A stretch of 64,000 nt of DNA. Origin: Tenggerimyces flavus. Lineage in GTDB: Bacteria > Actinomycetota > Actinomycetes > Propionibacteriales > Actinopolymorphaceae. Where the stretch lies: assembly GCF_016907715.1 (NCBI RefSeq), contig NZ_JAFBCM010000001.1, positions 1,550,001-1,614,000 of the forward strand, read 5' to 3'. Positions within the stretch are counted from its first letter, which is position 1. Each line of letters begins with the position of its first letter. The notes under the pieces were generated by a model. It saw only the letters and a program-made list of their open reading frames with translations, searched no databases and was not told where the DNA came from. The translations under genes and the position numbers were made by a program. Below are positions 1 to 64,000 of this stretch, in pieces.

Positions 1-1
1 G

Positions 2-697
2 ATCGCGGAACGGCTCGAGGCGCGGCTGGGCCTCAGCGTCGTGGCCGCGAACCGCGCGAAGGTCGCCGCGCTCGGCCATCTCCGCCGCGACGACCGGCAA
101 CGCGTCGACAACCTCGTCTACGTCTTCCTGGGCCGCGGCATCGTCGCCGGCATCGTCATCGACGGCCGGCTCTACTTCGGGCGGGACGGCGCCGCCGGCG
201 ACATCGGCCACGTGACCGTACGCCGCGAAGGCGCCTTGTGTGCTTGCGGAAACGAGGGCTGCCTGCACACCGTCGCCGCCGAGGACGCGATCCTCCGGCT
301 CGCCCGGGCAGCAGCCAGGCAGCCGGACGCGAGCGGCCTGCTCGTCGAGCTCACCAACGGCAGGCTGTCCGACCTGTCTCTGGCAACGGTCGCCGCCGCG
401 GCTGCCCGCGACGACGCCGACGTCCGCGCGGTGCTTGCCGAGGTCGGCTCCGATATCGGCGTCGTCGTCGCCAACCTGGTGAACACCCTCAGCCCCGACG
501 TCGTCGTGCTCGGCGGCCCGACCGCACGGTTGGGAGAACATCTGCTGGGTCCGATCCGGAGCGAGATCGCCCGACGGACGTTGCCGGAGATCTTCGCGAC
601 GCTCGACATCTCCGAGTCGTTCGACGACGGCGAGACCGGCGCCGCCGGCGCGGCCGCCCTGTACGTCAGCCAGTTGCGATCGGTGCTGGATACCTGA
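2..697 (+). CDS. ROK family sugar kinase/regulator, C-terminal part (5' end outside window)
   Basis: The frame is open from the first bases of the window, so the gene starts upstream. About 230 residues are visible. They carry the ROK signature: an IGH motif followed by CACGNEGC (CxCGxxGC zinc-type cysteine cluster), then a helical C-terminal half ending in a GGPTA nucleotide-binding loop. ROK proteins are either sugar kinases (glucose, N-acetylglucosamine, N-acetylmannosamine) or repressors with an added N-terminal helix-turn-helix. The missing N-terminus prevents choosing. The stop TGA shares its last base with the ATG of the next gene, so the two are translationally coupled. The following enolase-superfamily and amidohydrolase genes suggest catabolism of a sugar acid or lactone. 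Confidence 0.85.
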   Translation: MAERLEARLGLSVVAANRAKVAALGHLRRDDRQRVDNLVYVFLGRGIVAGIVIDGRLYFGRDGAAGDIGHVTVRREGALCACGNEGCLHTVAAEDAILRLARAAARQPDASGLLVELTNGRLSDLSLATVAAAAARDDADVRAVLAEVGSDIGVVVANLVNTLSPDVVVLGGPTARLGEHLLGPIRSEIARRTLPEIFATLDISESFDDGETGAAGAAALYVSQLRSVLDT

Positions 698-1974
698 TGC
701 GGAGCAGCGACATCACGATCCTCGAGTCCGAGGTCGACTTCGAAGCGGTCGAGCTGAGTACGCCGCTCATCCTCGGCAGCGGGGCGGTCAAGCGCTTCAC
801 GGTGGCGCGCGTGCGCGTCGTCGCGGCGGACCGGCAGGGCCGGACCGCTACCGGAACGGGCACCAGTGTGCTGTCCGTTCCGTGGTCCTGGCCGCGGTCC
901 ACGCTCAGCTTCGACGAACGCGACATCGTCCTACGCGACCTGTGCGTCCGCCTGGCTGGAACGCTGTCCTGGTTGGAGGCCGCCGACCCGATCCGGCTGT
1001 GTGGCGAACTGTCCGCGACGCTGCCGGAGCTCGCGCGACCCGTCGGCGCGGAGCCGGTCCCGCAGCTGGCGGCGCTGCTCTGCCTGGGCGCGGTCGACAA
1101 CGCCGTGCACGACGCCTGGTCGCGGGTGGCGGGCGGCTCGGCGTACCACCTCTACACGGCGGACTACCTGAACGACGATCTCGGCGCGGTCGACTCCTCG
1201 CTCGCGGGGCGGTACCCGGGCGAGTTCCTCACCGCGCCGCGCGAGCGCCTCCCCGTTCAGCACGTCGTCTCGCCCGGCGACCCGCTGACGCCGGCGGATC
1301 GCGCGGACGGCTACCGGCCGCTGGTCGACTGGTGTCGGACGGAACGCCTTCGGCACTTCAAGATCAAGGTCCTCGGCCGCGATCCGCACGAGGACGCCGA
1401 CCGGATCGGCGCCGTCTACGACACCGTCCGAGCCGGCGCACCTGACGCCACGCTCGCGGTCGATCCCAACGAGAGCTACTCCTCGCTCGAGGCGCTGGAC
1501 GAGCTGGCGGACGCGTTGCGGAAGCGGCACCCCGACGCGGCGTCGGCGATCGCGTACGTGGAGCAGCCGATCCCGCGCTCGATGGCGCTCGTGCCGCGGC
1601 CGTTCCCGTTCCCGGTCCTGATGGACGAGGGGTCGAGCGATCTCGGCTCGCTGCCGGAGCTGGCGCGGACGGGGTGGAGCGGGCTCGTCGTCAAGGCGGG
1701 CAAGGGGCAGACGTACGCGCTGGTGGCCAACGCGTACGCCAAGGTGCACGGCCTCTTCCTCACCGTGCAGGACCTCACCACGGTCGACCTCGCGCTCCGC
1801 CACTCGGCACGGCTTGCGAGCGTGTTGCACCCGAGCGCGCCGCATCTGGAGTACAACAGCCGGCAGTACGCGCCGCACGCGAACGCCCGCCTGAGCGTTA
1901 CTCATCCCGAGCTGACGGGCGTTCGGGACGGTGCGGTCCGCGTGGGCCCGCTGGACACGGACGGAATCTATTGA
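697..1974 (+). CDS. Enolase-superfamily enzyme (mandelate racemase/muconate lactonizing type)
   Basis: A 425-residue protein with the barrel of the enolase superfamily. These enzymes abstract a proton next to a carboxylate and use Mg2+. Visible catalytic pieces are the KxK motif (KIK, residues 222-224), metal ligands D256 (in DPNES), E289 (in EQPI) and D310/E311 (in MDEGSS), and a lysine near 333 (LVVKAGKGQT). The KxK arrangement resembles the muconate lactonizing/dipeptide epimerase subgroups, but the substrate cannot be deduced. The ATG at 697 overlaps the upstream TGA by one base, and the stop overlaps the next ATG by one base, so all four genes form one coupled operon. A dehydratase, epimerase or cycloisomerase acting on a sugar acid is the most reasonable guess. 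Confidence 0.85.
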   Translation: MRSSDITILESEVDFEAVELSTPLILGSGAVKRFTVARVRVVAADRQGRTATGTGTSVLSVPWSWPRSTLSFDERDIVLRDLCVRLAGTLSWLEAADPIRLCGELSATLPELARPVGAEPVPQLAALLCLGAVDNAVHDAWSRVAGGSAYHLYTADYLNDDLGAVDSSLAGRYPGEFLTAPRERLPVQHVVSPGDPLTPADRADGYRPLVDWCRTERLRHFKIKVLGRDPHEDADRIGAVYDTVRAGAPDATLAVDPNESYSSLEALDELADALRKRHPDAASAIAYVEQPIPRSMALVPRPFPFPVLMDEGSSDLGSLPELARTGWSGLVVKAGKGQTYALVANAYAKVHGLFLTVQDLTTVDLALRHSARLASVLHPSAPHLEYNSRQYAPHANARLSVTHPELTGVRDGAVRVGPLDTDGIY

Positions 1975-2723
1975 TGCCGATCATCGACGCACATACCCAT
2001 TTGGGCCCGCAGGGTTTCGATCCGGGGGCGATCGAGGAGGGAGAGCGGCTCGGCGTCACGACGTTCCTCTGCAGCTCGATCGCCGGCTACCAGCACTACC
2101 CGTCATTCGACCAGGTGGTGGAGACGAACCGGGCGATGGTCGGCGAGATGGCCCGGTTTCCTTCGCAGGTGTTGGGCTTCTGCTACGTGAATCCGCGGCA
2201 CGGCGCTGCCGCGCTGGACGACTTCCGCCGGAACGTCGAAGAGCATGGCATGGTCGGGCTGAAGCTCTGGGTCGCGACGTTGTGCGACGACCCGCTCGTG
2301 TTCCCGTTCGTCGAACAGGCAATCCAGTATGGGATTCCGGTGCTGGCGCACTGTTGGCGCAAGAGCGTCGGGCAGCTGCCGTACGAGTCCGAGCCTGTTC
2401 ACGTCGCCGCGCTTGGCCTGCGGTATCCCGAGGCGTCGATCATGATGGCGCACCTCGGCGGGCAGGTGGAGTGGGCGACGAACGCGGTGCTCGACGTTCC
2501 GAACGTTCGGCTGGACACGTCGGGAACGCCGGTGGGTGGCTCCGAAGTGGCGCTCGCGGTGCGGCGGCTCGGCGCTGAGCGGGTGGTGTTCGGGTCGGAC
2601 CTTCCGGGTGCGTGCCTGGCGGCGAACGTCGGCAAGGTGTGGGGAGCGGGATTGAGCGATGCTGAGCAGGAGCTGGTGCTCGGCGGGAACATGGCCCGGA
2701 TGTTGGAGCAGGTGCGCCGATGA
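1974..2723 (+). CDS. Amidohydrolase-family TIM-barrel hydrolase
   Basis: A 249-residue protein of the amidohydrolase 2 type (lactonase or decarboxylase-like). The N-terminal metal motif IIDAHTHLG supplies H7 and H9. Further conserved positions are LAHC on a later strand, MMAHLGG, and FGSDLP near the C-terminus, whose Asp is the usual catalytic base. Family members hydrolyse lactones or decarboxylate aromatic acids. Its place after an enolase-superfamily enzyme suggests it opens or cleaves that enzyme's product. The start overlaps the previous stop by one base, and the stop overlaps the next ATG by four bases (ATGA), so translation is coupled on both sides. Confidence 0.85.
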   Translation: MPIIDAHTHLGPQGFDPGAIEEGERLGVTTFLCSSIAGYQHYPSFDQVVETNRAMVGEMARFPSQVLGFCYVNPRHGAAALDDFRRNVEEHGMVGLKLWVATLCDDPLVFPFVEQAIQYGIPVLAHCWRKSVGQLPYESEPVHVAALGLRYPEASIMMAHLGGQVEWATNAVLDVPNVRLDTSGTPVGGSEVALAVRRLGAERVVFGSDLPGACLAANVGKVWGAGLSDAEQELVLGGNMARMLEQVRR

Positions 2724-3496
2724 TGGAGAACGGGATCGACACCACGGCGTTCCTCGGGCAGTGGCCTTGGCGGCTTCAGGCTTCCGCCGACGCCGCCTCG
2801 CTGGGTGTGCTGGCTTCGCGCGTGGGGGTGTCGAGCTTGTGGGTGAGTCACCTCGCTTCAATCTTTGGCTTCGACACGCGAAGCGGGAATGAAGCCCTAT
2901 TCGACGCGGTGGAGACCGATGATCGGCTTGTCCCGTTCGCGATTCTCAACCCGGACGAGCCGACGGCTGCGAAGGAGCTCGCGTGGGCGGTGGCGAACGG
3001 TGCCCGCGGCGTACGGCTGACGCCGGGCTACCACGGCTACCAGCTGTCGGACCCCAGTGCTGTCGCGCTGGTCGCGGCCGTGGGTGAAATGGGGTTGCCG
3101 TTGCACGTATGCGCCCGGCTCGACGACGAGCGGCTGCGGCATCGCCGGTTCCGTGCTGACGACGTGCCGCTGCACGAACTCGCCGAGCTGGTCCGTTCGC
3201 AGCCGCGGTTGCCGATGGTGCTGTCCGGCCTGAAGGCGACGGAGTGGGACGAGGTCCGCGCGCACGTCGGTGCCGCGGACCTGTCGAATGTCGTGGTGGA
3301 CCTGTGGTTCGTGAACGGTCCAGTGGGGGTGATCGCACGGCTGGACGCCGACCAGTACGCGTTCGGCTCGGCGACTCCCGTGCAGTCCGCGCTGGCGACC
3401 GCGGCGCAGCTCGCGACCGCGGCCATCCCCGCCGACGACCTGCGCAAGCTCTCCCGCGGCAACGCCGAACGCGTCCTAGCCGACGCGGGAGCCTAG
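2720..3496 (+). CDS. Amidohydrolase-like protein without the HxH metal motif
   Basis: A 258-residue protein with the overall layout of an amidohydrolase 2 barrel, including AILNPDEP, GVRLTPGYHGY, LPLHVCARL and a terminal FGSATP region. At the N-terminus, where relatives have HxH, it reads TTAFLGQWPWR. At the position of the catalytic GSD it reads GSATP. It therefore probably lacks the normal metal site. It is the last gene of the four-gene operon and overlaps its neighbour by four bases. It may be a non-catalytic partner of the preceding hydrolase or a divergent enzyme. The frame is intact, so it does not look decayed. Confidence 0.75.
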   Translation: MMENGIDTTAFLGQWPWRLQASADAASLGVLASRVGVSSLWVSHLASIFGFDTRSGNEALFDAVETDDRLVPFAILNPDEPTAAKELAWAVANGARGVRLTPGYHGYQLSDPSAVALVAAVGEMGLPLHVCARLDDERLRHRRFRADDVPLHELAELVRSQPRLPMVLSGLKATEWDEVRAHVGAADLSNVVVDLWFVNGPVGVIARLDADQYAFGSATPVQSALATAAQLATAAIPADDLRKLSRGNAERVLADAGA

Positions 3497-3504
3497 GGCC
3501 TGCA

Positions 3505-4314
3505 TCAGCGGACCTCGGCGATCAGCTCGAGGTACGGCGAACGGGCGAGCAACGTGCCGTCCTTGGCCTCGTTCGCGTCGTCGAACACCGCCGCGAGGCT
3601 GGCCGTCATCGCCTCCCGCTGCTCGGGTTCGAGCGTGCCGAAGATCGCTCGCCAGGGTGGGAGATCCGCCCGCATCAGCTCGACCTGTGCTCGCGCGGAG
3701 GCCGCGACGAACTCGTGCGTACGCACCGTCGACCGGACCGACGTGACGCGGTCGCCGAACAGCTGCTGGCAGTACGCCGGATCGCCCCACTGCAGCGGGT
3801 TCGGACCGGGAGGCGGTGCCGCGACGTACGGCGCCATCGCCCTGCCGAACCGGGGCAACAACCCGTCCGGCGACCAGGCGACGAGCCCGAGCCGGCCACC
3901 GGGACGGCAGACGCGGACGAGCTCGGCGGCGGTGCGTTCGTGGTCCGCGGCGTGCATCGCGCCGAACGTCGACAGCACCACGTCGAAGCTGTCGTCGGCG
4001 AACGGCAGCTGCTGCGCGTCCGCGACCTCGGTCTCGATCGCCAGCTCCTCCGCGGCCGCTCTCCGCTGGGCGACCTCCAACAGGACCGGCGCGAAGTCCG
4101 AGGCGACGACGGAGGCGCCCCGCCTCGCGGCAGCGAGCGCCGTGTTCCCCGTACCGGCCGCGACGTCCAGCACCCGTTCGCCGTGGTGGACGTCCACCTC
4201 GCGAACGAGCAGTTCGCTGACCAGCACCTCTGTCGTGGCGATCCGCTGGTAGCTCTGCCCGGAGCTCCACAGTTGGCGGAACCGTTCGGTCCGCTCCTCC
4301 GCCGTCACACTCAT
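3505..4314 (-). CDS. Class I SAM-dependent methyltransferase
   Basis: A 269-residue methyltransferase of the UbiE/Methyltransf_11 type. Motif I is VLDVAAGTGN at residues 48-57. The post-I acidic region is VVASDFAP, and the later LPFADDSFDVVLSTFGAMH block is typical of family 11. It transfers a methyl group from S-adenosylmethionine to an unknown small molecule. It converges on the upstream operon with only eight bases between the stops and diverges from a TetR gene. A long palindrome lies in the shared promoter region, so the TetR protein probably controls this gene. The ATG at 4314 follows a G-rich Shine-Dalgarno (GGGGGTCGGGG). Confidence 0.85.
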   Translation of the reverse strand: MSVTAEERTERFRQLWSSGQSYQRIATTEVLVSELLVREVDVHHGERVLDVAAGTGNTALAAARRGASVVASDFAPVLLEVAQRRAAAEELAIETEVADAQQLPFADDSFDVVLSTFGAMHAADHERTAAELVRVCRPGGRLGLVAWSPDGLLPRFGRAMAPYVAAPPPGPNPLQWGDPAYCQQLFGDRVTSVRSTVRTHEFVAASARAQVELMRADLPPWRAIFGTLEPEQREAMTASLAAVFDDANEAKDGTLLARSPYLELIAEVR

Positions 4315-4330
4315 CCCCGACCCCCTGGAT

Positions 4331-4361
4331 CTATTGACTAGCCTCTATGGCTAGTGAATAG
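4331..4361. promoter_or_regulatory. TetR operator candidate (31-bp imperfect palindrome)
   Basis: The arms CTATTGACTAGCC (4331-4343) and GGCTAGTGAATAG (4349-4361) are inverted repeats matching at 12 of 13 positions around TCTAT. The inner seven bases ACTAGCC/GGCTAGT are perfect. A further self-complementary GCTAG-G-CTAGC lies at 4364-4374, next to the tetR ATG. The position between divergent methyltransferase and tetR genes fits autoregulation plus control of the neighbour. Confidence 0.7.
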
Positions 4362-4377
4362 ACGCTAGGCTAGCAAG

Positions 4378-5034
4378 ATGGCGGACGATGTCAAGGCGCG
4401 CGGCTACCGGTCACCGCTGCGCGAGCGGCAGGCGGAGTCGACGCGGTTGGCGATCCTGGACGCGGCGCAGAGGCTGTTCACGGTGCGCGGGTACGTCCGT
4501 ACGCGGCTCTCCGACGTCGCCGAGGAGGCCGGTGTCTCGCTCGCGACGGTGAAGCTCGGGTTCAAGACCAAGCCCGAGCTGCTGCTGGTGGTGTGGCACC
4601 GCACGCTCGCCGGCGGCGTCGACGACCAGGTGCCGGTCGCGGAGCGCGCGTGGACGCGGGAGATCTACGAGGCAGCCGACCCGCGGGAGAGCCTTCGCCT
4701 CCTCGCTCGCAACGTCACGATGGTCCGGCGGCGGATCATGCCGCTGCGGCACGTGATGGATGCCGCTGCGGCCGCGGACGAGGAGATCGCGGAGCTGCTC
4801 GAACGGATGACCGGCGAGTTCTACGCCAACCAGCAGGCAGTCGCCTCGCACCTCGCCGCGGGCGGGCACCTGCGCGCGGAACTGACCGTTCCGGAGGCGA
4901 CCGATCTGCTGTTCACGCTCAACAACGGCCAGCTCTACCAGCTGCTCGTCGAGCAGCGCGGGTGGACGCCGGAGCGGTACGAGACCTGGCTCGCCGGGCT
5001 GCTCCAGCGCGAGCTCCTACGCCCGGTGTCGTAG
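4378..5034 (+). CDS. TetR-family transcriptional regulator
   Basis: A 218-residue protein with an N-terminal TetR helix-turn-helix (about residues 20-65: ILDAAQRLF, TRLSDVAEEAGVS, a recognition helix, then KTKPELL) and an all-helical ligand-binding C-terminal domain. No Shine-Dalgarno is evident. TAGGCT at 4366-4371, six bases before the ATG, could be a -10 box of a leaderless transcript. It is transcribed divergently from the methyltransferase gene, and the palindrome between them is the likely binding site. The ligand is unknown. The gene downstream on the same strand is an F420-type oxidoreductase. Confidence 0.85.
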   Translation: MADDVKARGYRSPLRERQAESTRLAILDAAQRLFTVRGYVRTRLSDVAEEAGVSLATVKLGFKTKPELLLVVWHRTLAGGVDDQVPVAERAWTREIYEAADPRESLRLLARNVTMVRRRIMPLRHVMDAAAAADEEIAELLERMTGEFYANQQAVASHLAAGGHLRAELTVPEATDLLFTLNNGQLYQLLVEQRGWTPERYETWLAGLLQRELLRPVS

Positions 5035-5121
5035 GCGGATCGCCGCTCGCCGTCGGATGACTCGGGCTCGTTCGCGCGTTGGGATAGGGGGCAACGACGA
5101 CGACACCGAGAGAAGGCGAAA

Positions 5122-5934
5122 ATGTCCAAGCGGGCTTTCAGGTTTGGGGTAGTGGCCGGGCGAGCTCCGAGTGGCGACTGGCTCGCGATGGCGCGGCGGA
5201 TCGAGGGCTTCGGCTTCTCGACGCTGCTCGTGCCGGACACGCGCCACACGTTGTCGCCGTTTGCGGCGATCGCGGCTGCGTCGGCGGTGACGACCTCGCT
5301 GCGGTTCAGCCCGTTCGTGCTCAGCGCGCCGAACTGGACGCCGGGCCAGCTGGTCCGGGAGACCGCGACGGCCACCGAGCTGACCGGCGGGCGGTTCGAG
5401 CTCGGCATCGGGGCGGGACGTCCGGACGCCGCGACCGACGCGGACGAGTTCGGCCGGCCGTTCGGCACGCCGGGTGAACGACTTGCCCAGGTCGAGCAGG
5501 CGATCGCCGCCATACGTGCGCAGCCGAACGTGCCGCCGATCCTGATGGCCGCGGGTGGGACCCGCGCGTTGCGGCTGGCGGCCACGCAGGCGGACATCAT
5601 CGCGCTCGGCGTGCCGCCGAAGACCACCGAGGACTCGGTCCGGTCACGGGTTGCCGAGATTCGGGAGTACGCGGGTGCGCGCTTCGATGAGCTGGAGATC
5701 GGGATCAACTTGCTGACCGTCGGGTCGGAGCTGCCGCAGGAGGCCGCGCGCCGGTTCGGGTTCGAGTTGGGCGACGTACCGCCGGACACGCCTGCTGTGC
5801 TGCCGGGGACGGTGGATGAGATGGTCGCGACTTTGCAGCGGCGCCGGGAGGAGCTGGGCATCTCGTACGTCGCCGTCGGCGAGGCGCACGCCGAGGCTCT
5901 GGCCCCGGTGGTGGAGCGCCTCAGCGGGACGTGA
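5122..5934 (+). CDS. LLM-class (luciferase-like) F420-dependent oxidoreductase
   Basis: A 270-residue luciferase-like TIM barrel. Typical features are the N-terminal FGVVAGRAPSGDW strand, FVLSAPNWTPGQLVRE, and ELTGGRFELGIGAGRP, the best-conserved block of actinobacterial F420-dependent members. Later come PILMAAGGTRALRLAA and the C-terminal LQRRREELGISYVAV. Such enzymes reduce or oxidise organic substrates using coenzyme F420 (some use FMN). The substrate is unknown. The ATG is preceded by AGAAGG. The gene stands 87 bases after tetR on the same strand and could be its second target. Confidence 0.85.
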   Translation: MSKRAFRFGVVAGRAPSGDWLAMARRIEGFGFSTLLVPDTRHTLSPFAAIAAASAVTTSLRFSPFVLSAPNWTPGQLVRETATATELTGGRFELGIGAGRPDAATDADEFGRPFGTPGERLAQVEQAIAAIRAQPNVPPILMAAGGTRALRLAATQADIIALGVPPKTTEDSVRSRVAEIREYAGARFDELEIGINLLTVGSELPQEAARRFGFELGDVPPDTPAVLPGTVDEMVATLQRRREELGISYVAVGEAHAEALAPVVERLSGT

Positions 5935-5946
5935 CCCGCGCTTTTT

Positions 5947-5967
5947 GAATGAAGGGCACCTTCATTC
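5947..5967. repeat. Family-1 palindrome, copy 1
   Basis: The arms GAATGAAGG and CCTTCATTC surround the centre GCA. It lies 12 bases after the oxidoreductase stop. Three more copies follow at 6093, 6686 and 6716. Confidence 0.8.
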
Positions 5968-6008
5968 GAACCTCCTCGAGGGAGGGGACCCTCCGCTCTT
6001 CGCGAAAG

Positions 6009-6058
6009 TGTGGGGTTCTGGTCGCGACACGCCGGCGTGTCGCGACCAGAACCCCACA
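6009..6058. repeat. 50-bp perfect palindrome (family 4, copy 1)
   Basis: Two 25-base arms (6009-6033 and 6034-6058) are exact reverse complements with no spacer. The arms contain GGTTCTGGTCGCGACACGCC. Pairing resumes outside after one mismatch (AAA at 6005-6007 with TTT at 6060-6062). As RNA this would be a very stable hairpin, and a bidirectional terminator between convergent genes is plausible. A related hairpin lies at 46524-46557. Confidence 0.85.
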
Positions 6059-6092
6059 GTTTGATGGGACATGGTGGACGGGCCTGGCTATT

Positions 6093-6113
6093 GAATGAAG
6101 GTGCCCTTCATTC
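6093..6113. repeat. Family-1 palindrome, copy 2
   Basis: It has the same arms as copy 1 with the centre read on the other strand (TGC). It therefore lies in opposite orientation to copy 1, about 125 bases away. Confidence 0.8.
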
Positions 6114-6155
6114 GAACCGCTGGGATCCGATCGCTCGGTGCCTCGGCCGCTTGTT

Positions 6156-6234
6156 CGTGATCATGATCGTGATCATGAAGGCAGACCCGGCGGATATGAC
6201 CGGTTCGGCTTCACGATCACGTTCATGATCACGG
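6156..6234. repeat. Family-2 inverted repeat (GTGATCATG type), copy A
   Basis: The left arm starts at 6157 with GTGATCATGATCGTGATC. The right arm ends at 6232 with TTCATGATCAC. The 26-base arms match with about two or three differences across a roughly 24-base loop. The same arms recur at 16789 and 19964. Confidence 0.8.
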
Positions 6235-6440
6235 GCGTTGAGGGCGCCATCCCCGGTCGGTCGTCGCTCGACTGCCCGGTCGGTCGTCCCCTTGTCGGAC
6301 CAGGTGTTCCCCATCGGTTGCCATCGTCGATGGCTCGATGGCTTGGCGGGTGGGCTCGGTTGTTCTTTGGAGAGCTGTCCGGCCGTTTGGTGCTCTCGGG
6401 TCTGTGGCGGCGTCCGAGTGTGGTGGCCGGTCCGGGGCGC

Positions 6441-6513
6441 GTCAAGGGCATCGTTTGGGCGGCGCTTCGCGCAGTTTGCAAACGACGTCGCTTCGCGATC
6501 GATGACCCTTGAC
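6441..6513. repeat. Imperfect long hairpin
   Basis: GTCAAGGGCATCG (6441-6453) pairs with CGATGACCCTTGAC (6500-6513) apart from one bulged base. The loop carries two GCTTCGCG direct repeats. It is a possible terminator or decayed repeat. Confidence 0.45.
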
Positions 6514-6685
6514 TCGCCCCGGCCCGGCCACCTGTTTTTCACGCGCCGCCCCCTCCCCCCGGAACAGGTGTCCCGGGGGAGGTTCCTTCTTGCTGGGGTT
6601 TGCTGCCGTGCTGAGGTCGCTTGTGGGGATTCCCCAGGTCTCTTGTGGCTCGGATGGAGCCGGGTGGTTCCGTCCCCGCTGTTTT

Positions 6686-6706
6686 GAATGAAGGGCACCT
6701 TCATTC
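6686..6706. repeat. Family-1 palindrome, copy 3
   Basis: Same sequence and orientation as copy 1. It is separated from copy 4 by nine bases. Confidence 0.8.
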
Positions 6707-6715
6707 AATAGGTTC

Positions 6716-6736
6716 GAATGAAGGTGCCCTTCATTC
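6716..6736. repeat. Family-1 palindrome, copy 4
   Basis: Same orientation as copy 2. Together with copy 3 it forms a composite inverted repeat that ends 24 bases from the stop of the SDR gene. Confidence 0.8.
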
Positions 6737-6760
6737 AATGGACGGTGGCACTGACCGCTC

Positions 6761-7513
6761 CTACTGCTGGCTGGTTGGCACTACGACGAGCTCGGACACG
6801 TTCACGTTTGCCGGGAGCGATGCCGCGTACGTGATCGCGTCGGCCAACGCCTCGGGCTCGAGCGGCTTCATCGAGGCTCTCAGTGCCGCGACCATCTCCT
6901 TGCCCGCGTCGTGCAGCATGCCGTCTCCCAGCTCGGTCGAGACCACTCCGGGTTCGACGTTCTTCACCCGGACGCCGCGCGGGGCGAGCTCCAGGCGGAG
7001 GTTGCGGGACAGGTGCGAGACGAACGCCTTCGAGGCCGCGTAGATCCCGAAGTTCTGGAAGTACTGGTGCGCGCCCACCGAGCTGACGTGGATGAGGTCG
7101 GCCGGCTTGCCCTCGCTGGCTGCTTCGAGAAGGTCGGGGATGAACGCGCGGCCGGTGTACAGCAGGCCGTTGAGGTTCGTCGCGATCATCTCGTCCCACT
7201 CGCGGGTGTCGGCGGTGTCGAACGGGGCGCCGAGCATGACGCCGGCGTTTGCTACCACGAGGTCGACACGGCCGAGCTCGGCGCGGATGCGTTCGGCGGC
7301 GGCGTTGACCGCGTCCTGGGACGAGATGTCCGTGGCGATCGGGAGGACAGTGCCGCCGAGGGAGGTGGCGAGGTCCTTGAGCCGGTCCTCACGGCGGCCG
7401 AGGATCGCCACGGAGGCGCCTTCGGCGGCGAACCGGCGAGCGGTGGCGGCGCCGATCCCACTGGTGGCGCCGGTGACGACCGCGATGCGGCCGGAGAGGA
7501 TGTTCTGTGTCAT
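6761..7513 (-). CDS. Short-chain dehydrogenase/reductase (SDR)
   Basis: A 250-residue classical SDR that uses NAD(P)(H). The cofactor loop is TGATSGIG (residues 15-22). NAG is present in VVANAGV, and the catalytic Ser, Tyr and Lys fall in HVSSVGAHQY and YAASK. Members oxidise or reduce alcohols and ketones, and the substrate is unknown. The start has a clear Shine-Dalgarno (GGTGGAGG) directly upstream. It is transcribed divergently from an XRE/MmyB-type regulator, a common pairing in which the regulator represses the SDR. Confidence 0.88.
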   Translation of the reverse strand: MTQNILSGRIAVVTGATSGIGAATARRFAAEGASVAILGRREDRLKDLATSLGGTVLPIATDISSQDAVNAAAERIRAELGRVDLVVANAGVMLGAPFDTADTREWDEMIATNLNGLLYTGRAFIPDLLEAASEGKPADLIHVSSVGAHQYFQNFGIYAASKAFVSHLSRNLRLELAPRGVRVKNVEPGVVSTELGDGMLHDAGKEMVAALRASMKPLEPEALADAITYAASLPANVNVSELVVVPTSQQ

Positions 7514-7630
7514 GCCTCCACCGTGACCCTATTTCCGCAGGTCAACCAGGCTGCGCCTCCCCGTAGGACCGGCAACCCTGGGAGTGGCAGGGCCACCTTC
7601 GCGCCGTTCGGCCGAGCTAGGTTGGACAGC

Positions 7631-8479
7631 ATGTCCAGCGAGAACCAGCTTGGCGAGTTCCTGCGAGCTCGGCGCGAGGTCGCGCAGCCCGGTGACCTCG
7701 GGCTGCCCGATCCCGGCCGCCGCCGCGTGCCAGGGCTGCGGCGCGAGGAGGTCGCGATGCTCGCCGGGGTGAGCGCGGACTACTACGTACGTCTGGAACA
7801 AGGGCGCGACCGGCATCCGTCCGAGCAGGTGCTCGAGGCGCTCGCCCGCGTCCTCGGCCTGAACGACGAGGCGGCCTCGCACCTGCACTCTCTGGCCCGA
7901 CCGTCGCCGCGGCGGCGTCGTTCGACCGCGCGGTCCGAACGGGTCGAGCCGGGCGTCCAGCGACTGCTCGACGCGTGGACCTCGACGCCCGCGGTCGTGT
8001 TCGGGCGGTACCTGGACGTCCTGGCGGCCAACACCCTGGCACTCGCGCTCAACCGCTGCTCGGCGCCCGGGCACAACCAGCTCCGCGCGATCTTCCTCGA
8101 TCCCGAGTCCCACGAGATCTACCCGGAGTGGGACAGCGTCGCCGCGGACAGTGTGGCCAGCCTGCGCGCCGCGGCCGGTTCCGACCTGGACGACCCGCGG
8201 CTCACCGACCTGGTCGGCGAGCTGTCGTTGAAGAGCGCGGAGTTCCGCCAGCTCTGGGCGCGGCACGACGTCCGGACCAAGACGCGCGGGACCAAGCGGT
8301 TCCTCCATCCGATGGTCGGTGAGGTGACGGTCGGCTTCGAATCGCTCGCGATCACCGGCTCGCCGGGGCAGGTGCTCGCCGTCTACCACGCCGAGCCGGG
8401 ATCGCCGTCGGAACGCGCACTGGCGCTGCTCGGGAGCGCGTCGGTGCCCGAGGCCTCCGAGGTCACGGAACGTTCGTGA
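7631..8479 (+). CDS. XRE-family regulator with MmyB-like ligand domain
   Basis: A 282-residue protein. An N-terminal helix-turn-helix (about residues 10-75: RRVPGLRREEVAMLAGVS followed by YYVRLEQGRD) is joined to a MmyB-type ligand-binding domain that starts near VVFGRYLDVLAANTLA. The start at 7631 is chosen because the helix-turn-helix begins right after it. It lies 117 bases from, and divergent to, the SDR gene, its likely target. The 3' end overlaps the convergent sigma-factor gene by 17 bases. Confidence 0.85.
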   Translation: MSSENQLGEFLRARREVAQPGDLGLPDPGRRRVPGLRREEVAMLAGVSADYYVRLEQGRDRHPSEQVLEALARVLGLNDEAASHLHSLARPSPRRRRSTARSERVEPGVQRLLDAWTSTPAVVFGRYLDVLAANTLALALNRCSAPGHNQLRAIFLDPESHEIYPEWDSVAADSVASLRAAAGSDLDDPRLTDLVGELSLKSAEFRQLWARHDVRTKTRGTKRFLHPMVGEVTVGFESLAITGSPGQVLAVYHAEPGSPSERALALLGSASVPEASEVTERS

Positions 8480-9326
8480 CCTCCAGCTCTGTCAGCGACT
8501 CCGTGTCGGCGACGAGCGCGATCGTGGCGACCCTGTCGTCGGCGAACGTGAACAGGAACGCGGCCCTGCGGACGCCGTGATCGGCCCAGAGCAGGCCGGG
8601 TACGCCGTCGAGCAGCTTGACCCGCGCCGCTTGGGCTCGTCCGTTGAACGCCGCGGCCACCGCTTGGGCGCCGTGCAGGTCTTCCGTCGCGCCGTTGGCC
8701 CTGGCGGCCGCGTCGGCGCGGAAGACGACGTCGGGGTCGAGGATCTCGACGAGCTTCCGCAGATCTCCGCCGCGGGCGGCGGTGAGGAAGGCTTCGACGA
8801 TCTCGCGCTGCCTGCTGGCGTCCCTGTTCTCGTACGTGGTGCCGGCGCCCTGGACGCGCCGCCTCGCTCGGCTCGCGAGCATCCGCGCGGCGGCCGAGGT
8901 TCTGCCGACGATGGGCGCGATCTCGTCGAACGGGACCGCGAACATGTCGTGCAGGACGAACGCCAACCGTTCGGCCGGGTCGAGCGTGTCGAGAACGACG
9001 AGCATCGCGACGCCGACGGAGTCGGCCAGCTCGGCCTCGTGCTCGGGGTTGCCCTCGGTGGAGATGCCGTCGGGCGGGTCGTCCGCCGGCTCCTCGCGCC
9101 GTGCCTTGCGGCTGCGCAGCTGGTCGAGGCAGACGCGGGCGACGACCGTGGTCAACCAGCCGCCGAGGTTGCGTACCTCGTTCGGGTCGGACCGGCTGAG
9201 CCGCAGCCAGGCCTCCTGAACCACATCCTCGGCGTCGGTCGTGGAGCCGAGCATCCGGTACGCGACCGCGCGCAGCTGGGTGCGGTGCTCCTCGAAACGG
9301 TCGGCGAGCCAGGTGAGATCGGACAC
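8463..9326 (-). CDS. ECF41-type RNA polymerase sigma factor (SigJ-like)
   Basis: A 287-residue protein. Sigma region 2 includes RMLGSTTDAEDVVQEAWLRL, and region 4 includes FDEIAPIVGRTSAAARMLASRARRR. A C-terminal SnoaL/NTF2-like domain (about residues 170-285) follows. This fused domain defines ECF41 sigma factors, where it tunes activity without a separate anti-sigma. The GTG start at 9326 follows GAAGGA. An ECF41-like promoter lies just upstream, so the gene probably activates itself. ECF41 regulons often include SDR, carboxymuconolactone decarboxylase or DoxX genes. An SDR gene is close but not adjacent. Confidence 0.88.
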   Translation of the reverse strand: MSDLTWLADRFEEHRTQLRAVAYRMLGSTTDAEDVVQEAWLRLSRSDPNEVRNLGGWLTTVVARVCLDQLRSRKARREEPADDPPDGISTEGNPEHEAELADSVGVAMLVVLDTLDPAERLAFVLHDMFAVPFDEIAPIVGRTSAAARMLASRARRRVQGAGTTYENRDASRQREIVEAFLTAARGGDLRKLVEILDPDVVFRADAAARANGATEDLHGAQAVAAAFNGRAQAARVKLLDGVPGLLWADHGVRRAAFLFTFADDRVATIALVADTESLTELEVTNVP

Positions 9327-9363
9327 GGGTTCTGTTCCTTCGCTGGGGATCGGTCACCCCTTT

Positions 9364-9390
9364 GACGAAGTAAACCGCCCAGATGTCTCA
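9364..9390 (-). promoter_or_regulatory. ECF41-like autoregulatory promoter
   Basis: On the minus strand TGAGACA and CGTC are spaced by exactly 16 bases. The published ECF41 consensus, as recalled, is TGTCACA-N16-CGTC, so five of seven -35 positions and all four -10 positions match. It lies 38 bases before the sigma-factor start. Confidence 0.6.
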
Positions 9391-9401
9391 CTGCCCTCCG
9401 G

Positions 9402-12101
9402 CTAGGGCGTGAGGCTGCCGCCGAGGTTGGCCCAGCCGGCCCAGCCACTCCCTGGTCCCCACTGCCAGGCCGTGGCCATCGACGAGCCCTGCAAAGCGTA
9501 GAGACTGAACCCGCCGCGCCGACTCTCGGCGAGCCGCGGCGTGCTGGTGATCGTGCCCGACAGCCCGACGGGCACGAAGCCGGCGAGGCTGTCGCCGGGC
9601 AGGTTCTGCCAGCTGGTCCACAGCCCGTTGCCGTCGCCGCGTACGTAGAGCGACATCGCGTTCGCGTTGTTCACCGCCACCGTAGGCTCGCCCCAGATCC
9701 GGAGTGTGCCGAGCTGCTGGAACGCGCTGAAGTCGCTCCCTTCACCGGTCTGCCACGCCGTCGCGACGTTGCCCGCCGACGTACGAATGAACACACTCTG
9801 CGCGCCGTTCGCCACCATCGCGCCGACGGGAACGTCGACCGTCGTGCCACCGAGGTTCTTCCAATCGGCGAAGGGTGTTCCGGGTCCGGTCTGCCAGTTG
9901 TGCCAGACCGCGTTGTTCGAGCCCCGGACGAATACCGCGAGTGCGCCGTTCCGCCCGACGAACGCCTCTGGCTTGCCCTGCATGGCGATTCCGCCGATCT
10001 GGTGCAGCGCACTCCAGCTGTCGCCCGTACCCCACAAGTGGGTGAGCGCGCCACTGGTGTCGCGGGCGAAGACGACCCACGAGCCGTCGTCGTTCGCGAT
10101 CGCGCGCGGGCTGTCGGAGATCGGCCCGCCGCGTGCGCGCCAGCCGTTCCAGGTCGTCGCGCTGGTCTGCCAGTTGTGCCAGAGCTGGCCGTCGGTGCCG
10201 CGGACGAACACGTTCGGCAGCCCGTTCCGGCCGAGGATCACGTCCGGCTGGCCCGTCATCGTGATGCCGGGAACGGCTTCGAACGCGGTCCAGGTGCTGC
10301 CCTCGGAGGTCTGGCGCGACCACTGCAGCTGGCCGTTCGTGCCGCGGGCGAACGTGGCGACGCGGCCGTCGTCGTACCGCAGCACCGAGCCCGGCCGCGC
10401 GCCCGACGCGAGGTCGAACAGCTCGTCGAAGATCCCCGGCGCCAGCACCTTGCCGAGCCGGCTGCCGGCCGAGAGCGCGTTCCCCATCGCGCGCCGCTCG
10501 TTCCGGTACGTGACGAGGTCGCCGGCCTGCTGGGCCTGGAGCCCGCGCACCGCGTTCTCCGCGGCCGCGACCCGTCCGTCGAACGCGACGAACCACGGCT
10601 CGCTGTCGCGAACGAACGAGGCGTTCGCCATGGCCCTCAAGGTCGCCGTCGCGGGCTTGATCCTCGCGAGCTCGGCGAGCAGCGCATTCCCTGTGCTGGT
10701 GAGGTTTCCGCCCGTTCGGTAGGCCTGGCGGAACGCGTCAACCAGAGGTTGCAGCCGGGGCGCGCCGTTCGGGTGTAGCGGGCTGTAGAGCGAGACCTCA
10801 GCGTAGTCGCGCAGGGCGCCGGCAGCGGATCCGCCGAACTCCTGCAGCGATCTCGTCCAGGACTCCTGGGCGTTATATGCCGTCGGGTTCCAGGCGTACT
10901 CCGCGACCGTGTAGAGCGAGAGGAGCGACGCCTCGGGCTCCTGCATCTCGTTGGCCAGGATGCCGAGCGCGTTGTTCGCCAGTGCCGGGTCGCGGCCGAC
11001 CAGCGGGCCGAGGTGCTGGTGGAATCCCGCGTAGTCGTTGACCGGATAGTTGTCGAAGATCAGCAGCTTGCGGTTGCCGAACGACTGCTCGGCGGCGGCG
11101 AGGTTGGCCGCGGTGATCGACGGCGAGATGACGTCGGGGCCGGTCCAGAAGATCGGGACGTCGGCGGGGATGGCCTGCGCGTACGCGAGCCGCCGCGGCA
11201 GGTTGGCGCCGGAGTCCCAGTAGTCCGTGGGCACGGTGACGAGCTTCGCGCCGGCGTGCGTGCGGATGAACGTGTTGTAGACGTGGTTGACGACGTGTGC
11301 CTGGGCGGCGCTCAGCGGTTGCGGCCTGCTGCCGAACGTGTCGCGGTCGAGCTGACACACGAAGTCCCCTCCGACGTCGTCCCAGCCGATGGAGAACGTG
11401 CGCTCGCCGATGTCGTACAGCTGTTGGTATCGGGCGACGAGCGCGTTCAGATCGGACGGGAGCGCGTGGCAGATTCCGTTGGCGGGGCTGGTGTTCGCCT
11501 CGGGGTTGATGCGGTAGATGAACTCGATGTGGTTGGCGTTCGCGCGTTCGATGGCTTCGCGGAACCGCGCGAGGTCGGCGGCCGGGTAGAGCGAGCGCCA
11601 CTGCGCGCCGGCGGTGCGTGGGTCGCCGCTGACGGTGTACTGGAACGCGTTCATCCGGTGCGCGCCCATCCAGTCCAGGTGCCGGAGCAGATCGGCTTGT
11701 GGCCAGGGGTTTCCGTAGAACGACTCCATGCCGCCGCGGAGCGCGAACGAGGGGAAGTCGCGAATCACCAAGCTGGGAAGGGGCTTCTTGCTCTTCTTGA
11801 GCTGACGCAGGGTCTGCCGGCCGTAGAACGTTCCGGCCGCGTCGGCTCCTTGCAGGGCCACCTTGCCGTCGCGGATCGCGAGGACGTACCCACCCTTGGG
11901 CAGGCCTTGCGGACCCTGGACTCCGAGCTTGTCCAGCGTGGTCGTGCGGAGCTTGGTGGCCGGCTTGCCGGGGAGTGCCTGGATGGACTGCGGAGCCGGC
12001 ACGATGACCGGGAGCGCCGCGGCAGGTTGTGCCTCGGCCTGGGTGGCGGCCAGGCTGGCGAGGAGGGCGGCTGCGGCGACGATCGGCACGAACCTGCGCA
12101 T
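9402..12101 (-). CDS. Secreted GH84 beta-N-acetylglucosaminidase with beta-propeller tail
   Basis: An 899-residue exported enzyme. A Sec signal peptide (MRRFVPIVAAAALLASLAAT, cleavage near AEAQP) is followed by a GH20b-like domain (PAPQSIQALPG). Next comes the GH84 barrel (RGGMESFYGNPWPQADLLRH, the DDPYH-equivalent GDPRTAGAQWRSLYP, and the catalytic Asp pair D241-D242 in IGWDDVGGDF). A helical domain follows. The last 330 residues contain about seven blades of the GxLWHNWQT type, like fucose-binding PLL propellers. GH84 enzymes release terminal GlcNAc by substrate-assisted catalysis. The start at 12101 has a GGGGAG Shine-Dalgarno. Upstream in-frame codons lack a signal peptide. Confidence 0.85.
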   Translation of the reverse strand: MRRFVPIVAAAALLASLAATQAEAQPAAALPVIVPAPQSIQALPGKPATKLRTTTLDKLGVQGPQGLPKGGYVLAIRDGKVALQGADAAGTFYGRQTLRQLKKSKKPLPSLVIRDFPSFALRGGMESFYGNPWPQADLLRHLDWMGAHRMNAFQYTVSGDPRTAGAQWRSLYPAADLARFREAIERANANHIEFIYRINPEANTSPANGICHALPSDLNALVARYQQLYDIGERTFSIGWDDVGGDFVCQLDRDTFGSRPQPLSAAQAHVVNHVYNTFIRTHAGAKLVTVPTDYWDSGANLPRRLAYAQAIPADVPIFWTGPDVISPSITAANLAAAEQSFGNRKLLIFDNYPVNDYAGFHQHLGPLVGRDPALANNALGILANEMQEPEASLLSLYTVAEYAWNPTAYNAQESWTRSLQEFGGSAAGALRDYAEVSLYSPLHPNGAPRLQPLVDAFRQAYRTGGNLTSTGNALLAELARIKPATATLRAMANASFVRDSEPWFVAFDGRVAAAENAVRGLQAQQAGDLVTYRNERRAMGNALSAGSRLGKVLAPGIFDELFDLASGARPGSVLRYDDGRVATFARGTNGQLQWSRQTSEGSTWTAFEAVPGITMTGQPDVILGRNGLPNVFVRGTDGQLWHNWQTSATTWNGWRARGGPISDSPRAIANDDGSWVVFARDTSGALTHLWGTGDSWSALHQIGGIAMQGKPEAFVGRNGALAVFVRGSNNAVWHNWQTGPGTPFADWKNLGGTTVDVPVGAMVANGAQSVFIRTSAGNVATAWQTGEGSDFSAFQQLGTLRIWGEPTVAVNNANAMSLYVRGDGNGLWTSWQNLPGDSLAGFVPVGLSGTITSTPRLAESRRGGFSLYALQGSSMATAWQWGPGSGWAGWANLGGSLTP

Positions 12102-12209
12102 GGTGCTCCCCTTCGTTGTCACGACTGGTGCGCACCAGTACCGCGTTGGAAACGGTCGTCCGTCAAGGACGCTGGCCACTAGCTGCCAGCGGTGCTAGAT
12201 CTTGTGCGT

Positions 12210-13526
12210 ATGACCTGGGTGCCGTTGGTGGATCCCGAGGCGGAGGGCGCCGCGCCGGACGTACGGCGTGCGCTCCAGCAGACGCGGCTGCGGTCGCTCG
12301 TGGACCGGCTGCTCGCGGCTGAAGGCCTGCAGGCTTCCCGGTTGCGTGCGGCCGGCGTCACGGCGGGAGCGGACGTTCGGCTCGACGAGCTCGCCTCGCT
12401 GCCGACGGTGAGCAAGCCCGACCTGTGGGAGAGCTACCCGCGCGGGATGCGGGCCGTGCCGGATGACGAGATCGTCTGTATCCACGGGTCTTCGGGGACG
12501 GGCGGCCGGCCGACGCTGATCCCCTACACCCCTGCTGACCTGGACGTGTGGGCCGAGGTGATGGCGCGGGCCCTGGGTGGGGCCGGGGCGACGCGGGGGA
12601 GCGTGATCCACAACGCGTACGGGTACGGCCTGTTCACCGGCGGGCTCGGCGTGCACCACGGTGGGATCCGGCTCGGCGCGACAGTGCTGCCGTTGTCGGG
12701 CAGCATGACCGAGCGGCAGATTCGGCTGCTGGTGGATGTGGGCGCGGACGTGCTGACCTGCACGCCTTCGTACGCGATCTACCTCGGCGAGGCCATGCGG
12801 GCGGCTGGGGTGTCGGCGCCTTCGTTGCGGGTCGGACTGCACGGTGCCGAGCCTTGGACCGACGCGATGCGGGTGCAGATCGAGTCGTTGCTCGGGCTGC
12901 GGGCGCTGGACATCTACGGGCTGTCGGAGATCATCGGGCCCGGGGTGGCATGCGAGTCGCTGGACTCCGACGGGATGTTGAACGTGGCCGAGGATCACTT
13001 CTACGTCGAGGCCGTGGCCGCGGACGGCTCGCCGGTGCCGGATGGGACGCCGGGAGAGTTGGTGTTCACGACGTTGACGAAGACCGGAATGCCGTTGCTG
13101 CGTTACCGTTCCGGCGACGTGGCGTCGTTGGCGGGGCCGGTGGAGGGGTCGCCGCGGACGTTGCGGCGGATGTCGAAGCTGCTGGGGCGTACGGACGACA
13201 TGCTGGTCGTGCGCGGGGTGAACGTGTACCCGACCGAGATCGAGGCGGTGCTGCTCGCGGACCGGCGGGTGTCGCCGTACTACCTGATCGTGGAGGACCG
13301 CCGGGAGCCCGCGCGGCCGGAGCTGCGGGTGGTGGTCGAGCCGTTGGCCGAGTCGGGCTCTGACCTCGCGCGCGATCTGACCGTCGCGCTGCGGGAGCGG
13401 CTGGGCCTGACCTGCTCGCTGCTCGTGGTCGCGGCGGGCTCGCTGCCCCGCGTCGAGGTCGGCAAGGCGAAGCGGCTGGTGCGCTGGTCCACCGGCCCGG
13501 CACCCGTACCCGAGTTGGCTACGTAG
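12210..13526 (+). CDS. Phenylacetate-CoA ligase-like AMP-forming enzyme (PaaK family)
   Basis: A 438-residue adenylate-forming enzyme. The phosphate-binding loop is HGSSGTGGRPTLIPYT, the acyl site region is LHGAEPWTDAMR, and IYGLSEIIGPG follows. The C-terminal hinge GRTDDMLVVRGVNVYPTEIE is highly characteristic of PaaK. These enzymes activate aryl or acyl acids to CoA thioesters through an acyl-AMP. No paa catabolic genes are nearby, so the acid is unknown. The start is uncertain: an in-frame GTG at 12192 exists and neither start has a Shine-Dalgarno. The ATG gives normal family length. Confidence 0.85.
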   Translation: MTWVPLVDPEAEGAAPDVRRALQQTRLRSLVDRLLAAEGLQASRLRAAGVTAGADVRLDELASLPTVSKPDLWESYPRGMRAVPDDEIVCIHGSSGTGGRPTLIPYTPADLDVWAEVMARALGGAGATRGSVIHNAYGYGLFTGGLGVHHGGIRLGATVLPLSGSMTERQIRLLVDVGADVLTCTPSYAIYLGEAMRAAGVSAPSLRVGLHGAEPWTDAMRVQIESLLGLRALDIYGLSEIIGPGVACESLDSDGMLNVAEDHFYVEAVAADGSPVPDGTPGELVFTTLTKTGMPLLRYRSGDVASLAGPVEGSPRTLRRMSKLLGRTDDMLVVRGVNVYPTEIEAVLLADRRVSPYYLIVEDRREPARPELRVVVEPLAESGSDLARDLTVALRERLGLTCSLLVVAAGSLPRVEVGKAKRLVRWSTGPAPVPELAT

Positions 13527-13718
13527 CCCGGTACGTAGTCGCGTTCGCAGTCGGATCCCAGTCGAGGGGCGTAGAACTACTGACGTACCACACCGGAGCA
13601 CGTGCCCTGATCCCCCACGCTCCGGTGGCAACGTGGCCGGCCCTGGCCTGGAACCCGGGGCCGGCCAAAAACCTGTCCGGGCGCGGCATCGCCGGACCGA
13701 CCAGGGCAGGCTAGGGGC

Positions 13719-14723
13719 GTGCACATCCGTAGCGCCCTCGAACCCATGCTGGCCACGATCGTCGACCGGCTGCCGGCCGCGGCGACTGGGGGACGGGCGG
13801 GGTTGCGGTACGAGCCGAAGTGGGACGGGTTCCGCTGTATCGCCAGGGTGGACGAGGGCGGCAAGGTCGAGCTGAACTCGCGGCGGCTGCGGTCGATGAA
13901 CCAGCCGTTCCCCGACATCGCCCGCGCGGTCGCCGACGCGATCCCGCCGTCGACTGTCCTCGACGGCGAGCTGGTCTGCTGGGTGGACGGCCGCCTCGAC
14001 TTCGGCACCCTCCAGCTCCGCAACTCGGCCGGTCGGAGAGCGGGCCAGGTCGCCCAGGAGTTCCCCTGCCACTACATCGTGTTCGACGTCCTCGAACGCG
14101 AGGGGACCGATCTCCGCGACCGGAAGCTCGCCGAGCGGCGGGTGGAGCTCGAGGACCTGTTCGCCACTCACGTTCCGAAGGGCAGCCCGCTCACCCTCGG
14201 CATGCACACCGCCGACCGGGCGCTCGCCGAGCAATGGTTCGACCAGCTCAGCCAGGTCGGTGTCGAGGGCCTGGTCGTCAAGCAGGGCGGGGAGAAGTAC
14301 CGCTCCGGCCAGCGCGGCTGGCACAAGGTCAAGGCGTACGCGACCACCGAGGCGATCATCGGCGGCGTCACCGGCACACCCGATCGGCCCGCCGAGCTGA
14401 TCCTCGGCCGGTACGTCACCGACGGCACCGACGAGCTCCGCGTCGTCGCTCGTACGGTGCCGCTCAGCGACCACCACGCGGCCGAGATCGCCAAGGTCAT
14501 CACGCCGACCGACGACCACCCCTGGCCGGAGCTGCTCGAGGCGTTCTGGATGGGCGGCAAGGGCCCGACCGAGTACCACCGCGTCGAGCCCACCGTCGTC
14601 GCCGAGATCCGCATCGACCCCGCCATCCAGGCCGGCCGCTGGCGGCACGGCTCCCGCCTGATCCGCCTCCGTCCGGACGTCGACCCCGACCAGGTGCCGC
14701 GCGACCTCGACCTCGAGTCCTAG
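13719..14723 (+). CDS. ATP-dependent DNA ligase (LigC-type)
   Basis: A 334-residue ligase. The adenylation motif EPKWDGFR places the nucleotidyl lysine at K34. Further ligase motifs are NSRRLRSMNQ (III region), LDGELVCW, YIVFDVLE, VEGLVVKQ and WHKVKAY. An OB-fold C-terminal domain (GGVTGTPDRPAELILGRY) follows. The length and lack of extra nuclease/polymerase domains match mycobacterial LigC, which serves repair such as ribonucleotide patching and base excision. The GTG start lies just after a GGGG tract. The end overlaps the convergent methyltransferase gene by four bases. Confidence 0.88.
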   Translation: MHIRSALEPMLATIVDRLPAAATGGRAGLRYEPKWDGFRCIARVDEGGKVELNSRRLRSMNQPFPDIARAVADAIPPSTVLDGELVCWVDGRLDFGTLQLRNSAGRRAGQVAQEFPCHYIVFDVLEREGTDLRDRKLAERRVELEDLFATHVPKGSPLTLGMHTADRALAEQWFDQLSQVGVEGLVVKQGGEKYRSGQRGWHKVKAYATTEAIIGGVTGTPDRPAELILGRYVTDGTDELRVVARTVPLSDHHAAEIAKVITPTDDHPWPELLEAFWMGGKGPTEYHRVEPTVVAEIRIDPAIQAGRWRHGSRLIRLRPDVDPDQVPRDLDLES

Positions 14724-15790
14724 GTGGGCCGCAGCAGGTAGAACCGCCAGAAGTCGTTCTCGATCGGGAGCACCTCGCACTCGAGCCCGGCCGACGCTGC
14801 CCACCGGCGTACGGTCGGCGCCCGGAGCACGGTGCCGTTCGCTTCGACCGGCGCCTCCGCGAGCGTCGCGGGCAGGCAGTGCAGCACGGAGTAGGCGTAG
14901 TTCAACCGCTCGACCAGGTCCGCTCCCGGCCCGAACGTGTCCGCTACCCGTTCGTCGGCAACCAGCACCGCCCCTCCCGGCGCCAGGACCGAACGGGCTG
15001 CCCGCAGCACCGACACGGGATCGCCCATGTCGTGCAGGGCTTCGAAGATCGTCACCAGCTCGAACGGCCCCTCCGGGAGGCCGACCGCCGAGCCCGCTAC
15101 GAACGTGATTCGGTCGGCGAGGTCTCCTGTGGACGCCGCGGCCTCGGCGATCGAGTCGGCGTCCAGGTCGACGCCGATCACGCGGACGTCCGGGTACGCG
15201 CGGGCGATCGCCAGCGACGACGCGCCCAGCCCGCAGCCCAGGTCGAGCACCGTCGCGGCGGGCTGCTTGCGCAGCCGTTCATCGACCGCGGGGATGGACG
15301 GTAGCCACGATGAGCCCAGCTCGTGCAGGAACATCGGCCGGTTGCCGGCCGCGATCCCGCGCCGGATCTCCTGCCCGTACGCGGCGTACGGAACGCCCGA
15401 ACCATCCCGAAACGCCTGTACCAGAGCGGGAATCACCCGAGCGATCCCCGCCAACTGCGTCGAATGGGCGCCCAGATAGAACGGGCTGTCGGGGTCGGAC
15501 AGCACCTCGGCGTGCTCGGCGGAGAGCGAGTAGCGCCGCGCATCCTCGGGCAGCGACGGATCCTCGCAGTCCACCAGCCCTGACGCGTACTGCTGCTCCA
15601 GCCACTCGCGCGCGTACCTCGGCGCGATGCCGGCGGCCTTGGCGAGCTCCGGCGCGGTCAGCGGGGTGCGGAGGTGAACGTACAGGCCGAGCTCGACGCC
15701 CAGATACACGCAGAACAGGTTCATCGCCCCGACGAGCTGCCCCACCAGGCGTTCCGCGAGGACCTCACGGCGGTCTACGGAAGCGGTCAT
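14720..15790 (-). CDS. SAM-dependent methyltransferase with N-terminal winged helix
   Basis: A 356-residue protein. An N-terminal dimerisation/winged-helix region (about residues 10-95: VYLGVELGLYVHL, LTAPELAKAAGI, YAREWLEQQYASGLV) resembles small-molecule O-methyltransferases. A class I fold then shows motif I (TVLDLGCGLGASSLAIA) and VIGVDLDADSI. The substrate is unknown. No biosynthetic neighbours are present, as it sits between a DNA ligase and a small hypothetical gene. Confidence 0.82.
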   Translation of the reverse strand: MTASVDRREVLAERLVGQLVGAMNLFCVYLGVELGLYVHLRTPLTAPELAKAAGIAPRYAREWLEQQYASGLVDCEDPSLPEDARRYSLSAEHAEVLSDPDSPFYLGAHSTQLAGIARVIPALVQAFRDGSGVPYAAYGQEIRRGIAAGNRPMFLHELGSSWLPSIPAVDERLRKQPAATVLDLGCGLGASSLAIARAYPDVRVIGVDLDADSIAEAAASTGDLADRITFVAGSAVGLPEGPFELVTIFEALHDMGDPVSVLRAARSVLAPGGAVLVADERVADTFGPGADLVERLNYAYSVLHCLPATLAEAPVEANGTVLRAPTVRRWAASAGLECEVLPIENDFWRFYLLRPT

Positions 15791-15840
15791 GCTCGATCAT
15801 CCCGCTCCCGCCGCGCGCCCAAGGCCCGTTCGGAGAATCC

Positions 15841-15960
15841 CTACTCGTGCTTGTCCGTCGTCTTCTTGTCCGGGCGCTCGTTGTGCTCGGGCTCGCGCAC
15901 CGGGCGGTCGTCCTGCCCGCCGCGGAAGAGGCGCTTGCGGAGCCACTGCAAGAGGTTCAT
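15841..15960 (-). CDS. Small charged protein, 39 residues (hypothetical)
   Basis: An intact frame encoding an amphipathic N-terminus (MNLLQWLRKRLFRGG) and a highly charged tail (DDRPVREPEHNERPDKK). The sequence is coherent and ends in TAG. No good Shine-Dalgarno is visible; AGAAAGGG lies rather far upstream. It could be a membrane-associated micro-protein. The first half looks able to form a basic amphipathic helix. It stands alone between the methyltransferase and the MerR gene. Confidence 0.45.
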   Translation of the reverse strand: MNLLQWLRKRLFRGGQDDRPVREPEHNERPDKKTTDKHE

Positions 15961-16012
15961 GGGGTGTATTTACCCTTTCTGGACCGTTCGGGCACAACGG
16001 ATCGCGGACTGG

Positions 16013-16032
16013 CGTTGACGTCGAGGTCAACG
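16013..16032 (+). promoter_or_regulatory. Inverted repeat at MerR promoter
   Basis: CGTTGAC and GTCAACG form perfect seven-base arms around six bases. They overlap a TTGACG -35-like element, and TACCGT follows at 16035-16040. MerR proteins bind dyads between -35 and -10, so this is a likely autoregulatory operator. Confidence 0.5.
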
Positions 16033-16059
16033 TTTACCGTCGACAGTGAAGGAGGCCAG

Positions 16060-16452
16060 ATGCGGATCGGAGAGCTCGCCGAGCGGACCGGGACGACCAC
16101 CCGGGCGCTGCGGTACTACGAGGGGCTGGGCTTGCTGCCCGCGCGCCGGACGGCGAACGGGTACCGATCGTACGACGGCTCCGACCAGCGGCTCGTGGAG
16201 GAGATCCGGTCGCTGCTCGAGATCGGCTTCGCGCTGGAGGAGACCCGGCCGTTCGTCGAATGCCTGCGCTCGGGGCACGCGGCCGGCGACGAGTGCCCGG
16301 ACTCGGTGGCGGTGTATCGGCGAAAGCTCACCGAGATCGACGGCCTCTCGGCCCGGCTCGCCCTCGTTCGCGCGCACCTGGAGTCGCAGCTGGCCAAGCT
16401 GAACGCCTTACCTGTCGAGGAGAGCACGTGCTCGGTACAACGAACGACCTGA
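16060..16452 (+). CDS. MerR-family transcriptional regulator
   Basis: A 130-residue regulator with a canonical MerR helix-turn-helix (MRIGELAERTGTTTRALRYYEGLGLL, written here in pieces: residues 1-26). A dimerisation coiled coil ends around LESQLAKL. Two cysteines lie at the start of the effector region (FVECLRSGHAAGDEC) and one near the C-terminus, which suggests metal or thiol sensing. GGAGG lies five bases before the ATG. The gene overlaps the thioredoxin gene by 25 bases, so the pair is one operon and probably responds to thiol or redox stress. Confidence 0.85.
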   Translation: MRIGELAERTGTTTRALRYYEGLGLLPARRTANGYRSYDGSDQRLVEEIRSLLEIGFALEETRPFVECLRSGHAAGDECPDSVAVYRRKLTEIDGLSARLALVRAHLESQLAKLNALPVEESTCSVQRTT

Positions 16453-16772
16453 CCATCACCGTCACCGACGAGGACTTCGAGGCCCGCGTCCTGCGCAGCG
16501 AATTGCCCGTACTCGTTGACTTCTGGGCCACTTGGTGCCCGCCCTGCCACCAGCTCGCCCCGGTCCTCGCGGCGTTGGCGTCGGAGTACGCCGGGCGGGT
16601 GACGTTCGCGACGCTGGACGTGGACGCCAACCAGCAGACCACCATCCAGTACGGCGTGCGCGGCATGCCCACCATGCTCCTCTTCCGCGCCGGCGAGCCG
16701 GTCGGCGGAACGGTCGGCGCCCAGCCCAAGTCCCGCCTGAAGGCCCAGCTCGACGCCTGGCTCGAGACCTGA
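16428..16772 (+). CDS. Thioredoxin with WCPPC active site
   Basis: A 114-residue thioredoxin. It shows LVDFWATWCPPCHQLAPVL with the redox pair in CPPC rather than the usual CGPC, followed by the cis-proline strand GMPTMLLFRAGE. CPPC changes the redox potential and occurs in some thioredoxin and TlpA-like proteins. No signal peptide is present, so it is cytoplasmic. The GTG at 16428 is preceded by GAGGAGA. It lies inside the end of the merR gene, so translation is coupled. Confidence 0.85.
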   Translation: MLGTTNDLTITVTDEDFEARVLRSELPVLVDFWATWCPPCHQLAPVLAALASEYAGRVTFATLDVDANQQTTIQYGVRGMPTMLLFRAGEPVGGTVGAQPKSRLKAQLDAWLET

Positions 16773-16788
16773 CCTGGTGCCCTCAAGG

Positions 16789-16870
16789 CCCGTGATCATG
16801 AACGTGATCATGAAGCCGAACTGGTCGTATACGCAGGGTTTGCCTTCATGATCACGTTCATGATCACGGG
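16789..16870. repeat. Family-2 inverted repeat, copy B (27-bp perfect arms)
   Basis: The arms 16789-16815 and 16844-16870 are exact reverse complements around a 28-base loop. The left arm begins CCCGTGATCATGAACGTGAT. It lies between the convergent thioredoxin and ArsR-type genes, where it may end transcription from both sides. Confidence 0.85.
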
Positions 16871-16990
16871 CAGGGGCGCGCCGAGGCTTGGGTGAGGGGC
16901 GCCCTGGTCCCATAGGTTCGGACAGGGGTGCCCCCGACCCCACCAGACCGGCACCAGCACCAGCAACACCCGCACTGCCCGGGTGGGAGC

Positions 16991-17962
16991 TCAGGCGACG
17001 AGGGCGTCGCCGCGGGTGCTGCGGCGGTAGTGGACGGTGCGGCCGTCGCGGGAGCGGTCGACGAGGCCGGCTCGCAGGAGTACGCCGAGGTGGTGGGACA
17101 CGGTGGCCGGGGCCAGCTGGTGGCGGCGGCTGAGGTCGCCGGTCGAGCGGGGTTCGGTCAGGTCGGCCAGCAGTGCGGCGCGGCTGGCGCCCAGCAGGTC
17201 GGCCACGGCGGCCATCCGGTCGGCGTGTCCAGGACCCGAGCCGCCGATCCCGTCCGCCGGGTAGCAGAAGATCGTGTGGTCGTGCAGTTGCACGCTCAGC
17301 CGCGGCCAGCAGAGGGCGGACGGCGCGAGCACGATGTCGGAGTCGCGTACGGTCTCGTGCTCGAACTCCCCGGTCCACTCGATCTCGACCCGCTCGCCGG
17401 TCCACCGCACGTTCTCGTGGATCGACCCGAGCACCGCACCCGCGCCCTCGGCGGCGAGCCGGTCCGCGCGAGTGCGGATGTCGGCGTCGAGTGAGGTCCG
17501 CAGCGTCGCCCAGCCGTCGGCAAGCGTCGCCTGCCAGAACGTCCGCATCCCCGCCGCCACCCGCGAGGCCAGCGAACCCTTCTGCACCTCCGACCGCGTC
17601 TCCGAGGCGAGGCGCCGGGCCAGCAGCTCGCACCAGCCCACCTCCCGAGCCACGACCTCCGGGTCAGTCGAGGCGATCGCCGAGAGCTGATCCTCGAACG
17701 CCCGCGGCCCGTTGTGCGCCGGCGGCGGCGTGAGGAAGTCCGGCGTGTAGCCGCGCCCGCCAGGCGGGAGCAGCGACGCCACCAGGCGTACGTCGGGGTG
17801 CCGCAACGCCGTCCGCGCACCCGCGCCGGGATCGCCGAACACGGGATGCCGGCGCTCCTGCGAGGCGAGCAGGAGCCAGCCGAGCAGCTCGTACGCCGGC
17901 GACGGCGCGAACCGAAGCCGCGCCAGGCTCGCGTTGTCCAGGTCGACCACGATCACGGCCAC
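16991..17962 (-). CDS. ArsR-type regulator with large N-terminal DUF5937-like domain
   Basis: A 323-residue protein. A roughly 230-residue N-terminal domain of the actinobacterial DUF5937 type is followed by a winged helix (about residues 245-315: AVADLLGASRAALLADL, TGDLSRRHQLAPATVSHHLGVL, then LVDRSRDGRTVHYRRS). The N-terminal domain has no known ligand. The GRTVHYRRS wing is typical of ArsR. The gene stands alone, converging on thioredoxin. Confidence 0.8.
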   Translation of the reverse strand: MAVIVVDLDNASLARLRFAPSPAYELLGWLLLASQERRHPVFGDPGAGARTALRHPDVRLVASLLPPGGRGYTPDFLTPPPAHNGPRAFEDQLSAIASTDPEVVAREVGWCELLARRLASETRSEVQKGSLASRVAAGMRTFWQATLADGWATLRTSLDADIRTRADRLAAEGAGAVLGSIHENVRWTGERVEIEWTGEFEHETVRDSDIVLAPSALCWPRLSVQLHDHTIFCYPADGIGGSGPGHADRMAAVADLLGASRAALLADLTEPRSTGDLSRRHQLAPATVSHHLGVLLRAGLVDRSRDGRTVHYRRSTRGDALVA

Positions 17963-18047
17963 ACCCTAAGTCGGGAACGGGCCCCCGGCGTTCGATCAGA
18001 ATCGAATCGTTACCGCCGCCCCGCCGGGCGAAGCTTCACTGCGCCGC

Positions 18048-18575
18048 ATGATCAGACGCGCCCGCACCCTCCTCCCCGCCGTGGCCCTGCTCGCCGCGGC
18101 CGCCGTCCCGACGGCCACCGCCGCCACCGCCAACCTCGGCAGCCACGGCAACCAGGGCAACCAGGGACACCACGGCTGCCGGTCGAGCTTCGACCGCGCG
18201 GTCCACACCTACGTCGACTCGACCCACAAGCGCGACGCCAAGCGGTTCGCGTCCGTCCTGCACCCCGACGTGACCGCGATCTTCGCCGACGGCGAGGTGA
18301 TGTACGGCAAGAAGCGGACGATGGCGTTCATCGAGCCGTTCTTCGAGAGCACCGGCTGGACGCAGACGTTCGACGAGCTCACCCGCGAGGTCCAGGGGTG
18401 CAAGTCCGGCTTCGTGCTGTTCGACTCGGTGTTCACCCCGGCAGCGGGAGCCGACCCGATCTACTTCGTGATCGGCGTGACGTTCACGTACGAGAACGGG
18501 CGCTGGCTCGCGGTGCACAACCAGGACGGCGACGGCCCGTCCTACACGAGCACGCCGACCGCCGTGACCAGGTAG
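18048..18575 (+). CDS. Secreted SnoaL/DUF4440-like protein
   Basis: A 175-residue protein. A signal peptide (MIRRARTLLPAVALLAAAAV, Ala-rich cleavage region) is followed by a short linker rich in Gly, Asn and His (SHGNQGNQGHHG). The rest is an NTF2-like fold (about residues 50-165: FDRAVHTYVDSTHKRDAKRF, HPDVTAIFADGEVMYGKK). Such domains bind small hydrophobic ligands or are catalytic. The precise role is unknown. It converges on the NicO gene and overlaps its end by 34 bases. Confidence 0.7.
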   Translation: MIRRARTLLPAVALLAAAAVPTATAATANLGSHGNQGNQGHHGCRSSFDRAVHTYVDSTHKRDAKRFASVLHPDVTAIFADGEVMYGKKRTMAFIEPFFESTGWTQTFDELTREVQGCKSGFVLFDSVFTPAAGADPIYFVIGVTFTYENGRWLAVHNQDGDGPSYTSTPTAVTR

Positions 18576-19303
18576 AGGAAGCCACCGACCGCCACCACGG
18601 CACCCCCAGCGACGGGCAGCCACGCCACCAGCGCAGTCAACCGGGTGGCGGTGGCTGCCCGTTCGCTCAGCGCGGTCTGGCCACGGACGGCGAGCAGGCC
18701 GACGGCGGTGAGCGTCGCGGCCATGCCGACGCCGAACGCGGCGACCAGCACGACGGCGAAGACGGCCCGCCCGGTCAGCAGCCCGCTGACCAGCACGAGG
18801 AACGCCGACGGCGACGGCAGCAATCCGCCGGACAGCCCGAGTACGACCAACCCCTTGCCGGACCAGGGCGCCCCATCGTCGTGAACGTGACCGTGGCCGT
18901 GGCCATGACCGTGGCCATGCGCGGCCGGCTCGCGTACCCGCCGCAGCTGCCGAACGGTCAGCGAAGCGCCGACCCCGATCACTACCACGCCCGCGACCAC
19001 CTGCAGCCAGGCCGTCACGGCCTCCGTACCGAGGCTTGCGATCCCGCTCACCCCGACCCACACGAGCGCCAGCACCAGCACCGAGAACGTGTGCATCCCC
19101 GCCACGATCCCGCCCAGCACCGCCGCGTCGCGGTACCGCTGCCGCGCTCCGACCAGGTACGCCGCCGCGATCGTCTTGCCATGCCCCGGCGCCAACGCGT
19201 GCAAGGCACCCGCCAGCAACGCGACGCCGAGTACGACCCACCCGACGGCGGCGTTGTCGAACAGCCCGAGCAGCCGCTGTTCCAGCCCGTTCAGTCCGTT
19301 CAT
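18542..19303 (-). CDS. NicO/RcnA-type nickel-cobalt exporter
   Basis: A 253-residue membrane protein with about six hydrophobic segments. The family motif HALAPGHGK is at residues 35-43, and a histidine-rich cytoplasmic or extracellular loop (HGHGHGHGHGHVHDD) is near residues 129-143. NicO/RcnA proteins move Ni2+ or Co2+ across the membrane. The ATG overlaps the stop of the upstream gene by four bases, forming a two-gene operon with a secreted, membrane-anchored partner. Confidence 0.85.
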   Translation of the reverse strand: MNGLNGLEQRLLGLFDNAAVGWVVLGVALLAGALHALAPGHGKTIAAAYLVGARQRYRDAAVLGGIVAGMHTFSVLVLALVWVGVSGIASLGTEAVTAWLQVVAGVVVIGVGASLTVRQLRRVREPAAHGHGHGHGHGHVHDDGAPWSGKGLVVLGLSGGLLPSPSAFLVLVSGLLTGRAVFAVVLVAAFGVGMAATLTAVGLLAVRGQTALSERAATATRLTALVAWLPVAGGAVVAVGGFLYLVTAVGVLV

Positions 19304-19941
19304 GCGCGCCGCCGACGACGCAGACCCAACGGGATCGCGACACCCGCGAGCAGCGCCGACCCCACCAGCCCGCCCGCGATCACCAGCGTGGTCGGGAACG
19401 TGCCGCCGCCACCCGGAGCGAACGTGACGGCGCGAGTCAGGCTCGAGTCGTTGAACAAGGCCTGCCGCGGCCCCTTGGGCGACTCGGTCGTGAGCACCGT
19501 CCGGTAGAGCGGGTTCAGGTCGACCAACATCCCGATCGTGAGCTCGATCTCGCCCACGGCGTCAGGGCACTCGAAACGAAGCTTCGCCCCGCGGGCGAGC
19601 ACGTCCGACAGGTCCTGCACGGCACCCCGGCACGCACGTCCGGCCTGCTTCACCCGGATCTTGTCGAGCAGGTACGCGCGCACCTTCGGCGACTTCGCGA
19701 GCTTCTGCTGCCCCGTCTCGTTCGTGGCCACGGCGCCGGTCGCGTCCCGGAACGCGCCCAGCTGCTCGCCGAGCACGACCCAGTCGTCCTCGGCCGCCTG
19801 CCAGACGAGCTCCACCCGGTTGCCGTCGACGGTCGCCCGGGCGGTCTGCGGCGGCCCGAACGGGTGCGCGCTCGCCGGCGCCGTCACCGCGAGCAGCACC
19901 ACGAAGATGGTCACGGCGACAGCACCCACCCGATGAGCCAC
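19300..19941 (-). CDS. Exported membrane-anchored partner of the NicO transporter
   Basis: A 213-residue protein. A signal peptide (VAHRVGAVAVTIFVVLLAVT, cleavage near APASAHP) is followed by an exposed domain beginning HPFGPPQTARATVDGN. A C-terminal transmembrane helix with a basic tail (LGLRRRRRA) closes it. Proteins of this layout accompany NicO transporters in actinobacteria and probably handle the metal outside the membrane. The GTG at 19941 is chosen because AGGGGATCGGGG precedes it and the signal peptide starts there. A longer frame to 20001 merely reads through the family-2 repeat. Confidence 0.72.
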   Translation of the reverse strand: MAHRVGAVAVTIFVVLLAVTAPASAHPFGPPQTARATVDGNRVELVWQAAEDDWVVLGEQLGAFRDATGAVATNETGQQKLAKSPKVRAYLLDKIRVKQAGRACRGAVQDLSDVLARGAKLRFECPDAVGEIELTIGMLVDLNPLYRTVLTTESPKGPRQALFNDSSLTRAVTFAPGGGGTFPTTLVIAGGLVGSALLAGVAIPLGLRRRRRA

Positions 19942-19963
19942 CCCCGATCCCCTTCCCTTACCG

Positions 19964-20038
19964 GTGATCATGTCCGTGATCATGAAGCCAAACCGGCGCA
20001 TACGACGGCTCCGGCTTCATGATCACGTTCATGATCAC
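19964..20038. repeat. Family-2 inverted repeat, copy C
   Basis: 26-base arms (19964-19989 and 20013-20038) match with two differences. The right arm ends two bases before the stop codon complement of the phosphatase gene at 20041. Here the element separates two co-directional genes, at the 3' end of the phosphatase gene and the 5' side of the NicO partner. Confidence 0.85.
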
Positions 20039-20040
20039 GG

Positions 20041-21711
20041 TCAGCGGTCGGTCACCGTGATGGTCGGCGTCGTGATCCGCTGCGTCTCGCTGCGCAGCAC
20101 GATCTGGTACGTCCCCGCCCGTACCCCCGACCAGAGCTCGAACGTGTCGAGCACGCGGCCGAGTTCGTCCGCCCGCACCTTGTCGTAGACCTCGCCGTCC
20201 TTGTCCGCCGGCAGGGTGCTGCGACGCCAGCTGATCGTGACCTTCTCGTTCGGCTCGAACCGGTAGCCCGCGATCTCGAGGTCACCCTTGCGCGGCACCG
20301 TGGTCGGCGTCGCGGTGACCTGCTCGCCGACCGAGTTCTCCGGCGTGCGCAGGTCGTTGACGGTCCGTTCGCCCTTCTTGTTCTTCCGGATCACGAAGCC
20401 GTCGTGGTGCTCGCCGGTCGCGTAGCGGGACTCGTACCGGATGAAGTCCTTGTCGACGTCGATCAGCTGGTACAGCTGGGTGTTCTCGCTGTCGCTGGTC
20501 ACCTCGGCGCCGTTGTCGGTCCAGTTCACGCCACCGTTCAGCTGGTACATCTTGCCGCCGGAGACCGAGACCACGTACACGGTGCCGTTGTGGACGGTCG
20601 CGGACTTGCGTGCCGTCTTGACGTTGCCGCGGCCGTAGCTGTGGTCGTGGCCCTGCAGCACCAGATCGACGCCGTACTTCTCGATCAGCGACCCCCACTG
20701 GGCGCGGACCTGCGGGTTGTTGCGCGTGCCGGTGTTCGAGTAGACGGGGTGGTGGAACGTGACGACCGTCCACTTGTTCGGGTTGTTCTTCAGCACACCC
20801 TCGAGCCACGCGGTCTGCTTGGCCATCAGGTCGGGAACGCCCTGCGCGTTGGAGTTCAGCGAGATGAACCGGACGCCTTGGTAGTCGAGGTAGTAGACAG
20901 TCTGCTTGAGCAGCTCGTCACCCGGACCGTTGTCGGGGAACGGGAACTGCGGGCGCCAGAACTCCGACAGCGAGCCGCCCGCGTACTCGTGGTTGCCCGG
21001 CGTCGCGATGTTGTTGATCTGCGCGTCGGTCCAGCCGGCGGCCTGGAACCACTGGCCCCACTCCTCCTCGCTCTCGGCGAGATTCACCAGGTCACCAGCG
21101 TGCACGAACGCCTTGGCCTGCGGCCGCTCGGCGAACGCCTGCCGGAAGACCCGCGGGACGGAGGAGTCGATGTAGTTCTGCGCGTCGCCGTAGTAGATGA
21201 ACGAGAACGGCTGGAACGAGGCGGCGGCCGTGGTGAAGTCGTGCCACTCACTCCAGTTCACGCCGTCGCCGACACGGTACGAGTAGCGCGTCGCCGGCGT
21301 GAGGCCCGAGAACCCCACGGTGTGGTAGGTCGACGGGTACCCGAGGTCGGTGTTCACCGGCGTGGACGAGCTCGCGCTCACGTTCTGGACGGCACCGGCG
21401 GGCGGCTTGACGTCGCCGAACGCGCGAGGCGCCACCAGGATCTCGGCCTGGGCGAACCCGCTGTCGGCCACCGCGCGCCACGTGACGTTCTGCGACGTCG
21501 CCGGGGTGGTCGTCGGAGTCAGCACCACGCGGTCGGGAATGGGAGACGGCTTGTGGATCTCGGCGGCCGGGAACTTCGCGGGCGGTTCACCGGAGAACGC
21601 CGCCGGGCCGAGGAACGCGCCGGCGGCGACCACCGCGACGCCGAGGACTGCGAATCTCACTCTTCTGGAGCTGGCCCTGATCAACCTTGGCTCATCCTTT
21701 CGGACCTTCAC
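20041..21711 (-). CDS. Secreted purple acid phosphatase-like metallophosphoesterase
   Basis: A 556-residue exported protein. An N-terminal hydrophobic segment (residues about 19-40) is followed by a fibronectin III-like purple acid phosphatase N-domain (RVVLTPTTTPATSQNVTWRA, ATRYSYRVGDG). The dimetal core carries GDAQ (175-178), GDLVN (206-210), GNHE (239-242), HHP (320-322) and GHDHSYGR (354-361). A C-terminal beta domain, about 110 residues, follows. These enzymes hydrolyse phosphomonoesters outside the cell. Phosphate supply is the likely role, but no PHO-type box was identified. Confidence 0.85.
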   Translation of the reverse strand: MKVRKDEPRLIRASSRRVRFAVLGVAVVAAGAFLGPAAFSGEPPAKFPAAEIHKPSPIPDRVVLTPTTTPATSQNVTWRAVADSGFAQAEILVAPRAFGDVKPPAGAVQNVSASSSTPVNTDLGYPSTYHTVGFSGLTPATRYSYRVGDGVNWSEWHDFTTAAASFQPFSFIYYGDAQNYIDSSVPRVFRQAFAERPQAKAFVHAGDLVNLAESEEEWGQWFQAAGWTDAQINNIATPGNHEYAGGSLSEFWRPQFPFPDNGPGDELLKQTVYYLDYQGVRFISLNSNAQGVPDLMAKQTAWLEGVLKNNPNKWTVVTFHHPVYSNTGTRNNPQVRAQWGSLIEKYGVDLVLQGHDHSYGRGNVKTARKSATVHNGTVYVVSVSGGKMYQLNGGVNWTDNGAEVTSDSENTQLYQLIDVDKDFIRYESRYATGEHHDGFVIRKNKKGERTVNDLRTPENSVGEQVTATPTTVPRKGDLEIAGYRFEPNEKVTISWRRSTLPADKDGEVYDKVRADELGRVLDTFELWSGVRAGTYQIVLRSETQRITTPTITVTDR

Positions 21712-21880
21712 CCCGTGCAGCGATGCTCCGCCGGCTGGACGGAGTTGGTGATCAGTGCGCCAGTTCCAGCACTACGGCGCTTGGCCTGAACGTGTCGGCG
21801 AGTTGAACAGGGGACCGCCGTTTCGGCGTTCGCCTCACGTTCACGTTCCCGTCGCCGAGTTCTGGAAGAAACTGGGTTCC

Positions 21881-22369
21881 ATGCGCCGGCGTCTGCTCTT
21901 CCTGCTGGCCGGGGTGGTCGTCGCCGCGGCGGTGGTCATCCTGCTCATCGCGCAGCGGGGGTCGGGCGCTCCGGGCGCGCCGGTGGTGAAGGACGAGACG
22001 TTCCTCACCGCCGAGACCGCCGGGGTGCTGGCGATCGAGGGCGGCGAGTGCTTCACCGATCCCGCGTACTCCAAGCAGGCCAAGGCCGACGAGGTCGTCT
22101 TCACCAAGTGTGAGGGTGCGGACAACCAGGCTTTCGCCTTCTTTCCCTTGACTTCTGGCTCGTGGTCGTCTGCGCGGGTAGCGCGTGAGGGATTGGCTGG
22201 GTGCCGGTCCAGGTTCGAGAAGCTCTGGACCGGCGACCAGCGTTCCGACTTGGGGTTCTATCCGGTGCTCCCGACGCAGGCGACGTGGGAGTACGGCGAC
22301 CACGACGTGATGTGCGTCGTGTACCGGCCGGACGGCCCGCTGTCCGCGTCGGTCATCCCGCGTCCCTAG
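21881..22369 (+). CDS. Membrane-anchored septum-formation-like protein
   Basis: A 162-residue protein. One N-terminal transmembrane helix (RRRLLFLLAGVVVAAAVVIL) is followed by an extracytoplasmic domain with four spaced cysteines (GECF, FTKCEG, GCRSRF, DVMCVV). The cysteine spacing and GECF opening resemble the actinobacterial 'septum formation' domain, though the match is only by eye. The ATG at 21881 is chosen because the transmembrane helix starts there. GGAAGAA lies upstream. The 3' end overlaps the convergent erm gene by four bases. Confidence 0.6.
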   Translation: MRRRLLFLLAGVVVAAAVVILLIAQRGSGAPGAPVVKDETFLTAETAGVLAIEGGECFTDPAYSKQAKADEVVFTKCEGADNQAFAFFPLTSGSWSSARVAREGLAGCRSRFEKLWTGDQRSDLGFYPVLPTQATWEYGDHDVMCVVYRPDGPLSASVIPRP

Positions 22370-23178
22370 CGGCGCTCGAGCTGGGCCGGGAGCCGGGGGA
22401 GCTGGACGTCTTCGGCGGCGAGCCTCCTTGCCAGCGTTGCCCAGTCGTCGGGGGTGAGCTCGTCGGCGTTCGTAGGAAGGCCTTTGCCCAACCGGTGCAC
22501 GCGTTTGCCGTTGGTGAGATTGGCCAGCACGCTGCGCAGCGGTGGCGCGCCCTTGCTCGCGTACGTGGTGGCGAGCAGTCCCCACAGGGCTTGTTGCGTA
22601 CGGCCGTTTCTGCTGCCCTCGCGGGCGCGGACCGTGAGGTGGGCGGAGTCGACGCCTGGCGCCGGGGTGAACAACTTGGCGGGAATCCGTTGCTGTATTC
22701 GCAAATCGAACCTCGCCGCCCACCACGCGGTGTCGAGGTCGCGTGGATGCGGGCTGGTGATCCTTCGTGCGAAGCCCCATTCCACCACGAGATCCGCCTT
22801 CTGTAGCGGGGTGTTGCGCGGGCCGAGCAGGCGGCGGAGCAGGAAGGTCGACAGCGCGTACGGGATCGATGCCACGACCTGGAACGGCCTGTGGGGCAGC
22901 GACATCCTGCGCAGGTCCTGGCGGACGACGCGAACGTTCGTACGGTCGGCGAAGCGTTTCTCCAACCTCCGAACGAACTCCGGGTTACGTTCGACCGCGA
23001 GCACCCGCGCGCCGGTGTCGGCGAGTGGTGCGGTGAGCGTGCCCGGGCCAGCGCCGAGATCGAGCACGAGACTGTCTTTGCCTGGTTGGGCTGTGGCGAT
23101 CAGCTTGGCGATGGCGCCGCTGTCGCGGAGCAGGTGAATGCCGGCAGGGTTGTGGGTGTGGGGTGCAAGCGTACGCAT
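22366..23178 (-). CDS. erm: 23S rRNA (adenine) N-methyltransferase, Erm family
   Basis: A 270-residue Erm/KsgA-type methylase. Motif I is LVLDLGAGPGTLT (D40), and the acidic loop is AVERNPEF. The catalytic motif reads VVASIPYALST (S104-Y107), with serine where most family members have asparagine (NIPY/F). The C-terminal half (TPAPGVDSAHLTVR) is also Erm-like. Erm enzymes methylate A2058 of 23S rRNA and protect against macrolides, lincosamides and streptogramin B. A leader peptide and mutually exclusive hairpins lie upstream, implying inducible expression. No antibiotic biosynthetic genes are in the window, so this looks like stand-alone intrinsic resistance. Confidence 0.82.
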   Translation of the reverse strand: MRTLAPHTHNPAGIHLLRDSGAIAKLIATAQPGKDSLVLDLGAGPGTLTAPLADTGARVLAVERNPEFVRRLEKRFADRTNVRVVRQDLRRMSLPHRPFQVVASIPYALSTFLLRRLLGPRNTPLQKADLVVEWGFARRITSPHPRDLDTAWWAARFDLRIQQRIPAKLFTPAPGVDSAHLTVRAREGSRNGRTQQALWGLLATTYASKGAPPLRSVLANLTNGKRVHRLGKGLPTNADELTPDDWATLARRLAAEDVQLPRLPAQLERR

Positions 23179-23223
23179 GAGGTCCTCGAAGGGGGTTCGC
23201 GGAAATGGGCGCGCGAAAGCCCC

Positions 23224-23313
23224 ACCGAGCTACCTCGGTACGGTCAAGCGGAGTTCGTCAGAAGTGCGGAATGCCGGTCAGACCGTCACCGAGACTCGGT
23301 GAGGCGTTCTGAC
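23224..23313 (-). promoter_or_regulatory. Attenuator-like leader RNA of the erm gene
   Basis: Two hairpins share the same six-base pairing block. Proximal to the leader stop is 23277-23313 (GTCAGA/TCTGAC outside, TCACCGAG/CTCGGTGA inside). The second is 23224-23239 (ACCGAG-CTAC-CTCGGT). On the minus strand the order is ACCGAG, CTCGGT, ACCGAG, CTCGGT. Segments 1:2 plus 3:4, or alternatively 2:3, can therefore pair. Segment 1 lies inside the last codons of the leader peptide. This is the layout of ribosome-stalling attenuators. A weak GGGGCTTT tract follows segment 4. Confidence 0.65.
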
Positions 23314-23354
23314 CGCAGGCGCACGAAGAAGGCGCAGCTGAATTGCATACACAT
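23286..23354 (-). CDS. Erm leader peptide (22 residues)
   Basis: A short frame of ATG-TGT-ATG-CAA encoding MCMQFSCAFF, then VRLRSERLTESR, and ending in TGA. Its last codons (ACC GAG TCT CGG TGA) form the stem of the first hairpin. It ends 107 bases before the erm start. TATGCT at 23362-23367 sits exactly seven bases before the ATG, so the transcript may be leaderless. The role expected from the family is that a drug-bound ribosome stalls on it and refolds the RNA to expose erm. Confidence 0.6.
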   Translation of the reverse strand: MCMQFSCAFFVRLRSERLTESR

Positions 23355-23361
23355 GCGGGCC

Positions 23362-23367
23362 AGCATA
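23362..23367 (-). promoter_or_regulatory. Candidate -10 box for erm leader transcript
   Basis: TATGCT on the minus strand fits TANNNT and lies seven bases before the leader ATG, the spacing seen in leaderless actinobacterial promoters. No convincing -35 was found. That would be compatible with an activator-dependent promoter. Confidence 0.45.
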
Positions 23368-23407
23368 ACGGCAAGGCGCTCGGCTGGCGAGCGCGTTGAG
23401 GCGTGCG

Positions 23408-24346
23408 TCACTCGAAGGCAGTGTGCAGGAAGTCGCGGTAGACGCCGTGGTCCGCGCGGAGGGCGACGGTGGCGTTGGACCCCTCCGTGCGCCACGGGCG
23501 GGTGTCGACGAGGAGCTGCCCGAGCGTCCTGCTGCCGGTGGTCTCGACGCTGACGTACGCCTCGACGGACTCCGTGAACAGGTCGGGCCGCGCCAGGTAG
23601 GCCACGCACATCGGGTCGTGGACGGGCGAGCCTTCCGGGCCGTCCTGGCCGTGGGTGAGGCGGTGCCGGATCAGGCTCGCGGAGGCCGTGGCGGCAGGCG
23701 TTCCGAGGGCGTCGAACGCGTCGCAGTCGACGCTGGTCAGCGGCGCGCTGTGGGTGGCGTCGAGCGGAACGATCACGACCTCGCGGATGCCCGCGCTGAG
23801 CACCGCCTCCGCCGCCTCCGGGTCGACCCAGACGTTGAACTCCGCGGCGACCGACACGTTCCCGTTCACGAACGCCGCGCCGCCCATCAGCACCAGCCGC
23901 GGGATGCGCTGGGCGAGGCTCGGCTCGGTCGCGAGGGCGAGCGCGACGTTGGTGAGCGGGCCGACCGCGACGAGCGTCACGTCGGCGTTGGCGTCGTCCA
24001 GGTACGTGTCGATCAGGAAGCGGACGGCGTTCTGCTTCTCGACGGTCGACCTCGCTGCGGGCAGATCGAGGAGCGCCTGCTGGAACTCGCTGCCCTCGTT
24101 CAGGATGTCGCGGGGGATCGGGAAGTCCGGCCGGACGAACGGCCGCGCAGCACCTGGGTAGACGGGGACACCGGCGCCCACATGGTCGAGGGCGCGCAGG
24201 GTGTTCTCGGTGGTGTGCTCGAGCGCGACGTTCCCGTTCACCGTGGTGACGGCGACCAGGTCGAGGTCGGGATGGGTCACGGCGGCGAAGATCGCGATCG
24301 CGTCGTCGGAGCCGGTGTCACAGTCGAGGATCAGGCGCGTCGTCAC
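23408..24346 (-). CDS. Inosine-uridine preferring nucleoside hydrolase
   Basis: A 312-residue nucleoside hydrolase. The Ca2+-binding aspartate cluster DCDTGSDDAIAI is at residues 8-19. TTVNGNVALEHTTEN is the next conserved block, VALVAVGPLTNVA-like and MGGAAFVNGN follow, and EFNVWVDPEAA is the ribose-site region. It splits the N-glycosidic bond of nucleosides into base and ribose for salvage. It is monocistronic or leads towards erm, 229 bases downstream on the same strand. Confidence 0.88.
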   Translation of the reverse strand: MTTRLILDCDTGSDDAIAIFAAVTHPDLDLVAVTTVNGNVALEHTTENTLRALDHVGAGVPVYPGAARPFVRPDFPIPRDILNEGSEFQQALLDLPAARSTVEKQNAVRFLIDTYLDDANADVTLVAVGPLTNVALALATEPSLAQRIPRLVLMGGAAFVNGNVSVAAEFNVWVDPEAAEAVLSAGIREVVIVPLDATHSAPLTSVDCDAFDALGTPAATASASLIRHRLTHGQDGPEGSPVHDPMCVAYLARPDLFTESVEAYVSVETTGSRTLGQLLVDTRPWRTEGSNATVALRADHGVYRDFLHTAFE

Positions 24347-24417
24347 CCGCCACAGGCTAGCGGCGATCTTTCGTCCGGCGGTTCGTCCGACCGGCCCGCC
24401 CAGTCCGGCCCCGCCTG

Positions 24418-24453
24418 GGGGCCAATGATCATGTTTACATGATCATTGGCCCC
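24418..24453. repeat. Family-3 hairpin, inverted partial copy
   Basis: Perfect 16-base arms (24418-24433 and 24438-24453) surround TTTA. Each arm contains AATGATCATG. It is the second hairpin of the family-3 unit, in reverse orientation relative to the copies at 37296, 42251 and 63471 (loop TTTA against TAAA/CAAA). It is the only copy between divergent genes. Confidence 0.85.
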
Positions 24454-24559
24454 TTTACGCCGGGTAGACGCCAGGTCATGTGGCCACTGGCCGGGTGAGG
24501 CGACCACCTGCAGCCCCACCCCAGGGCGTTCGCCGGGGACGGCTGCCTATTGTGGCCGG

Positions 24560-25606
24560 ATGCAGTCCTCCGGCGACCTCGCTCAGGCGGTCGAACCGGG
24601 TCCGCGCGTCGTCGACGGCGCCGTGACCTGGGGTTTTGCCGACCCCGAGCACGAGCTCGCCGGCGTCCGGCTGGTGCAGGAGCTCGGCGTTCCGGGCGAC
24701 CTGCTCGACTTCCGGCGCGTCCCCGGCGGCTGGGCGCTCACGCTGGAGGCGCTCGCGGTCCTGCGGATGGAGTACCGCCTGGAGCTGCGGGCCGGCAGCG
24801 GCGAACGGCAGGAGCTCTGCGACCCGGCCAACCCGCTCCGTGCGCCCGGCGCGTTCGGCGAGAAGTCGGTGCTCGAGCTGCCCGGCTACGTCCCGCCCGA
24901 CTGGCTCGCGACGACGGTCGACGGAACGTACGACGACCTCGCCTTCCCCGCCGAGGAGCTCGGCGGAGAGATCCACGTCCGCGTCTGGACCCCGGCGAAC
25001 GCGAGCGGCAAGCTGCCGATGGTCGTCGCCCACGACGGACCGGAGTACGACCGGCTCGCGCAGTTCACCACGTTCGCCGCCGCGAAGCTCCCACCGCTCC
25101 GCGTCGCCCTCGTCGCGCCCGGCGACCGCAACCGCTGGTACTCCGCGAACCCCGCCTACGCGACCGCGATGGCCACGACCGTCCTCCCCGCGCTCGCCGA
25201 GCTCACCGAGGGCCGCCCGATCGGCCTCGGCGTCAGCCTCGGCGCGCTCGCGATGATGCACCTGCACCGGACCCATCCCGACACGTTCGCCGGGCTGTTC
25301 CTGCAGTCCGGTTCGTTCTTCACGCCGGAGCTGGATCCCCAGGAACGCGACTTCTCCGGCTTCGCGCCCGTCGCCGCGTTCGTCGCCAGCCTCGCCGAGG
25401 GCGCCAGACCGATACCGGTCACGATCACGTGTGGAACGGTCGAGGAGAACCTCGCGAACAACCGCCGGCTGGCGGACGTGCTGCGTGCACAGGGCTATCC
25501 GGTCAACCTGGTCGAGGTCCCCGACGCCCACAACTTCGTCGCCTGGCGCGACGCGCTCGATCCCGCTCTGACCGAACTCATCAACGCGGTCTTGACGCGC
25601 CAGTAA
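24560..25606 (+). CDS. Enterochelin-esterase-like alpha/beta hydrolase
   Basis: A 348-residue protein. An N-terminal early-set domain (about residues 15-110) is joined to an esterase domain of the PF00756 type. The nucleophile elbow is GLGVSLGALAMMHLH (GxSxG) and a likely catalytic His is in VPDAHNFVAWRDAL. An Asp pocket is in MVVAHDGPEYDRL. Family members hydrolyse ester bonds, in some cases of siderophores or glycan esters. It is followed 10 bases later by a second esterase-like gene and then an ATP-grasp gene, forming a three-gene operon. Confidence 0.82.
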   Translation: MQSSGDLAQAVEPGPRVVDGAVTWGFADPEHELAGVRLVQELGVPGDLLDFRRVPGGWALTLEALAVLRMEYRLELRAGSGERQELCDPANPLRAPGAFGEKSVLELPGYVPPDWLATTVDGTYDDLAFPAEELGGEIHVRVWTPANASGKLPMVVAHDGPEYDRLAQFTTFAAAKLPPLRVALVAPGDRNRWYSANPAYATAMATTVLPALAELTEGRPIGLGVSLGALAMMHLHRTHPDTFAGLFLQSGSFFTPELDPQERDFSGFAPVAAFVASLAEGARPIPVTITCGTVEENLANNRRLADVLRAQGYPVNLVEVPDAHNFVAWRDALDPALTELINAVLTRQ

Positions 25607-25616
25607 CGTAAGCCGG

Positions 25617-26366
25617 GTGACTCGGCGCGATGTGGTGACCCTCCCGGCCCCGCAGGTGAGCGGCGCCGGCACGGTGATCGCGTACGGGCACTTCGGCCGG
25701 CCGTTGCTGGTGTTCCCCTCCGAGCAGGGGCGGGCCTGGGACTTCGAGAACAACGGGATGCTGGACGCGGTCCGCGGACTCGTGGACGGCGGCCGGGTGA
25801 AGATCTACTGCGTCGACTCCCACGACAGCTCGAGCTGGTCGAACGAGTCGGTGCCGCTGGAGGAACGCGCCCGCCAGCACGTCGCGTACGAGGGCTGGAT
25901 CCTCGAGCAGGTGCTCCCGTTCATCGACGCCGACTCCGGCGGGTCGGTGCAGGAGGTCATGACGTTCGGCGCCTCGCTCGGCGCCTTCCACGCACTCACG
26001 TTCGCGCTGCGGCGGGCGGACCGGTTCCCGTTGGCGCTGTGCCTGTCCGGCAGCTACGACCCGTCGCTGTGGAACGGCTGGGGCGAGCGCGGCGACCTGG
26101 CGTACTTCACCAACCCGACCGACTTCGTGCCGCACCTGTCCGGCGACCATCTGTCCTGGCTGCGGTCGCGGCTGTCGATCCTGCTGGTGGTCGGGCAGGG
26201 CATGTGGGAGGACACGACGGGATCGTTGCCGTCGACGTACCGGATGGCGAATCTGCTGAAGGAGAAGGGGATTCGCTGCGAGCTCGACGTGTGGGGACAC
26301 GACGTTCCGCACGACTGGCCGTCGTGGCGGGCGCAGCTCGCCTATCACCTGCCGAGGTTCTGCTGA
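25617..26366 (+). CDS. Esterase-family alpha/beta hydrolase
   Basis: A 249-residue hydrolase. HFGRPLLVFPSEQG is at the start, the nucleophile elbow is MTFGASLGAFHALTFALR (GxSxG), and LCLSGSYD follows. The C-terminal WGHDVPHDWPSWRAQLAYHLPRF carries the likely catalytic His. No signal peptide is present, so it is cytoplasmic. The GTG start is 10 bases after the previous stop and the ATP-grasp gene begins 22 bases after its own stop. The two esterases differ in sequence and are not recent duplicates. Confidence 0.8.
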   Translation: MTRRDVVTLPAPQVSGAGTVIAYGHFGRPLLVFPSEQGRAWDFENNGMLDAVRGLVDGGRVKIYCVDSHDSSSWSNESVPLEERARQHVAYEGWILEQVLPFIDADSGGSVQEVMTFGASLGAFHALTFALRRADRFPLALCLSGSYDPSLWNGWGERGDLAYFTNPTDFVPHLSGDHLSWLRSRLSILLVVGQGMWEDTTGSLPSTYRMANLLKEKGIRCELDVWGHDVPHDWPSWRAQLAYHLPRFC

Positions 26367-26388
26367 CTTTCTTGCTGGAGGAGGGCAC

Positions 26389-27639
26389 ATGGCGCGTCGG
26401 GATCGCACCGAGCATCTGATCGGTCTGCTGCTGGGGACCGAGGAGGACTGGCCGCGGGCGTTCGAGGAACTCGTTCGCCGGCTCGGCCCGGTGCCCGACG
26501 CGTCGGGGCGGCCGCACACGTTGGAGACCGAACGGATCACGATCGAGCCGTTCGACCTGCGCGCGGTGCCCCGGCACGACGTGGTGATCGACCGGCTCGC
26601 GTACTGGTACTACGTGCCGCGGGAGTGGTTGAAGAAGGCCGCGTTGATGGACGACGTGTATCTGCTCAACAGTCCTTTTACCTTCCAGTCGATGGAGAAG
26701 CACGCGGCTTACTGCGCGATGATCCGGCTCGGGCTGAAGGTGCCTCCGACCTGGTTGGTGCCGTACAAGCACCCGGTGGAGAACGCGCGTTGGGCTTACA
26801 CGGCTGCGAAGTACAACCTCCCGTTCGACCTGGACTCGGTGGCCGCTGAGGTCGGGTATCCGCTGTTCATGAAGCCGTACGACGGGGGTGCCTGGGTGGG
26901 GGTCTCGCGGATCACGAATCCGGATGAGCTGCATCGCGCGTACGACGAGTCGGGTGAGCGGCTGATGCACCTGCAGGCTTCGGTGGAGGGGTACGACGTT
27001 TTCGCGCGCTCGTTGACGATTGGCGCCGAGACGATGGTGATGAACTTCCGGCCCGATCTGCCGATGCACGAGCGTTATGCCGTGTCGCACGACTTCCTGT
27101 CGCCCTCGGCTGGGTCTGAGGTTTTGAAGATCTCGCGGTTGATCAACGCGTTCTTCCGTTGGGAGTTCAACTCCTGCGAGTCGTTGGTACGTGGCGATTC
27201 GGTGCATCCGATCGACTACGCGAACGCTTGTCCGGACATCGCGATCACGTCCTTGCACTACTACTTCCCTTGGGCCATCTCTGCTTTGTTGAAGTGGACC
27301 GCTTTCTGCGCTGTTTCGCGCCGTCAACCACGGCTTGACTTGGACACGGCGCGGTACTTCGACGTGGCGGATCGGGAGGATCTGTCGTACTCGGAGAAGC
27401 TTTCCCTGTATGGGGATTTGGCGGAGGAGTACTTCGAGACGGCTCGGTATCAGGAGTTCTGCGCGACCTCGTTGGCGTCACTGGACTCGATCGTGCGCGA
27501 CTGGGTGTCGTCGCCGGACTTCGACACACTGCTCGTGGACACGGTGCGGGCGACCTATCCGAGCTTCGAGCACGACCGCTTCGTCGCCCACTTCCGCGGC
27601 CTGATCGGGTTGTGGGTCGCGGACAACGCCGCAGTCTGA
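26389..27639 (+). CDS. ATP-grasp-like protein of the esterase operon
   Basis: A 416-residue protein with ATP-grasp features. VYLLNSPFTFQSMEKHAAYCAMIRLG resembles the A-loop entrance. AEVGYPLFMKPYDGGAWVGVSRI supplies the ATP-binding lysine (KPYDGG), and later MVMNFRPDLPMHERYAV lies in the core. ATP-grasp enzymes join a carboxylate to an amine or thiol through an acyl phosphate. The C-terminal 150 residues have no motif I recognise. A strong GGAGGAGG lies before the ATG. Coupled with two esterases it may build or remodel a small ester- or amide-linked metabolite. Confidence 0.7.
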   Translation: MARRDRTEHLIGLLLGTEEDWPRAFEELVRRLGPVPDASGRPHTLETERITIEPFDLRAVPRHDVVIDRLAYWYYVPREWLKKAALMDDVYLLNSPFTFQSMEKHAAYCAMIRLGLKVPPTWLVPYKHPVENARWAYTAAKYNLPFDLDSVAAEVGYPLFMKPYDGGAWVGVSRITNPDELHRAYDESGERLMHLQASVEGYDVFARSLTIGAETMVMNFRPDLPMHERYAVSHDFLSPSAGSEVLKISRLINAFFRWEFNSCESLVRGDSVHPIDYANACPDIAITSLHYYFPWAISALLKWTAFCAVSRRQPRLDLDTARYFDVADREDLSYSEKLSLYGDLAEEYFETARYQEFCATSLASLDSIVRDWVSSPDFDTLLVDTVRATYPSFEHDRFVAHFRGLIGLWVADNAAV

Positions 27640-27732
27640 TTTCCTCCAGTTTGTCATAGACACTCCGTAAACACGTGATCCAGAGTTGTCGGTCCGCTCA
27701 CCTACCGTGGAGAGGGATCAACAGGAGGTAGC

Positions 27733-28815
27733 GTGGCGATCGGGGCGACGGTTGCAAAGGTCGGGACGCGGCGAGGCGTGGTCAGCGCCTACGTGTCGGG
27801 CGAATCGCTGGAGCTGGTGCGCGAGGCTAGGCGGATCGCCGGTCGGGTCACGCTGGTCGGGAAGTCCGGACTTAAAGCCATAACTCAGTTGTCGAGGGCA
27901 AGAGATCTTGAGAACGTGGACCTCGACCCCGGCACCTATGTTGGTCGCAGCGACCCGCCAGAGGGCCTGCTGCCCCTCGACTGGGACGAGCTGAGGCTCG
28001 ACTGGGAGAAGCAACAACGGCTGCACCGACTCGACGTCGTCCGAGCGGAAGGGACGTTCGTCCCCAAGGGAGACTTCGACGCGCTCCGCGAGGCGTTCAC
28101 GAAGACCGTCGACGCCGGTGCCGTGCGGGTGGTCAGCTTGCACGGCTGGTGGCTTCACTCCGCGGGACTTCAGGACCTTCTCGTGCTCGTTCGTCACTGC
28201 GACGAGGCTCTGGGCTTCGTCCTGGCCGGTCTCTTTGACCCGCTCGAGGCGGCCGGTGCTGTGGACGGCCTACGAGAGCTGCTCGACGAAGCGTCGCCTA
28301 CGGCCCGGCGGGTCGAGCTCCTGAGAACAGATCTCGCAGGGATCGGGTTCGCCGCGGCTGGCGGCGCCCTCGGGTCGATCGGTCTTGGGACGAGCTCTCG
28401 GCATCACGGCCTTCCGCTCCTGCGTCAGGCTCGGGAGGCCTACGAGCAGCGGAAGGGCATTCCCCGTGTCTTCGTCCCGGCCCTTCTCGCGTGGAAGAAG
28501 GGCACCGAGCTCGGTGCCCTCGCGCCGTTCGACGGTGCGGGGATCACGAACTGCTCATGTCTTCCCTGTGACGGTCGCGATCTCCTCCGGTTCGACCAGG
28601 AATACAAGGGAAATCTCCCTGCAGGCGTTCGAGAGGATGCGCGCGCTCACGACCTGTACACGGTGTTCGAACTCGCCAAGACCGTGCTCAACTCACGCGA
28701 TCCGCTGGCGACCTGGGTGGAGGAATGTCGTAGGGCTGAGCGGGTCGCGCTGGGAATTCACAGCGCGTATCGGATCGATCTGACGGTGCCGCCGTCGGTC
28801 AGGGCGTGGAAGTAA
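27733..28815 (+). CDS. Hypothetical protein with tRNA-guanine-transglycosylase-like zinc site
   Basis: A 360-residue protein of unknown function. The C-terminal part has C274-S-C276-L-P-C279 and then H306, a CxCxxC-x26-H pattern. This nearly equals the Zn2+ site of tRNA-guanine transglycosylases (CxCxxC-x25-H). Alternating strands and helices before it (VRVVSLHGWWLHSAGLQDLL, VLAGLFDPLEAAGAVDGL, IGFAAAGGALGSIGLG) fit a TIM barrel. LDPGTYVGRSDPP near residue 64 could carry an active-site Asp. Relatives include Q/archaeosine enzymes and DpdA of DNA modification. The GTG start has GGAGG five bases upstream. It overlaps the convergent neighbour by 17 bases. Confidence 0.6.
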   Translation: MAIGATVAKVGTRRGVVSAYVSGESLELVREARRIAGRVTLVGKSGLKAITQLSRARDLENVDLDPGTYVGRSDPPEGLLPLDWDELRLDWEKQQRLHRLDVVRAEGTFVPKGDFDALREAFTKTVDAGAVRVVSLHGWWLHSAGLQDLLVLVRHCDEALGFVLAGLFDPLEAAGAVDGLRELLDEASPTARRVELLRTDLAGIGFAAAGGALGSIGLGTSSRHHGLPLLRQAREAYEQRKGIPRVFVPALLAWKKGTELGALAPFDGAGITNCSCLPCDGRDLLRFDQEYKGNLPAGVREDARAHDLYTVFELAKTVLNSRDPLATWVEECRRAERVALGIHSAYRIDLTVPPSVRAWK

Positions 28816-29317
28816 CAGCGCCTTCGAGCCAAGCGGCGTAGACGGTTTCGAGCAGTTCCCACTCACGTGCGTTGAAACGCGCGCCGGCGACGCGTGGCCC
28901 AGCGCCGAGGAGCAACCCTTGCTCGACGTGGACAACGCCTTGGTCGAGCATCGCCGCGTCAACAGTGGTTGCGACCACGTCGGAGTTGGCGTCGACGAGA
29001 ACCGCTCGTGAGGCATAGCCGGCTAGCAACGACGCTTGCCGTACCGCGGTCACGTGGTTGCGTTCGCGGACCAGGCATCCGATCAGGCGTGCAGGCGGTC
29101 GGAGTCCGTCGTGGCCATTGAGTCGGCTTCGATCGACAACAGGTCCGATTCCGGCTCCTTGCCGCCGCTCGTGCTCCACCTCGTCGACCTCGATCGATGC
29201 AAGGAACCGCACCCCCCCGAAGTGCACCGGACCGACGACTAGGCCCGGCCATCCCAGGAGCTCAGCCGCACGAACCGCATCGACGGGCTCGACACCTGGC
29301 ACGAACATAAGAAACAT
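28799..29317 (-). CDS. Hypothetical protein of the transglycosylase-like island
   Basis: A 172-residue soluble protein I do not recognise. It has beta-rich opening strands (FLMFVPGVEPVDAVRAAELL, VVGPVHFGGVRFLASI) and a more helical second half ending FNAREWELLETVYAAWLEG. No transmembrane helix or signal peptide is present. The ATG at 29317 is used; another in-frame ATG at 29308 is equally possible, and neither has a Shine-Dalgarno. It diverges from the small regulator-like gene and converges, with overlap, on the transglycosylase-like gene. The arrangement suggests a functional unit of three. Confidence 0.55.
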   Translation of the reverse strand: MFLMFVPGVEPVDAVRAAELLGWPGLVVGPVHFGGVRFLASIEVDEVEHERRQGAGIGPVVDRSRLNGHDGLRPPARLIGCLVRERNHVTAVRQASLLAGYASRAVLVDANSDVVATTVDAAMLDQGVVHVEQGLLLGAGPRVAGARFNAREWELLETVYAAWLEGAVTSTP

Positions 29318-29350
29318 TGTTTCAAAGTTATGACCTGTAGGGGAGGCGCC

Positions 29351-29629
29351 ATGCCGACGAATCGGCCTCACGGGGCTGGTAGGCGCGGCCCAGTCGCACG
29401 TGAACCGGTCCTGTCGCCAACGGGCTACCGGATCAGTGAGAGAACGAAGTTCGAGCTCGTCGCGGCAATGTCGTACACAGGTGCGACGACGCTGCAAGCT
29501 GTGATTGACATCGCCGTCGCAGAGTTCCTTGAGCGGATGGGGACGACACCTGGCTACAAGGCGACGCTGCGTACCTCCGCGGCTGAGCGACTGCGTCGCG
29601 GGCTCCCTGTACCGCAGTCGAACGACTGA
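29351..29629 (+). CDS. Small ribbon-helix-helix-like protein
   Basis: A 92-residue protein. A basic N-terminal tail (RPHGAGRRGPVAREP) precedes YRISERTKFELVAAMSYTG and TTLQAVIDIAVAEFLERM, which has the strand-helix-helix spacing of Arc/MetJ-type DNA-binding proteins. It is likely a repressor of the divergent gene 33 bases away, or an antitoxin-like partner. GGGAGG precedes the ATG at 29351. This assignment is by pattern only. Confidence 0.5.
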   Translation: MPTNRPHGAGRRGPVAREPVLSPTGYRISERTKFELVAAMSYTGATTLQAVIDIAVAEFLERMGTTPGYKATLRTSAAERLRRGLPVPQSND

Positions 29630-29634
29630 GTCAG

Positions 29635-30675
29635 CTACTCGTCGGTCTGGGTGACCTTCGATAGCCCGCGCGGCGAGTCGGGGTCGAGGCCGAGCCGGCG
29701 GGCGAGCGTCTCGACGATCAGCTGCGCGGGCACGACCGTGGCCAGCGGGGCGACGGCCTCGGGCAGGTCGGGTCCGGGTACGTGCAGCGTCGAGGCGGTC
29801 GCGAACGCCTCGTCGCCGCCGATGCCGATCGTCGCCGCGCCGCGTTCGCGCAGGTCAGCGGCCACTTCGGTGAGGCCGTCGAGGACCGGGCCGTCGGGCG
29901 GGGCGACGACGATCGCGACGATGTCGTGGTCGACGACCGCGATCGGGCCGTGCCTGAGGTCGGCGTACGACAGGCCGCGGACAGGACGCAGGCAGGTCTC
30001 CTCGAGCTTCAGCGCCACCTCGAGCGCGGTGCCGAACAGCAGCCCTCGGCCGGACACCAGCGTCTCCTGGGTCAGGGCGATCTTCGCGGCCGCCTCCTCG
30101 ACGCCCGCCGCTTCGGCGGCTAGGCGGGCCATCTCCTGCGGAGCGCGGTCGAGGTCCTCGTCGAGCTCGGTGGGCTTCGGTGCGAGCGCGGTCGCGAGGA
30201 CGGCCATCGCGGCGAGCTGGGTCGTGTACGTCTTGGTGGCCGGCACGGCTCGTTCGACACCCGCGTGGGTGACCAGCGCGAGGTCGGCTGCCTCGGCGAG
30301 GGCTGAGGCGCCGTCGTTCGTCACCGCCACCGTCCGGGCACCGCAGTCGGCTGCCCAGGTGAGCGTCTCGATGATCTCCTTGGTCTCGCCGGACTGGGAG
30401 ACGCAGACGACGAGAGCGTCGGAGAGGTCCAGGTTCGCGTGGTAGTGGGTCGCCACGCTCGGCGCGGCCAGCGCGGCCGGCCGGTGCGCGTGCGTCTCCA
30501 TCAGGTAGCGCCCGTAGATCGCGGCGTTGTCGGAGCTGCCGCGGGCGACGAACAGGACGTGCCGGCAGCCCTCCGCCAGCCTGGCCAGGTCAGCGCGGAG
30601 CGGCTTGAGTGCCTCGAGAGTCCGCGCGACGGCCTCCGGCTGCTCGGCGATCTCGGTCGCCATCTGCGTCGTCAT
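29635..30675 (-). CDS. SIS-domain sugar-phosphate isomerase/deaminase-like protein
   Basis: A 346-residue protein with two SIS domains, like the isomerase half of glucosamine-6-phosphate synthase or the AgaS/FrlB group. The first has LFVARGSSDNAAIYGRYL and VCVSQSGETKEIIETL. The second has LVSGRGLLFGTALEVALKLEE and LRHGPIAVVD. It probably interconverts or deaminates an amino-sugar phosphate. AGGAGG six bases before the ATG at 30675 fixes the start. It diverges from a GntR/UTRA regulator, the usual partner of amino-sugar operons. Confidence 0.82.
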   Translation of the reverse strand: MTTQMATEIAEQPEAVARTLEALKPLRADLARLAEGCRHVLFVARGSSDNAAIYGRYLMETHAHRPAALAAPSVATHYHANLDLSDALVVCVSQSGETKEIIETLTWAADCGARTVAVTNDGASALAEAADLALVTHAGVERAVPATKTYTTQLAAMAVLATALAPKPTELDEDLDRAPQEMARLAAEAAGVEEAAAKIALTQETLVSGRGLLFGTALEVALKLEETCLRPVRGLSYADLRHGPIAVVDHDIVAIVVAPPDGPVLDGLTEVAADLRERGAATIGIGGDEAFATASTLHVPGPDLPEAVAPLATVVPAQLIVETLARRLGLDPDSPRGLSKVTQTDE

Positions 30676-30755
30676 GCGGTGCCTCCTGCTCGTCAAACGT
30701 CCTGGCGCGGAAGCTACCTGCATCGTTTCGACCGTGTCGAGAACGGGACGGCAAC

Positions 30756-30765
30756 ATCACGTGAT
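30756..30765. promoter_or_regulatory. Short palindrome in SIS/GntR divergent promoter
   Basis: ATCACGTGAT is a perfect ten-base palindrome midway between the two divergent genes. A GntR/UTRA protein could bind it, but it is short and lacks the TGGTCTAGACCA form of DasR/NagR sites. Confidence 0.3.
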
Positions 30766-30821
30766 CCGCTGTGGACCACTACAGACCAGCGCAGATGCCG
30801 CGGCGGCCGTATCGTGTCGGG

Positions 30822-31598
30822 ATGACGCGAACGGGTTCGGGGCCGCGCGTGATTCTTGATGGGCCGGTGCCGAAGCATGTGCAGCTGAGGGAGATCCTCG
30901 AGGCCCTCGTCACGCGTGAGCTGGGGCCGGACCGCGCCATCCCGTCGGAGCGGGAGCTGATGGTCGAGTACGGGGTCTCGCGGATGACCGTCCGGGAGGC
31001 CATCGGCCAGCTGGTCGCCGAAGGCAGGCTCTATCGCGTACGGGGCAAGGGGACGTTCGTCGCCGCGCCCCGCGTCGACTCGATGCTCGAGCTCACCAGC
31101 TTCACCGAGGACATGCGCCGCCGGGGGCACGAGCCGTCCACGGTCGTCCTCCGAAGCGTCGAGCTCGTCCCACCCCTCGTCGTACGCCGCGCGCTCAGGC
31201 TCGGCCCAAGCGACACTGCCTACCGCATCGAGCGACTCCGCATAGCCGACGGCATCCCGATGGCCCTGGAGGACGGCTGGTACGTCGCCGAACCCCTCCC
31301 CGGCCTCCTCGACCGCGACCTGTCCGGCTCCCTCTACACGATGCTCGCCCGAACGTACGGCGTCGTCATCGACGGCGCCAAACAGTCCCTCCGAAGCGAG
31401 ATCGCCGACGCCCAGACAGCAAGGATCCTCGGCTGCCCCGTCGGCGCACCCCTCCTCGTCCTCGACCGCACCTCATCCGCAGGCACCAAGCCGGTCGAGC
31501 GCATCGTCTCCTGGTACCGAGGCGATCGCTACCAGGTCCACATCGACCTCGCCCGCCTCAGCGGCCCCGACGGCACCCCCTGGCAGCGCAGTCGGTGA
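30822..31598 (+). CDS. GntR-family regulator with UTRA domain (HutC subfamily)
   Basis: A 258-residue regulator. An N-terminal winged helix (about residues 15-80: PSERELMVEYGVSRMTVREAIGQLVAEGRLYRVRGKGTFV) is followed by a UTRA effector domain. The effector domain carries GIPMALEDGWYVAEPLPGLL and the C-terminal VERIVSWYRGDRYQVHIDL. UTRA proteins sense sugar or amino-sugar phosphates. The start at 30822 is preferred since the upstream frame reads into the promoter region. It is divergent to the SIS gene, whose product or substrate is the likely ligand. Confidence 0.85.
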   Translation: MTRTGSGPRVILDGPVPKHVQLREILEALVTRELGPDRAIPSERELMVEYGVSRMTVREAIGQLVAEGRLYRVRGKGTFVAAPRVDSMLELTSFTEDMRRRGHEPSTVVLRSVELVPPLVVRRALRLGPSDTAYRIERLRIADGIPMALEDGWYVAEPLPGLLDRDLSGSLYTMLARTYGVVIDGAKQSLRSEIADAQTARILGCPVGAPLLVLDRTSSAGTKPVERIVSWYRGDRYQVHIDLARLSGPDGTPWQRSR

Positions 31599-31671
31599 CC
31601 AGCCGCAAGGTCGGCGGAGTGGTCCAGCCATACTGGTCAGGTAGGTAGGGACCATTTCGAGGAGTGCCGCC

Positions 31672-32703
31672 ATGCCGATTGCCACCCCTGAGGCCTATGC
31701 CGAGATGCTCGACCGCGCCAAGGGCGGCGCGTTCGCTTATCCCGCGATCAATGTCACCTCGTCGCAGACGCTGAACGCCGCGCTGCGTGGGTTCGCCGAG
31801 GCGGAGAGCGACGGCATCGTCCAGATCTCCACGGGCGGCGCGGAGTACCTCGCCGGCTCCTCGATCAAGGACATGGTCACCGGGAGCGTCGCATTCGCCG
31901 CGTACGCCCACGAGGTCGCGAAGAAGTACCCGGTCACGGTCGCGCTGCACACCGACCACTGCCCGAAGGACAAGCTCGACGGGTTCGTCCGCCCGCTGCT
32001 GGAGATCTCGGCCGAGCGGGTCAAGAACGGTGAGAACCCGCTCTTCCAGTCCCACATGTGGGACGGCTCCGCGGTGCCGCTGGAGGAGAACCTCTCGATC
32101 GCCAAGGAGCTGCTGGCCCAGGCCGCTGCCGCCAAGATCATCCTCGAGATCGAGGTCGGCGTGGTCGGCGGCGAAGAGGACGGCATCGTTGGCGCGATCG
32201 ACGAGAAGCTGTACACGACGGTGGCGGACGGCACCCGTACGGCCGAGGTACTGGGGCTGGGCGAGAACGGCCGGTACATCACGGCGCTGACGTTCGGCAA
32301 CGTGCACGGCGTCTACAAGCCGGGCAACGTGAAGCTGCGGCCGGAGATCCTCAAGGAGATCCAGGACGCGGTAGGCGCCAAGTACGGCAAGGACAAGCCG
32401 TTCGACCTCGTCTTCCACGGCGGGTCGGGCTCGCTGCTCGAGGAGATCCGCGCGGCGCTCGACTATGGCGTGGTGAAGATGAACATCGACACGGACACCC
32501 AGTACGCGTTCACCCGCGCGATCGCCGGCCACATGTTCTCCCACTACGACGGCGTGCTGAAGGTCGACGACGAGGTGGGCAGCAAGAAGCTGTACGACCC
32601 GCGCGCCTACGGCAAGGCGGCCGAGGAGAACATGGCCAAGCGCGTCGTCGAGGCCTGCGAGCACCTCCGCTCGGTGGGCACGTCGCCCTCGAAGGTCGCC
32701 TGA
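31672..32703 (+). CDS. fba: Class II fructose-1,6-bisphosphate aldolase
   Basis: A 343-residue zinc-dependent aldolase of the long class IIA type. It has FAYPAINVTSSQTLNAAL, the zinc-site VALHTDHCPKDKLDGF, LEIEVGVVGGEEDG, YITALTFGNVHGVYKPGNV, FDLVFHGGSGS and KMNIDTDTQYAF. It splits fructose-1,6-bisphosphate in glycolysis and runs in reverse in gluconeogenesis. GAGGAG precedes the ATG. In many actinomycetes fba lies near DUF3151 and purA, both found further along this window, so this is part of the conserved chromosomal backbone. Confidence 0.93.
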   Translation: MPIATPEAYAEMLDRAKGGAFAYPAINVTSSQTLNAALRGFAEAESDGIVQISTGGAEYLAGSSIKDMVTGSVAFAAYAHEVAKKYPVTVALHTDHCPKDKLDGFVRPLLEISAERVKNGENPLFQSHMWDGSAVPLEENLSIAKELLAQAAAAKIILEIEVGVVGGEEDGIVGAIDEKLYTTVADGTRTAEVLGLGENGRYITALTFGNVHGVYKPGNVKLRPEILKEIQDAVGAKYGKDKPFDLVFHGGSGSLLEEIRAALDYGVVKMNIDTDTQYAFTRAIAGHMFSHYDGVLKVDDEVGSKKLYDPRAYGKAAEENMAKRVVEACEHLRSVGTSPSKVA

Positions 32704-32736
32704 GCGCGCGGGCAGAGGCGCGGACTGTCTGCTCCA

Positions 32737-34935
32737 TCAGCCTTGGCAGGGGTTGCCGGTCGGGTGGGTTGGGGTGCCGGTCACGCCGGCGTGGGCTTCG
32801 CCTAGGACGACGTCGCCGAGGAGGGAGCGGAGCTCGAGTGCTCGCTGGGTGACGCCGGTCGCGGTCGTCGTGGTGCCGTTCAGCTTCAACGTCCCCACCA
32901 GCAACGGGATGGTGACCGGACCCGAGCCGATCGGCACCGCCAGGCCGTTGACCTTGAGCGCGCCGATGCTCGAGCTGCCGGAGTACGCCGGCGCCAGGTT
33001 GCCGTCCGGTCGAGCTTGGCAGCGCGCGGAGGCCGTCGATGTGGTGGCGCCGACCTCGATCGTGAGCCCAATCGTGCTGATCCGGGTGGTTGCCAGCTGC
33101 GCGGTGGACGCGGCCGCGTCGCCGGGCGCGGGGCGGGTGCCGGCGAGCATGGGCGGGGTCTGGTCGGTCGTGGCCCGTGGAGCGGCGGCCTGGACGCGGA
33201 GCAAGCCGAGGTTGACGTTCAGCGCCACCGCCGACTTGGCGTCGACCTGGCACGGCGTACGTGCCGGGTTGGCGACCACCGGCCGCGACCCGAGCAGTGC
33301 CACGGCGCTCGCCGTACATGTGAGTCCACCGTCGCGGTCGTCGTCGCGGATCGTGCCGACGCCCGTGCCGTCGCCGAGCGTCGCACCGGTGGCGCCACTG
33401 AGCGAGACACTGAACGACTCGTCCAGCTCGTCGACGGTGTCGCCCTCGACCTGGACCGTCACCTGCTTGGCCGTCTCGCCCGCGGCGAACGTCAGCGAGC
33501 CGCCCAAGGCGGCATAGTCGGACGGCGCCGTCGCGGTGCCGTTCGCCGTCGCGAAGCGTACGGAGACCTCTCGGGTGCTCGCCCGATCGAGGCTGACGGG
33601 GAACGTCGCGGTCGTACGGCCCGAGCGACCCTCCGCCACCGCCACGTCACCGATGCTCAGCACCGGCGGTTGGACGGCGTGCGGCTCGGCGGCCGAGACG
33701 CTCGCGGCGAAGTTGGGGTCGCCCGCGTAGCGAGCCGTGAGGGTTCGGACACCGGCAGTCGAGGTCAGCGGGCAAGTGCCGCCACCGTCGACCAGCGACA
33801 CGATCGTGCACGACGCGGCCTCGTCGTCGGACACGACGACGGGTCCGGTCGGGATGCCGCGGCCTGGTGCCAGCGGCGTGACCGTGACCTGGACCGTGTA
33901 CGGCTCGTCCGGTGCGGACGGGTCCGGGTCGTCGGCGACGATCGACGTCGTGGTGGTCGCCCGATCGATGGTCTGGCTGACCGGGGTCGACGTGCTCGGG
34001 GCGTGCCCAGCGTCGCCGCCGTACGTAGCGGTCAACATGTGAGTGCCGACGGCGAGCGCGGACGTGACGAAGCGCGCGGTTCCGGTCGAGTCCAGCGTCG
34101 CCTCGCCCAGCGCTGTGGTGCCGTCGGTGAAGCGGACGGTCCCGGTCGCGGGTGGCCCGACGACGGCGGTCAGCTCGACCGCCTGGCCGTACGCCGCGGG
34201 GTGGGGCGCCGACGTCAGGCTGGTGGTCGTGGCCGCCGGGACGTAGAGCTCGACCCCGGTGTCGTCGTAGCGCAGCGAGTACGGCCCGGTCTCGGTGAAC
34301 GCGAAGGTCCCGGCGCGAGTGCCCGCGGTCACGATCCGATGGGTCGTGCCAGCCGGCGGATCGGACGAGGCAACGGTGGCAATGAGCCGGCCGCCACCGA
34401 TCCGTGCTTCACCGGCAACCGCCAGGCTGCTCGCTCCCGACGGCAGGTCGATGATCAACAACCCACCGGAGGAGGCGTCGTAGCTGCTCACGTCCGACGG
34501 ACCGCCGCGCACCACCACCTGTCCGTCGTTGCTCACGGCGCCGTCGATGCTCGCCTGGTCGAGGGTCAGGACGCCAGTCCGCTCCACCCGCACCCCGCTC
34601 TCAGTGACGGACAGTGCGCCACCGGGGTCGACCGTCAACAGTCCGGTGACCTGCACCGATGCCGCGAAAGCATCGGCTCCGGAGATCACCGGGGCATGGG
34701 GCTCGACGCGCTCGACCAGCACGGGGGTGAACGGGGCCGGGACCTGCCCGGCCTGCCAGTTCTCGGGGAGGAACCAGTCCCCGGAGACCGCGCCCGTCCA
34801 GACCGCGACCTCCTGGGCCGCCGCGTTCGGCGACCCCACCATCGTGGCCGGGATGAGGAGGGCGGCGCCGACGAGCAACCGCGGGCCGACAGGCAGCCTT
34901 CGAGCCGTGGTACGCGAGGACGATCGCCGGAACAT
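32737..34935 (-). CDS. Large secreted Ig-like/Calx-beta surface protein
   Basis: A 732-residue exported protein. An Ala/Leu-rich signal segment (RLLVGAALLIPATMVGS) is followed by an N-terminal beta region (VWTGAVSGDWFLPENWQ). A bacterial Ig-like repeat pair follows (about residues 235-420: SSLT-type strands such as VELTAVVGPPATGTVRFTDG and LTATYGGDAGHAPS). Next is a Calx-beta domain (about 425-535: VAVAEGRSGRTTATFPVSL, ATAPSDYAALGGSLTFAAGE). A C-terminal domain with paired cysteines closes it. No sorting signal or transmembrane helix ends it. Adhesion or matrix binding is plausible. The ATG follows AGGGAG. Confidence 0.75.
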   Translation of the reverse strand: MFRRSSSRTTARRLPVGPRLLVGAALLIPATMVGSPNAAAQEVAVWTGAVSGDWFLPENWQAGQVPAPFTPVLVERVEPHAPVISGADAFAASVQVTGLLTVDPGGALSVTESGVRVERTGVLTLDQASIDGAVSNDGQVVVRGGPSDVSSYDASSGGLLIIDLPSGASSLAVAGEARIGGGRLIATVASSDPPAGTTHRIVTAGTRAGTFAFTETGPYSLRYDDTGVELYVPAATTTSLTSAPHPAAYGQAVELTAVVGPPATGTVRFTDGTTALGEATLDSTGTARFVTSALAVGTHMLTATYGGDAGHAPSTSTPVSQTIDRATTTTSIVADDPDPSAPDEPYTVQVTVTPLAPGRGIPTGPVVVSDDEAASCTIVSLVDGGGTCPLTSTAGVRTLTARYAGDPNFAASVSAAEPHAVQPPVLSIGDVAVAEGRSGRTTATFPVSLDRASTREVSVRFATANGTATAPSDYAALGGSLTFAAGETAKQVTVQVEGDTVDELDESFSVSLSGATGATLGDGTGVGTIRDDDRDGGLTCTASAVALLGSRPVVANPARTPCQVDAKSAVALNVNLGLLRVQAAAPRATTDQTPPMLAGTRPAPGDAAASTAQLATTRISTIGLTIEVGATTSTASARCQARPDGNLAPAYSGSSSIGALKVNGLAVPIGSGPVTIPLLVGTLKLNGTTTTATGVTQRALELRSLLGDVVLGEAHAGVTGTPTHPTGNPCQG

Positions 34936-35045
34936 GTCGCGCTCCCTGTGAGGCTGGATGATTTGATCCGATCCTCACCGCGGACCTTCAGCTGGGCTTA
35001 AAGCGCGATTCGTCCTCCGGCGACCGGCCGGGGGAGACTGGGGGC

Positions 35046-35453
35046 GTGGATGGTTGGACCTGCCCCGATTGTGAGCGGACGTTTGCCCGGCGGCATCAGT
35101 CGCATGAGTGTTCGCCGGCCATGTCGTTGGAGGAGTACTTCTCCACGGGCGACGAGCGGGAGCGGGCGATCTTCGAGGCTGTGTACGCGCACGTGCGGAC
35201 GCTCGGGCCTGTTCAGGTCGAGCCGGTCTCCGTCGGCATCTTCATCAAGCGCAGCGGCAGCTATCTCGAGCTCAGGCCGAAGACGAAGTGGGTCGCGCTC
35301 TCGTTCGGGCTCGACCGCACCGTGACGGACGAGCGGATCGCGCGCAAGGTCGTTCCCGGCGGGACCCGGTGGCATTTCGTCAACCTGCGCGGCCCGGAGG
35401 ATGTCGACGACGTTGTCAAGGGATGGTTGACGGAGGCGTACCTCCTCAAGTGA
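35046..35453 (+). CDS. DUF5655-like protein with N-terminal zinc finger
   Basis: A 135-residue protein. The first 25 residues ([19 protein letters not shown]) look like a small zinc ribbon or C2H2-type finger. The rest ([42 protein letters not shown], ending in [13 protein letters not shown]) matches the DUF5655 pattern, a small domain related to restriction-endonuclease-associated folds. The function is unknown. GTG start after a G-rich tract. The 3' end overlaps the convergent trpB2 gene by eight bases. Confidence 0.7.
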
Positions 35454-36804
35454 GCGAAGGCGCGTCCGGGAGTTTCGCCAACGCCGCTTCGACATCGGCG
35501 TCCGAGAAGGTCAGGTCAGTCAGCTCCCCAGCGGCGTACGCCGCGTAGGCAGCCATGTCGAAGTGCCCATGCCCCGACAGGTTGAACAGGATCACGCGCG
35601 AGTCACCAGCCTCGCGAGCCGCCGCGGCCTCCTCGAAGACCACCTGCAGCGCGTGCGCCGGCTCGGGTCCTGGCACGATCGCCTCGGTACGGGCGAACGC
35701 CACCGCGGCGGCGAAGGCGGCTGTCTGGGCAACCGTCCGCGGCTCCACGATCCCCGATTTCGCCAACGCACACAGGGAAGGCGCGTCCCCGTGGTACCGC
35801 AGCCCACCCGCGTGCACGGGCGGCGGGACGAAGTCGTGCCCCAGCGTGTACATCGGCAGCAGCGGCGTCAGTCCCACCGTGTCGCCGAAGTCGTACCCGT
35901 ACACCCCGCGCGACAACGTCGGGCAGGCCGCCGGCTCCGCCGCGAGGAAGCGGGTGCCGAGACCCTCCCGCAACGACTTCCGGATCAGCGGGTACGCGAT
36001 CCCCGCGAAGTTCGACCCACCGCCCACGCAGCCGATCACGACGTCCGGGTACTCACCCGCCAGCTCCAGCTGGGCCAGGGCCTCCGACCCGATCACGGTC
36101 TGGTGCAGGCACACGTGGTTGAGCACCGACCCGAGCGCGTAGTGCGTGTCGGGCGAGGACGCCGCGACCTCCACCGCCTCCGAGATCGCGATCCCCAACG
36201 ACCCCGAGACGTGCTCGGCCTGCGAGCGCCCCGCCGACGTCAACGCCGAGGGCGAACGGTGCACGGTCCCGCCCCAGGTCTCCATCATCGCCCGGCGGTA
36301 CGGCTTCTGGTCGTACGAGACACCGACCATGAACACCTCGCACTCCAGCCCGAACAGCTGGCACGCGATGGCCAACGACGAACCCCACTGCCCGGCGCCG
36401 GTCTCGGTGACGAGCTTCCGGATGCCTTCCTGCTTGTTGTAGTACGCCTGTGCCACCGTGGTGTTCGGCTTGTGCGAGCCGGCCGGGGACACACCCTCGT
36501 ACCTGAAGTAGATGTGCGCCGGAGTGTCCAGGAACCGCTCGAGGCGCCGCGCGCGGATCAGCGGCGTCGGCCGCCACAGCGCCAAGGCGTCGCGGACCTC
36601 GTCGGGGATCGGGATGTCCGGCTCCGTCGAGACCTCCTGCAGGATCAGTCCCATCGGGAACAGCGGCGCCAGGTCGTCCGGGCCGATCGGCTGCTTCGTA
36701 CCCGGGTGCAACGGCGGCGGTGGCGGCGACGGCAGGTCGGGCATCAGGTTGACCCACGTCTCCGGGATGCCCGACTCTGGCAGCAGGAACTTGGTCGTGG
36801 TCAC
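35446..36804 (-). CDS. trpB2: TrpB2-like tryptophan synthase beta chain
   Basis: A 452-residue fold type II PLP enzyme of the TrpB2 group. The PLP lysine is in [20 protein letters not shown]. The phosphate-binding glycine loop is [10 protein letters not shown], and [23 protein letters not shown] at the N-terminus is typical of TrpB2. It joins serine with indole to make tryptophan, often without TrpA. No other trp genes are nearby. The GTG at 36804 is preferred since the conserved sequence starts there. A longer start would overlap the divergent DUF3151 gene. Confidence 0.85.
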
Positions 36805-36850
36805 GAGCCCATCCTGCCGACGTTTGGCGGAGCACGCGAGGATATGACCC

Positions 36851-37264
36851 ATGACGTCTGAGAACCTGCTCGGTGGTCCGCCCGAGACCAAGCTGCCGGA
36901 GAACGACGAGGCCCGCGCGCTGCTCGACGGCGGCAGCGACCCGGGCGACGTGGCCCGCGCCCACCCGACGTACTCCCTGGCCTGGGCCCTGCTCGCCGAA
37001 CGTGCCCTCGCCGACGGCAAGGACCTCGAGCCGTATGCGTACGCCCGCGTCGGCTACCACCGCGGCCTCGACTCGCTTCGGCGGAACGGGTGGAAGGGGC
37101 ACGGCCCGGTGCCGTGGGAGCACGAGCCCAACCGGGGCTTCCTCCGCGCCCTCGCCGCGCTGAGCAAGGCGGCCGGCCTGATCGGCGAGGCGGAGGAAGA
37201 GGAGCGTTGCCGTACGTTCCTCACCGACTCCAGCGCGACGGCTGGCAAGGAGCTCTTCGGCTGA
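36851..37264 (+). CDS. DUF3151 protein (actinobacterial conserved)
   Basis: A 137-residue protein of the DUF3151 family. Features include [13 protein letters not shown], the TPR-like helices [16 protein letters not shown] and [20 protein letters not shown], and [15 protein letters not shown]. It is widespread in actinobacteria near fba and purA, with no established function. The gene is divergent to trpB2 with 46 bases between. It is followed by a family-3 repeat, which probably ends its transcript. Confidence 0.85.
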
Positions 37265-37295
37265 GCCGTCCGGTTTGTCGGGAGGGGCGCCGGTG

Positions 37296-37378
37296 CCGCC
37301 TTACCTCGCGAGTGGGCGCTCTACGTGGCGTCCATCCCACGTAGAGCGGCGAATGATCATGCAAACATGATCATTGGC
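37296..37378. repeat. Family-3 compound repeat (two hairpins), copy at DUF3151 end
   Basis: The unit runs from CCGCCTTACCTCGCGAGTGG to GGC. Hairpin 1 pairs GCTCTACGTGG (37318-37328) with CCACGTAGAGC (37337-37347). Hairpin 2 pairs AATGATCATG (37352-37361) with CATGATCATT (37366-37375) around CAAA. It lies between convergent genes. Confidence 0.85.
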
Positions 37379-37391
37379 GGCCAGGCCGGCT

Positions 37392-38540
37392 CTAGTCGGG
37401 CGTCGAGCTCACGGCGCGGAGGTAGGCAGAGGCGGCTTCCCGGCTCCGGATCTCGACGGGCAGCACAACGTGCTGGACGCCGCGGTACGGATCGGCCGTG
37501 CCGATGCGGTCCGCGAGCATCCGCATCGCTCGCTGCCCCATGGCGTACGACGGAAGGGCGGCGGCGACCGCGCTGAGTGGCAGGATGTCGTACGGACCCG
37601 CGTCGTCCATGCTGGCCAGATCGACCTCGTCGGGGATCGCGACCCCGAGCTCGAGCAGGTCGATCGCGGCCTGGGCGAGCACGTACCCGTTGACACACAG
37701 CACGACGGTCGGCTTGTCGCCGCCCATGAGGCGCGACAGGATCGTCCGGCGGAGCTGTTTCGGATTCGGCCAGTAGGAGCGGAGGACGGTGAGTTCCGGT
37801 CGTACCGGCAAGCCGTGCTCGCGGAGGGCCTGGGCGTGTCCGGACAGCCGGTCGCCGACGCTCGTGCAGTGCGTCTCGCTCCACAGGGTCCCGATCCGTT
37901 CGTGGCCGCGCTCGATGAGGTGCTTGGTGAGCTCGTACCCGATCGCGAAGTTGTCGGCGAGGACCGCATCGGTGGGAAAGTCGGCGTGATAGCGGTCGAC
38001 GAAGACGATCGGCGTTCCCTGGCGCCGTAGGTCGTCGAGGAGCTCGAGGTTGGCCTGTCCCTCGACCGGGTAGAGCACGACGCCGGCCGCCCCGGTCTCG
38101 AGCGCCTGGCGCAGCGCGCTCGCCTCCCGTTCCGAAGAGGCGTCGGAGTCGGACAGCACCATGCGGTAGCCGAGCTCGGCGCAGACCGACTCGACGCCTC
38201 GCGCGAGCTGGGCGACGTGTGCGGCGAACAAGCCCTGGACGATGCAGGCGATCGTCGGCGCGGGTGCACGGCCGGACCGGTCGGACCGGTCGGTGGGATG
38301 GTGGGGCGTTTGTTCGGCGACGAACGTGCCCTTCCCACGGCGTCGGACCAGCAGGCCATCGGCGACCAGCTCGTTGAGGGCCCGGACCGCGGTGGTGGTG
38401 CTGACGCCATAGCGCTCGCACACCTGCCGCTGAGTGATGAACGGGACGTCCGCGGCGTACTCGCCGCGAGCGATCATGGCCCGGAGATCGTGCTTGATCC
38501 GGTCGTGCAGCGTGCCAGGCTCGTCCGCATCGGCCGACAT
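37392..38540 (-). CDS. GntR/LacI hybrid sugar-responsive regulator (AraR-like)
   Basis: A 382-residue regulator. An N-terminal GntR winged helix (about residues 10-75: ITQRQVCERYGVSTTTAVRAL, LVRRRGKGTFVAEQ) is fused to a LacI-type sugar-binding domain. The latter shows TIACIVQGLFAAHVAQLARGV, GVVLYPVEG, FVDRYHADFPTDAVLADN, and MDDAGPYDILPLSAVAAALPSY. This fusion occurs in AraR and related repressors. Two matching 12-bp sites lie directly upstream. It diverges from the glycosidase genes at 38777 and 40286 and probably represses them until the released sugar binds. Confidence 0.85.
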   Translation of the reverse strand: MSADADEPGTLHDRIKHDLRAMIARGEYAADVPFITQRQVCERYGVSTTTAVRALNELVADGLLVRRRGKGTFVAEQTPHHPTDRSDRSGRAPAPTIACIVQGLFAAHVAQLARGVESVCAELGYRMVLSDSDASSEREASALRQALETGAAGVVLYPVEGQANLELLDDLRRQGTPIVFVDRYHADFPTDAVLADNFAIGYELTKHLIERGHERIGTLWSETHCTSVGDRLSGHAQALREHGLPVRPELTVLRSYWPNPKQLRRTILSRLMGGDKPTVVLCVNGYVLAQAAIDLLELGVAIPDEVDLASMDDAGPYDILPLSAVAAALPSYAMGQRAMRMLADRIGTADPYRGVQHVVLPVEIRSREAASAYLRAVSSTPD

Positions 38541-38555
38541 GGCACCCTCCGTCTA

Positions 38556-38567
38556 TTAACGCGTTAA
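38556..38567. promoter_or_regulatory. Regulator operator, site 1
   Basis: TTAACGCGTTAA is a perfect 12-base palindrome 15 bases upstream of the GntR/LacI regulator start, in a good position for autorepression. Confidence 0.65.
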
Positions 38568-38601
38568 ATGATGGCCAGATCTTGCCTCGGTGATGAATCT
38601 A

Positions 38602-38613
38602 TTGACACGTTAA
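38602..38613. promoter_or_regulatory. Regulator operator, site 2
   Basis: TTGACACGTTAA matches site 1 at 10 of 12 positions and lies 46 bases from it. It overlaps a TTGACA -35-like hexamer that could drive the glycosidase genes to the right, so binding would block that promoter. Confidence 0.6.
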
Positions 38614-38776
38614 CATGCCGAAACTAGCGTGCAACACGTTCTCCCACGTCGGCCGGGCTGATCGCCGAGGCTGTGATCGCCGGGCCGTCCGCATCGCTCT
38701 TCTTCTTGGTCCACAGGCGGGTTCCGCACTGTGAGCCCGATGCTGCCCGCATAGGTCCTCGAGACGAGGTGCACAG

Positions 38777-40264
38777 ATGCATCGACGCAGTGGTTCCCTT
38801 CCGCCGCCCCCCGATCCTCCGTCCATGGGGAGACGTGCTCTCCTCGGCGGTGTCGGCGGCGTCCTCGCCACAGGTGCGTTCGCTCCGCCGGCAGCCGCTC
38901 TGGCGCCGTCCGAGGCGGAAAGCTCCGACAGGCATGCGGATTCCGGACCCGACAAGCGGCTCGTGGGAGCCGGAGTCCACTTCATCGCACAGCGCAAGGG
39001 ATTCATCGACTCCCAGCTCCGGCTGCTGCGCGACGCCGAAGCGAGAGCGATCCGCGACGAGGTCCACTGGGCACAGGTCGAGGTGGAGAAGGGGGTGCTC
39101 GCGGTCCCGGCGGAGAAGGACAGCTGGGTACGCCGAGCCGCCGCCGCGGGACTGGAGGTGCTGCTCATCCTCGACTACTCCAACCCGTTCTACGACAACT
39201 ACGACCGGCCGACCTCCGACGAGGCGATCGCGGCGTTCACGCGCTACGCGACGTTCCTGGCGAGGCACTTCAAGGGCGTCGTTCGGCGGTTCGAGATCTG
39301 GAACGAGTGGGACATCCGCATCGGCGGTGGCGGCATCTCGTCCGGCGGAACGCCCGAGGACTACATGCGGCTCGTGCGCTCGGTCTATCCGGCGCTCAAG
39401 GCCGTCGATCCGAAGATCACCGTCGCGGCCGGCGCGATGACGAACGCCGCGATGTTCAACGGGTTTCTCGATGCGACGCTCGCAAACGGGCTGCTCGACA
39501 ACTGCGACGTCGTGGCGATCCACCCGTACAACTGGGGCGACCTCCCGCTCGACCTGCGCCGCCCGGAGATCTGGGTCCAGTCGCGAATCGAACGCGTACA
39601 GGACAAGCTCCGCTCACACAACGCCGGGAACGACGTTCCGCTCTACATCACCGAGATGTCGTGGCCGACCCAGCTGGACGCACGGGGCATCGCGCCGGAC
39701 TGGGCGGCGGCGTACTGCGCGCGGAGCTACCTGATCGCGGCCACCCTTCCCTATATCAAGGGCTATTGGTGGTACGACCTCCAAGACGACGGCTGGAACT
39801 CGGCGAGCAACGAGCACAACTTCGGGCTGGTGCGAGCGGACGACACTCCCAAGCCGGCGTTCTACGCGTACGCCGGGATCTCGTCGCTGTTCGCCAACGG
39901 GCGCTACGAAGGGCAGCTCGCGACGGGTGATCCGGAGATCTGGGCGCTGCGGTTCGGCTCGCCGAGATCGCCCGACACGCTCGCGCTCTGGAACTCGTAC
40001 ATGGACGACGACTGGTCGGTCGTGCTGCGCGACACTCGCGGCAACGGAGCGGGGGAACTGCGCATCGAGCAGCTCGGCCACCCGGCCCGCAGATCTCGCT
40101 GGGGCCGCCGGGAGTGGTACTCCGGGACGCAGACTCAGCCCGTGATTCCGCACGAGCTCGAGATCACGCTGCGCAGGGCGCCAGTGCTGATCAGCGGAAA
40201 CCTCGACGGTGTGACGATCACACGCGTCACCAAGCGGGTGTTCCCCGAGTCGCAGCGTCCCTAA
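38777..40264 (+). CDS. Secreted glycoside hydrolase, GH39/GH5-like (clan A fold)
   Basis: A 495-residue exported enzyme. The N-terminus has MGRRALLGGVGGVLATGAFA, a twin-arginine-like signal. The barrel shows two candidate catalytic glutamates in clan GH-A positions: the acid/base in RRFEIWNEWDIR and the nucleophile in VPLYITEMSWPTQ. A WWYDLQDDG strand follows. A C-terminal beta domain (about residues 390-490) is present. The exact GH family cannot be settled by eye. It is separated by 21 bases from a second exported protein and lies divergent to a sugar-responsive repressor. Confidence 0.78.
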   Translation: MHRRSGSLPPPPDPPSMGRRALLGGVGGVLATGAFAPPAAALAPSEAESSDRHADSGPDKRLVGAGVHFIAQRKGFIDSQLRLLRDAEARAIRDEVHWAQVEVEKGVLAVPAEKDSWVRRAAAAGLEVLLILDYSNPFYDNYDRPTSDEAIAAFTRYATFLARHFKGVVRRFEIWNEWDIRIGGGGISSGGTPEDYMRLVRSVYPALKAVDPKITVAAGAMTNAAMFNGFLDATLANGLLDNCDVVAIHPYNWGDLPLDLRRPEIWVQSRIERVQDKLRSHNAGNDVPLYITEMSWPTQLDARGIAPDWAAAYCARSYLIAATLPYIKGYWWYDLQDDGWNSASNEHNFGLVRADDTPKPAFYAYAGISSLFANGRYEGQLATGDPEIWALRFGSPRSPDTLALWNSYMDDDWSVVLRDTRGNGAGELRIEQLGHPARRSRWGRREWYSGTQTQPVIPHELEITLRRAPVLISGNLDGVTITRVTKRVFPESQRP

Positions 40265-40285
40265 CAGGCCGATGGAGGGGTGACC

Positions 40286-42157
40286 ATGGCAGCACGGATC
40301 TTCAACAGGAGAACGGTCTTGGGCGGCATCGGAGGCGCCGCCCTGGTCAGCGCACTGCCGGCGACGGGTGCGTACGCCGCCGACACGGGACTCTGGCGGC
40401 TAGGCAACATCGGCGCCGGCGCGGGTTCGTCCAGCGAGTTCCGCGACTACGCCGCCGCGAACCCCGAGGTGGTCCCGGTGCCAGCAGACTGGGCGACCCG
40501 CACCGTCTGGAACGACGTGCTGTCGAAGGGCCTCAAGGCCAGCCTCAACCGGACCATGGACATCACGTACAGCCTCGGCTCGGTTCCGGCCAACGGGGTC
40601 AGGTTCGAGGTGAAGGTCATCAAGGCGGACCGGGCGATCCCTCAACTGGGGGTGTACTCCAACGGGACGATGGTCGGGATGATCCAGATCGCCGGACTCG
40701 ACGCGCCCGGCGTCACCATCCCCCACCAGTACGTCAAGACGTACCAGCTCTACATCCCCAAGGAGTTCCTGAAGACGGGTGGGAACGTGCTGCGGCTGGA
40801 GGCCGTGCGGTCGTTCCGCAGCTCCGCCACCGAGGACGCGCGGTGCTCCTGGGAGTGGGACCACCTTCGGATGATCGCGCTCGGGTCTCCGGCGCCCGAG
40901 CCCTGGCACGGTCGGTACACGCACCTGGGCACCGCGATCATGGAGGGGCACTTCGGCTACAACGCCAACGCCATCAGCGTTCTCCCCGACGTGCTCGAGT
41001 GGCTCGGCATCGCCCACAGCGGCAACGTCGTGCGCGCCGGGTTCTGGTCCGACGTCGAACCGGAGTGGACAGCACACGGTGCGGCGTACCTGAACGAGCT
41101 GAAGGCGCACACGATGCAGGTCGTGGCCAACCACCTCAACGCGCGGCAGTACGCCCCGGGTGGCACGCTCACCCAGGCTGGCAAGGACAAGCTCGACCAG
41201 TTCTGGGCGACCTATGGCGCCAACGTGCAGTTCTACGAGGTCGACAACGAACCCGGCATCTTCGGCAGTACGAAGGAGCAGGACCTCGCGGTCGGCGCGT
41301 ACGCCGCCGCGTCCGCGCCGAGCCATGTGCGGATCGTCGCTCCGGGCTGGGCGTACAAGGCCGGCACCTGGGAGGCGAACGCGTCCGAACGCCGCGAGGT
41401 CGAGGACCTCTGCGACCTGACCAACGGGCACAGCTACGGCCCGACCTACTCTTCGGCCAGCCCAGGGGGCTCGTTCGGGGAGACGCTGCTGACGTACGCG
41501 CCGATCACCGACGGGCTACCGAAGCAGATGCTCGTCACCGAGACAGGCACGACCGACGCGCACGTCGACAACGCCAACCTCGCGCACCCCGAGCCGAAGG
41601 CGGCGGCGTTCGACCGAATCATGCGTGCACACGTGGGATTCGTCGATCACATCCTGCAGCACGCCGCGTTCTTCCGCGACACCAACAACATCTATCAGCT
41701 GTTCGAGGTGCCGGCGGACTGGACTCAACCGGAGGACATCACCGGCCACCGGTTCGACGCGACGCAACAGACGCGGCTCGAGATCTTCCGCCGGCTCGCC
41801 GCCGCCTACGCGACGCACGGCGCGCCCCTGACGTACGTCTATCTGGGCTCGCCGGCGGCCAACCGGAAGGTCTACACGCGTGCCGTGAACACCGCGACGC
41901 TGCCCGGCCTGCCCGGCAACAACGCCAAGTCGAACAAGGTGTTGATCAATGTCGTCAACTTCGGGCACACCCAGGAGGCCGTAGCGGTCCGCGTCACCAT
42001 GCCGTCGTCCGGAACGTGGACCGGCCGTCGCTTCGGCCGCGGCAACGTGTGTGGGTCCGCCCAGGCGCCGGTCACTCTGACGGCCAGCCCGACCGTCGAC
42101 CTGAACCTCACGCTCGTCGCCGGTGAGGCGGTCCAATACATCCTCGGTCGAGCCTGA
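40286..42157 (+). CDS. Secreted glycosidase-like protein with N-terminal beta domain
   Basis: A 623-residue protein with a twin-arginine signal (FNRRTVLGGIGGAALVSALP). The N-terminal 200 residues form a carbohydrate-binding-like beta domain (LWRLGNIGAGAGSSSEFRDY, FLKTGGNVLRLEAVR), reminiscent of rhamnogalacturonan-lyase accessory domains. A barrel-like region follows. Candidate acidic catalytic residues are in QFYEVDNEPGIFG and MLVTETGTTDAH, in the order expected for a clan A hydrolase. GGAGGGG five bases before the ATG at 40286 supports this start. The substrate is unknown. It acts with the preceding hydrolase. Confidence 0.65.
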   Translation: MAARIFNRRTVLGGIGGAALVSALPATGAYAADTGLWRLGNIGAGAGSSSEFRDYAAANPEVVPVPADWATRTVWNDVLSKGLKASLNRTMDITYSLGSVPANGVRFEVKVIKADRAIPQLGVYSNGTMVGMIQIAGLDAPGVTIPHQYVKTYQLYIPKEFLKTGGNVLRLEAVRSFRSSATEDARCSWEWDHLRMIALGSPAPEPWHGRYTHLGTAIMEGHFGYNANAISVLPDVLEWLGIAHSGNVVRAGFWSDVEPEWTAHGAAYLNELKAHTMQVVANHLNARQYAPGGTLTQAGKDKLDQFWATYGANVQFYEVDNEPGIFGSTKEQDLAVGAYAAASAPSHVRIVAPGWAYKAGTWEANASERREVEDLCDLTNGHSYGPTYSSASPGGSFGETLLTYAPITDGLPKQMLVTETGTTDAHVDNANLAHPEPKAAAFDRIMRAHVGFVDHILQHAAFFRDTNNIYQLFEVPADWTQPEDITGHRFDATQQTRLEIFRRLAAAYATHGAPLTYVYLGSPAANRKVYTRAVNTATLPGLPGNNAKSNKVLINVVNFGHTQEAVAVRVTMPSSGTWTGRRFGRGNVCGSAQAPVTLTASPTVDLNLTLVAGEAVQYILGRA

Positions 42158-42181
42158 ACGCCTGCCACACAAGGAGAATCC

Positions 42182-42322
42182 ATGGCAGCGAGCTCGGTGA
42201 GCAGGAGGGTGGCACGGTCGACCTGTACTGCCGGTTGGCGCTGGCGTACGCCGTCGCTTTACCTGGCGAGTGGATACCTTACTCGGCGTACATCCCATGT
42301 AGAGCGGCGAATGATCATGTAA
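42182..42322 (+). pseudogene. Truncated gene start running into a family-3 repeat
   Basis: A strong Shine-Dalgarno (AAGGAGAA) and ATG open a frame beginning MAASSVSRRVARST. After about 23 codons it enters the family-3 repeat and stops at TAA within the hairpin loop (46 codons). The signals suggest a third gene of the glycosidase operon whose body has been lost, leaving only its 5' end. It could alternatively be a chance micro-ORF. Confidence 0.4.
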
Positions 42323-42338
42323 ACATGATCATTCGCCG
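42251..42338. repeat. Family-3 compound repeat, copy at glycosidase/SBP junction
   Basis: Hairpin 2 has perfect 15-base arms CGGCGAATGATCATG (42305-42319) and its complement (42324-42338) around TAAA. Hairpin 1 (from TTACCTGGCGAGTGG) is degenerate here. It lies between convergent genes. Confidence 0.85.
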
Positions 42339-42379
42339 CGGCTCGGGAGCGATCGAGGCCCGGGAGCGGGTGCGCCGGT

Positions 42380-44011
42380 CTACCGCGAGCCTGAGGCCTT
42401 CGCGTACGCGGCCTCGTACTCGTCGCGGATCGTGTCACCGCCGTCCTTGCGCCACGTGTCCACCGCTTCCTTCCACGTGGACACGGGTTTCTGGCCGCGC
42501 AGGATCTCGGTCCGCGCGTCGGTCAGCTTGGCGGAGAGCTGCGCGTTCTTCGCCGCCTCGGTCTCGGAGTAGAGGCCGAGCGTCGGGTCTCGGTCGATGA
42601 TCTCCAGCGCGGCCTCCTGATAGTCGAACCGCGCCTGGGCGACCCGCTGCAGGCCAGGGTCGTAGATGACCTGCGTCCCGTCGGACAGGTACTTGAACGG
42701 AACCAGCCGGAGCGTCTGCCCGCTGGCGTTGACGATCGGGTCGGTTCCCTTCAGCGTGTACGTCACGTTCTCGACGCCGTAGTTGCGCAGGACGTACTCG
42801 GCCGAGCCGAACGGGGTCGCCAGCCAGTCGAGCAGCCGCAGCAGCTCTTTGACCCGGGAAGGATCGGACTTCTTGATCGCCGTCATCGCCTGGATCACGG
42901 CGCCACGACCGTGCACCGGCTTGGTGGTGCCGTCGTAGCTGAACGGCAGGATCGTGGCCAACTGGAAGCCCTGCACGGCCGCGCCCCACATCTCGTACTT
43001 GCTCCAACCAACGAACCCCCCGATCACCAGGGGCGTTCTGCCCTGGGTGAACCAGTCGTTGCGCTGGTTGTTCGTCGCCGTCATGCCGTCGGGATGGAAG
43101 ACTTCTGCCGCGACCAGCGCGCGGGTGTCCTCGAGCGCGGCCTCGTACTGCTCCAGTTCGAGGTTGGCGGTGAACGCACCGTCCTTCTCGATCCATGCCG
43201 ACGGGACGCCCAACGCCGCGGTGATCATCCCGAGCACACCGCCCGGGTCGCCGCACGCCCACCGCGAGCCGCGCTTGTCGGTCAGTGCGGTGAGCAGGTC
43301 CTTGAACTCGGCGAAGGTCGTAGGCTGCAGCGAAAGTCCTTGCTTGTCGAGCAGATCCTTACGCGCGAACATGGTGCCGGAGACCGGCGGCCGGGCGATG
43401 GGGATGCCCCAGATCGAACCGTCGAGCATGGTCTCGCGCCACGAGTCGGTGGCGAGCCCGGCGAGGTTCGGGTAGGCCTGGATCGCGTCGCCGGCGAGGT
43501 GTTCGCTGAGGTCGGTGAACTTCGACTTCAGCAGTCCGGGCAGTTGCTGGACCTGGCCGTAGATGGTCACCAGGTCGGGCAGGTCGTCACTCGCGATCGT
43601 CGTCGCGAAGCGCTGAGCGTAGTCCGCGGACGGCGCGTAGGTGATGGACAGATCGCCGCCGATCTGCTCGTTCACCTTCTGCCACAGGGGATTCTCCGCA
43701 AGGCCGGGCGCGACCGGGTCGAACGTGTACGTCAGCCCCTTGACGGTGCCGCCGCCCAGCGGCTTGTCCTTGAACGCCGCGGCGGGGTTCGGCGGGTACC
43801 GGAAGTACGCGTTCATCCCGCCGGGATACGCGCTCTTCAGGTCGGGTTTCACGATGCCCGGGTCGGCGAAGCTCGGCAGCTCCGAGGCCCGGATCGTCCC
43901 GGACGCTTGCTTCGGTTCGGGTCCTCCGCAGGCGGTTCCCGCGGCGCCGACGACGGCGAGCGCCGACAGCCCCCGCAGCAGTTCGCGCCGTGTCATGGGG
44001 TGGAGTTCCAT
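42380..44011 (-). CDS. Extracellular solute-binding lipoprotein (LplA-type)
   Basis: A 543-residue lipoprotein of ABC sugar uptake. The signal peptide combines a twin-arginine start (TRRELLRGLSALAVVG) with a lipobox (AGTAC, Cys near residue 28), so it is exported folded or unfolded and lipid-anchored. The mature part shows family 1 features (DLPDLVTIYGQVQQLPGLL, FTDLSEHLAG, WGIPIARPP). It is longer than ordinary sugar binders, as in the LplA group for oligosaccharides. No permease genes are in the window. An AAAGGAG sequence precedes the ATG. Confidence 0.85.
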   Translation of the reverse strand: MELHPMTRRELLRGLSALAVVGAAGTACGGPEPKQASGTIRASELPSFADPGIVKPDLKSAYPGGMNAYFRYPPNPAAAFKDKPLGGGTVKGLTYTFDPVAPGLAENPLWQKVNEQIGGDLSITYAPSADYAQRFATTIASDDLPDLVTIYGQVQQLPGLLKSKFTDLSEHLAGDAIQAYPNLAGLATDSWRETMLDGSIWGIPIARPPVSGTMFARKDLLDKQGLSLQPTTFAEFKDLLTALTDKRGSRWACGDPGGVLGMITAALGVPSAWIEKDGAFTANLELEQYEAALEDTRALVAAEVFHPDGMTATNNQRNDWFTQGRTPLVIGGFVGWSKYEMWGAAVQGFQLATILPFSYDGTTKPVHGRGAVIQAMTAIKKSDPSRVKELLRLLDWLATPFGSAEYVLRNYGVENVTYTLKGTDPIVNASGQTLRLVPFKYLSDGTQVIYDPGLQRVAQARFDYQEAALEIIDRDPTLGLYSETEAAKNAQLSAKLTDARTEILRGQKPVSTWKEAVDTWRKDGGDTIRDEYEAAYAKASGSR

Positions 44012-44064
44012 CGCGCTCGGCTCCTTTCGTCGTCGAGGGATGCGGGGTGGAACGTGCGGGAGCG

Positions 44065-45312
44065 TCAGCCGACCTTCTCGGCGACCGCCTCCAGAGCCTT
44101 GGCGACCATCTCGCGCAGCCGGTCGTGCGCGCGTGCGCGAGCCTGGTCGGTGGCCGCCCGGGCGGCTGGCAGGTCGGCATGGGTCCGGGCGACCCAGTCG
44201 GTGACGTCACCGGTGGCGGTCGGCGACGCGAGCTCGACGACCTGCCGGTCGAGGTCGGCGCACATCCGCCCCTTGATCGTGTCGGTCGGTTGTCGCAGGT
44301 AGAGAGCGGGAACGCCTTCGGCCAACGCCAGCAGGGGCGAATGGCACTCCATGCTCAGCACCGCGGCGGCATGTCGATAGACGGCGCTGGCCTCGGTGAC
44401 GTCCCAGAACCGCGGCAGCACGTGCACCTGGCCCGCGACGTCCTCGGGGAACGTGCCCGCGAGCCGCTGCTCGGCGAGCTCGACCTCGTACGTCATCTCC
44501 GGAACGACGAGCGCGGGCATGCCGGTCTGCCGGACCCAGTCGACGATGCCCTGACGGAGCACGGCGAGGTCGGATTCGACGTAGCCCTCGTTGTACGCGT
44601 CGCGGCGCAGGTCCTCCGCCCGCGGTGCGTGGCCGCGGATGCGGTAATAGGGCGTGTAGCGCAGCCGCGGCACCGCACAGAGGAACCTGCCAGGAACGAG
44701 CCCGTAGGTCTGGAGGATCTTGGTAGCGTGCTCGTCGTCGGCGAGGTCGAAGATCACCGTCGCGTCCGGGCCGAACGCGAGCTCGGGCACGGGAAGCCCT
44801 TGTCCGTTGAGGAATCGTTCGGTCAGCGAGTCGCGGCAGTACACGAACGCGGCGTCGTGCAGCAGCTCTCGTTCCACGGGTGTCAACAGGTCCCCGCGGA
44901 GCGCGTCGATCATCGTCGCCGACCGGTCCAGCGTCGCGTGGTACGGGCGCAGCGGGTCGACGGTGATCCCGAAGAAGCCGTACGGCTTGCCCGCGTGGCG
45001 CCGCCACGCGGCGACCTCGGCCTGCGCGACGAGCGAGGGACCGGAGCCGTGGACGAGTAGATCGGCCTCCGCGAACAGCCGTTCCACCGCCGGTGTCGGC
45101 GTGCCGTCCGGCGCGAGCTTGTCGTCCACGACCTCGACGTCGGGAAAGTAGCGGGAGATAAGGCGCCGCACGCCGGTGTCGATGTTCCTTGCCCACAGCG
45201 TGAGTCGCGCCTCGGGAGCGAAGCGCCGGAACGCCTCCAGCGTGCCGGGGCTGTGCGCGACGTCCCCGATGTTCACGGTCTGCCAACCGGCCACGACAGC
45301 GATCTGGACCAT
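44065..45312 (-). CDS. Polysaccharide pyruvyl transferase family protein
   Basis: A 415-residue protein of the PF04230 type. It begins with a Rossmann strand (MVQIAVVAGWQTVNIGDVAHSPG) and shows LLVHGSGPSLVAQAEV, YGFFGITVDPLRP and FVYCRDSLTERFL in its first half. Further motifs are FGPDATVIFDL and ECHSPLLALAEGVPALYLRQ in the second. The family includes pyruvyl transferases of exopolysaccharide synthesis (CsaB, WcaK), but many members are untested. It lies 53 bases upstream of the lipoprotein gene on the same strand, so they likely share a transcript controlled by the LacI-type repressor. Confidence 0.75.
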   Translation of the reverse strand: MVQIAVVAGWQTVNIGDVAHSPGTLEAFRRFAPEARLTLWARNIDTGVRRLISRYFPDVEVVDDKLAPDGTPTPAVERLFAEADLLVHGSGPSLVAQAEVAAWRRHAGKPYGFFGITVDPLRPYHATLDRSATMIDALRGDLLTPVERELLHDAAFVYCRDSLTERFLNGQGLPVPELAFGPDATVIFDLADDEHATKILQTYGLVPGRFLCAVPRLRYTPYYRIRGHAPRAEDLRRDAYNEGYVESDLAVLRQGIVDWVRQTGMPALVVPEMTYEVELAEQRLAGTFPEDVAGQVHVLPRFWDVTEASAVYRHAAAVLSMECHSPLLALAEGVPALYLRQPTDTIKGRMCADLDRQVVELASPTATGDVTDWVARTHADLPAARAATDQARARAHDRLREMVAKALEAVAEKVG

Positions 45313-45370
45313 CCGCAGGCTTCTCCGTCCGTCGGACTCGCACCGTCATCGACGCCAGCATGCTGGCACA

Positions 45371-45388
45371 TGATTAATCGCATAATCA
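45371..45388. promoter_or_regulatory. LacI-type operator
   Basis: TGATTAATCGCATAATCA has TGATTA and TAATCA inverted arms around a central CG, the usual form of LacI-family operators. It lies 58 bases upstream of the pyruvyl-transferase-like gene and just past the end of the lacI-type gene on the same strand. Confidence 0.6.
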
Positions 45389-45440
45389 AGTGCCCTCGGC
45401 AGCTCTTCTCGCCGTTCGGGACTGCGGCTGCCGGCGCGAC

Positions 45441-46466
45441 TCAGACGCGCGGCGGCGCCGTCGAGCCGCGGTCGATCAGCCGCGGGCGTGGCGTGGACAC
45501 GACCGCGGAGCGGACCTTCACGCCGTCGATCATCTTCCGGAGCGTCCGGTACCCCCGCATCCCCGCCTCGTAGAGCGGCATGCGCACGGTCGTCGGCGCG
45601 GGACGCATCGCGTCGGCGAACGGGAGGTCCTGGTAGACGACGATCGAAAGGTCGTCCGGAACCCGCACGCCGGCGTCGACGATCGCCGCGACAGCGTTCT
45701 GCGCGACCATGATGTTGTCGACGAGCAACGCGGTCGGCGGAGCCTCAGATCCCAACAGGGCTTGGACTTCTCGGCCGACGATGTCCGCGTCGTACCCGCA
45801 CTGCCGGACCAGGGACGGCTCCACCGAGACGCCGAACGCGCGCAACGCCTGGAGGTATCCCTCGACCCGAGGGCCGCCGAGCGTGGCGGACTCGGGTCCC
45901 CCCACCATGGCGACGCGGCGGTGTCCCAGCTCGAGCAGGTGCTCGGTCGCGGTAGCGATGCCGGCGACGTCGTCGACCCAGACGCTGGTGTGGCCGCGCG
46001 GAACCGGCGTCTGCAGGATCACGAACGGGATCCGGCGACCGATCAGCTCGGTGATCGTCTCCGTTCCCCAGTGCGTCGAGCGGACGAGGAAGCCGTCCAC
46101 CATGCCGGTTCCGGCCATCCTGCTCATCAGCCGGCTCCCCGGTTCGATCCACAGGGCGTCGGCCAGCATCAGCACGTCGCCGTTCTCCTCCGCCGCCGCG
46201 TGCATGCCGCGGATCGCGAACTCGAACACCGGGTTGGCGATCTTGGGGACGACGGCAGCGATCACGCCGGAACGCGACATGCTGAGCGACTTCGCCGCGT
46301 GGTTCACGCGGTAGCCCGTCTCGGCGATGGCATGCGCCACCCGCTCGCGGGTCGCCTCGCTCATCCGGATGTTGTTCGTGCCACCCGAGATCACCGCTGA
46401 CACGACAGCCGTCGAGACGCCCGCCTTCTCCGCGACGTCCTTGAGCGTCACCTGTCGATCGCCCAT
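45441..46466 (-). CDS. LacI-family transcriptional repressor
   Basis: A 341-residue regulator. The N-terminal helix-turn-helix and hinge (VTLKDVAEKAGVSTAVVSAVI, RVAHAIAETGYRVNHAAKSL) are typical. The periplasmic-binding-like core includes VIAAVVPKIANPVFEFAIRG, MVDGFLVRSTHWG and VWVDDVAGIATATEHLLELGHRRVAMVGGP. It probably senses a sugar and controls the downstream pyruvyl-transferase-like and lipoprotein genes through the site at 45371-45388. Its stop is 128 bases before that gene pair. Confidence 0.88.
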   Translation of the reverse strand: MGDRQVTLKDVAEKAGVSTAVVSAVISGGTNNIRMSEATRERVAHAIAETGYRVNHAAKSLSMSRSGVIAAVVPKIANPVFEFAIRGMHAAAEENGDVLMLADALWIEPGSRLMSRMAGTGMVDGFLVRSTHWGTETITELIGRRIPFVILQTPVPRGHTSVWVDDVAGIATATEHLLELGHRRVAMVGGPESATLGGPRVEGYLQALRAFGVSVEPSLVRQCGYDADIVGREVQALLGSEAPPTALLVDNIMVAQNAVAAIVDAGVRVPDDLSIVVYQDLPFADAMRPAPTTVRMPLYEAGMRGYRTLRKMIDGVKVRSAVVSTPRPRLIDRGSTAPPRV

Positions 46467-46523
46467 GATTCAGAGCCTAACGACCACGTACGCCATCGAC
46501 GCGTTCCCTGGGACAGGAATGCT

Positions 46524-46557
46524 CTGGCCTCCGACACGACGCTGTGTCGGAGGCCAG
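46524..46557 (-). terminator. Hairpin terminator after GHL10 gene (family 4, copy 2)
   Basis: CTGGCCTCCGACAC (46524-46537) pairs perfectly with GTGTCGGAGGCCAG (46544-46557) around six bases. It lies 16 bases downstream of the GHL10 stop. The stem shares CTGG-N-C, CGACAC and CCAGAA with the 50-bp palindrome at 6009-6058. Confidence 0.65.
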
Positions 46558-46572
46558 AATTTCCGTAGCGGA

Positions 46573-48177
46573 TTAGTGCCTCTTGAACAGTGGCGAGAGC
46601 GAGGCCTTCGCCACCTTGCCCTTCTTGATATGGACCGCGTCGAGGTGCTTGCCGACGACGCCCTTGGGGAGCTTCGCCTCGATCAGCCAGGTGCCGGGGC
46701 GAAGGTCGACGAAGCCGAACCAGCCGGTGCCGTCGGTCACCCGACCGGTCACCTTCTGGCCTGTCACCACGTTGCGCGCGGTGATCGAGACCTGGTCCAG
46801 CGGCGTTCCGTCGTGGAGCTTCAGGGAGCCGACGACCGCACCGGTCTTCGGGCTCTCCTTCCAGTCCATCTTCGGCACCTTGGCCTTGTCGGCGAAGAGG
46901 GGCTGCTCACCCAGCGGATCCGCCGTCGTCAGCGCGGCCGCGAGCGCGGGCCGTTCCGTCGCCGCCGGAGCCTGCCCCGCCGTCACGGCCAGGGTCGGCG
47001 CCGCGTACGAGTAGCCGCTCCACCCGATCACCGAGTTCCCCGCCGCCGAGGGCTTGAACGCCTCCCGCGCCTGGATCACGCTGTTCGGGATCGTGTTGAG
47101 GTAGATCGCCGGACCGACGACGTTCTGCCGCCCGTACTGGTGATCCTTCAGATACTCGTTCCACTCCCGGTACATGTTCACGTGGTCCGGGTTCAGCTCG
47201 CGCTTGTAGTTCATAGCGACGACCGTGTCGAGGATTCCCTCGTCCAGCCACGAACGCCAGTCCTGCATGACTTCCTTGTACGTACGCGTGCCTTCCCAGC
47301 CACCAGGCGTCGCGCTGGGCCCGTGCTCGTACACGATCCCGTCGATCGACAGCCGCGCCTTCGGGTTGACCTCGGCCATCCCGAGGTAGATACGGCGGAC
47401 GATGTTCGACACCTGGTCGCGCCGCCACTGGCTCCACTGCGGGTCGGACGGAACGGGAATGTCCGTTCGACCGGTCAGGGCGTGGAACCGCTTCAGCGCG
47501 GTCTCGGTGTAGCCCCACTCGCCGGCAGCCGAGGTGAGGCTGTAGTCCGGGTAGCGGATGAAGTCGAGGTTCATGCCGTCGACGTCGTAGTTCTTCGCGA
47601 TGCTGGTGACACCCTTGGCCATGTACTCGGCCGCCGCGGGGTTGCCCGGGTCCATGAACGTGAACGTGTTGTTGTCGACGACCTCGGTGCCGTCGTACCG
47701 CTTGTTCACCCAGCGGTCCGCACCCGTGGCGTTCAGGCCGTGGGTGTTGAAGACGTGGTCGGCCTGCGGCGGTGCGGTCGCGAGGTGCCACATCGGGGCG
47801 ACGTTCACCCAGGCGTGGACCTGCAGGCCGGCCGCGTGGGCCTTGTCGATGATCATGTCGAGCGGGTCGTACGGCGGCGGGTCGACCGCGACGTGGGTCT
47901 TCGGGTAGGTCGACCGGTTGCAGAAGCAGTCCTGCCAGCGCCCGACCTGGACGATGAGCACGTTCGCGTTGATCGCTTGGGCGTCCTTGATGAGCTGGTC
48001 GCCCTGAGCTGGGGTGTAGATGCCCGCGTTGAACGAGTCGACCCAGTAGCTACGCCACTGTTTCTGCACCGCCGATCCCTTCGACCCAGGCTCGGCGAGC
48101 GCGGTGGTGGCCGATGGGGCGGCCACGAGCGCGCCGGCGAGAACGATGCCGAGTATCGCGCTGAGGGTACGTCGCAA
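46573..48177 (-). CDS. Secreted GHL10-type glycoside hydrolase-like protein
   Basis: A 534-residue exported protein. A signal peptide (MRRTLSAILGIVLAGALVAA, Ala-rich cleavage) is followed by a GHL10 (DUF187) barrel (about residues 38-370). Signature blocks are RSYWVDSFNAGIYTPAQ, ANVLIVQVGRWQDCF, HAWVNVAPMWHL, DVDGMNLDFIRYPD with acidic residues, and LDTVVAMNYKREL. A C-terminal carboxypeptidase-regulatory-like beta domain (about 440-530) is present. GHL10 relatives cleave glucosaminyl-type polymers, by inference only. Its own transcript ends at the hairpin downstream. Confidence 0.82.
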   Translation of the reverse strand: MRRTLSAILGIVLAGALVAAPSATTALAEPGSKGSAVQKQWRSYWVDSFNAGIYTPAQGDQLIKDAQAINANVLIVQVGRWQDCFCNRSTYPKTHVAVDPPPYDPLDMIIDKAHAAGLQVHAWVNVAPMWHLATAPPQADHVFNTHGLNATGADRWVNKRYDGTEVVDNNTFTFMDPGNPAAAEYMAKGVTSIAKNYDVDGMNLDFIRYPDYSLTSAAGEWGYTETALKRFHALTGRTDIPVPSDPQWSQWRRDQVSNIVRRIYLGMAEVNPKARLSIDGIVYEHGPSATPGGWEGTRTYKEVMQDWRSWLDEGILDTVVAMNYKRELNPDHVNMYREWNEYLKDHQYGRQNVVGPAIYLNTIPNSVIQAREAFKPSAAGNSVIGWSGYSYAAPTLAVTAGQAPAATERPALAAALTTADPLGEQPLFADKAKVPKMDWKESPKTGAVVGSLKLHDGTPLDQVSITARNVVTGQKVTGRVTDGTGWFGFVDLRPGTWLIEAKLPKGVVGKHLDAVHIKKGKVAKASLSPLFKRH

Positions 48178-48307
48178 TGCCTTCTCCCTCCCTGCTTACC
48201 GGCGCACAGTAAGGGGTGAACAATTGCCGGATTGGTTGACGTTACTGTGAATGGCCAACATGAGCAACGACCGATCGCGGACTGCTTAGCCTCCGTGGAG
48301 GATGGGT

Positions 48308-50606
<2,299 letters not shown>

Positions 50607-50704
50607 CCCCTTCTGTGCGGGCTCGTTCTGCACTGGGTGGGCAGACAGGGTCTGTTACCGGGGAGTACTGTGTGCCGCTTCCGGATCGCTTTGGAGGGGT
50701 GAGG

Positions 50705-51805
50705 ATGGTTATGCGCGGAATCGCGCGAACCGTTGGCGCGATCGCCGGCGCCGGCGCTGTGGTGGTCGCGACCGCGATGCCCGGAGCCGCCGTACCTCCG
50801 CCGGTCAGCCAGGCCTGGGGCAGCGCGCTCACCGTGAGCCTGGGCGGACAGAACACCGGAACGGGTGAGTTCGAGGCCCGCCACGACGGCAAGCGGATGC
50901 GTACGGTCGGCCGCAACAAGCCGATCCTCCCGCTGCTCGACGGTCAGCAGACGGTCGTCGGCGGCTCGCTCGGCCAGGACGCCACGGCTTCCTCCGACGG
51001 CGACTCCGCGGCGTGCGCCGGCGTGGTCGGGCGGGACGGGTCGGTCGAGGTCGGCCCGCACGGGAGCTGCCTGACCGGGAACGACGGGCGCATCGTGCTG
51101 TCTCTGGGCGAGCTGCCGGAGCTGGGGCTGGGCACGATCCTGCCCGAGCTGCCGAAGCTGCCCGAGATCCCGGAGCTGCCGAAGCTGCCTACTGACCTGC
51201 CGGACCTGGGACTGCGGCTGGTCGGACAGGCGATCACCGCGCGCTGCGACGCCGACAAGGACAGTGCCTCCGGCTCGTCGAAGGTCGCGGACCTCGAGCT
51301 GGTGGGCGTTCTGGACGGCAAGGAGATCCCGCTGCTGTCGATCCCGCCGTCGGGGACGACCGTGGGTCTCGGCGAGATCCTGTCGAAGCTGGGGATTCCC
51401 GGGCTGGACGAGCTGCTCGCGCAGCTGCCGTCGGATCAGCTGCCGTCCGACGTGCTGGTGCTGCGGACCGACGAGCAGGTGCGGGAGAAGGGCCGGCTGA
51501 CGGTCACCGCGCTGCGGGTCGCTGTAGCGCCGACGTCGCTCGCGGACATCCGGGTGGCGAAGGTGACCTGCGGGCCGAACCGCGAGCTCGTGCACGCGCG
51601 GCCCACCTCCTCGCCGACGCCCTCGCCCGTTCCGACGAACCGGCCGGCGCCGACCTCGGTGCCGACGGCCGTTCCGGCGGGTCTTGCTTCGATGCCTGGC
51701 GCGACGCCGGTGTCCTCGGGTCTCGGGGTCGGGACGCTCGCGCTGCTCGGCCTCGGCGGTCTGGCGCTCGGGGTGCTGCTGCACCGCCGTCGCCGTACCA
51801 GCTGA
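50705..51805 (+). CDS. Exported surface protein with C-terminal transmembrane anchor (sortase partner)
   Basis: A 366-residue protein. A signal peptide (GIARTVGAIAGAGAVVVATA, cleavage near GAAVP) is followed by an extracellular domain with Leu-Pro repeats (LPELPKLPEIPELPKLPTDL). A Ser/Thr/Pro-rich wall-spanning stretch (SSPTPSPVPTNRPAPT) leads to a C-terminal hydrophobic helix and RRRR tail. This is the layout of a sortase substrate, but there is no clear LPXTG; SMPGATPVSSG stands where the motif should be. A sortase gene follows 10 bases later. GGAGGGG precedes the ATG. Confidence 0.65.
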   Translation: MVMRGIARTVGAIAGAGAVVVATAMPGAAVPPPVSQAWGSALTVSLGGQNTGTGEFEARHDGKRMRTVGRNKPILPLLDGQQTVVGGSLGQDATASSDGDSAACAGVVGRDGSVEVGPHGSCLTGNDGRIVLSLGELPELGLGTILPELPKLPEIPELPKLPTDLPDLGLRLVGQAITARCDADKDSASGSSKVADLELVGVLDGKEIPLLSIPPSGTTVGLGEILSKLGIPGLDELLAQLPSDQLPSDVLVLRTDEQVREKGRLTVTALRVAVAPTSLADIRVAKVTCGPNRELVHARPTSSPTPSPVPTNRPAPTSVPTAVPAGLASMPGATPVSSGLGVGTLALLGLGGLALGVLLHRRRRTS

Positions 51806-51815
51806 GTCTGTCGTC

Positions 51816-52445
51816 GTGGCGTCGGAGGATTCTGGCAACGTCGTCAAGAACGTCGGCACGCTGGTCGGGGTGCTGCTGTTCGTCGGACTGGTCGCCTGGG
51901 GCCCGTTCGGCGTGGGCGAGATCGTGACGCGGGCGGTCGCGCCCAAGCCCGCGCCGACGGTGTCGGTGCCGACGTTGCAGCCGTCGTCACCGCAGGAGTT
52001 GGTGATCCCGCGCCTGAAGGTGAAGGCGCGGGTGGTCTCGGTGGAGCTGCGCGGCGACCTGACGTTGCAGCCGCCTCGTTCGCCGTCGTTGGTCGGCTGG
52101 TGGACGGGCTCGGCGCGGCCGGGCACGTCCCGCGGTGGAACGGTGATCGCCGGCCACACCGTGCACACCGGCGGCGGAGCGTTGGACTCGCTGCCGACGC
52201 TGCGGGTGGGTGACCGGGTGGACGTGCGGACGAAGGTGGGCACGATGCGGTACCGGGTGGACGAGGTGGTGACGTACCACAAGGACCAGGTGGCGCGCGA
52301 GGCGTCGGAGATCTTCGGCCAGGATCGTTCGGCCCGCTTGGTGGTCGTGACCTGCGACGAGTGGGACGGCTCGTCGTACCTGTCGAACGTGGTGGCGTAC
52401 GCGACGCCGGTGCAGGCAATCCCAGTGGCGAAGAAGGCGGCCTGA
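51816..52445 (+). CDS. Class E/F-type sortase
   Basis: A 209-residue sortase. An N-terminal transmembrane helix (NVVKNVGTLVGVLLFVGLVA) is followed by the sortase barrel. The catalytic His is in GGTVIAGHTVHTGGGALDSL and the Cys is in RLVVVTCDEWDGSSYLSNVV. The Arg normally found on the strand after the Cys is not obvious. The usual CGG after TC in class E/F enzymes is replaced by CDE. It presumably anchors the product of the preceding gene to the cell wall. GTG start, weak Shine-Dalgarno, probably coupled to the upstream gene. Confidence 0.75.
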   Translation: MASEDSGNVVKNVGTLVGVLLFVGLVAWGPFGVGEIVTRAVAPKPAPTVSVPTLQPSSPQELVIPRLKVKARVVSVELRGDLTLQPPRSPSLVGWWTGSARPGTSRGGTVIAGHTVHTGGGALDSLPTLRVGDRVDVRTKVGTMRYRVDEVVTYHKDQVAREASEIFGQDRSARLVVVTCDEWDGSSYLSNVVAYATPVQAIPVAKKAA

Positions 52446-52463
52446 CCCCTAGCCTCTGCTGCC

Positions 52464-52979
52464 GTGCCTCCCCTACGTGAACGCCCGCCGATGGTGGCGG
52501 ATGAGCGGACCCAGCTGCTGGGCTGGTTCGAGCTGCAGCGGTCGATCGTGCACCACAAGTGCGAGGGCCTGTCGGACGCGGACGCGCACCGCGTGGTGGT
52601 GCCGACCTCGCCGCTGATGACGGTGGCGGGGCTGGTGTCGCATCTGCGGTGGGTCGAACACACCTGGTTCGAGGTCCTCTTCCGCGGCGGCGTGGCCGAC
52701 AGCCCGGCGTTCTCCGAGGAGCCGGAGGACGCCGACATGATCGTCCCCCCGGACGTGCCGCTGGCCCAGCTGCTGGACGAGTACGCCGCGCAGTGCAAGG
52801 CGTCGAACGAGATCATCGCCGCCCATTCCCTGGACGACGTGGGCAACCACCCCGACTTCGCGGCGGCCCGAGCATCGCTGCGCTGGATGATGATCCACAT
52901 GATCGAGGAAACCGCCCGCCACGCCGGCCACCTCGACCTGATCCGCGAGTTGCTGGACGGTGAGAAGAGCTACTTCTGA
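52464..52979 (+). CDS. DinB/DUF664 family protein
   Basis: A 171-residue four-helix DinB-like protein. It has LLGWFELQRSIVHHKCEGLS, the metal-site histidine in VSHLRWVEHTWFE, and the C-terminal MMIHMIEETARHAGHLDLIRELLDG carrying two further histidines. Members bind a divalent metal; several are mycothiol- or bacillithiol-dependent S-transferases. The substrate is unknown. A GTG at 52464 or an ATG at 52491 could start it. It overlaps the end of the convergent mini-gene by ten bases. Confidence 0.82.
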   Translation: MPPLRERPPMVADERTQLLGWFELQRSIVHHKCEGLSDADAHRVVVPTSPLMTVAGLVSHLRWVEHTWFEVLFRGGVADSPAFSEEPEDADMIVPPDVPLAQLLDEYAAQCKASNEIIAAHSLDDVGNHPDFAAARASLRWMMIHMIEETARHAGHLDLIRELLDGEKSYF

Positions 52980-53203
52980 GCCGTCTCGAAGACCTCGTCG
53001 ATCGTCTTCGCCACCGCGGCGCGACCGATCCAGTCCGTCAATTGCTCGAGGTCCCAGGTCGCGAAAATCCTGGCGCGTATCTCGGACGGCACCTCGAATC
53101 CTCGAGCGTCGAACCGCTCGAACAGGACACCCATGATCCCCATCCTGCGTCCCAGCATCACGTACCTGCGGACGAAGGGGTCGCGATACTCGCGTAGGGC
53201 CAT
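52970..53203 (-). CDS. Free-standing C-terminal domain paralogue 2 of the Rpn-like protein
   Basis: A 77-residue protein beginning MALREYRDPFVRRYVMLGRR. It is colinear with the last 73 residues of the Rpn-like protein (53470-54327), including PSEIRARIFATWDLEQLTDWIGRAAVAKTIDEVF at its end in pieces. No nuclease domain is attached. It starts nine bases after the stop of paralogue 1 and is the last gene of the operon. The first 36 bases are nearly identical in all copies while the rest has diverged. Confidence 0.75.
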   Translation of the reverse strand: MALREYRDPFVRRYVMLGRRMGIMGVLFERFDARGFEVPSEIRARIFATWDLEQLTDWIGRAAVAKTIDEVFETAQK

Positions 53204-53212
53204 GACGGTGGG

Positions 53213-53458
53213 CTATGCGAAGACTTCGTCGAGGGTCTCAGCTGTCACGGCCCGCCGGATCCAAGTCATCAGTCGCTCGGAGTCGTCCGTTTGGTTGATC
53301 CGAGCCCGCACCTCTGCCGGGACAGCGATACCACGGGCCGTCAGCACGGCGATCAGCGACTTCGCTTCGCCCTTCGCTTCGCCGATCACTTCGCCCTCGG
53401 CGCGGCCTTGCATGACGTGCTTGCGGACGAAGGGGTCGCGATACTCGCGTAGAGCCAT
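53213..53458 (-). CDS. Free-standing C-terminal domain paralogue 1 of the Rpn-like protein
   Basis: An 81-residue protein beginning MALREYRDPFVRKHVMQGRA. It has a short charged insertion (EGEVIGEAKGEAKSL) followed by the conserved tail IAVPAEVRARINQTDDSERLMTWIRRAVTAETLDEVF, described in pieces. It begins 11 bases after the stop of the full-length Rpn-like gene. Its upstream sequence has no strong Shine-Dalgarno, so it probably depends on coupling. Such stand-alone domains could bind the parent protein and act as its regulator. Confidence 0.75.
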   Translation of the reverse strand: MALREYRDPFVRKHVMQGRAEGEVIGEAKGEAKSLIAVLTARGIAVPAEVRARINQTDDSERLMTWIRRAVTAETLDEVFA

Positions 53459-53469
53459 GGAGATGCGGC

Positions 53470-53691
53470 CTAGGTGAAGATCTCGTCGAGAGAATGCGCC
53501 ACTGCCGCGCGGTCGACCCAGACCCTCAACTGCTCGAGGTCGGTGGTGCCGTCGATGAGCTCGCGGATCGTGGTCGGCACCTGGATACCGCGAACGCGAA
53601 GTACGCGGAGCAAGGCATCTGCTTCCTCCAAGGCGCGACCGTGCATGACGTGGTGGCGGACGAAGGGGTCGCGATACTCGCGTAGTGCCAT
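53470..53691 (-). CDS. Candidate internal-start product: C-terminal domain of the Rpn-like protein
   Basis: Inside the Rpn-like gene, ATG at 53691 (residue 213) is preceded by GGAGGAG with ideal spacing. From here the frame encodes 73 residues starting MALREYRDPFVRHHVMHGRA. These are exactly the same first 12 residues as the two stand-alone downstream genes. Genes inside genes of this kind are known for E. coli Rpn proteins, where the short form inhibits the nuclease (recalled from the literature). Translation from this site is inferred. Confidence 0.5.
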   Translation of the reverse strand: MALREYRDPFVRHHVMHGRALEEADALLRVLRVRGIQVPTTIRELIDGTTDLEQLRVWVDRAAVAHSLDEIFT

Positions 53692-54327
53692 GAGCTCCTC
53701 CAGGTGGCGCTTGGCGGCAAGCGGAAGCGCCGTCCTCAGTACTTCATTGTACAGAGTGCTAGTGGCCTCATCGAGGCCCTGAATACTCACCATCGTCGCT
53801 GCCAGGGACTCCTCGATGTCCGGTCTCCGGGCGTGGGCATGGGCGATGGCGGCGAGGACCGCGAGCGCTGGGTGGCTGGTCGCGGTGTCGACGTCGTCGA
53901 TCACCGGAAGTCGGTCTGGCCCGACTACCACCGGTGTGAGCACCAGTCCGGGGTGGCCGAGGTCGATGGGTTTGGCGTAGCGGTTGGCCATCGCCCGGGT
54001 GGTGCACACGACAAGCAGGGTCACCGGACATTTCAGCCGAGCGCGGAGGGTGGCGATGTAGACCGGCCAGCTCCAGTGCCGGGTGTCGTCGCCGCTGAGC
54101 TGGATCTCCACGACGACGGCGAGAACGGGCTCGCCCGACTGCTCGAGGACGACGACGGTGTCCGCGCGGTACTCCTTCGGCTGCCACTCGCTCAGGTTGG
54201 TGGAGCCGAGGGTGGCTCGTTCGAACGGGGGAACGGGCACGCCGACGACGTGTTCGAGCAGCTCGGGCGCCAGGGCGGGGCTGTGCTGAAACAGGTCGAT
54301 CAGACCCTCGTGGCGGGCGGACGGCAT
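53470..54327 (-). CDS. Rpn/PD-(D/E)XK-like nuclease-fold protein
   Basis: A 285-residue protein. The N-terminal half is a PD-(D/E)XK-type core. YRADTVVVLEQSGEPVLAVVVEIQLSGDD gives the D-x(n)-E-x-Q pattern (described in pieces), and WSWPVYIATLRARLKCPVTLLVV is the following helix-strand. The middle is helical. The last 73 residues (from MALREYRDPF) form a separate domain repeated twice downstream. Relatives are common, poorly characterised actinobacterial proteins. Rpn proteins are DNA endonucleases linked to recombination and phage defence. The ATG lies five bases after the stop of the HEAT-repeat gene, so the genes are coupled. Confidence 0.7.
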   Translation of the reverse strand: MPSARHEGLIDLFQHSPALAPELLEHVVGVPVPPFERATLGSTNLSEWQPKEYRADTVVVLEQSGEPVLAVVVEIQLSGDDTRHWSWPVYIATLRARLKCPVTLLVVCTTRAMANRYAKPIDLGHPGLVLTPVVVGPDRLPVIDDVDTATSHPALAVLAAIAHAHARRPDIEESLAATMVSIQGLDEATSTLYNEVLRTALPLAAKRHLEELMALREYRDPFVRHHVMHGRALEEADALLRVLRVRGIQVPTTIRELIDGTTDLEQLRVWVDRAAVAHSLDEIFT

Positions 54328-54332
54328 TGGGC

Positions 54333-57300
54333 TTAGGAGCTTGCGGTGGCGATGTCGAGGGTGGCTTCGCGGACGTCGGGGTGGGGGTGGGCGCGGAGGG
54401 CGACGAGGCGGGCGCGCCACTCGGCGGGCCAGTGCAGGCGGTGGCCGGCGGCGTGGGTGAGGTGGAGGGCGAGCAGGCCGCCGGCCAGGTCGACGCGGGC
54501 CGCCAGCTGGTCGATCGCGGGCTCAAGATCGGCGGGGTGCCAGTGTGCCTGGTTGCGATGCAAGCCGTCCGGAACGAGTCCCGCCAGCCGCACCGCCGCG
54601 GCGGGGCGGTCGGCGACGAGGCCCGCGAGCTCGGTCAACGCGGGCGCGGGGGAGGACCAGGGCACGGCGGCCACGAGCAGCGCGATCCGCCGCTGCAGCA
54701 GGAACGGGGCGTCGGCCAACGCGGAAGCCGCGGCCAGCAAGGCCGTGCGCAGGTTGGACCAGATCGCGGAGCGGACCAGGTCGTCGACCAGCTTGCCGAG
54801 CCGGCGCAGTGCGGGGCGGTCGCGCTCGGCGCCCGCGTCCGGTGTCCCCGGGTCGGCCGCGAGCAGGTCGCGGATCGTCGCCGGCAGCTCCGGCGAGTCC
54901 GGAACGACGAGCAGGCACGACACCAGGCTGCTGCACGCCGCCTGCCAGACGGTCCACGGACGATCCAGGTCGACCAGCGCGGCACGACACAGCGCCGGCG
55001 CCGAGGGCAGCTGCCGCACCCAGTGCCCGAGCGCGTGGAAGCCGAGCTGTGCGACGTCTCGTTCTGGATGCTGCGACACCGCCGCGATCAGTCCCGCGAA
55101 CCGGACGCGGTGCCGCTCGGCGACGTCGTACGGACGCACGCCGGCGAGCGTCGTCGCCGCCGCGGTCGGACCCGCTGCCGCTTCGTCGAGCAGCGGCCAG
55201 GCGGCCGAATCGTCAAGCAGGCGGCGCGAAACGACGCTGGTGATCGCGGCTTGTACGTCGCGGTGCGCGGACGGCCACGCCTCGGCGAGGATCGCCATCG
55301 CGCCCGGCGGCCGGTGCTCGCCGAGCAGTCGCGCCGCCTCCTTGCGCGAGGTGATCTTCACGCCGTCACCGACGAGCAGCGGCCGCAGCATGCCCGCCAG
55401 TTGGCTCGGCGGCACGTACCGCGCGGCTCTCGTCGCTGCGTACGTCGCCACCCGGGCGAGGTCGTCGCCGGCGAACTGGAGCAGCTCGGGCAGCAGCTCC
55501 GCCGGCTGGTCGACCCAGGCGAGCGAACCGAGCGCCGCCTCGGCGATCGGCACCTCCGCGGACTCGAGGAACGGGCGGACGGCCGCCAGTCCGATCATCG
55601 GCAGCCGGCCGATCATCCCGACCGCGGCGGACCGCGTCCACACGGGCAGCTCGGAGTCGCGCGCGACCACGTCGAGCAGGTCGCGGTACGCCACGTGCTG
55701 CCGCGGCAGCCACCGCCGCAGCGCGGAAGGCCGGACGTACCAGGCCGGATGGTTCTGGCTGAACCGCAGCGTCTGGTCCGGGTCGGCGAGGATCGGGTCG
55801 AGCAGGTCGGTCCGCCGCTCGGTCACGACCGCCCAGATCGCACCCCATCGGGCTCGCTGGAGATCCTCGGTCAGCAGTTGCTCGGTGCGCTCGCCACGCT
55901 TGGCCGGATCCCTCAGCCACAACGAGATTCCGCTCTGTGCGATGCCGTCGTACTCCGACCGCGCCGCGCGAGCGAGCAGGTCCTGCAGGTGGTCGATGGC
56001 GTACGCGCGCTTGCCGAACGCCCACGCCGCCTGGAACGCCAAGCCCCATTGGTCGCGCGCCGCGTACGCGTCGAGCAGCCCGCGCAACCGCGCGTAGACC
56101 TCGCGCTCGCGTCCCCGCGGCAGCCCGTCGCAGAGCCCGCTGAGCGAGACGACGCCGGACTGCCCGGCGATCCGCTCGTGCGCCTGGATGCCCCACTCCA
56201 GCAGGGCATTGTCACCGCGAAGCGCACCCTGCCGGACAGCACTCTCGGCGAGCGACGTCAGCGCGTGCCGGGTCCCCCACGAGCAGTCGCGGGCGTTGAG
56301 CGCGTCGGTGAGCAGCACCTCCCATGCGGGCACCTGGTCGCCGGCGAGCAGCGACGGCGGCAGCTCGGCTACGCCTTGCAACGCGGCTTGCCGAACGGGG
56401 TCCTGGTCGTTGCGCAGCCGCGCCAGCCACTCCGCCGTCTGGCGTACGACGGCAACCGATCGGGACCTCCCGGTCGCGGTGAGGATCGCGCGGTAGACGG
56501 CGGCCCGCTCGCCCGCGTCCGCGCGCCGAACCTCCTGCTGCAGAACGGTAAACGCCTCGTCGAACGCCAGTTGTGCGGTCACTCGCCAGGTCGCGGCCGT
56601 CGACTCGCGCACCGCCGGTACGCCCAACATCCGCTGCGCATGGCGATGACGGACGTCGTGCGGCAACGCGTCGAGCACGCCCTCGTCGATCACCGTCTGG
56701 CTGAGGTCGAGCGAACGGGTGACCAGCCCGAACACCGCCGCCCGGCGCAACGGCGGCAACGCCTCGAGCACGCCTTGCACCGAGCGCGGGTTGGCCCAGA
56801 CGATCCGCCCGATCGTGGCGACCTGCTCGTCGGTCAGCACGCGGAGCCGCCGCAGCAGGCTCGGCCGCAGGGCGTGCGCTCGGACGGCGTCGGCTCGTTC
56901 CGGCGTGGTCAGCAACCGGAGCAGCAGCGTGCCCTCGGGATCCAGGCCGGCGAACCGTCCCAGCCCGTCCGCGATCGCCGGCGGCAGCGCATGCCTCGGC
57001 AGGCCTTGCTCGATGGCTCGCCAGGCGCGCTCGGGCTGGTGTTCGGCCGCGGCGACGACACCCGCGCCGGCGGTCGACCACCAGTACGCGCGGGTCTGGT
57101 CGTCGCCGAGTTTGGGCAGGACGGACTCGGCGTAGGTGAGCAGGAGCTCGGCGTGCCTCGCGCCGAGGCGGGACCAGTCGCCGACGCCGAGCAGATGGTC
57201 GAGGTCGGGCAGCAGCCGGGCGATCGTGGCGGAGTCGCAGGCGGTGAACAGGCCGACCGCCTCGTCGTCGCCCCACTGCGCGCGGGCGACGTCGAGCAGC

Positions 57301-57677
57301 ATGCTGGCGAGCGTGCCGCGGCGGGATCGGCGGACCACCCGGGCGAGCCACTTACGCCGCCAGGCGGGCGCGTCGGCGTACCCGCGGGCGAGCGCTTCGT
57401 CCGACACCGCCGGCAGGTTTGCCGCGACCGAGATCGCCCGCCGCTGGACGGCCGGCGCGGGATCGTCCAGCGCGCGTTCGAGGTAGGCGGCGTCCCCGGC
57501 CGCCTCCGCCACCACCAGCCCGACCTGCCGCGCGGCGAGGTCGCCCGCGGCCAGCTCGTCGAGAAGCTCACGCAGCTCGGGACTTCCGAGCAGCCGCCGT
57601 GCCTCGACCGCGATCCGGTGCGTGCGTTGCGGAGACGGCAACGCGTCCACGGCGGCGGCGAGGTCGGCGGCATGCAT
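54333..57677 (-). CDS. Large HEAT-repeat protein (1114 residues)
   Basis: A cytoplasmic, almost entirely alpha-helical protein with no signal peptide or transmembrane helix. It consists of many HEAT-like helix pairs from end to end, for example DLAARQVGLVVAEAAGDAAYL, AVQRRAISVAANLPAVSDEAL, IAEAALGSLAWVDQPAELL and ARVATYAATRAARY. No catalytic motif is apparent. HEAT solenoids serve as scaffolds and as sensors in several defence and repair systems. It is the first gene of an operon with the Rpn-like gene and its two mini-paralogues. Confidence 0.75.
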   Translation of the reverse strand: MHAADLAAAVDALPSPQRTHRIAVEARRLLGSPELRELLDELAAGDLAARQVGLVVAEAAGDAAYLERALDDPAPAVQRRAISVAANLPAVSDEALARGYADAPAWRRKWLARVVRRSRRGTLASMLLDVARAQWGDDEAVGLFTACDSATIARLLPDLDHLLGVGDWSRLGARHAELLLTYAESVLPKLGDDQTRAYWWSTAGAGVVAAAEHQPERAWRAIEQGLPRHALPPAIADGLGRFAGLDPEGTLLLRLLTTPERADAVRAHALRPSLLRRLRVLTDEQVATIGRIVWANPRSVQGVLEALPPLRRAAVFGLVTRSLDLSQTVIDEGVLDALPHDVRHRHAQRMLGVPAVRESTAATWRVTAQLAFDEAFTVLQQEVRRADAGERAAVYRAILTATGRSRSVAVVRQTAEWLARLRNDQDPVRQAALQGVAELPPSLLAGDQVPAWEVLLTDALNARDCSWGTRHALTSLAESAVRQGALRGDNALLEWGIQAHERIAGQSGVVSLSGLCDGLPRGREREVYARLRGLLDAYAARDQWGLAFQAAWAFGKRAYAIDHLQDLLARAARSEYDGIAQSGISLWLRDPAKRGERTEQLLTEDLQRARWGAIWAVVTERRTDLLDPILADPDQTLRFSQNHPAWYVRPSALRRWLPRQHVAYRDLLDVVARDSELPVWTRSAAVGMIGRLPMIGLAAVRPFLESAEVPIAEAALGSLAWVDQPAELLPELLQFAGDDLARVATYAATRAARYVPPSQLAGMLRPLLVGDGVKITSRKEAARLLGEHRPPGAMAILAEAWPSAHRDVQAAITSVVSRRLLDDSAAWPLLDEAAAGPTAAATTLAGVRPYDVAERHRVRFAGLIAAVSQHPERDVAQLGFHALGHWVRQLPSAPALCRAALVDLDRPWTVWQAACSSLVSCLLVVPDSPELPATIRDLLAADPGTPDAGAERDRPALRRLGKLVDDLVRSAIWSNLRTALLAAASALADAPFLLQRRIALLVAAVPWSSPAPALTELAGLVADRPAAAVRLAGLVPDGLHRNQAHWHPADLEPAIDQLAARVDLAGGLLALHLTHAAGHRLHWPAEWRARLVALRAHPHPDVREATLDIATASS

Positions 57678-57688
57678 CGGAAGGTCCC

Positions 57689-58966
57689 TTACAGCTCGGT
57701 CGGATCGACGGCGGCGGCCATGGCGGCCATCCCGGCGTCGTTCGGGTGGAGGTGGTCGCCGCCGTCGTACGCCGGCAGGATCTGGTCCGGGTTGGCGGGG
57801 TCGCGAGTGGCCTGGTCGAGGTCGACGACCGCGTCGTACGCGCCGCTCGTTCGGATCCAGGCGTTGAGCGCGTCGCGGACGGCCTCGCCGCGCTCGGTGA
57901 AGAACGCGGAGCCGCCGTACGGCATCACGGTCGCGCCGATCGCCTTGACACCGCGCTTGTGCGCCTGCCGGATCAGCTCGCGATGCCCGGCGATCAGCTG
58001 GTCGGCCGTCACCGCGACGGGCGGGTCGAAGCAGGGGAAGCCGCCCGCGTCCGGCGCATGGATGTCGTTGATGCCCTCGAGCACGATGACCGCGCCCACG
58101 TTCGGCTCGTCGATGGCGTCGCGGAAGAACCGGTGGGTGGCTCGTTCGCCGAAGCAGGTCGAGTCGTTGAGCACCCGGTTGCCGCCGATGCCCGCGTTGA
58201 GTACGCCGCGCGGCTTGCCGGCCGCGACGAGCCGCTCGGCGAGCTCGTCGGGGTAGCGGTTGTTCGCCTCCGGGGTGGAGACCGCGCCGTCGGTGATCGA
58301 GTCGCCGAACGCCACGACGACCTGCCGTCGGGGCAGCAGGCCGCGAACGTCGATGCCGACGAGGTAGAACCAGCTCGGCGAGGTCTCGGTGAACGCGGAG
58401 CCCGCCGTGTCGCGGGTGTGGTCGCCGGTGGTGCGGTAGCTGGTCGTACTGGAGAACGCGTGGTGGGTCGCGGGCCCGGTCGGCCGCTTGAAGTAGAGCG
58501 TGACCGTGAGCTTGTCGAGCGCCTCGACGCGGAGCCAGGCGGGGTCGCTCGCGAGCTCACCACCCTTGCCGATGACGGCCTTGTGGCGGCCGTGGAACGT
58601 CAGCTTCCGCACCGTGCCCGGCTTGATCGCCGCCCCGCTGGCGGACTTGGCGATGGTGGCCGAGGTGAGCTCCAGCGGCGCGGTGCCGTACGCGTTGGAC
58701 AGCCGGATCCGCACGCTCGGGCCACCCGCGCTCACCCGGACGACCTGGCGGACCGAGTGGTCGTCGAAGCCAGCTGTCGACCAGCTCGGGCCGAACACCT
58801 CGGTCGGCTCGTGTGGCGAGGCCGCCCAGGTGCCGGACCAGCCACCGGACCGGCCGCTATGGATGGTCGTCGGCGCCGCCTGCGCGGGGCCGGCCATCGC
58901 GCCGACGAGCAGCGCGCTGGCCGCCAGTGCGACCGCGCCGCGGCGGATCGAGGACCGAACGTTCAT
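57689..58966 (-). CDS. Secreted SGNH/GDSL hydrolase
   Basis: A 425-residue exported esterase. A signal peptide (IRRGAVALAASALLVGAMAG, cleavage near AQAAP) is followed by a jelly-roll-like N-domain (about residues 40-210). The SGNH core comes next: block I VVVAFGDSITDGAV with the nucleophile Ser, block II GIGGNRVL, block III VIVLEGINDIHA and block V DGGDHLHPNDAG with the Asp-His pair. Substrates are probably acetylated polysaccharides or lipids. GGGAGGAA precedes the ATG at 58966. It ends 11 bases before the HEAT-repeat gene start and could be read into it. Confidence 0.85.
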   Translation of the reverse strand: MNVRSSIRRGAVALAASALLVGAMAGPAQAAPTTIHSGRSGGWSGTWAASPHEPTEVFGPSWSTAGFDDHSVRQVVRVSAGGPSVRIRLSNAYGTAPLELTSATIAKSASGAAIKPGTVRKLTFHGRHKAVIGKGGELASDPAWLRVEALDKLTVTLYFKRPTGPATHHAFSSTTSYRTTGDHTRDTAGSAFTETSPSWFYLVGIDVRGLLPRRQVVVAFGDSITDGAVSTPEANNRYPDELAERLVAAGKPRGVLNAGIGGNRVLNDSTCFGERATHRFFRDAIDEPNVGAVIVLEGINDIHAPDAGGFPCFDPPVAVTADQLIAGHRELIRQAHKRGVKAIGATVMPYGGSAFFTERGEAVRDALNAWIRTSGAYDAVVDLDQATRDPANPDQILPAYDGGDHLHPNDAGMAAMAAAVDPTEL

Positions 58967-59032
58967 GTCATTTCCTCCCAGGTGTGGACGGGTTCGATCC
59001 AACCACTGGGAGCCGACAAAGGGGATGTCCGA

Positions 59033-59416
59033 TCAGTGCTTGTGTGGATAAACCGATCTCGGGCCGAGGACGTCCGCGCCGAGCTCGGTGACACGGCGCT
59101 GGAGCTCGCGGTCGGCGGTGACGACCAGGACGCGGCCGCCGCCTTCGTACGCGCCGATCAGCTCGACGATCGTGTCGTCGGCGGTCTCCATCGACTTGAC
59201 CACCTCGACGCCGGGGACGCTTTCGACGCGGTTCGCCTTGCCCTCGACGACGAGCTTGATCTCGAGCGGTTCGCCGTCAGCGAACTCCGGGGGCTCGGAG
59301 GTCAGCGCGACGAGTGCCTTCCGGACCCGTTCCGCCGCGGCGACCCGGTCGTGCCACCACCCGTCGGGTACCGATCCCATGACATTGGCTGCGTCGACGA
59401 AGAGCTGAGTGACCAT
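59033..59416 (-). CDS. NYN-domain ribonuclease-like protein
   Basis: A 127-residue PIN-like/NYN protein. Conserved acidic residues lie in QLFVDAANVMGSVPDGWW, SMETADDTIVELI and VLVVTADRELQRRV, and GADVLGPRSVY closes the fold. NYN proteins are Mg2+-dependent ribonucleases, sometimes acting in RNA turnover or as toxins. No antitoxin-like gene is adjacent. It lies upstream of, and co-directional with, the SGNH hydrolase. Confidence 0.78.
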   Translation of the reverse strand: MVTQLFVDAANVMGSVPDGWWHDRVAAAERVRKALVALTSEPPEFADGEPLEIKLVVEGKANRVESVPGVEVVKSMETADDTIVELIGAYEGGGRVLVVTADRELQRRVTELGADVLGPRSVYPHKH

Positions 59417-59835
59417 GGGTCATCCCACCACGTCCGCCGAGTCCTGTGCGCGAATCGCTCCCTCCAGGGGCCGATCCGGGAACGATCTTGGCCGTCCACA
59501 CCTGTGCACGAATCGGTGGATGGAGCGGTGGAAAACCGCCTGGAGGTGGGGACAGATCCCTAACTTCTGTGGACATCTCGCGACACGCGAAAGAATTCGA
59601 GAAGAAGCACCGACAAACCCTTGCGTGTCGTCTTGCGGAGGGCTAGAAATCTCTCACGTCGCCAGCAACTGGAGGCCACGAATCGGAGGCTTCGGCCGAA
59701 GATTCACACCGAGACTTCCGGGCAACCGGGCAGGATCGGCAGCGGCCATCAGGAACGCAGCGGCAGGGTTTCCATCGCGGAACTCGCGGCGCACCCGAGC
59801 GATCGGGAGTGCGGTGAGGGAGGCCGGAAACCGGT

Positions 59836-59868
59836 GAGGGCCCTCCATCTCATACATGGAGGGCCCTC
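59836..59868. terminator. Strong hairpin, possible bidirectional terminator
   Basis: GAGGGCCCTCCAT and ATGGAGGGCCCTC are perfect 13-base arms around CTCATAC. ACCGG on the left and CCGGT on the right add an outer partial stem. No T-tract follows, as is usual for actinobacterial terminators. Confidence 0.5.
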
Positions 59869-59959
59869 GTCTGTTACCGGTGCTCGTGTTGCTCATGCTT
59901 GGTGCGGCCTTGCTCACTGTCAGTATGCCCGATAGTCCTGGGTTGGCACCGACATGACA

Positions 59960-59997
59960 CGCCCGCGGCGAGCGCTCAAGCGCTCAAGCCGCGGGCG
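59960..59997. repeat. GC-rich hairpin with internal direct repeat
   Basis: CGCCCGCGGC (59960-59969) pairs with GCCGCGGGCG (59988-59997). The loop holds the direct repeat GCGCTCAA twice. It may be a terminator or part of a structured RNA. Confidence 0.5.
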
Positions 59998-60028
59998 GGC
60001 TCGCAAGAAGAACGAGGCCCCAACGACC

Positions 60029-60087
60029 TGAAGCAGGATCCCGAAACGCCGCTTCCCCTCCCAGTGGCGTGGCGGGATCCTGCTTCA
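60029..60087. repeat. Two-step hairpin
   Basis: TGAAGCAGGATCCCG (60029-60043) pairs perfectly with CGGGATCCTGCTTCA (60073-60087). After a two-base internal loop, ACGCC pairs with GGCGT, leaving a pyrimidine-rich 15-base loop. The structure is strong for a non-coding position and lies 30 bases after the previous hairpin. Confidence 0.6.
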
Positions 60088-60550
60088 CCCTGATCTGGTC
60101 GCCGGCCTCAACCCAGAAAACGGAGCACCTCGCATCGGGGTTAACACCTCCAAGAAACTGTCCGTATACATACAGAAATGTCCACTTCGACCAGCGGCAA
60201 TACCACCGGACTGGTCGAACGAGGCGCACCCCGGGCCGCGAGCCGAGCCGGAATTCTCGACCGGATTAGGTTGATTCGGCTTCGTCCGGCGCTTGGCCAA
60301 GCGATGATGGACCCCGTCGCCCGCGGGCGATGAGTTGCCCTTCCTCGAGGTCCCCTCCCGGTCCGACGCGCTCGGCCTGTTCCTCGGGGAAGGTCACTAG
60401 CCACACATCGTTTCAGCGGGACGGTGAATCTCTCGCCATCCCCCAACCGATCGAGGGTGAGCACCGCATGCGTGACAGCGATTCGGCCAGGCCGGCACGT
60501 TGGCCGGGTCGTGTCGGGGCGACGCGTCGTGCTACGTGCAAGGAGCACCC

Positions 60551-61252
60551 ATGTCGATGACGGCACCGCGTACCGGCCCTGCCGCTGGCAGCCCGGACGA
60601 TCCCGACCGACCACTTCGTGAGTACGAGGTCGAGGAGCTCGCCGCGGCTGCTGCCGCCGGGTCGCTCGACGCGCTGGGCCTGTTGTACGAGCGGTACGCC
60701 GACCTGAGCTACCGGTTCATCGTGGTGCGCGTGCAGGATCAGGCGCTCGCCGAGGACATCGCCAGCGAGCTGTGGATGAAGGTCGCGCGCGCGATCGGCG
60801 CGTACCAGACCGCTGGCAAGGGGTTCCCGGCGTGGCTGCTCACGATCGCGAGCCGCCTGATCATCGACCACTTCCGGAAACCCGTTCGCAAACGCGAGAT
60901 GCCGACCGCGGACATGCTCGCGCTCGACACCGCCGCCGTGGGGGACAGCCCCGAGGAGGCCGCGCTCCGGTCCGAGACCGCCGCGGCGGTCGCCGGCGCG
61001 CTGGAGAAGCTGCCGGCTCGGCAGCGCGAATGCCTCGTGCTCCGGTTCTTCGTGGGGCTCTCCATCGCCGAGACCGCGCAGGCCATGAACCGTACGGAAG
61101 GCTCGGTCAAGGTGCTGCAGCACCGTTCGCTCCGCAAACTCGCCACCGTGCTCCCGCCAGGTGTGGGCGGGGCTAACCGAACCAAGGACCGCGACGTTCC
61201 CTCAGTACGGAGAACGTCCCAGCTCCCTGGGGCGGGAGGTGAGGACAAGTGA
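60551..61252 (+). CDS. ECF RNA polymerase sigma factor
   Basis: A 233-residue sigma factor. Region 2 is ALGLLYERYADLSYRFIVVR, ALAEDIASELWMKVARAIG, GFPAWLLTIASRLIIDHFRK in order. Region 4 is LPARQRECLVLRFFVGLSIAETAQAMNRTEGSVKVLQHRSLRKLA. A short extra C-terminal tail follows. AGGAG precedes the ATG at 60551, and a second ATG lies two codons later. The stop overlaps the next gene's GTG start by four bases. The two following genes are the likely regulatory partners, as ECF operons usually carry their anti-sigma factor. Confidence 0.88.
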   Translation: MSMTAPRTGPAAGSPDDPDRPLREYEVEELAAAAAAGSLDALGLLYERYADLSYRFIVVRVQDQALAEDIASELWMKVARAIGAYQTAGKGFPAWLLTIASRLIIDHFRKPVRKREMPTADMLALDTAAVGDSPEEAALRSETAAAVAGALEKLPARQRECLVLRFFVGLSIAETAQAMNRTEGSVKVLQHRSLRKLATVLPPGVGGANRTKDRDVPSVRRTSQLPGAGGEDK

Positions 61253-61647
61253 AGCGGCACCCACGCGGCGGACCCGAGCAGCTTGCGCAGGCGCTCGACG
61301 ACCCGAACGTTCCGGTCGACGACCCCGCGCTCGAGGCAGCGATCCGGGCGGCAGATGCTTTGACGCCAGGCGTGGCGCCGCGCGAGTCCTGGCGTGCTGC
61401 GGTCAAGGACCGCATGCTCCGGGAGGCGAAGCGTGCTGGATCCGCCCCGCGTGAAGGTGCGGGCACGCGAGACGGTTCCAGCGGCTCGTCCATCCACAGC
61501 GTCGAGGTCGAGACGACCAGCGACGCGCACATCGTCCTTGCCGACGTCGAGGAGATCGACGAGGCGCGGGCGCGTGAGGTGGCGGCCAAGCTCGAGCGGA
61601 TCGCCAGGGCGTTCGCGCCGGAGGGGCAGGGCCGGGGTCAGCAATGA
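61249..61647 (+). CDS. Putative anti-sigma or accessory protein of the ECF operon
   Basis: A 132-residue soluble protein of unknown family. It has an N-terminal helix-rich half (GGPEQLAQALDDPNVPVDDP, LEAAIRAADALTPGVAPRESWRAAVKDRML), a Gly/Ser linker (GAGTRDGSSGSSIHS), and a C-terminal strand-helix end (AHIVLADVEEIDEARAREVAAKLERIARAF). It lacks the HxxxCxxC motif of zinc anti-sigma factors and has no transmembrane helix. Four-base overlaps on both sides place it in the middle of a coupled three-gene operon. Confidence 0.6.
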   Translation: MKRHPRGGPEQLAQALDDPNVPVDDPALEAAIRAADALTPGVAPRESWRAAVKDRMLREAKRAGSAPREGAGTRDGSSGSSIHSVEVETTSDAHIVLADVEEIDEARAREVAAKLERIARAFAPEGQGRGQQ

Positions 61648-63425
61648 GGGACACCGAGCCGCCCCGCGTCGTCGTTGCCGATATCGGCACCGACGCTGCG
61701 CTGTACAGCGAGCCCGGCAACCGCGTGCTCGTGCTCCGCCCGGGGCAGACGTTCAGCAACGCCGTTGCCGCCGCGCAGCGCTGCCTGCCGAACGCGCATC
61801 CCGACGTCATTCGTACGGTCGTCCGTACGTATCTGCCGGACGCGCCCGACTTCGACCTTCCCTCGGTGCCGCCGCTGATGCGGACCGAGCCGGTGCCGGC
61901 GCGGACTCCCGTACAACCGCGCTGGTTCATGAGCCGCGCGGTGATGATCGGCATCCTGTGCGTCGCCACGGCCCTGTCGCTCGGCGGCTGGGGCCTGGTC
62001 GGCATCGGGACCGACGAGCCGCCGGTCGCCGCGAGCCAGACCGGGACGACCACGACGAACGTGCGGCAGGCCGGCATGGAGCCGTACAAGAACGAGGCGT
62101 TCCGCGACTTCGCCAAGCGCGGCGAGCTCACCTGCGACCCGATGGCGAACGCCATGCGCGCGAGCTGCACCGACTGGGAAGGGTCGGTGATGGTCTCCGA
62201 GGCCACCATCGGCGCGGACCGGATCATCTTCACGTTCCAATACGGCAAGGATCGGGTGAGCCTCGGCATCTTCACCAAGCCGGACGACGCGACGACCTGG
62301 GCGAAGGTGAACCAGGACCGCGAAGGCGTCCGGGTCGAGGGCCGCTTCGTGCTGTGGGGGACCGACAAGGGCAAGCTCGACGCGTACAAGAAGCTGCTGG
62401 CCGAGGTGCAGCCGCCCCGGCAGACCGGTGCTGTGGTCCCGAGCGCGGACCATCCCGAGCACAACGCCTCGGCGACGTCGGCCGAGCTGGACGTACGCGG
62501 GGCCGCACGCAGCCTCGCCGAGTTGCTCCCGAGGCAGCTCGGCGCGATCGTCATGGGCACGCTCGGCGTCACGTCCGAGGCGGTCGACCGGGCCGGTCGG
62601 CTCGGCATCGAGCAGGCCCTGTCGCCGCCGGTCGCGATCGCGGTGCGGCTCGCGCTGGGAGTGCCGCCGCCTCCGGAGAGCGGTCCGCCCGGTGGTGCGT
62701 CCGACGAGGACATCCTGACGATCGCGAACGAGCCGTTGCCCGTTCCGAACGACCAGAAGCCCGCGCCCAAGGGGCCGGCGCCCGACCCGGCACCGCCGTC
62801 GGATCCCGCACCCGACCCCGCGCCACCCTCGGATCCCGCGCCTGATCCGGAGCCCGCGCCACCGCCGTCGGACCCGGCTCCGCCGCCCGCGGACCCCGTA
62901 CCTCCGCCGTCGGACCCGGCACCGCCGCCCGCGGACCCGGAGCCGAGCCCGCAACCGTCGCCGAGTGACCCCGACCCGTCGCCTTCGCCGGGACCGGGCA
63001 CCGAGGACGACGGTGGGGACCCCGTACCTTCGCCGAACGACGACGGCTCGGAGAAGGGGCCGACGACGGACGAGGGTGTGCCGACCGAGACCGGCGATCC
63101 CACCACGCCGCCTGGTGATTCGGGTGGCAATGGGGACAGCAAGACCGAGACCGAGTGGGACAAGACGAAGCCGGTGCCGGGGCTGCCTGAGCCCCCGGAG
63201 CAGCCTGCGCCGGGTCCGGAGGAGCAGCCCGCGCCGGCACCGGCTCCGGCTCCGGAGGAGCACGCCGAGGACGACGGCGGCGAGAACTCCGGCCCGGGCG
63301 ACGAGTCGACGGTGCCGACCGACGACGAGCAGGACTCCGGCGACCAGTCGGACGACGACTGCACGAAGCATGACGACCCCGACGAGCACGGGGAGTCCGC
63401 TCCCGCCGACGCTGCTCAGGGGTAG
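61644..63425 (+). CDS. Membrane protein with long Pro/Asp/Glu-rich extracellular tail (ECF operon)
   Basis: A 593-residue protein. The cytoplasmic N-terminal 93 residues could contact the sigma factor. One transmembrane helix (about residues 96-119: SRAVMIGILCVATALSLGGW) is followed by a folded region (about 140-265, with paired Cys in LTCDPMANAMRASCTDW). A 250-residue disordered tail of PAPDPAPPSDP-type repeats ends in an acidic stretch (SGDQSDDDCTKHDDPDEH). The topology is that of a transmembrane anti-sigma factor or wall-spanning sensor. No known anti-sigma motif was found. It ends the operon and is followed by a family-3 repeat. Confidence 0.6.
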   Translation: MRDTEPPRVVVADIGTDAALYSEPGNRVLVLRPGQTFSNAVAAAQRCLPNAHPDVIRTVVRTYLPDAPDFDLPSVPPLMRTEPVPARTPVQPRWFMSRAVMIGILCVATALSLGGWGLVGIGTDEPPVAASQTGTTTTNVRQAGMEPYKNEAFRDFAKRGELTCDPMANAMRASCTDWEGSVMVSEATIGADRIIFTFQYGKDRVSLGIFTKPDDATTWAKVNQDREGVRVEGRFVLWGTDKGKLDAYKKLLAEVQPPRQTGAVVPSADHPEHNASATSAELDVRGAARSLAELLPRQLGAIVMGTLGVTSEAVDRAGRLGIEQALSPPVAIAVRLALGVPPPPESGPPGGASDEDILTIANEPLPVPNDQKPAPKGPAPDPAPPSDPAPDPAPPSDPAPDPEPAPPPSDPAPPPADPVPPPSDPAPPPADPEPSPQPSPSDPDPSPSPGPGTEDDGGDPVPSPNDDGSEKGPTTDEGVPTETGDPTTPPGDSGGNGDSKTETEWDKTKPVPGLPEPPEQPAPGPEEQPAPAPAPAPEEHAEDDGGENSGPGDESTVPTDDEQDSGDQSDDDCTKHDDPDEHGESAPADAAQG

Positions 63426-63470
63426 GACCCTGTTGCGTAAGTCGGTGGTGCTGGCGGACAGACACCGATG

Positions 63471-63555
63471 CCGCATTACCTGGCGAGTGGGTGCTCTACG
63501 TGGCGTATATCCCACGTAGAGCGGCAAATGATCATGTAAACATGATCATTTGCCG
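63471..63555. repeat. Family-3 compound repeat, copy after the ECF operon
   Basis: The best-preserved copy. Hairpin 1 pairs GCTCTACGTGG (63493-63503) with CCACGTAGAGC (63512-63522). Hairpin 2 has perfect 15-base arms CGGCAAATGATCATG (63522-63536) and its complement (63541-63555) around TAAA. It lies between convergent genes. Confidence 0.88.
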
Positions 63556-63677
63556 ACACTAGGGAGTCGCTCGGGAGTCATCGGAGAGCCATCCAGGAGC
63601 ACCCCGGGCAGCCTGCTCGTCAGCCTTCCCGAGACGCCACTGCGTCGCGCCAGCCACCTTCGTCTCAGGCGCTAGGG

Positions 63678-63923
63678 TCAGTCGGGCGGCTCTGCCGTCG
63701 CGTACGTCGACGCCACGTGTCGCAGCATCAGCCAGATCAGCGCGAACACCAACGCGGACCCGATCTCGGCGAGCGCGAACCCGGCCGACACCCCCGGCGA
63801 CATGTCGTCGCGGGTGAACGCGATCACCGTCCAGGTCAACGACGCCACGGCCACCAGGCCGCACACGATCGAGCCCGCGGCCGCCAGCCGGGTCGCGCCT
63901 TGCAGGTCGTTGCGCAGTCCCAT
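63678..63923 (-). CDS. Small membrane protein with two transmembrane helices
   Basis: An 81-residue protein of unknown family. Two hydrophobic segments (AAAGSIVCGLVAVASLTWTV and LAEIGSALVFALIWLMLRHV) are joined by a short loop (AFTRDDMSPGVSAGF). No Shine-Dalgarno is obvious at the ATG. It converges on the ECF operon, with the family-3 repeat between. Partner and role are unknown. Confidence 0.55.
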   Translation of the reverse strand: MGLRNDLQGATRLAAAGSIVCGLVAVASLTWTVIAFTRDDMSPGVSAGFALAEIGSALVFALIWLMLRHVASTYATAEPPD

Positions 63924-64000
63924 GAGAGCTGATCATGCCGTGCAGCCAGGTCGTGCTCCGCACGACGAGCCGGGCGCTTTAGACGCGGCGCCTTCCACCC

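Follow-up and report, generated by a model that had tools for sequence, protein, structure and literature searches.

The window analyzed here, a 64,000-nt stretch of the Tenggerimyces flavus genome (contig NZ_JAFBCM010000001.1, positions 1,550,001 to 1,614,000), encodes what we regard, on balance, as probably a divergent Rpn-type L/S module, in which a nuclease gene (L) carries a nested frame for its own C-terminal domain (S) and is followed by stand-alone S paralogues that would have altered specificity and maybe serve as exchangeable C-terminal modules. The strongest result comes from comparison of relatives, which points to nucleotide-level selection for a ribosome-binding site at the internal start. 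Three features are new to this work: internal starts are conserved in a large family of actinobacteria and myxobacteria that lacks annotation; two S copies occur in tandem; and stand-alone S copies recurrently mismatch their neighbour in repeat number.

Organization of the locus

A preliminary description of this DNA, made from the sequence alone, had proposed three successive S frames, one starting inside the full-length gene at residue 213 and two lying 11 and 9 nt past the stop of the frame before; all three proved to be open. The full-length gene (L form, 285 aa, positions 53470..54327, minus strand as are all features of the module) comprises a nuclease domain, a helical linker and the C-terminal S domain. 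The nested S frame, from M213 to the stop (73 aa, 53470..53691), begins with the ATG of codon 213, whose first base is 53691, and is preceded at a 5-nt distance by a GGAGG Shine-Dalgarno sequence (53697..53701). Stand-alone S copy 1 (81 aa, 53213..53458) starts 11 nt past the parent stop, and copy 2 (77 aa, 52970..53203) starts 9 nt past the copy 1 stop. A Shine-Dalgarno sequence was found before the nested start alone and is absent before copies 1 and 2. A search of the 8.5-Mb genome detected no further S copy beyond these three.

The proposed near-identity of about 36 bases at each start, followed by wide divergence of the remaining codons, was also borne out. A 30-nt block occurs exactly three times (53656..53685 in the nested copy, 53423..53452 in copy 1 and 53168..53197 in copy 2) where zero occurrences were expected, and the first 36 nt of the three S starts vary at one base only, the silent third position of codon 2. 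Past this shared start, the identity drops from 94–100% to about 40–80% (per 18 nt). Compared to the nested copy, copy 1 has 8 additional residues, corresponding to two 4-residue units, in helix 1; its repeat segment spans residues 18–33 (GRAEGEVIGEAKGEAK, 53360..53407). Helix 1 of copy 2 is equal in length to that of the nested copy and very different in sequence.

Upstream, a 1,114-aa gene without a Pfam match (window 54333-57677, minus strand) ends 5 nt before the nuclease start, and the two genes probably form a single operon. The 1,114-aa gene was seen beside no relative of the nuclease gene, and an association between them was dropped for this reason. A convergent Mycothiol-S-transferase/DinB-type gene (window 52464-52979, plus strand) overlaps the final 10 bases of copy 2. 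Elsewhere in the window, a plus-strand frame at 60500-61252, whose translation resembles by eye an RNA polymerase sigma factor, lies near a proline-rich repeat protein (61644-63425).

Predicted nuclease domain and its relation to Rpn proteins

The AlphaFold2 model of the full-length protein reached a mean pLDDT of 90.5 (69 aligned family members). In a structural search with residues 1–158, nearly all of the best matches listed were PD-(D/E)XK enzymes, headed by those of the EndoMS/NucS type (Z 8.3 and 8.1, only moderate values) and followed by SdaI, McrC, BspD6I and FokI, while Foldseek alone returned no significant match to the model. The N-terminal domain is accordingly described here as a predicted PD-(D/E)XK nuclease. 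The model of the S domain (pLDDT 76) consists of one long first helix and three short helices; a structural search with it returned nothing above noise, and RpnA-S (7TH0) was not among the matches.

Profile alignment (hhalign) to E. coli-type Rpn proteins covered 246 columns and was colinear end to end, with an E value of 0.006 and a probability of only 6%. In this weak alignment, RpnA residues D11, D63, E82 and Q84, established as catalytic by mutagenesis (PMC5350276), meet E7, D56, E74 and Q76 of the window protein; D56, E74 and Q76 are invariant in 69 family sequences, and E7 is a conservative change relative to RpnA D11. The internal translation start of RpnA at M244 (PMC10327210) meets M213 in the same alignment. 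The score is weak, yet the catalytic residues and the internal start coincide, and we therefore treat the protein as Rpn-like rather than as a member of PF04754/COG5464. The Rpn-like nature assigned in the preliminary description thus finds support in the fold, the catalytic residues, the position of the internal start and the 4-residue repeats of the S domain.

None of the Pfam, NCBIfam and PADLOC models matched the window proteins. At E≤1, Pfam yielded weak DUF4351 and DUF2887 matches and nothing else, and Transposase_31 (PF04754) did not match the window protein and was not among the matches listed for members of the 25- and 69-sequence alignments; canonical PF04754 proteins were not found in the genome of the window. 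A sequence search of the PDB with the family profile produced matches to the repetitive protein CagY, one chance match and nothing else. The family gene is present in 1 of 392 genomes of the same order, namely this one. Of 395 genomes drawn from the class, 81 contain relatives, often several per genome. Named relatives belong to Amycolatopsis, Nocardia, Nonomuraea and Actinoplanes, and also to Myxococcota. Neither relatives of the protein nor the 30-nt block were found in viral contigs. The family is widespread in Actinomycetota and present in Myxococcota, and is without a model in the libraries used.

Conservation of the internal start

The internal start was analyzed in 81 genes, consisting of 80 loci from species-representative genomes and the window; the genes are related to each other, which brings the effective sample number below 81. 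The M213 column contained ATG in 71 of the 81 genes and GTG, TTG or CTG in 7, amounting to a start codon of any kind in 78. GGAG was located within 18 nt upstream of the aligned internal start in 80/81 genes. When synonymous codons were redrawn from the codon usage of the family itself, GGAG appeared in a mean of 37.9 genes (sd 4.4, maximum 54 of 81 in 5000 trials), and the longer GGAGG motif, observed in 59 genes, was expected in 25.6. Elsewhere in the gene, the next best position carried GGAG in 52%.

The Leu-Glu and Met residues at this site are themselves conserved, as they would be if the internal ATG and GGAGG were a by-product of a LEELM motif conserved at the protein level and no short product were made. 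We consider this explanation highly improbable, because recoding of the same protein sequences yields GGAG in 38 of the 81 genes and not in 80, and because the choice of codons follows the motif in the DNA. The Leu preceding Glu is encoded by CTG or TTG in 68/69 cases, even though CTC ranks second in frequency among Leu codons; overall, the codon at this position almost always ends in G, the rare TTG included. Residues other than Leu at this position are usually Trp, Met or Val, also mostly with a G-ending codon. The position following Glu accepts different residues (Glu, Ala, Asp, Gly, Ser and others), and their codons mostly begin with G. Furthermore, the residue of RpnA that aligns here is a proven internal start (PMC10327210). 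Given GGAG in 80/81 relatives compared to 38±4 after recoding, the internal start is very probably real, and the initiation at 53691 suggested earlier is now backed by nucleotide conservation across the family.

Recurrence and maintenance of downstream S copies

A frame encoding the C-terminal domain only was present downstream of the full-length gene at 9 of 80 unselected loci. In a larger set of 182 distinct full-length genes, which includes some genes fetched because of their downstream frames, 23 were followed by such frames; a check for tandem copies in other genomes, proposed in the preliminary description, thus revealed recurrent single copies (22 genes), with two copies in tandem only in the window. 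The stop of the parent and the start of the copy overlap or adjoin at L064 (ATGA) and L091 (TGAATG) and lie 13 nt apart at L043. Starts at or near the parent stop fit the expected translational coupling, and copies 1 and 2, having no Shine-Dalgarno sequence of their own, would have to be translated by coupling to the stop ahead of them.

Several observations would fit downstream copies that are decaying by-products of tandem 3′-end duplications, devoid of a function of their own. Some copies in relatives are broken or doubtful (L067 is frameshifted, and L069 and L076 have no usual start), the window copies have no Shine-Dalgarno sequence, and GC-rich DNA often leaves frames open by chance, with about 6% of indel-free neutral simulations leaving both window copies open. 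However, dN/dS computed outside the first 13 codons was 0.34 (bootstrap limits 0.09 and 0.71) for copies 1 and 2 and 0.35 for the parent and copy 1; the value for the parent and copy 2, 0.64, was not clearly below 1. The frames are free of frameshifts despite a synonymous divergence above 1, downstream copies recur in the family at the frequency given above, eight orphan S frames still have GGAG and a start codon, and the E. coli RpnE-S (ypaA) protein has been detected (PMC10327210). Decay is therefore an improbable account of the copies. The dN/dS values together with the ~6% neutral survival suggest that copies 1 and 2 are probably under purifying selection and that their frames are maintained; random decay, which the preliminary description had named as one outcome that would speak against a functional system, is at odds with both the dN/dS between the copies and the recurrence of downstream copies in relatives.

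The eight orphan S frames (L148, L149, L152, L154, L155, L162, L163 and L164) lack a nuclease domain in the roughly 1.3 kb upstream of them, as if the inhibitor had outlived the toxin. At L146, L150, L153 and L159, the nuclease domain is broken or truncated and the S frame is still open.

Repeat number and inhibitor pairing

The first helix of the S domain contains 4-residue repeats whose number varies across the family. In this helix, one or two 4-residue units separate the parent from its copy in all six pairs with nucleotide identity of at least about 90% (L010, L043, L084, L156, L157 and L161). Similarly, ypaA of E. coli K-12 has one unit (KLEG) more than rpnE, and the repeat counts of rpnE and ypaA were unequal in 15/15 E. 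coli strains examined (L166:11905-13002; L172-L188). Addition of a single repeat unit to E. coli RpnC abolishes inhibition of the unmodified L (Zhong et al., PMC10327210). From the repeat mismatch and this loss of inhibition, an adjacent stand-alone S would usually be predicted not to inhibit its neighbour. We do not claim that the mismatch is selected, because the absence of equal pairs in E. coli is also what independent drift predicts; the mismatch could reflect fast neutral turnover of the repeats.

These findings bear on the initial idea of one L bound and inhibited by each of the three short forms, with the extra copies raising the antitoxin level. The three forms share a common domain, a common start and one probable transcript, the copies appear to be under purifying selection, and the helix-1 length of copy 2 matches that of the nested copy, all of which would agree with a dosage effect. 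Conversely, beyond residue 13 the copies diverged strongly (dN about 0.45), copy 1 acquired two additional 4-residue units, the repeat number always differs in recent pairs of relatives, and such an added unit was sufficient to abolish inhibition in E. coli RpnC (PMC10327210). It is doubtful that the copies act as additional antitoxins against one nuclease, since recent pairs differ by whole repeats of the kind that abolish inhibition in E. coli, and we consider this explanation rather unlikely. Divergence of the helix-1 repeat region and of the surface of the copies suggests that stand-alone S paralogues with a different partner specificity are the better candidates.

Shared 5′ ends as a candidate zone of exchange

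Silent differences between the three S frames were rare in the first 13 codons (pS 0.11–0.16) compared to the rest of the frames (0.47–0.66). Low silent divergence at the 5′ end was also observed at L091 and L017, and not at L064. In E. coli, the 5′ ends of the rpnE domain and ypaA are nearly identical and the tails diverged. In E. coli strains with a single copy, a ypaA-type tail is attached directly to RpnE in 3/3 cases, an arrangement expected from a deletion that joins the shared 5′ ends; fusions of this tail to RpnE have been mentioned previously (PMC10327210). Strict nucleotide constraint on the 36-base segment was rejected, because the sequence differs in relatives and silent sites are conserved in some diverged pairs only (L091 and L017), and local gene conversion fits better for the same reasons. 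By analogy with E. coli, we read the 36-base segment as a putative zone of gene conversion or exchange.

Discussion

In the mechanism proposed here, L toxicity, S inhibition, the change in specificity, exchange in this species and translational coupling are what we infer from the comparisons described above. L would be a PD-(D/E)XK DNA nuclease toxic to its own cell, and S, the C-terminal helical domain, would also be made from the same gene by way of the internal ATG at codon 213. S would bind L through the long helix of the C-terminal domain and keep it inactive until, for example, phage infection. Tandem duplication of the 3′ part of the gene would have given rise to copies 1 and 2, whose frames selection would preserve and whose translation is probably coupled to the preceding stop. 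Their partner specificity would be unlike that of the nested S and directed to another, earlier or incoming variant of L. The identical first 36 bases would mark where recombination or gene conversion can exchange the C-terminal domain of L.

An extension of this mechanism, which we put forward as speculative and unlikely, is that the locus keeps a reservoir of specificities in its downstream S copies, which are recombined onto the nuclease in place of its C-terminal domain via the shared 36-base start, allowing partner specificity to be switched. If this were true, each resulting L would have a matching nested S, leftover copies would protect against a sibling or incoming L, and the specificity of the phage trigger would perhaps be switched too, as in arrays of orphan toxin tips. 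In the orphan toxin cassettes of CdiA/Rhs systems, stand-alone C-terminal modules lie downstream, share a short homologous 5′ segment and can replace the resident C-terminus. The module there is a toxin, whereas that of the window would be an inhibitor and partner-recognition domain, and the likeness is one of layout, with no homology claimed.

Among the closest known systems are the gene-within-gene toxin-antitoxins RpnL/RpnS (RpnA, RpnB, RpnP2), which share with the window family the PD-(D/E)XK nuclease, the D...ExQ active site, the internal start at the aligned residue and a helical S domain with 4-residue repeats; the window family differs from them in having Glu in place of RpnA D11 and in lacking a recognised family model. 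An internal start together with a separate downstream C-terminal copy is likewise found in E. coli RpnE with ypaA (RpnE-S) and, in some strains, in RpnC with RpnC-S (PMC10327210). In K-12, ypaA begins 12 nt past the rpnE stop, compared to 11 nt for copy 1 of the window, and both loci combine near-identical 5′ ends with unequal numbers of 4-residue repeats. In contrast to the window, the E. coli systems have one downstream copy instead of two, their copies are much more alike, and their genes belong to PF04754, whereas the window family falls outside it. The number of 4-residue helix repeats also alters specificity in EcoR124I/EcoR124II, with their TAEL repeats (PMC10327210), although in that case it is the DNA-site spacing of a restriction enzyme that changes and not the pairing with an inhibitor. 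The preliminary description knew of no account of the tandem arrangement; this holds for two S copies in tandem, of which we found no earlier description in the open-access literature searched, but not for single downstream copies, which have been published for rpnE/ypaA (PMC10327210).

Our analysis provides comparative support for the internal start that is independent of any one genome. It also raises a question left by the E. coli work, namely the role of downstream S copies that tend to mismatch the repeat number of their neighbour. Since the nested design is conserved in dozens of relatives, a large family without annotation can be added to the recently described toxin-antitoxin design of a gene within a gene.
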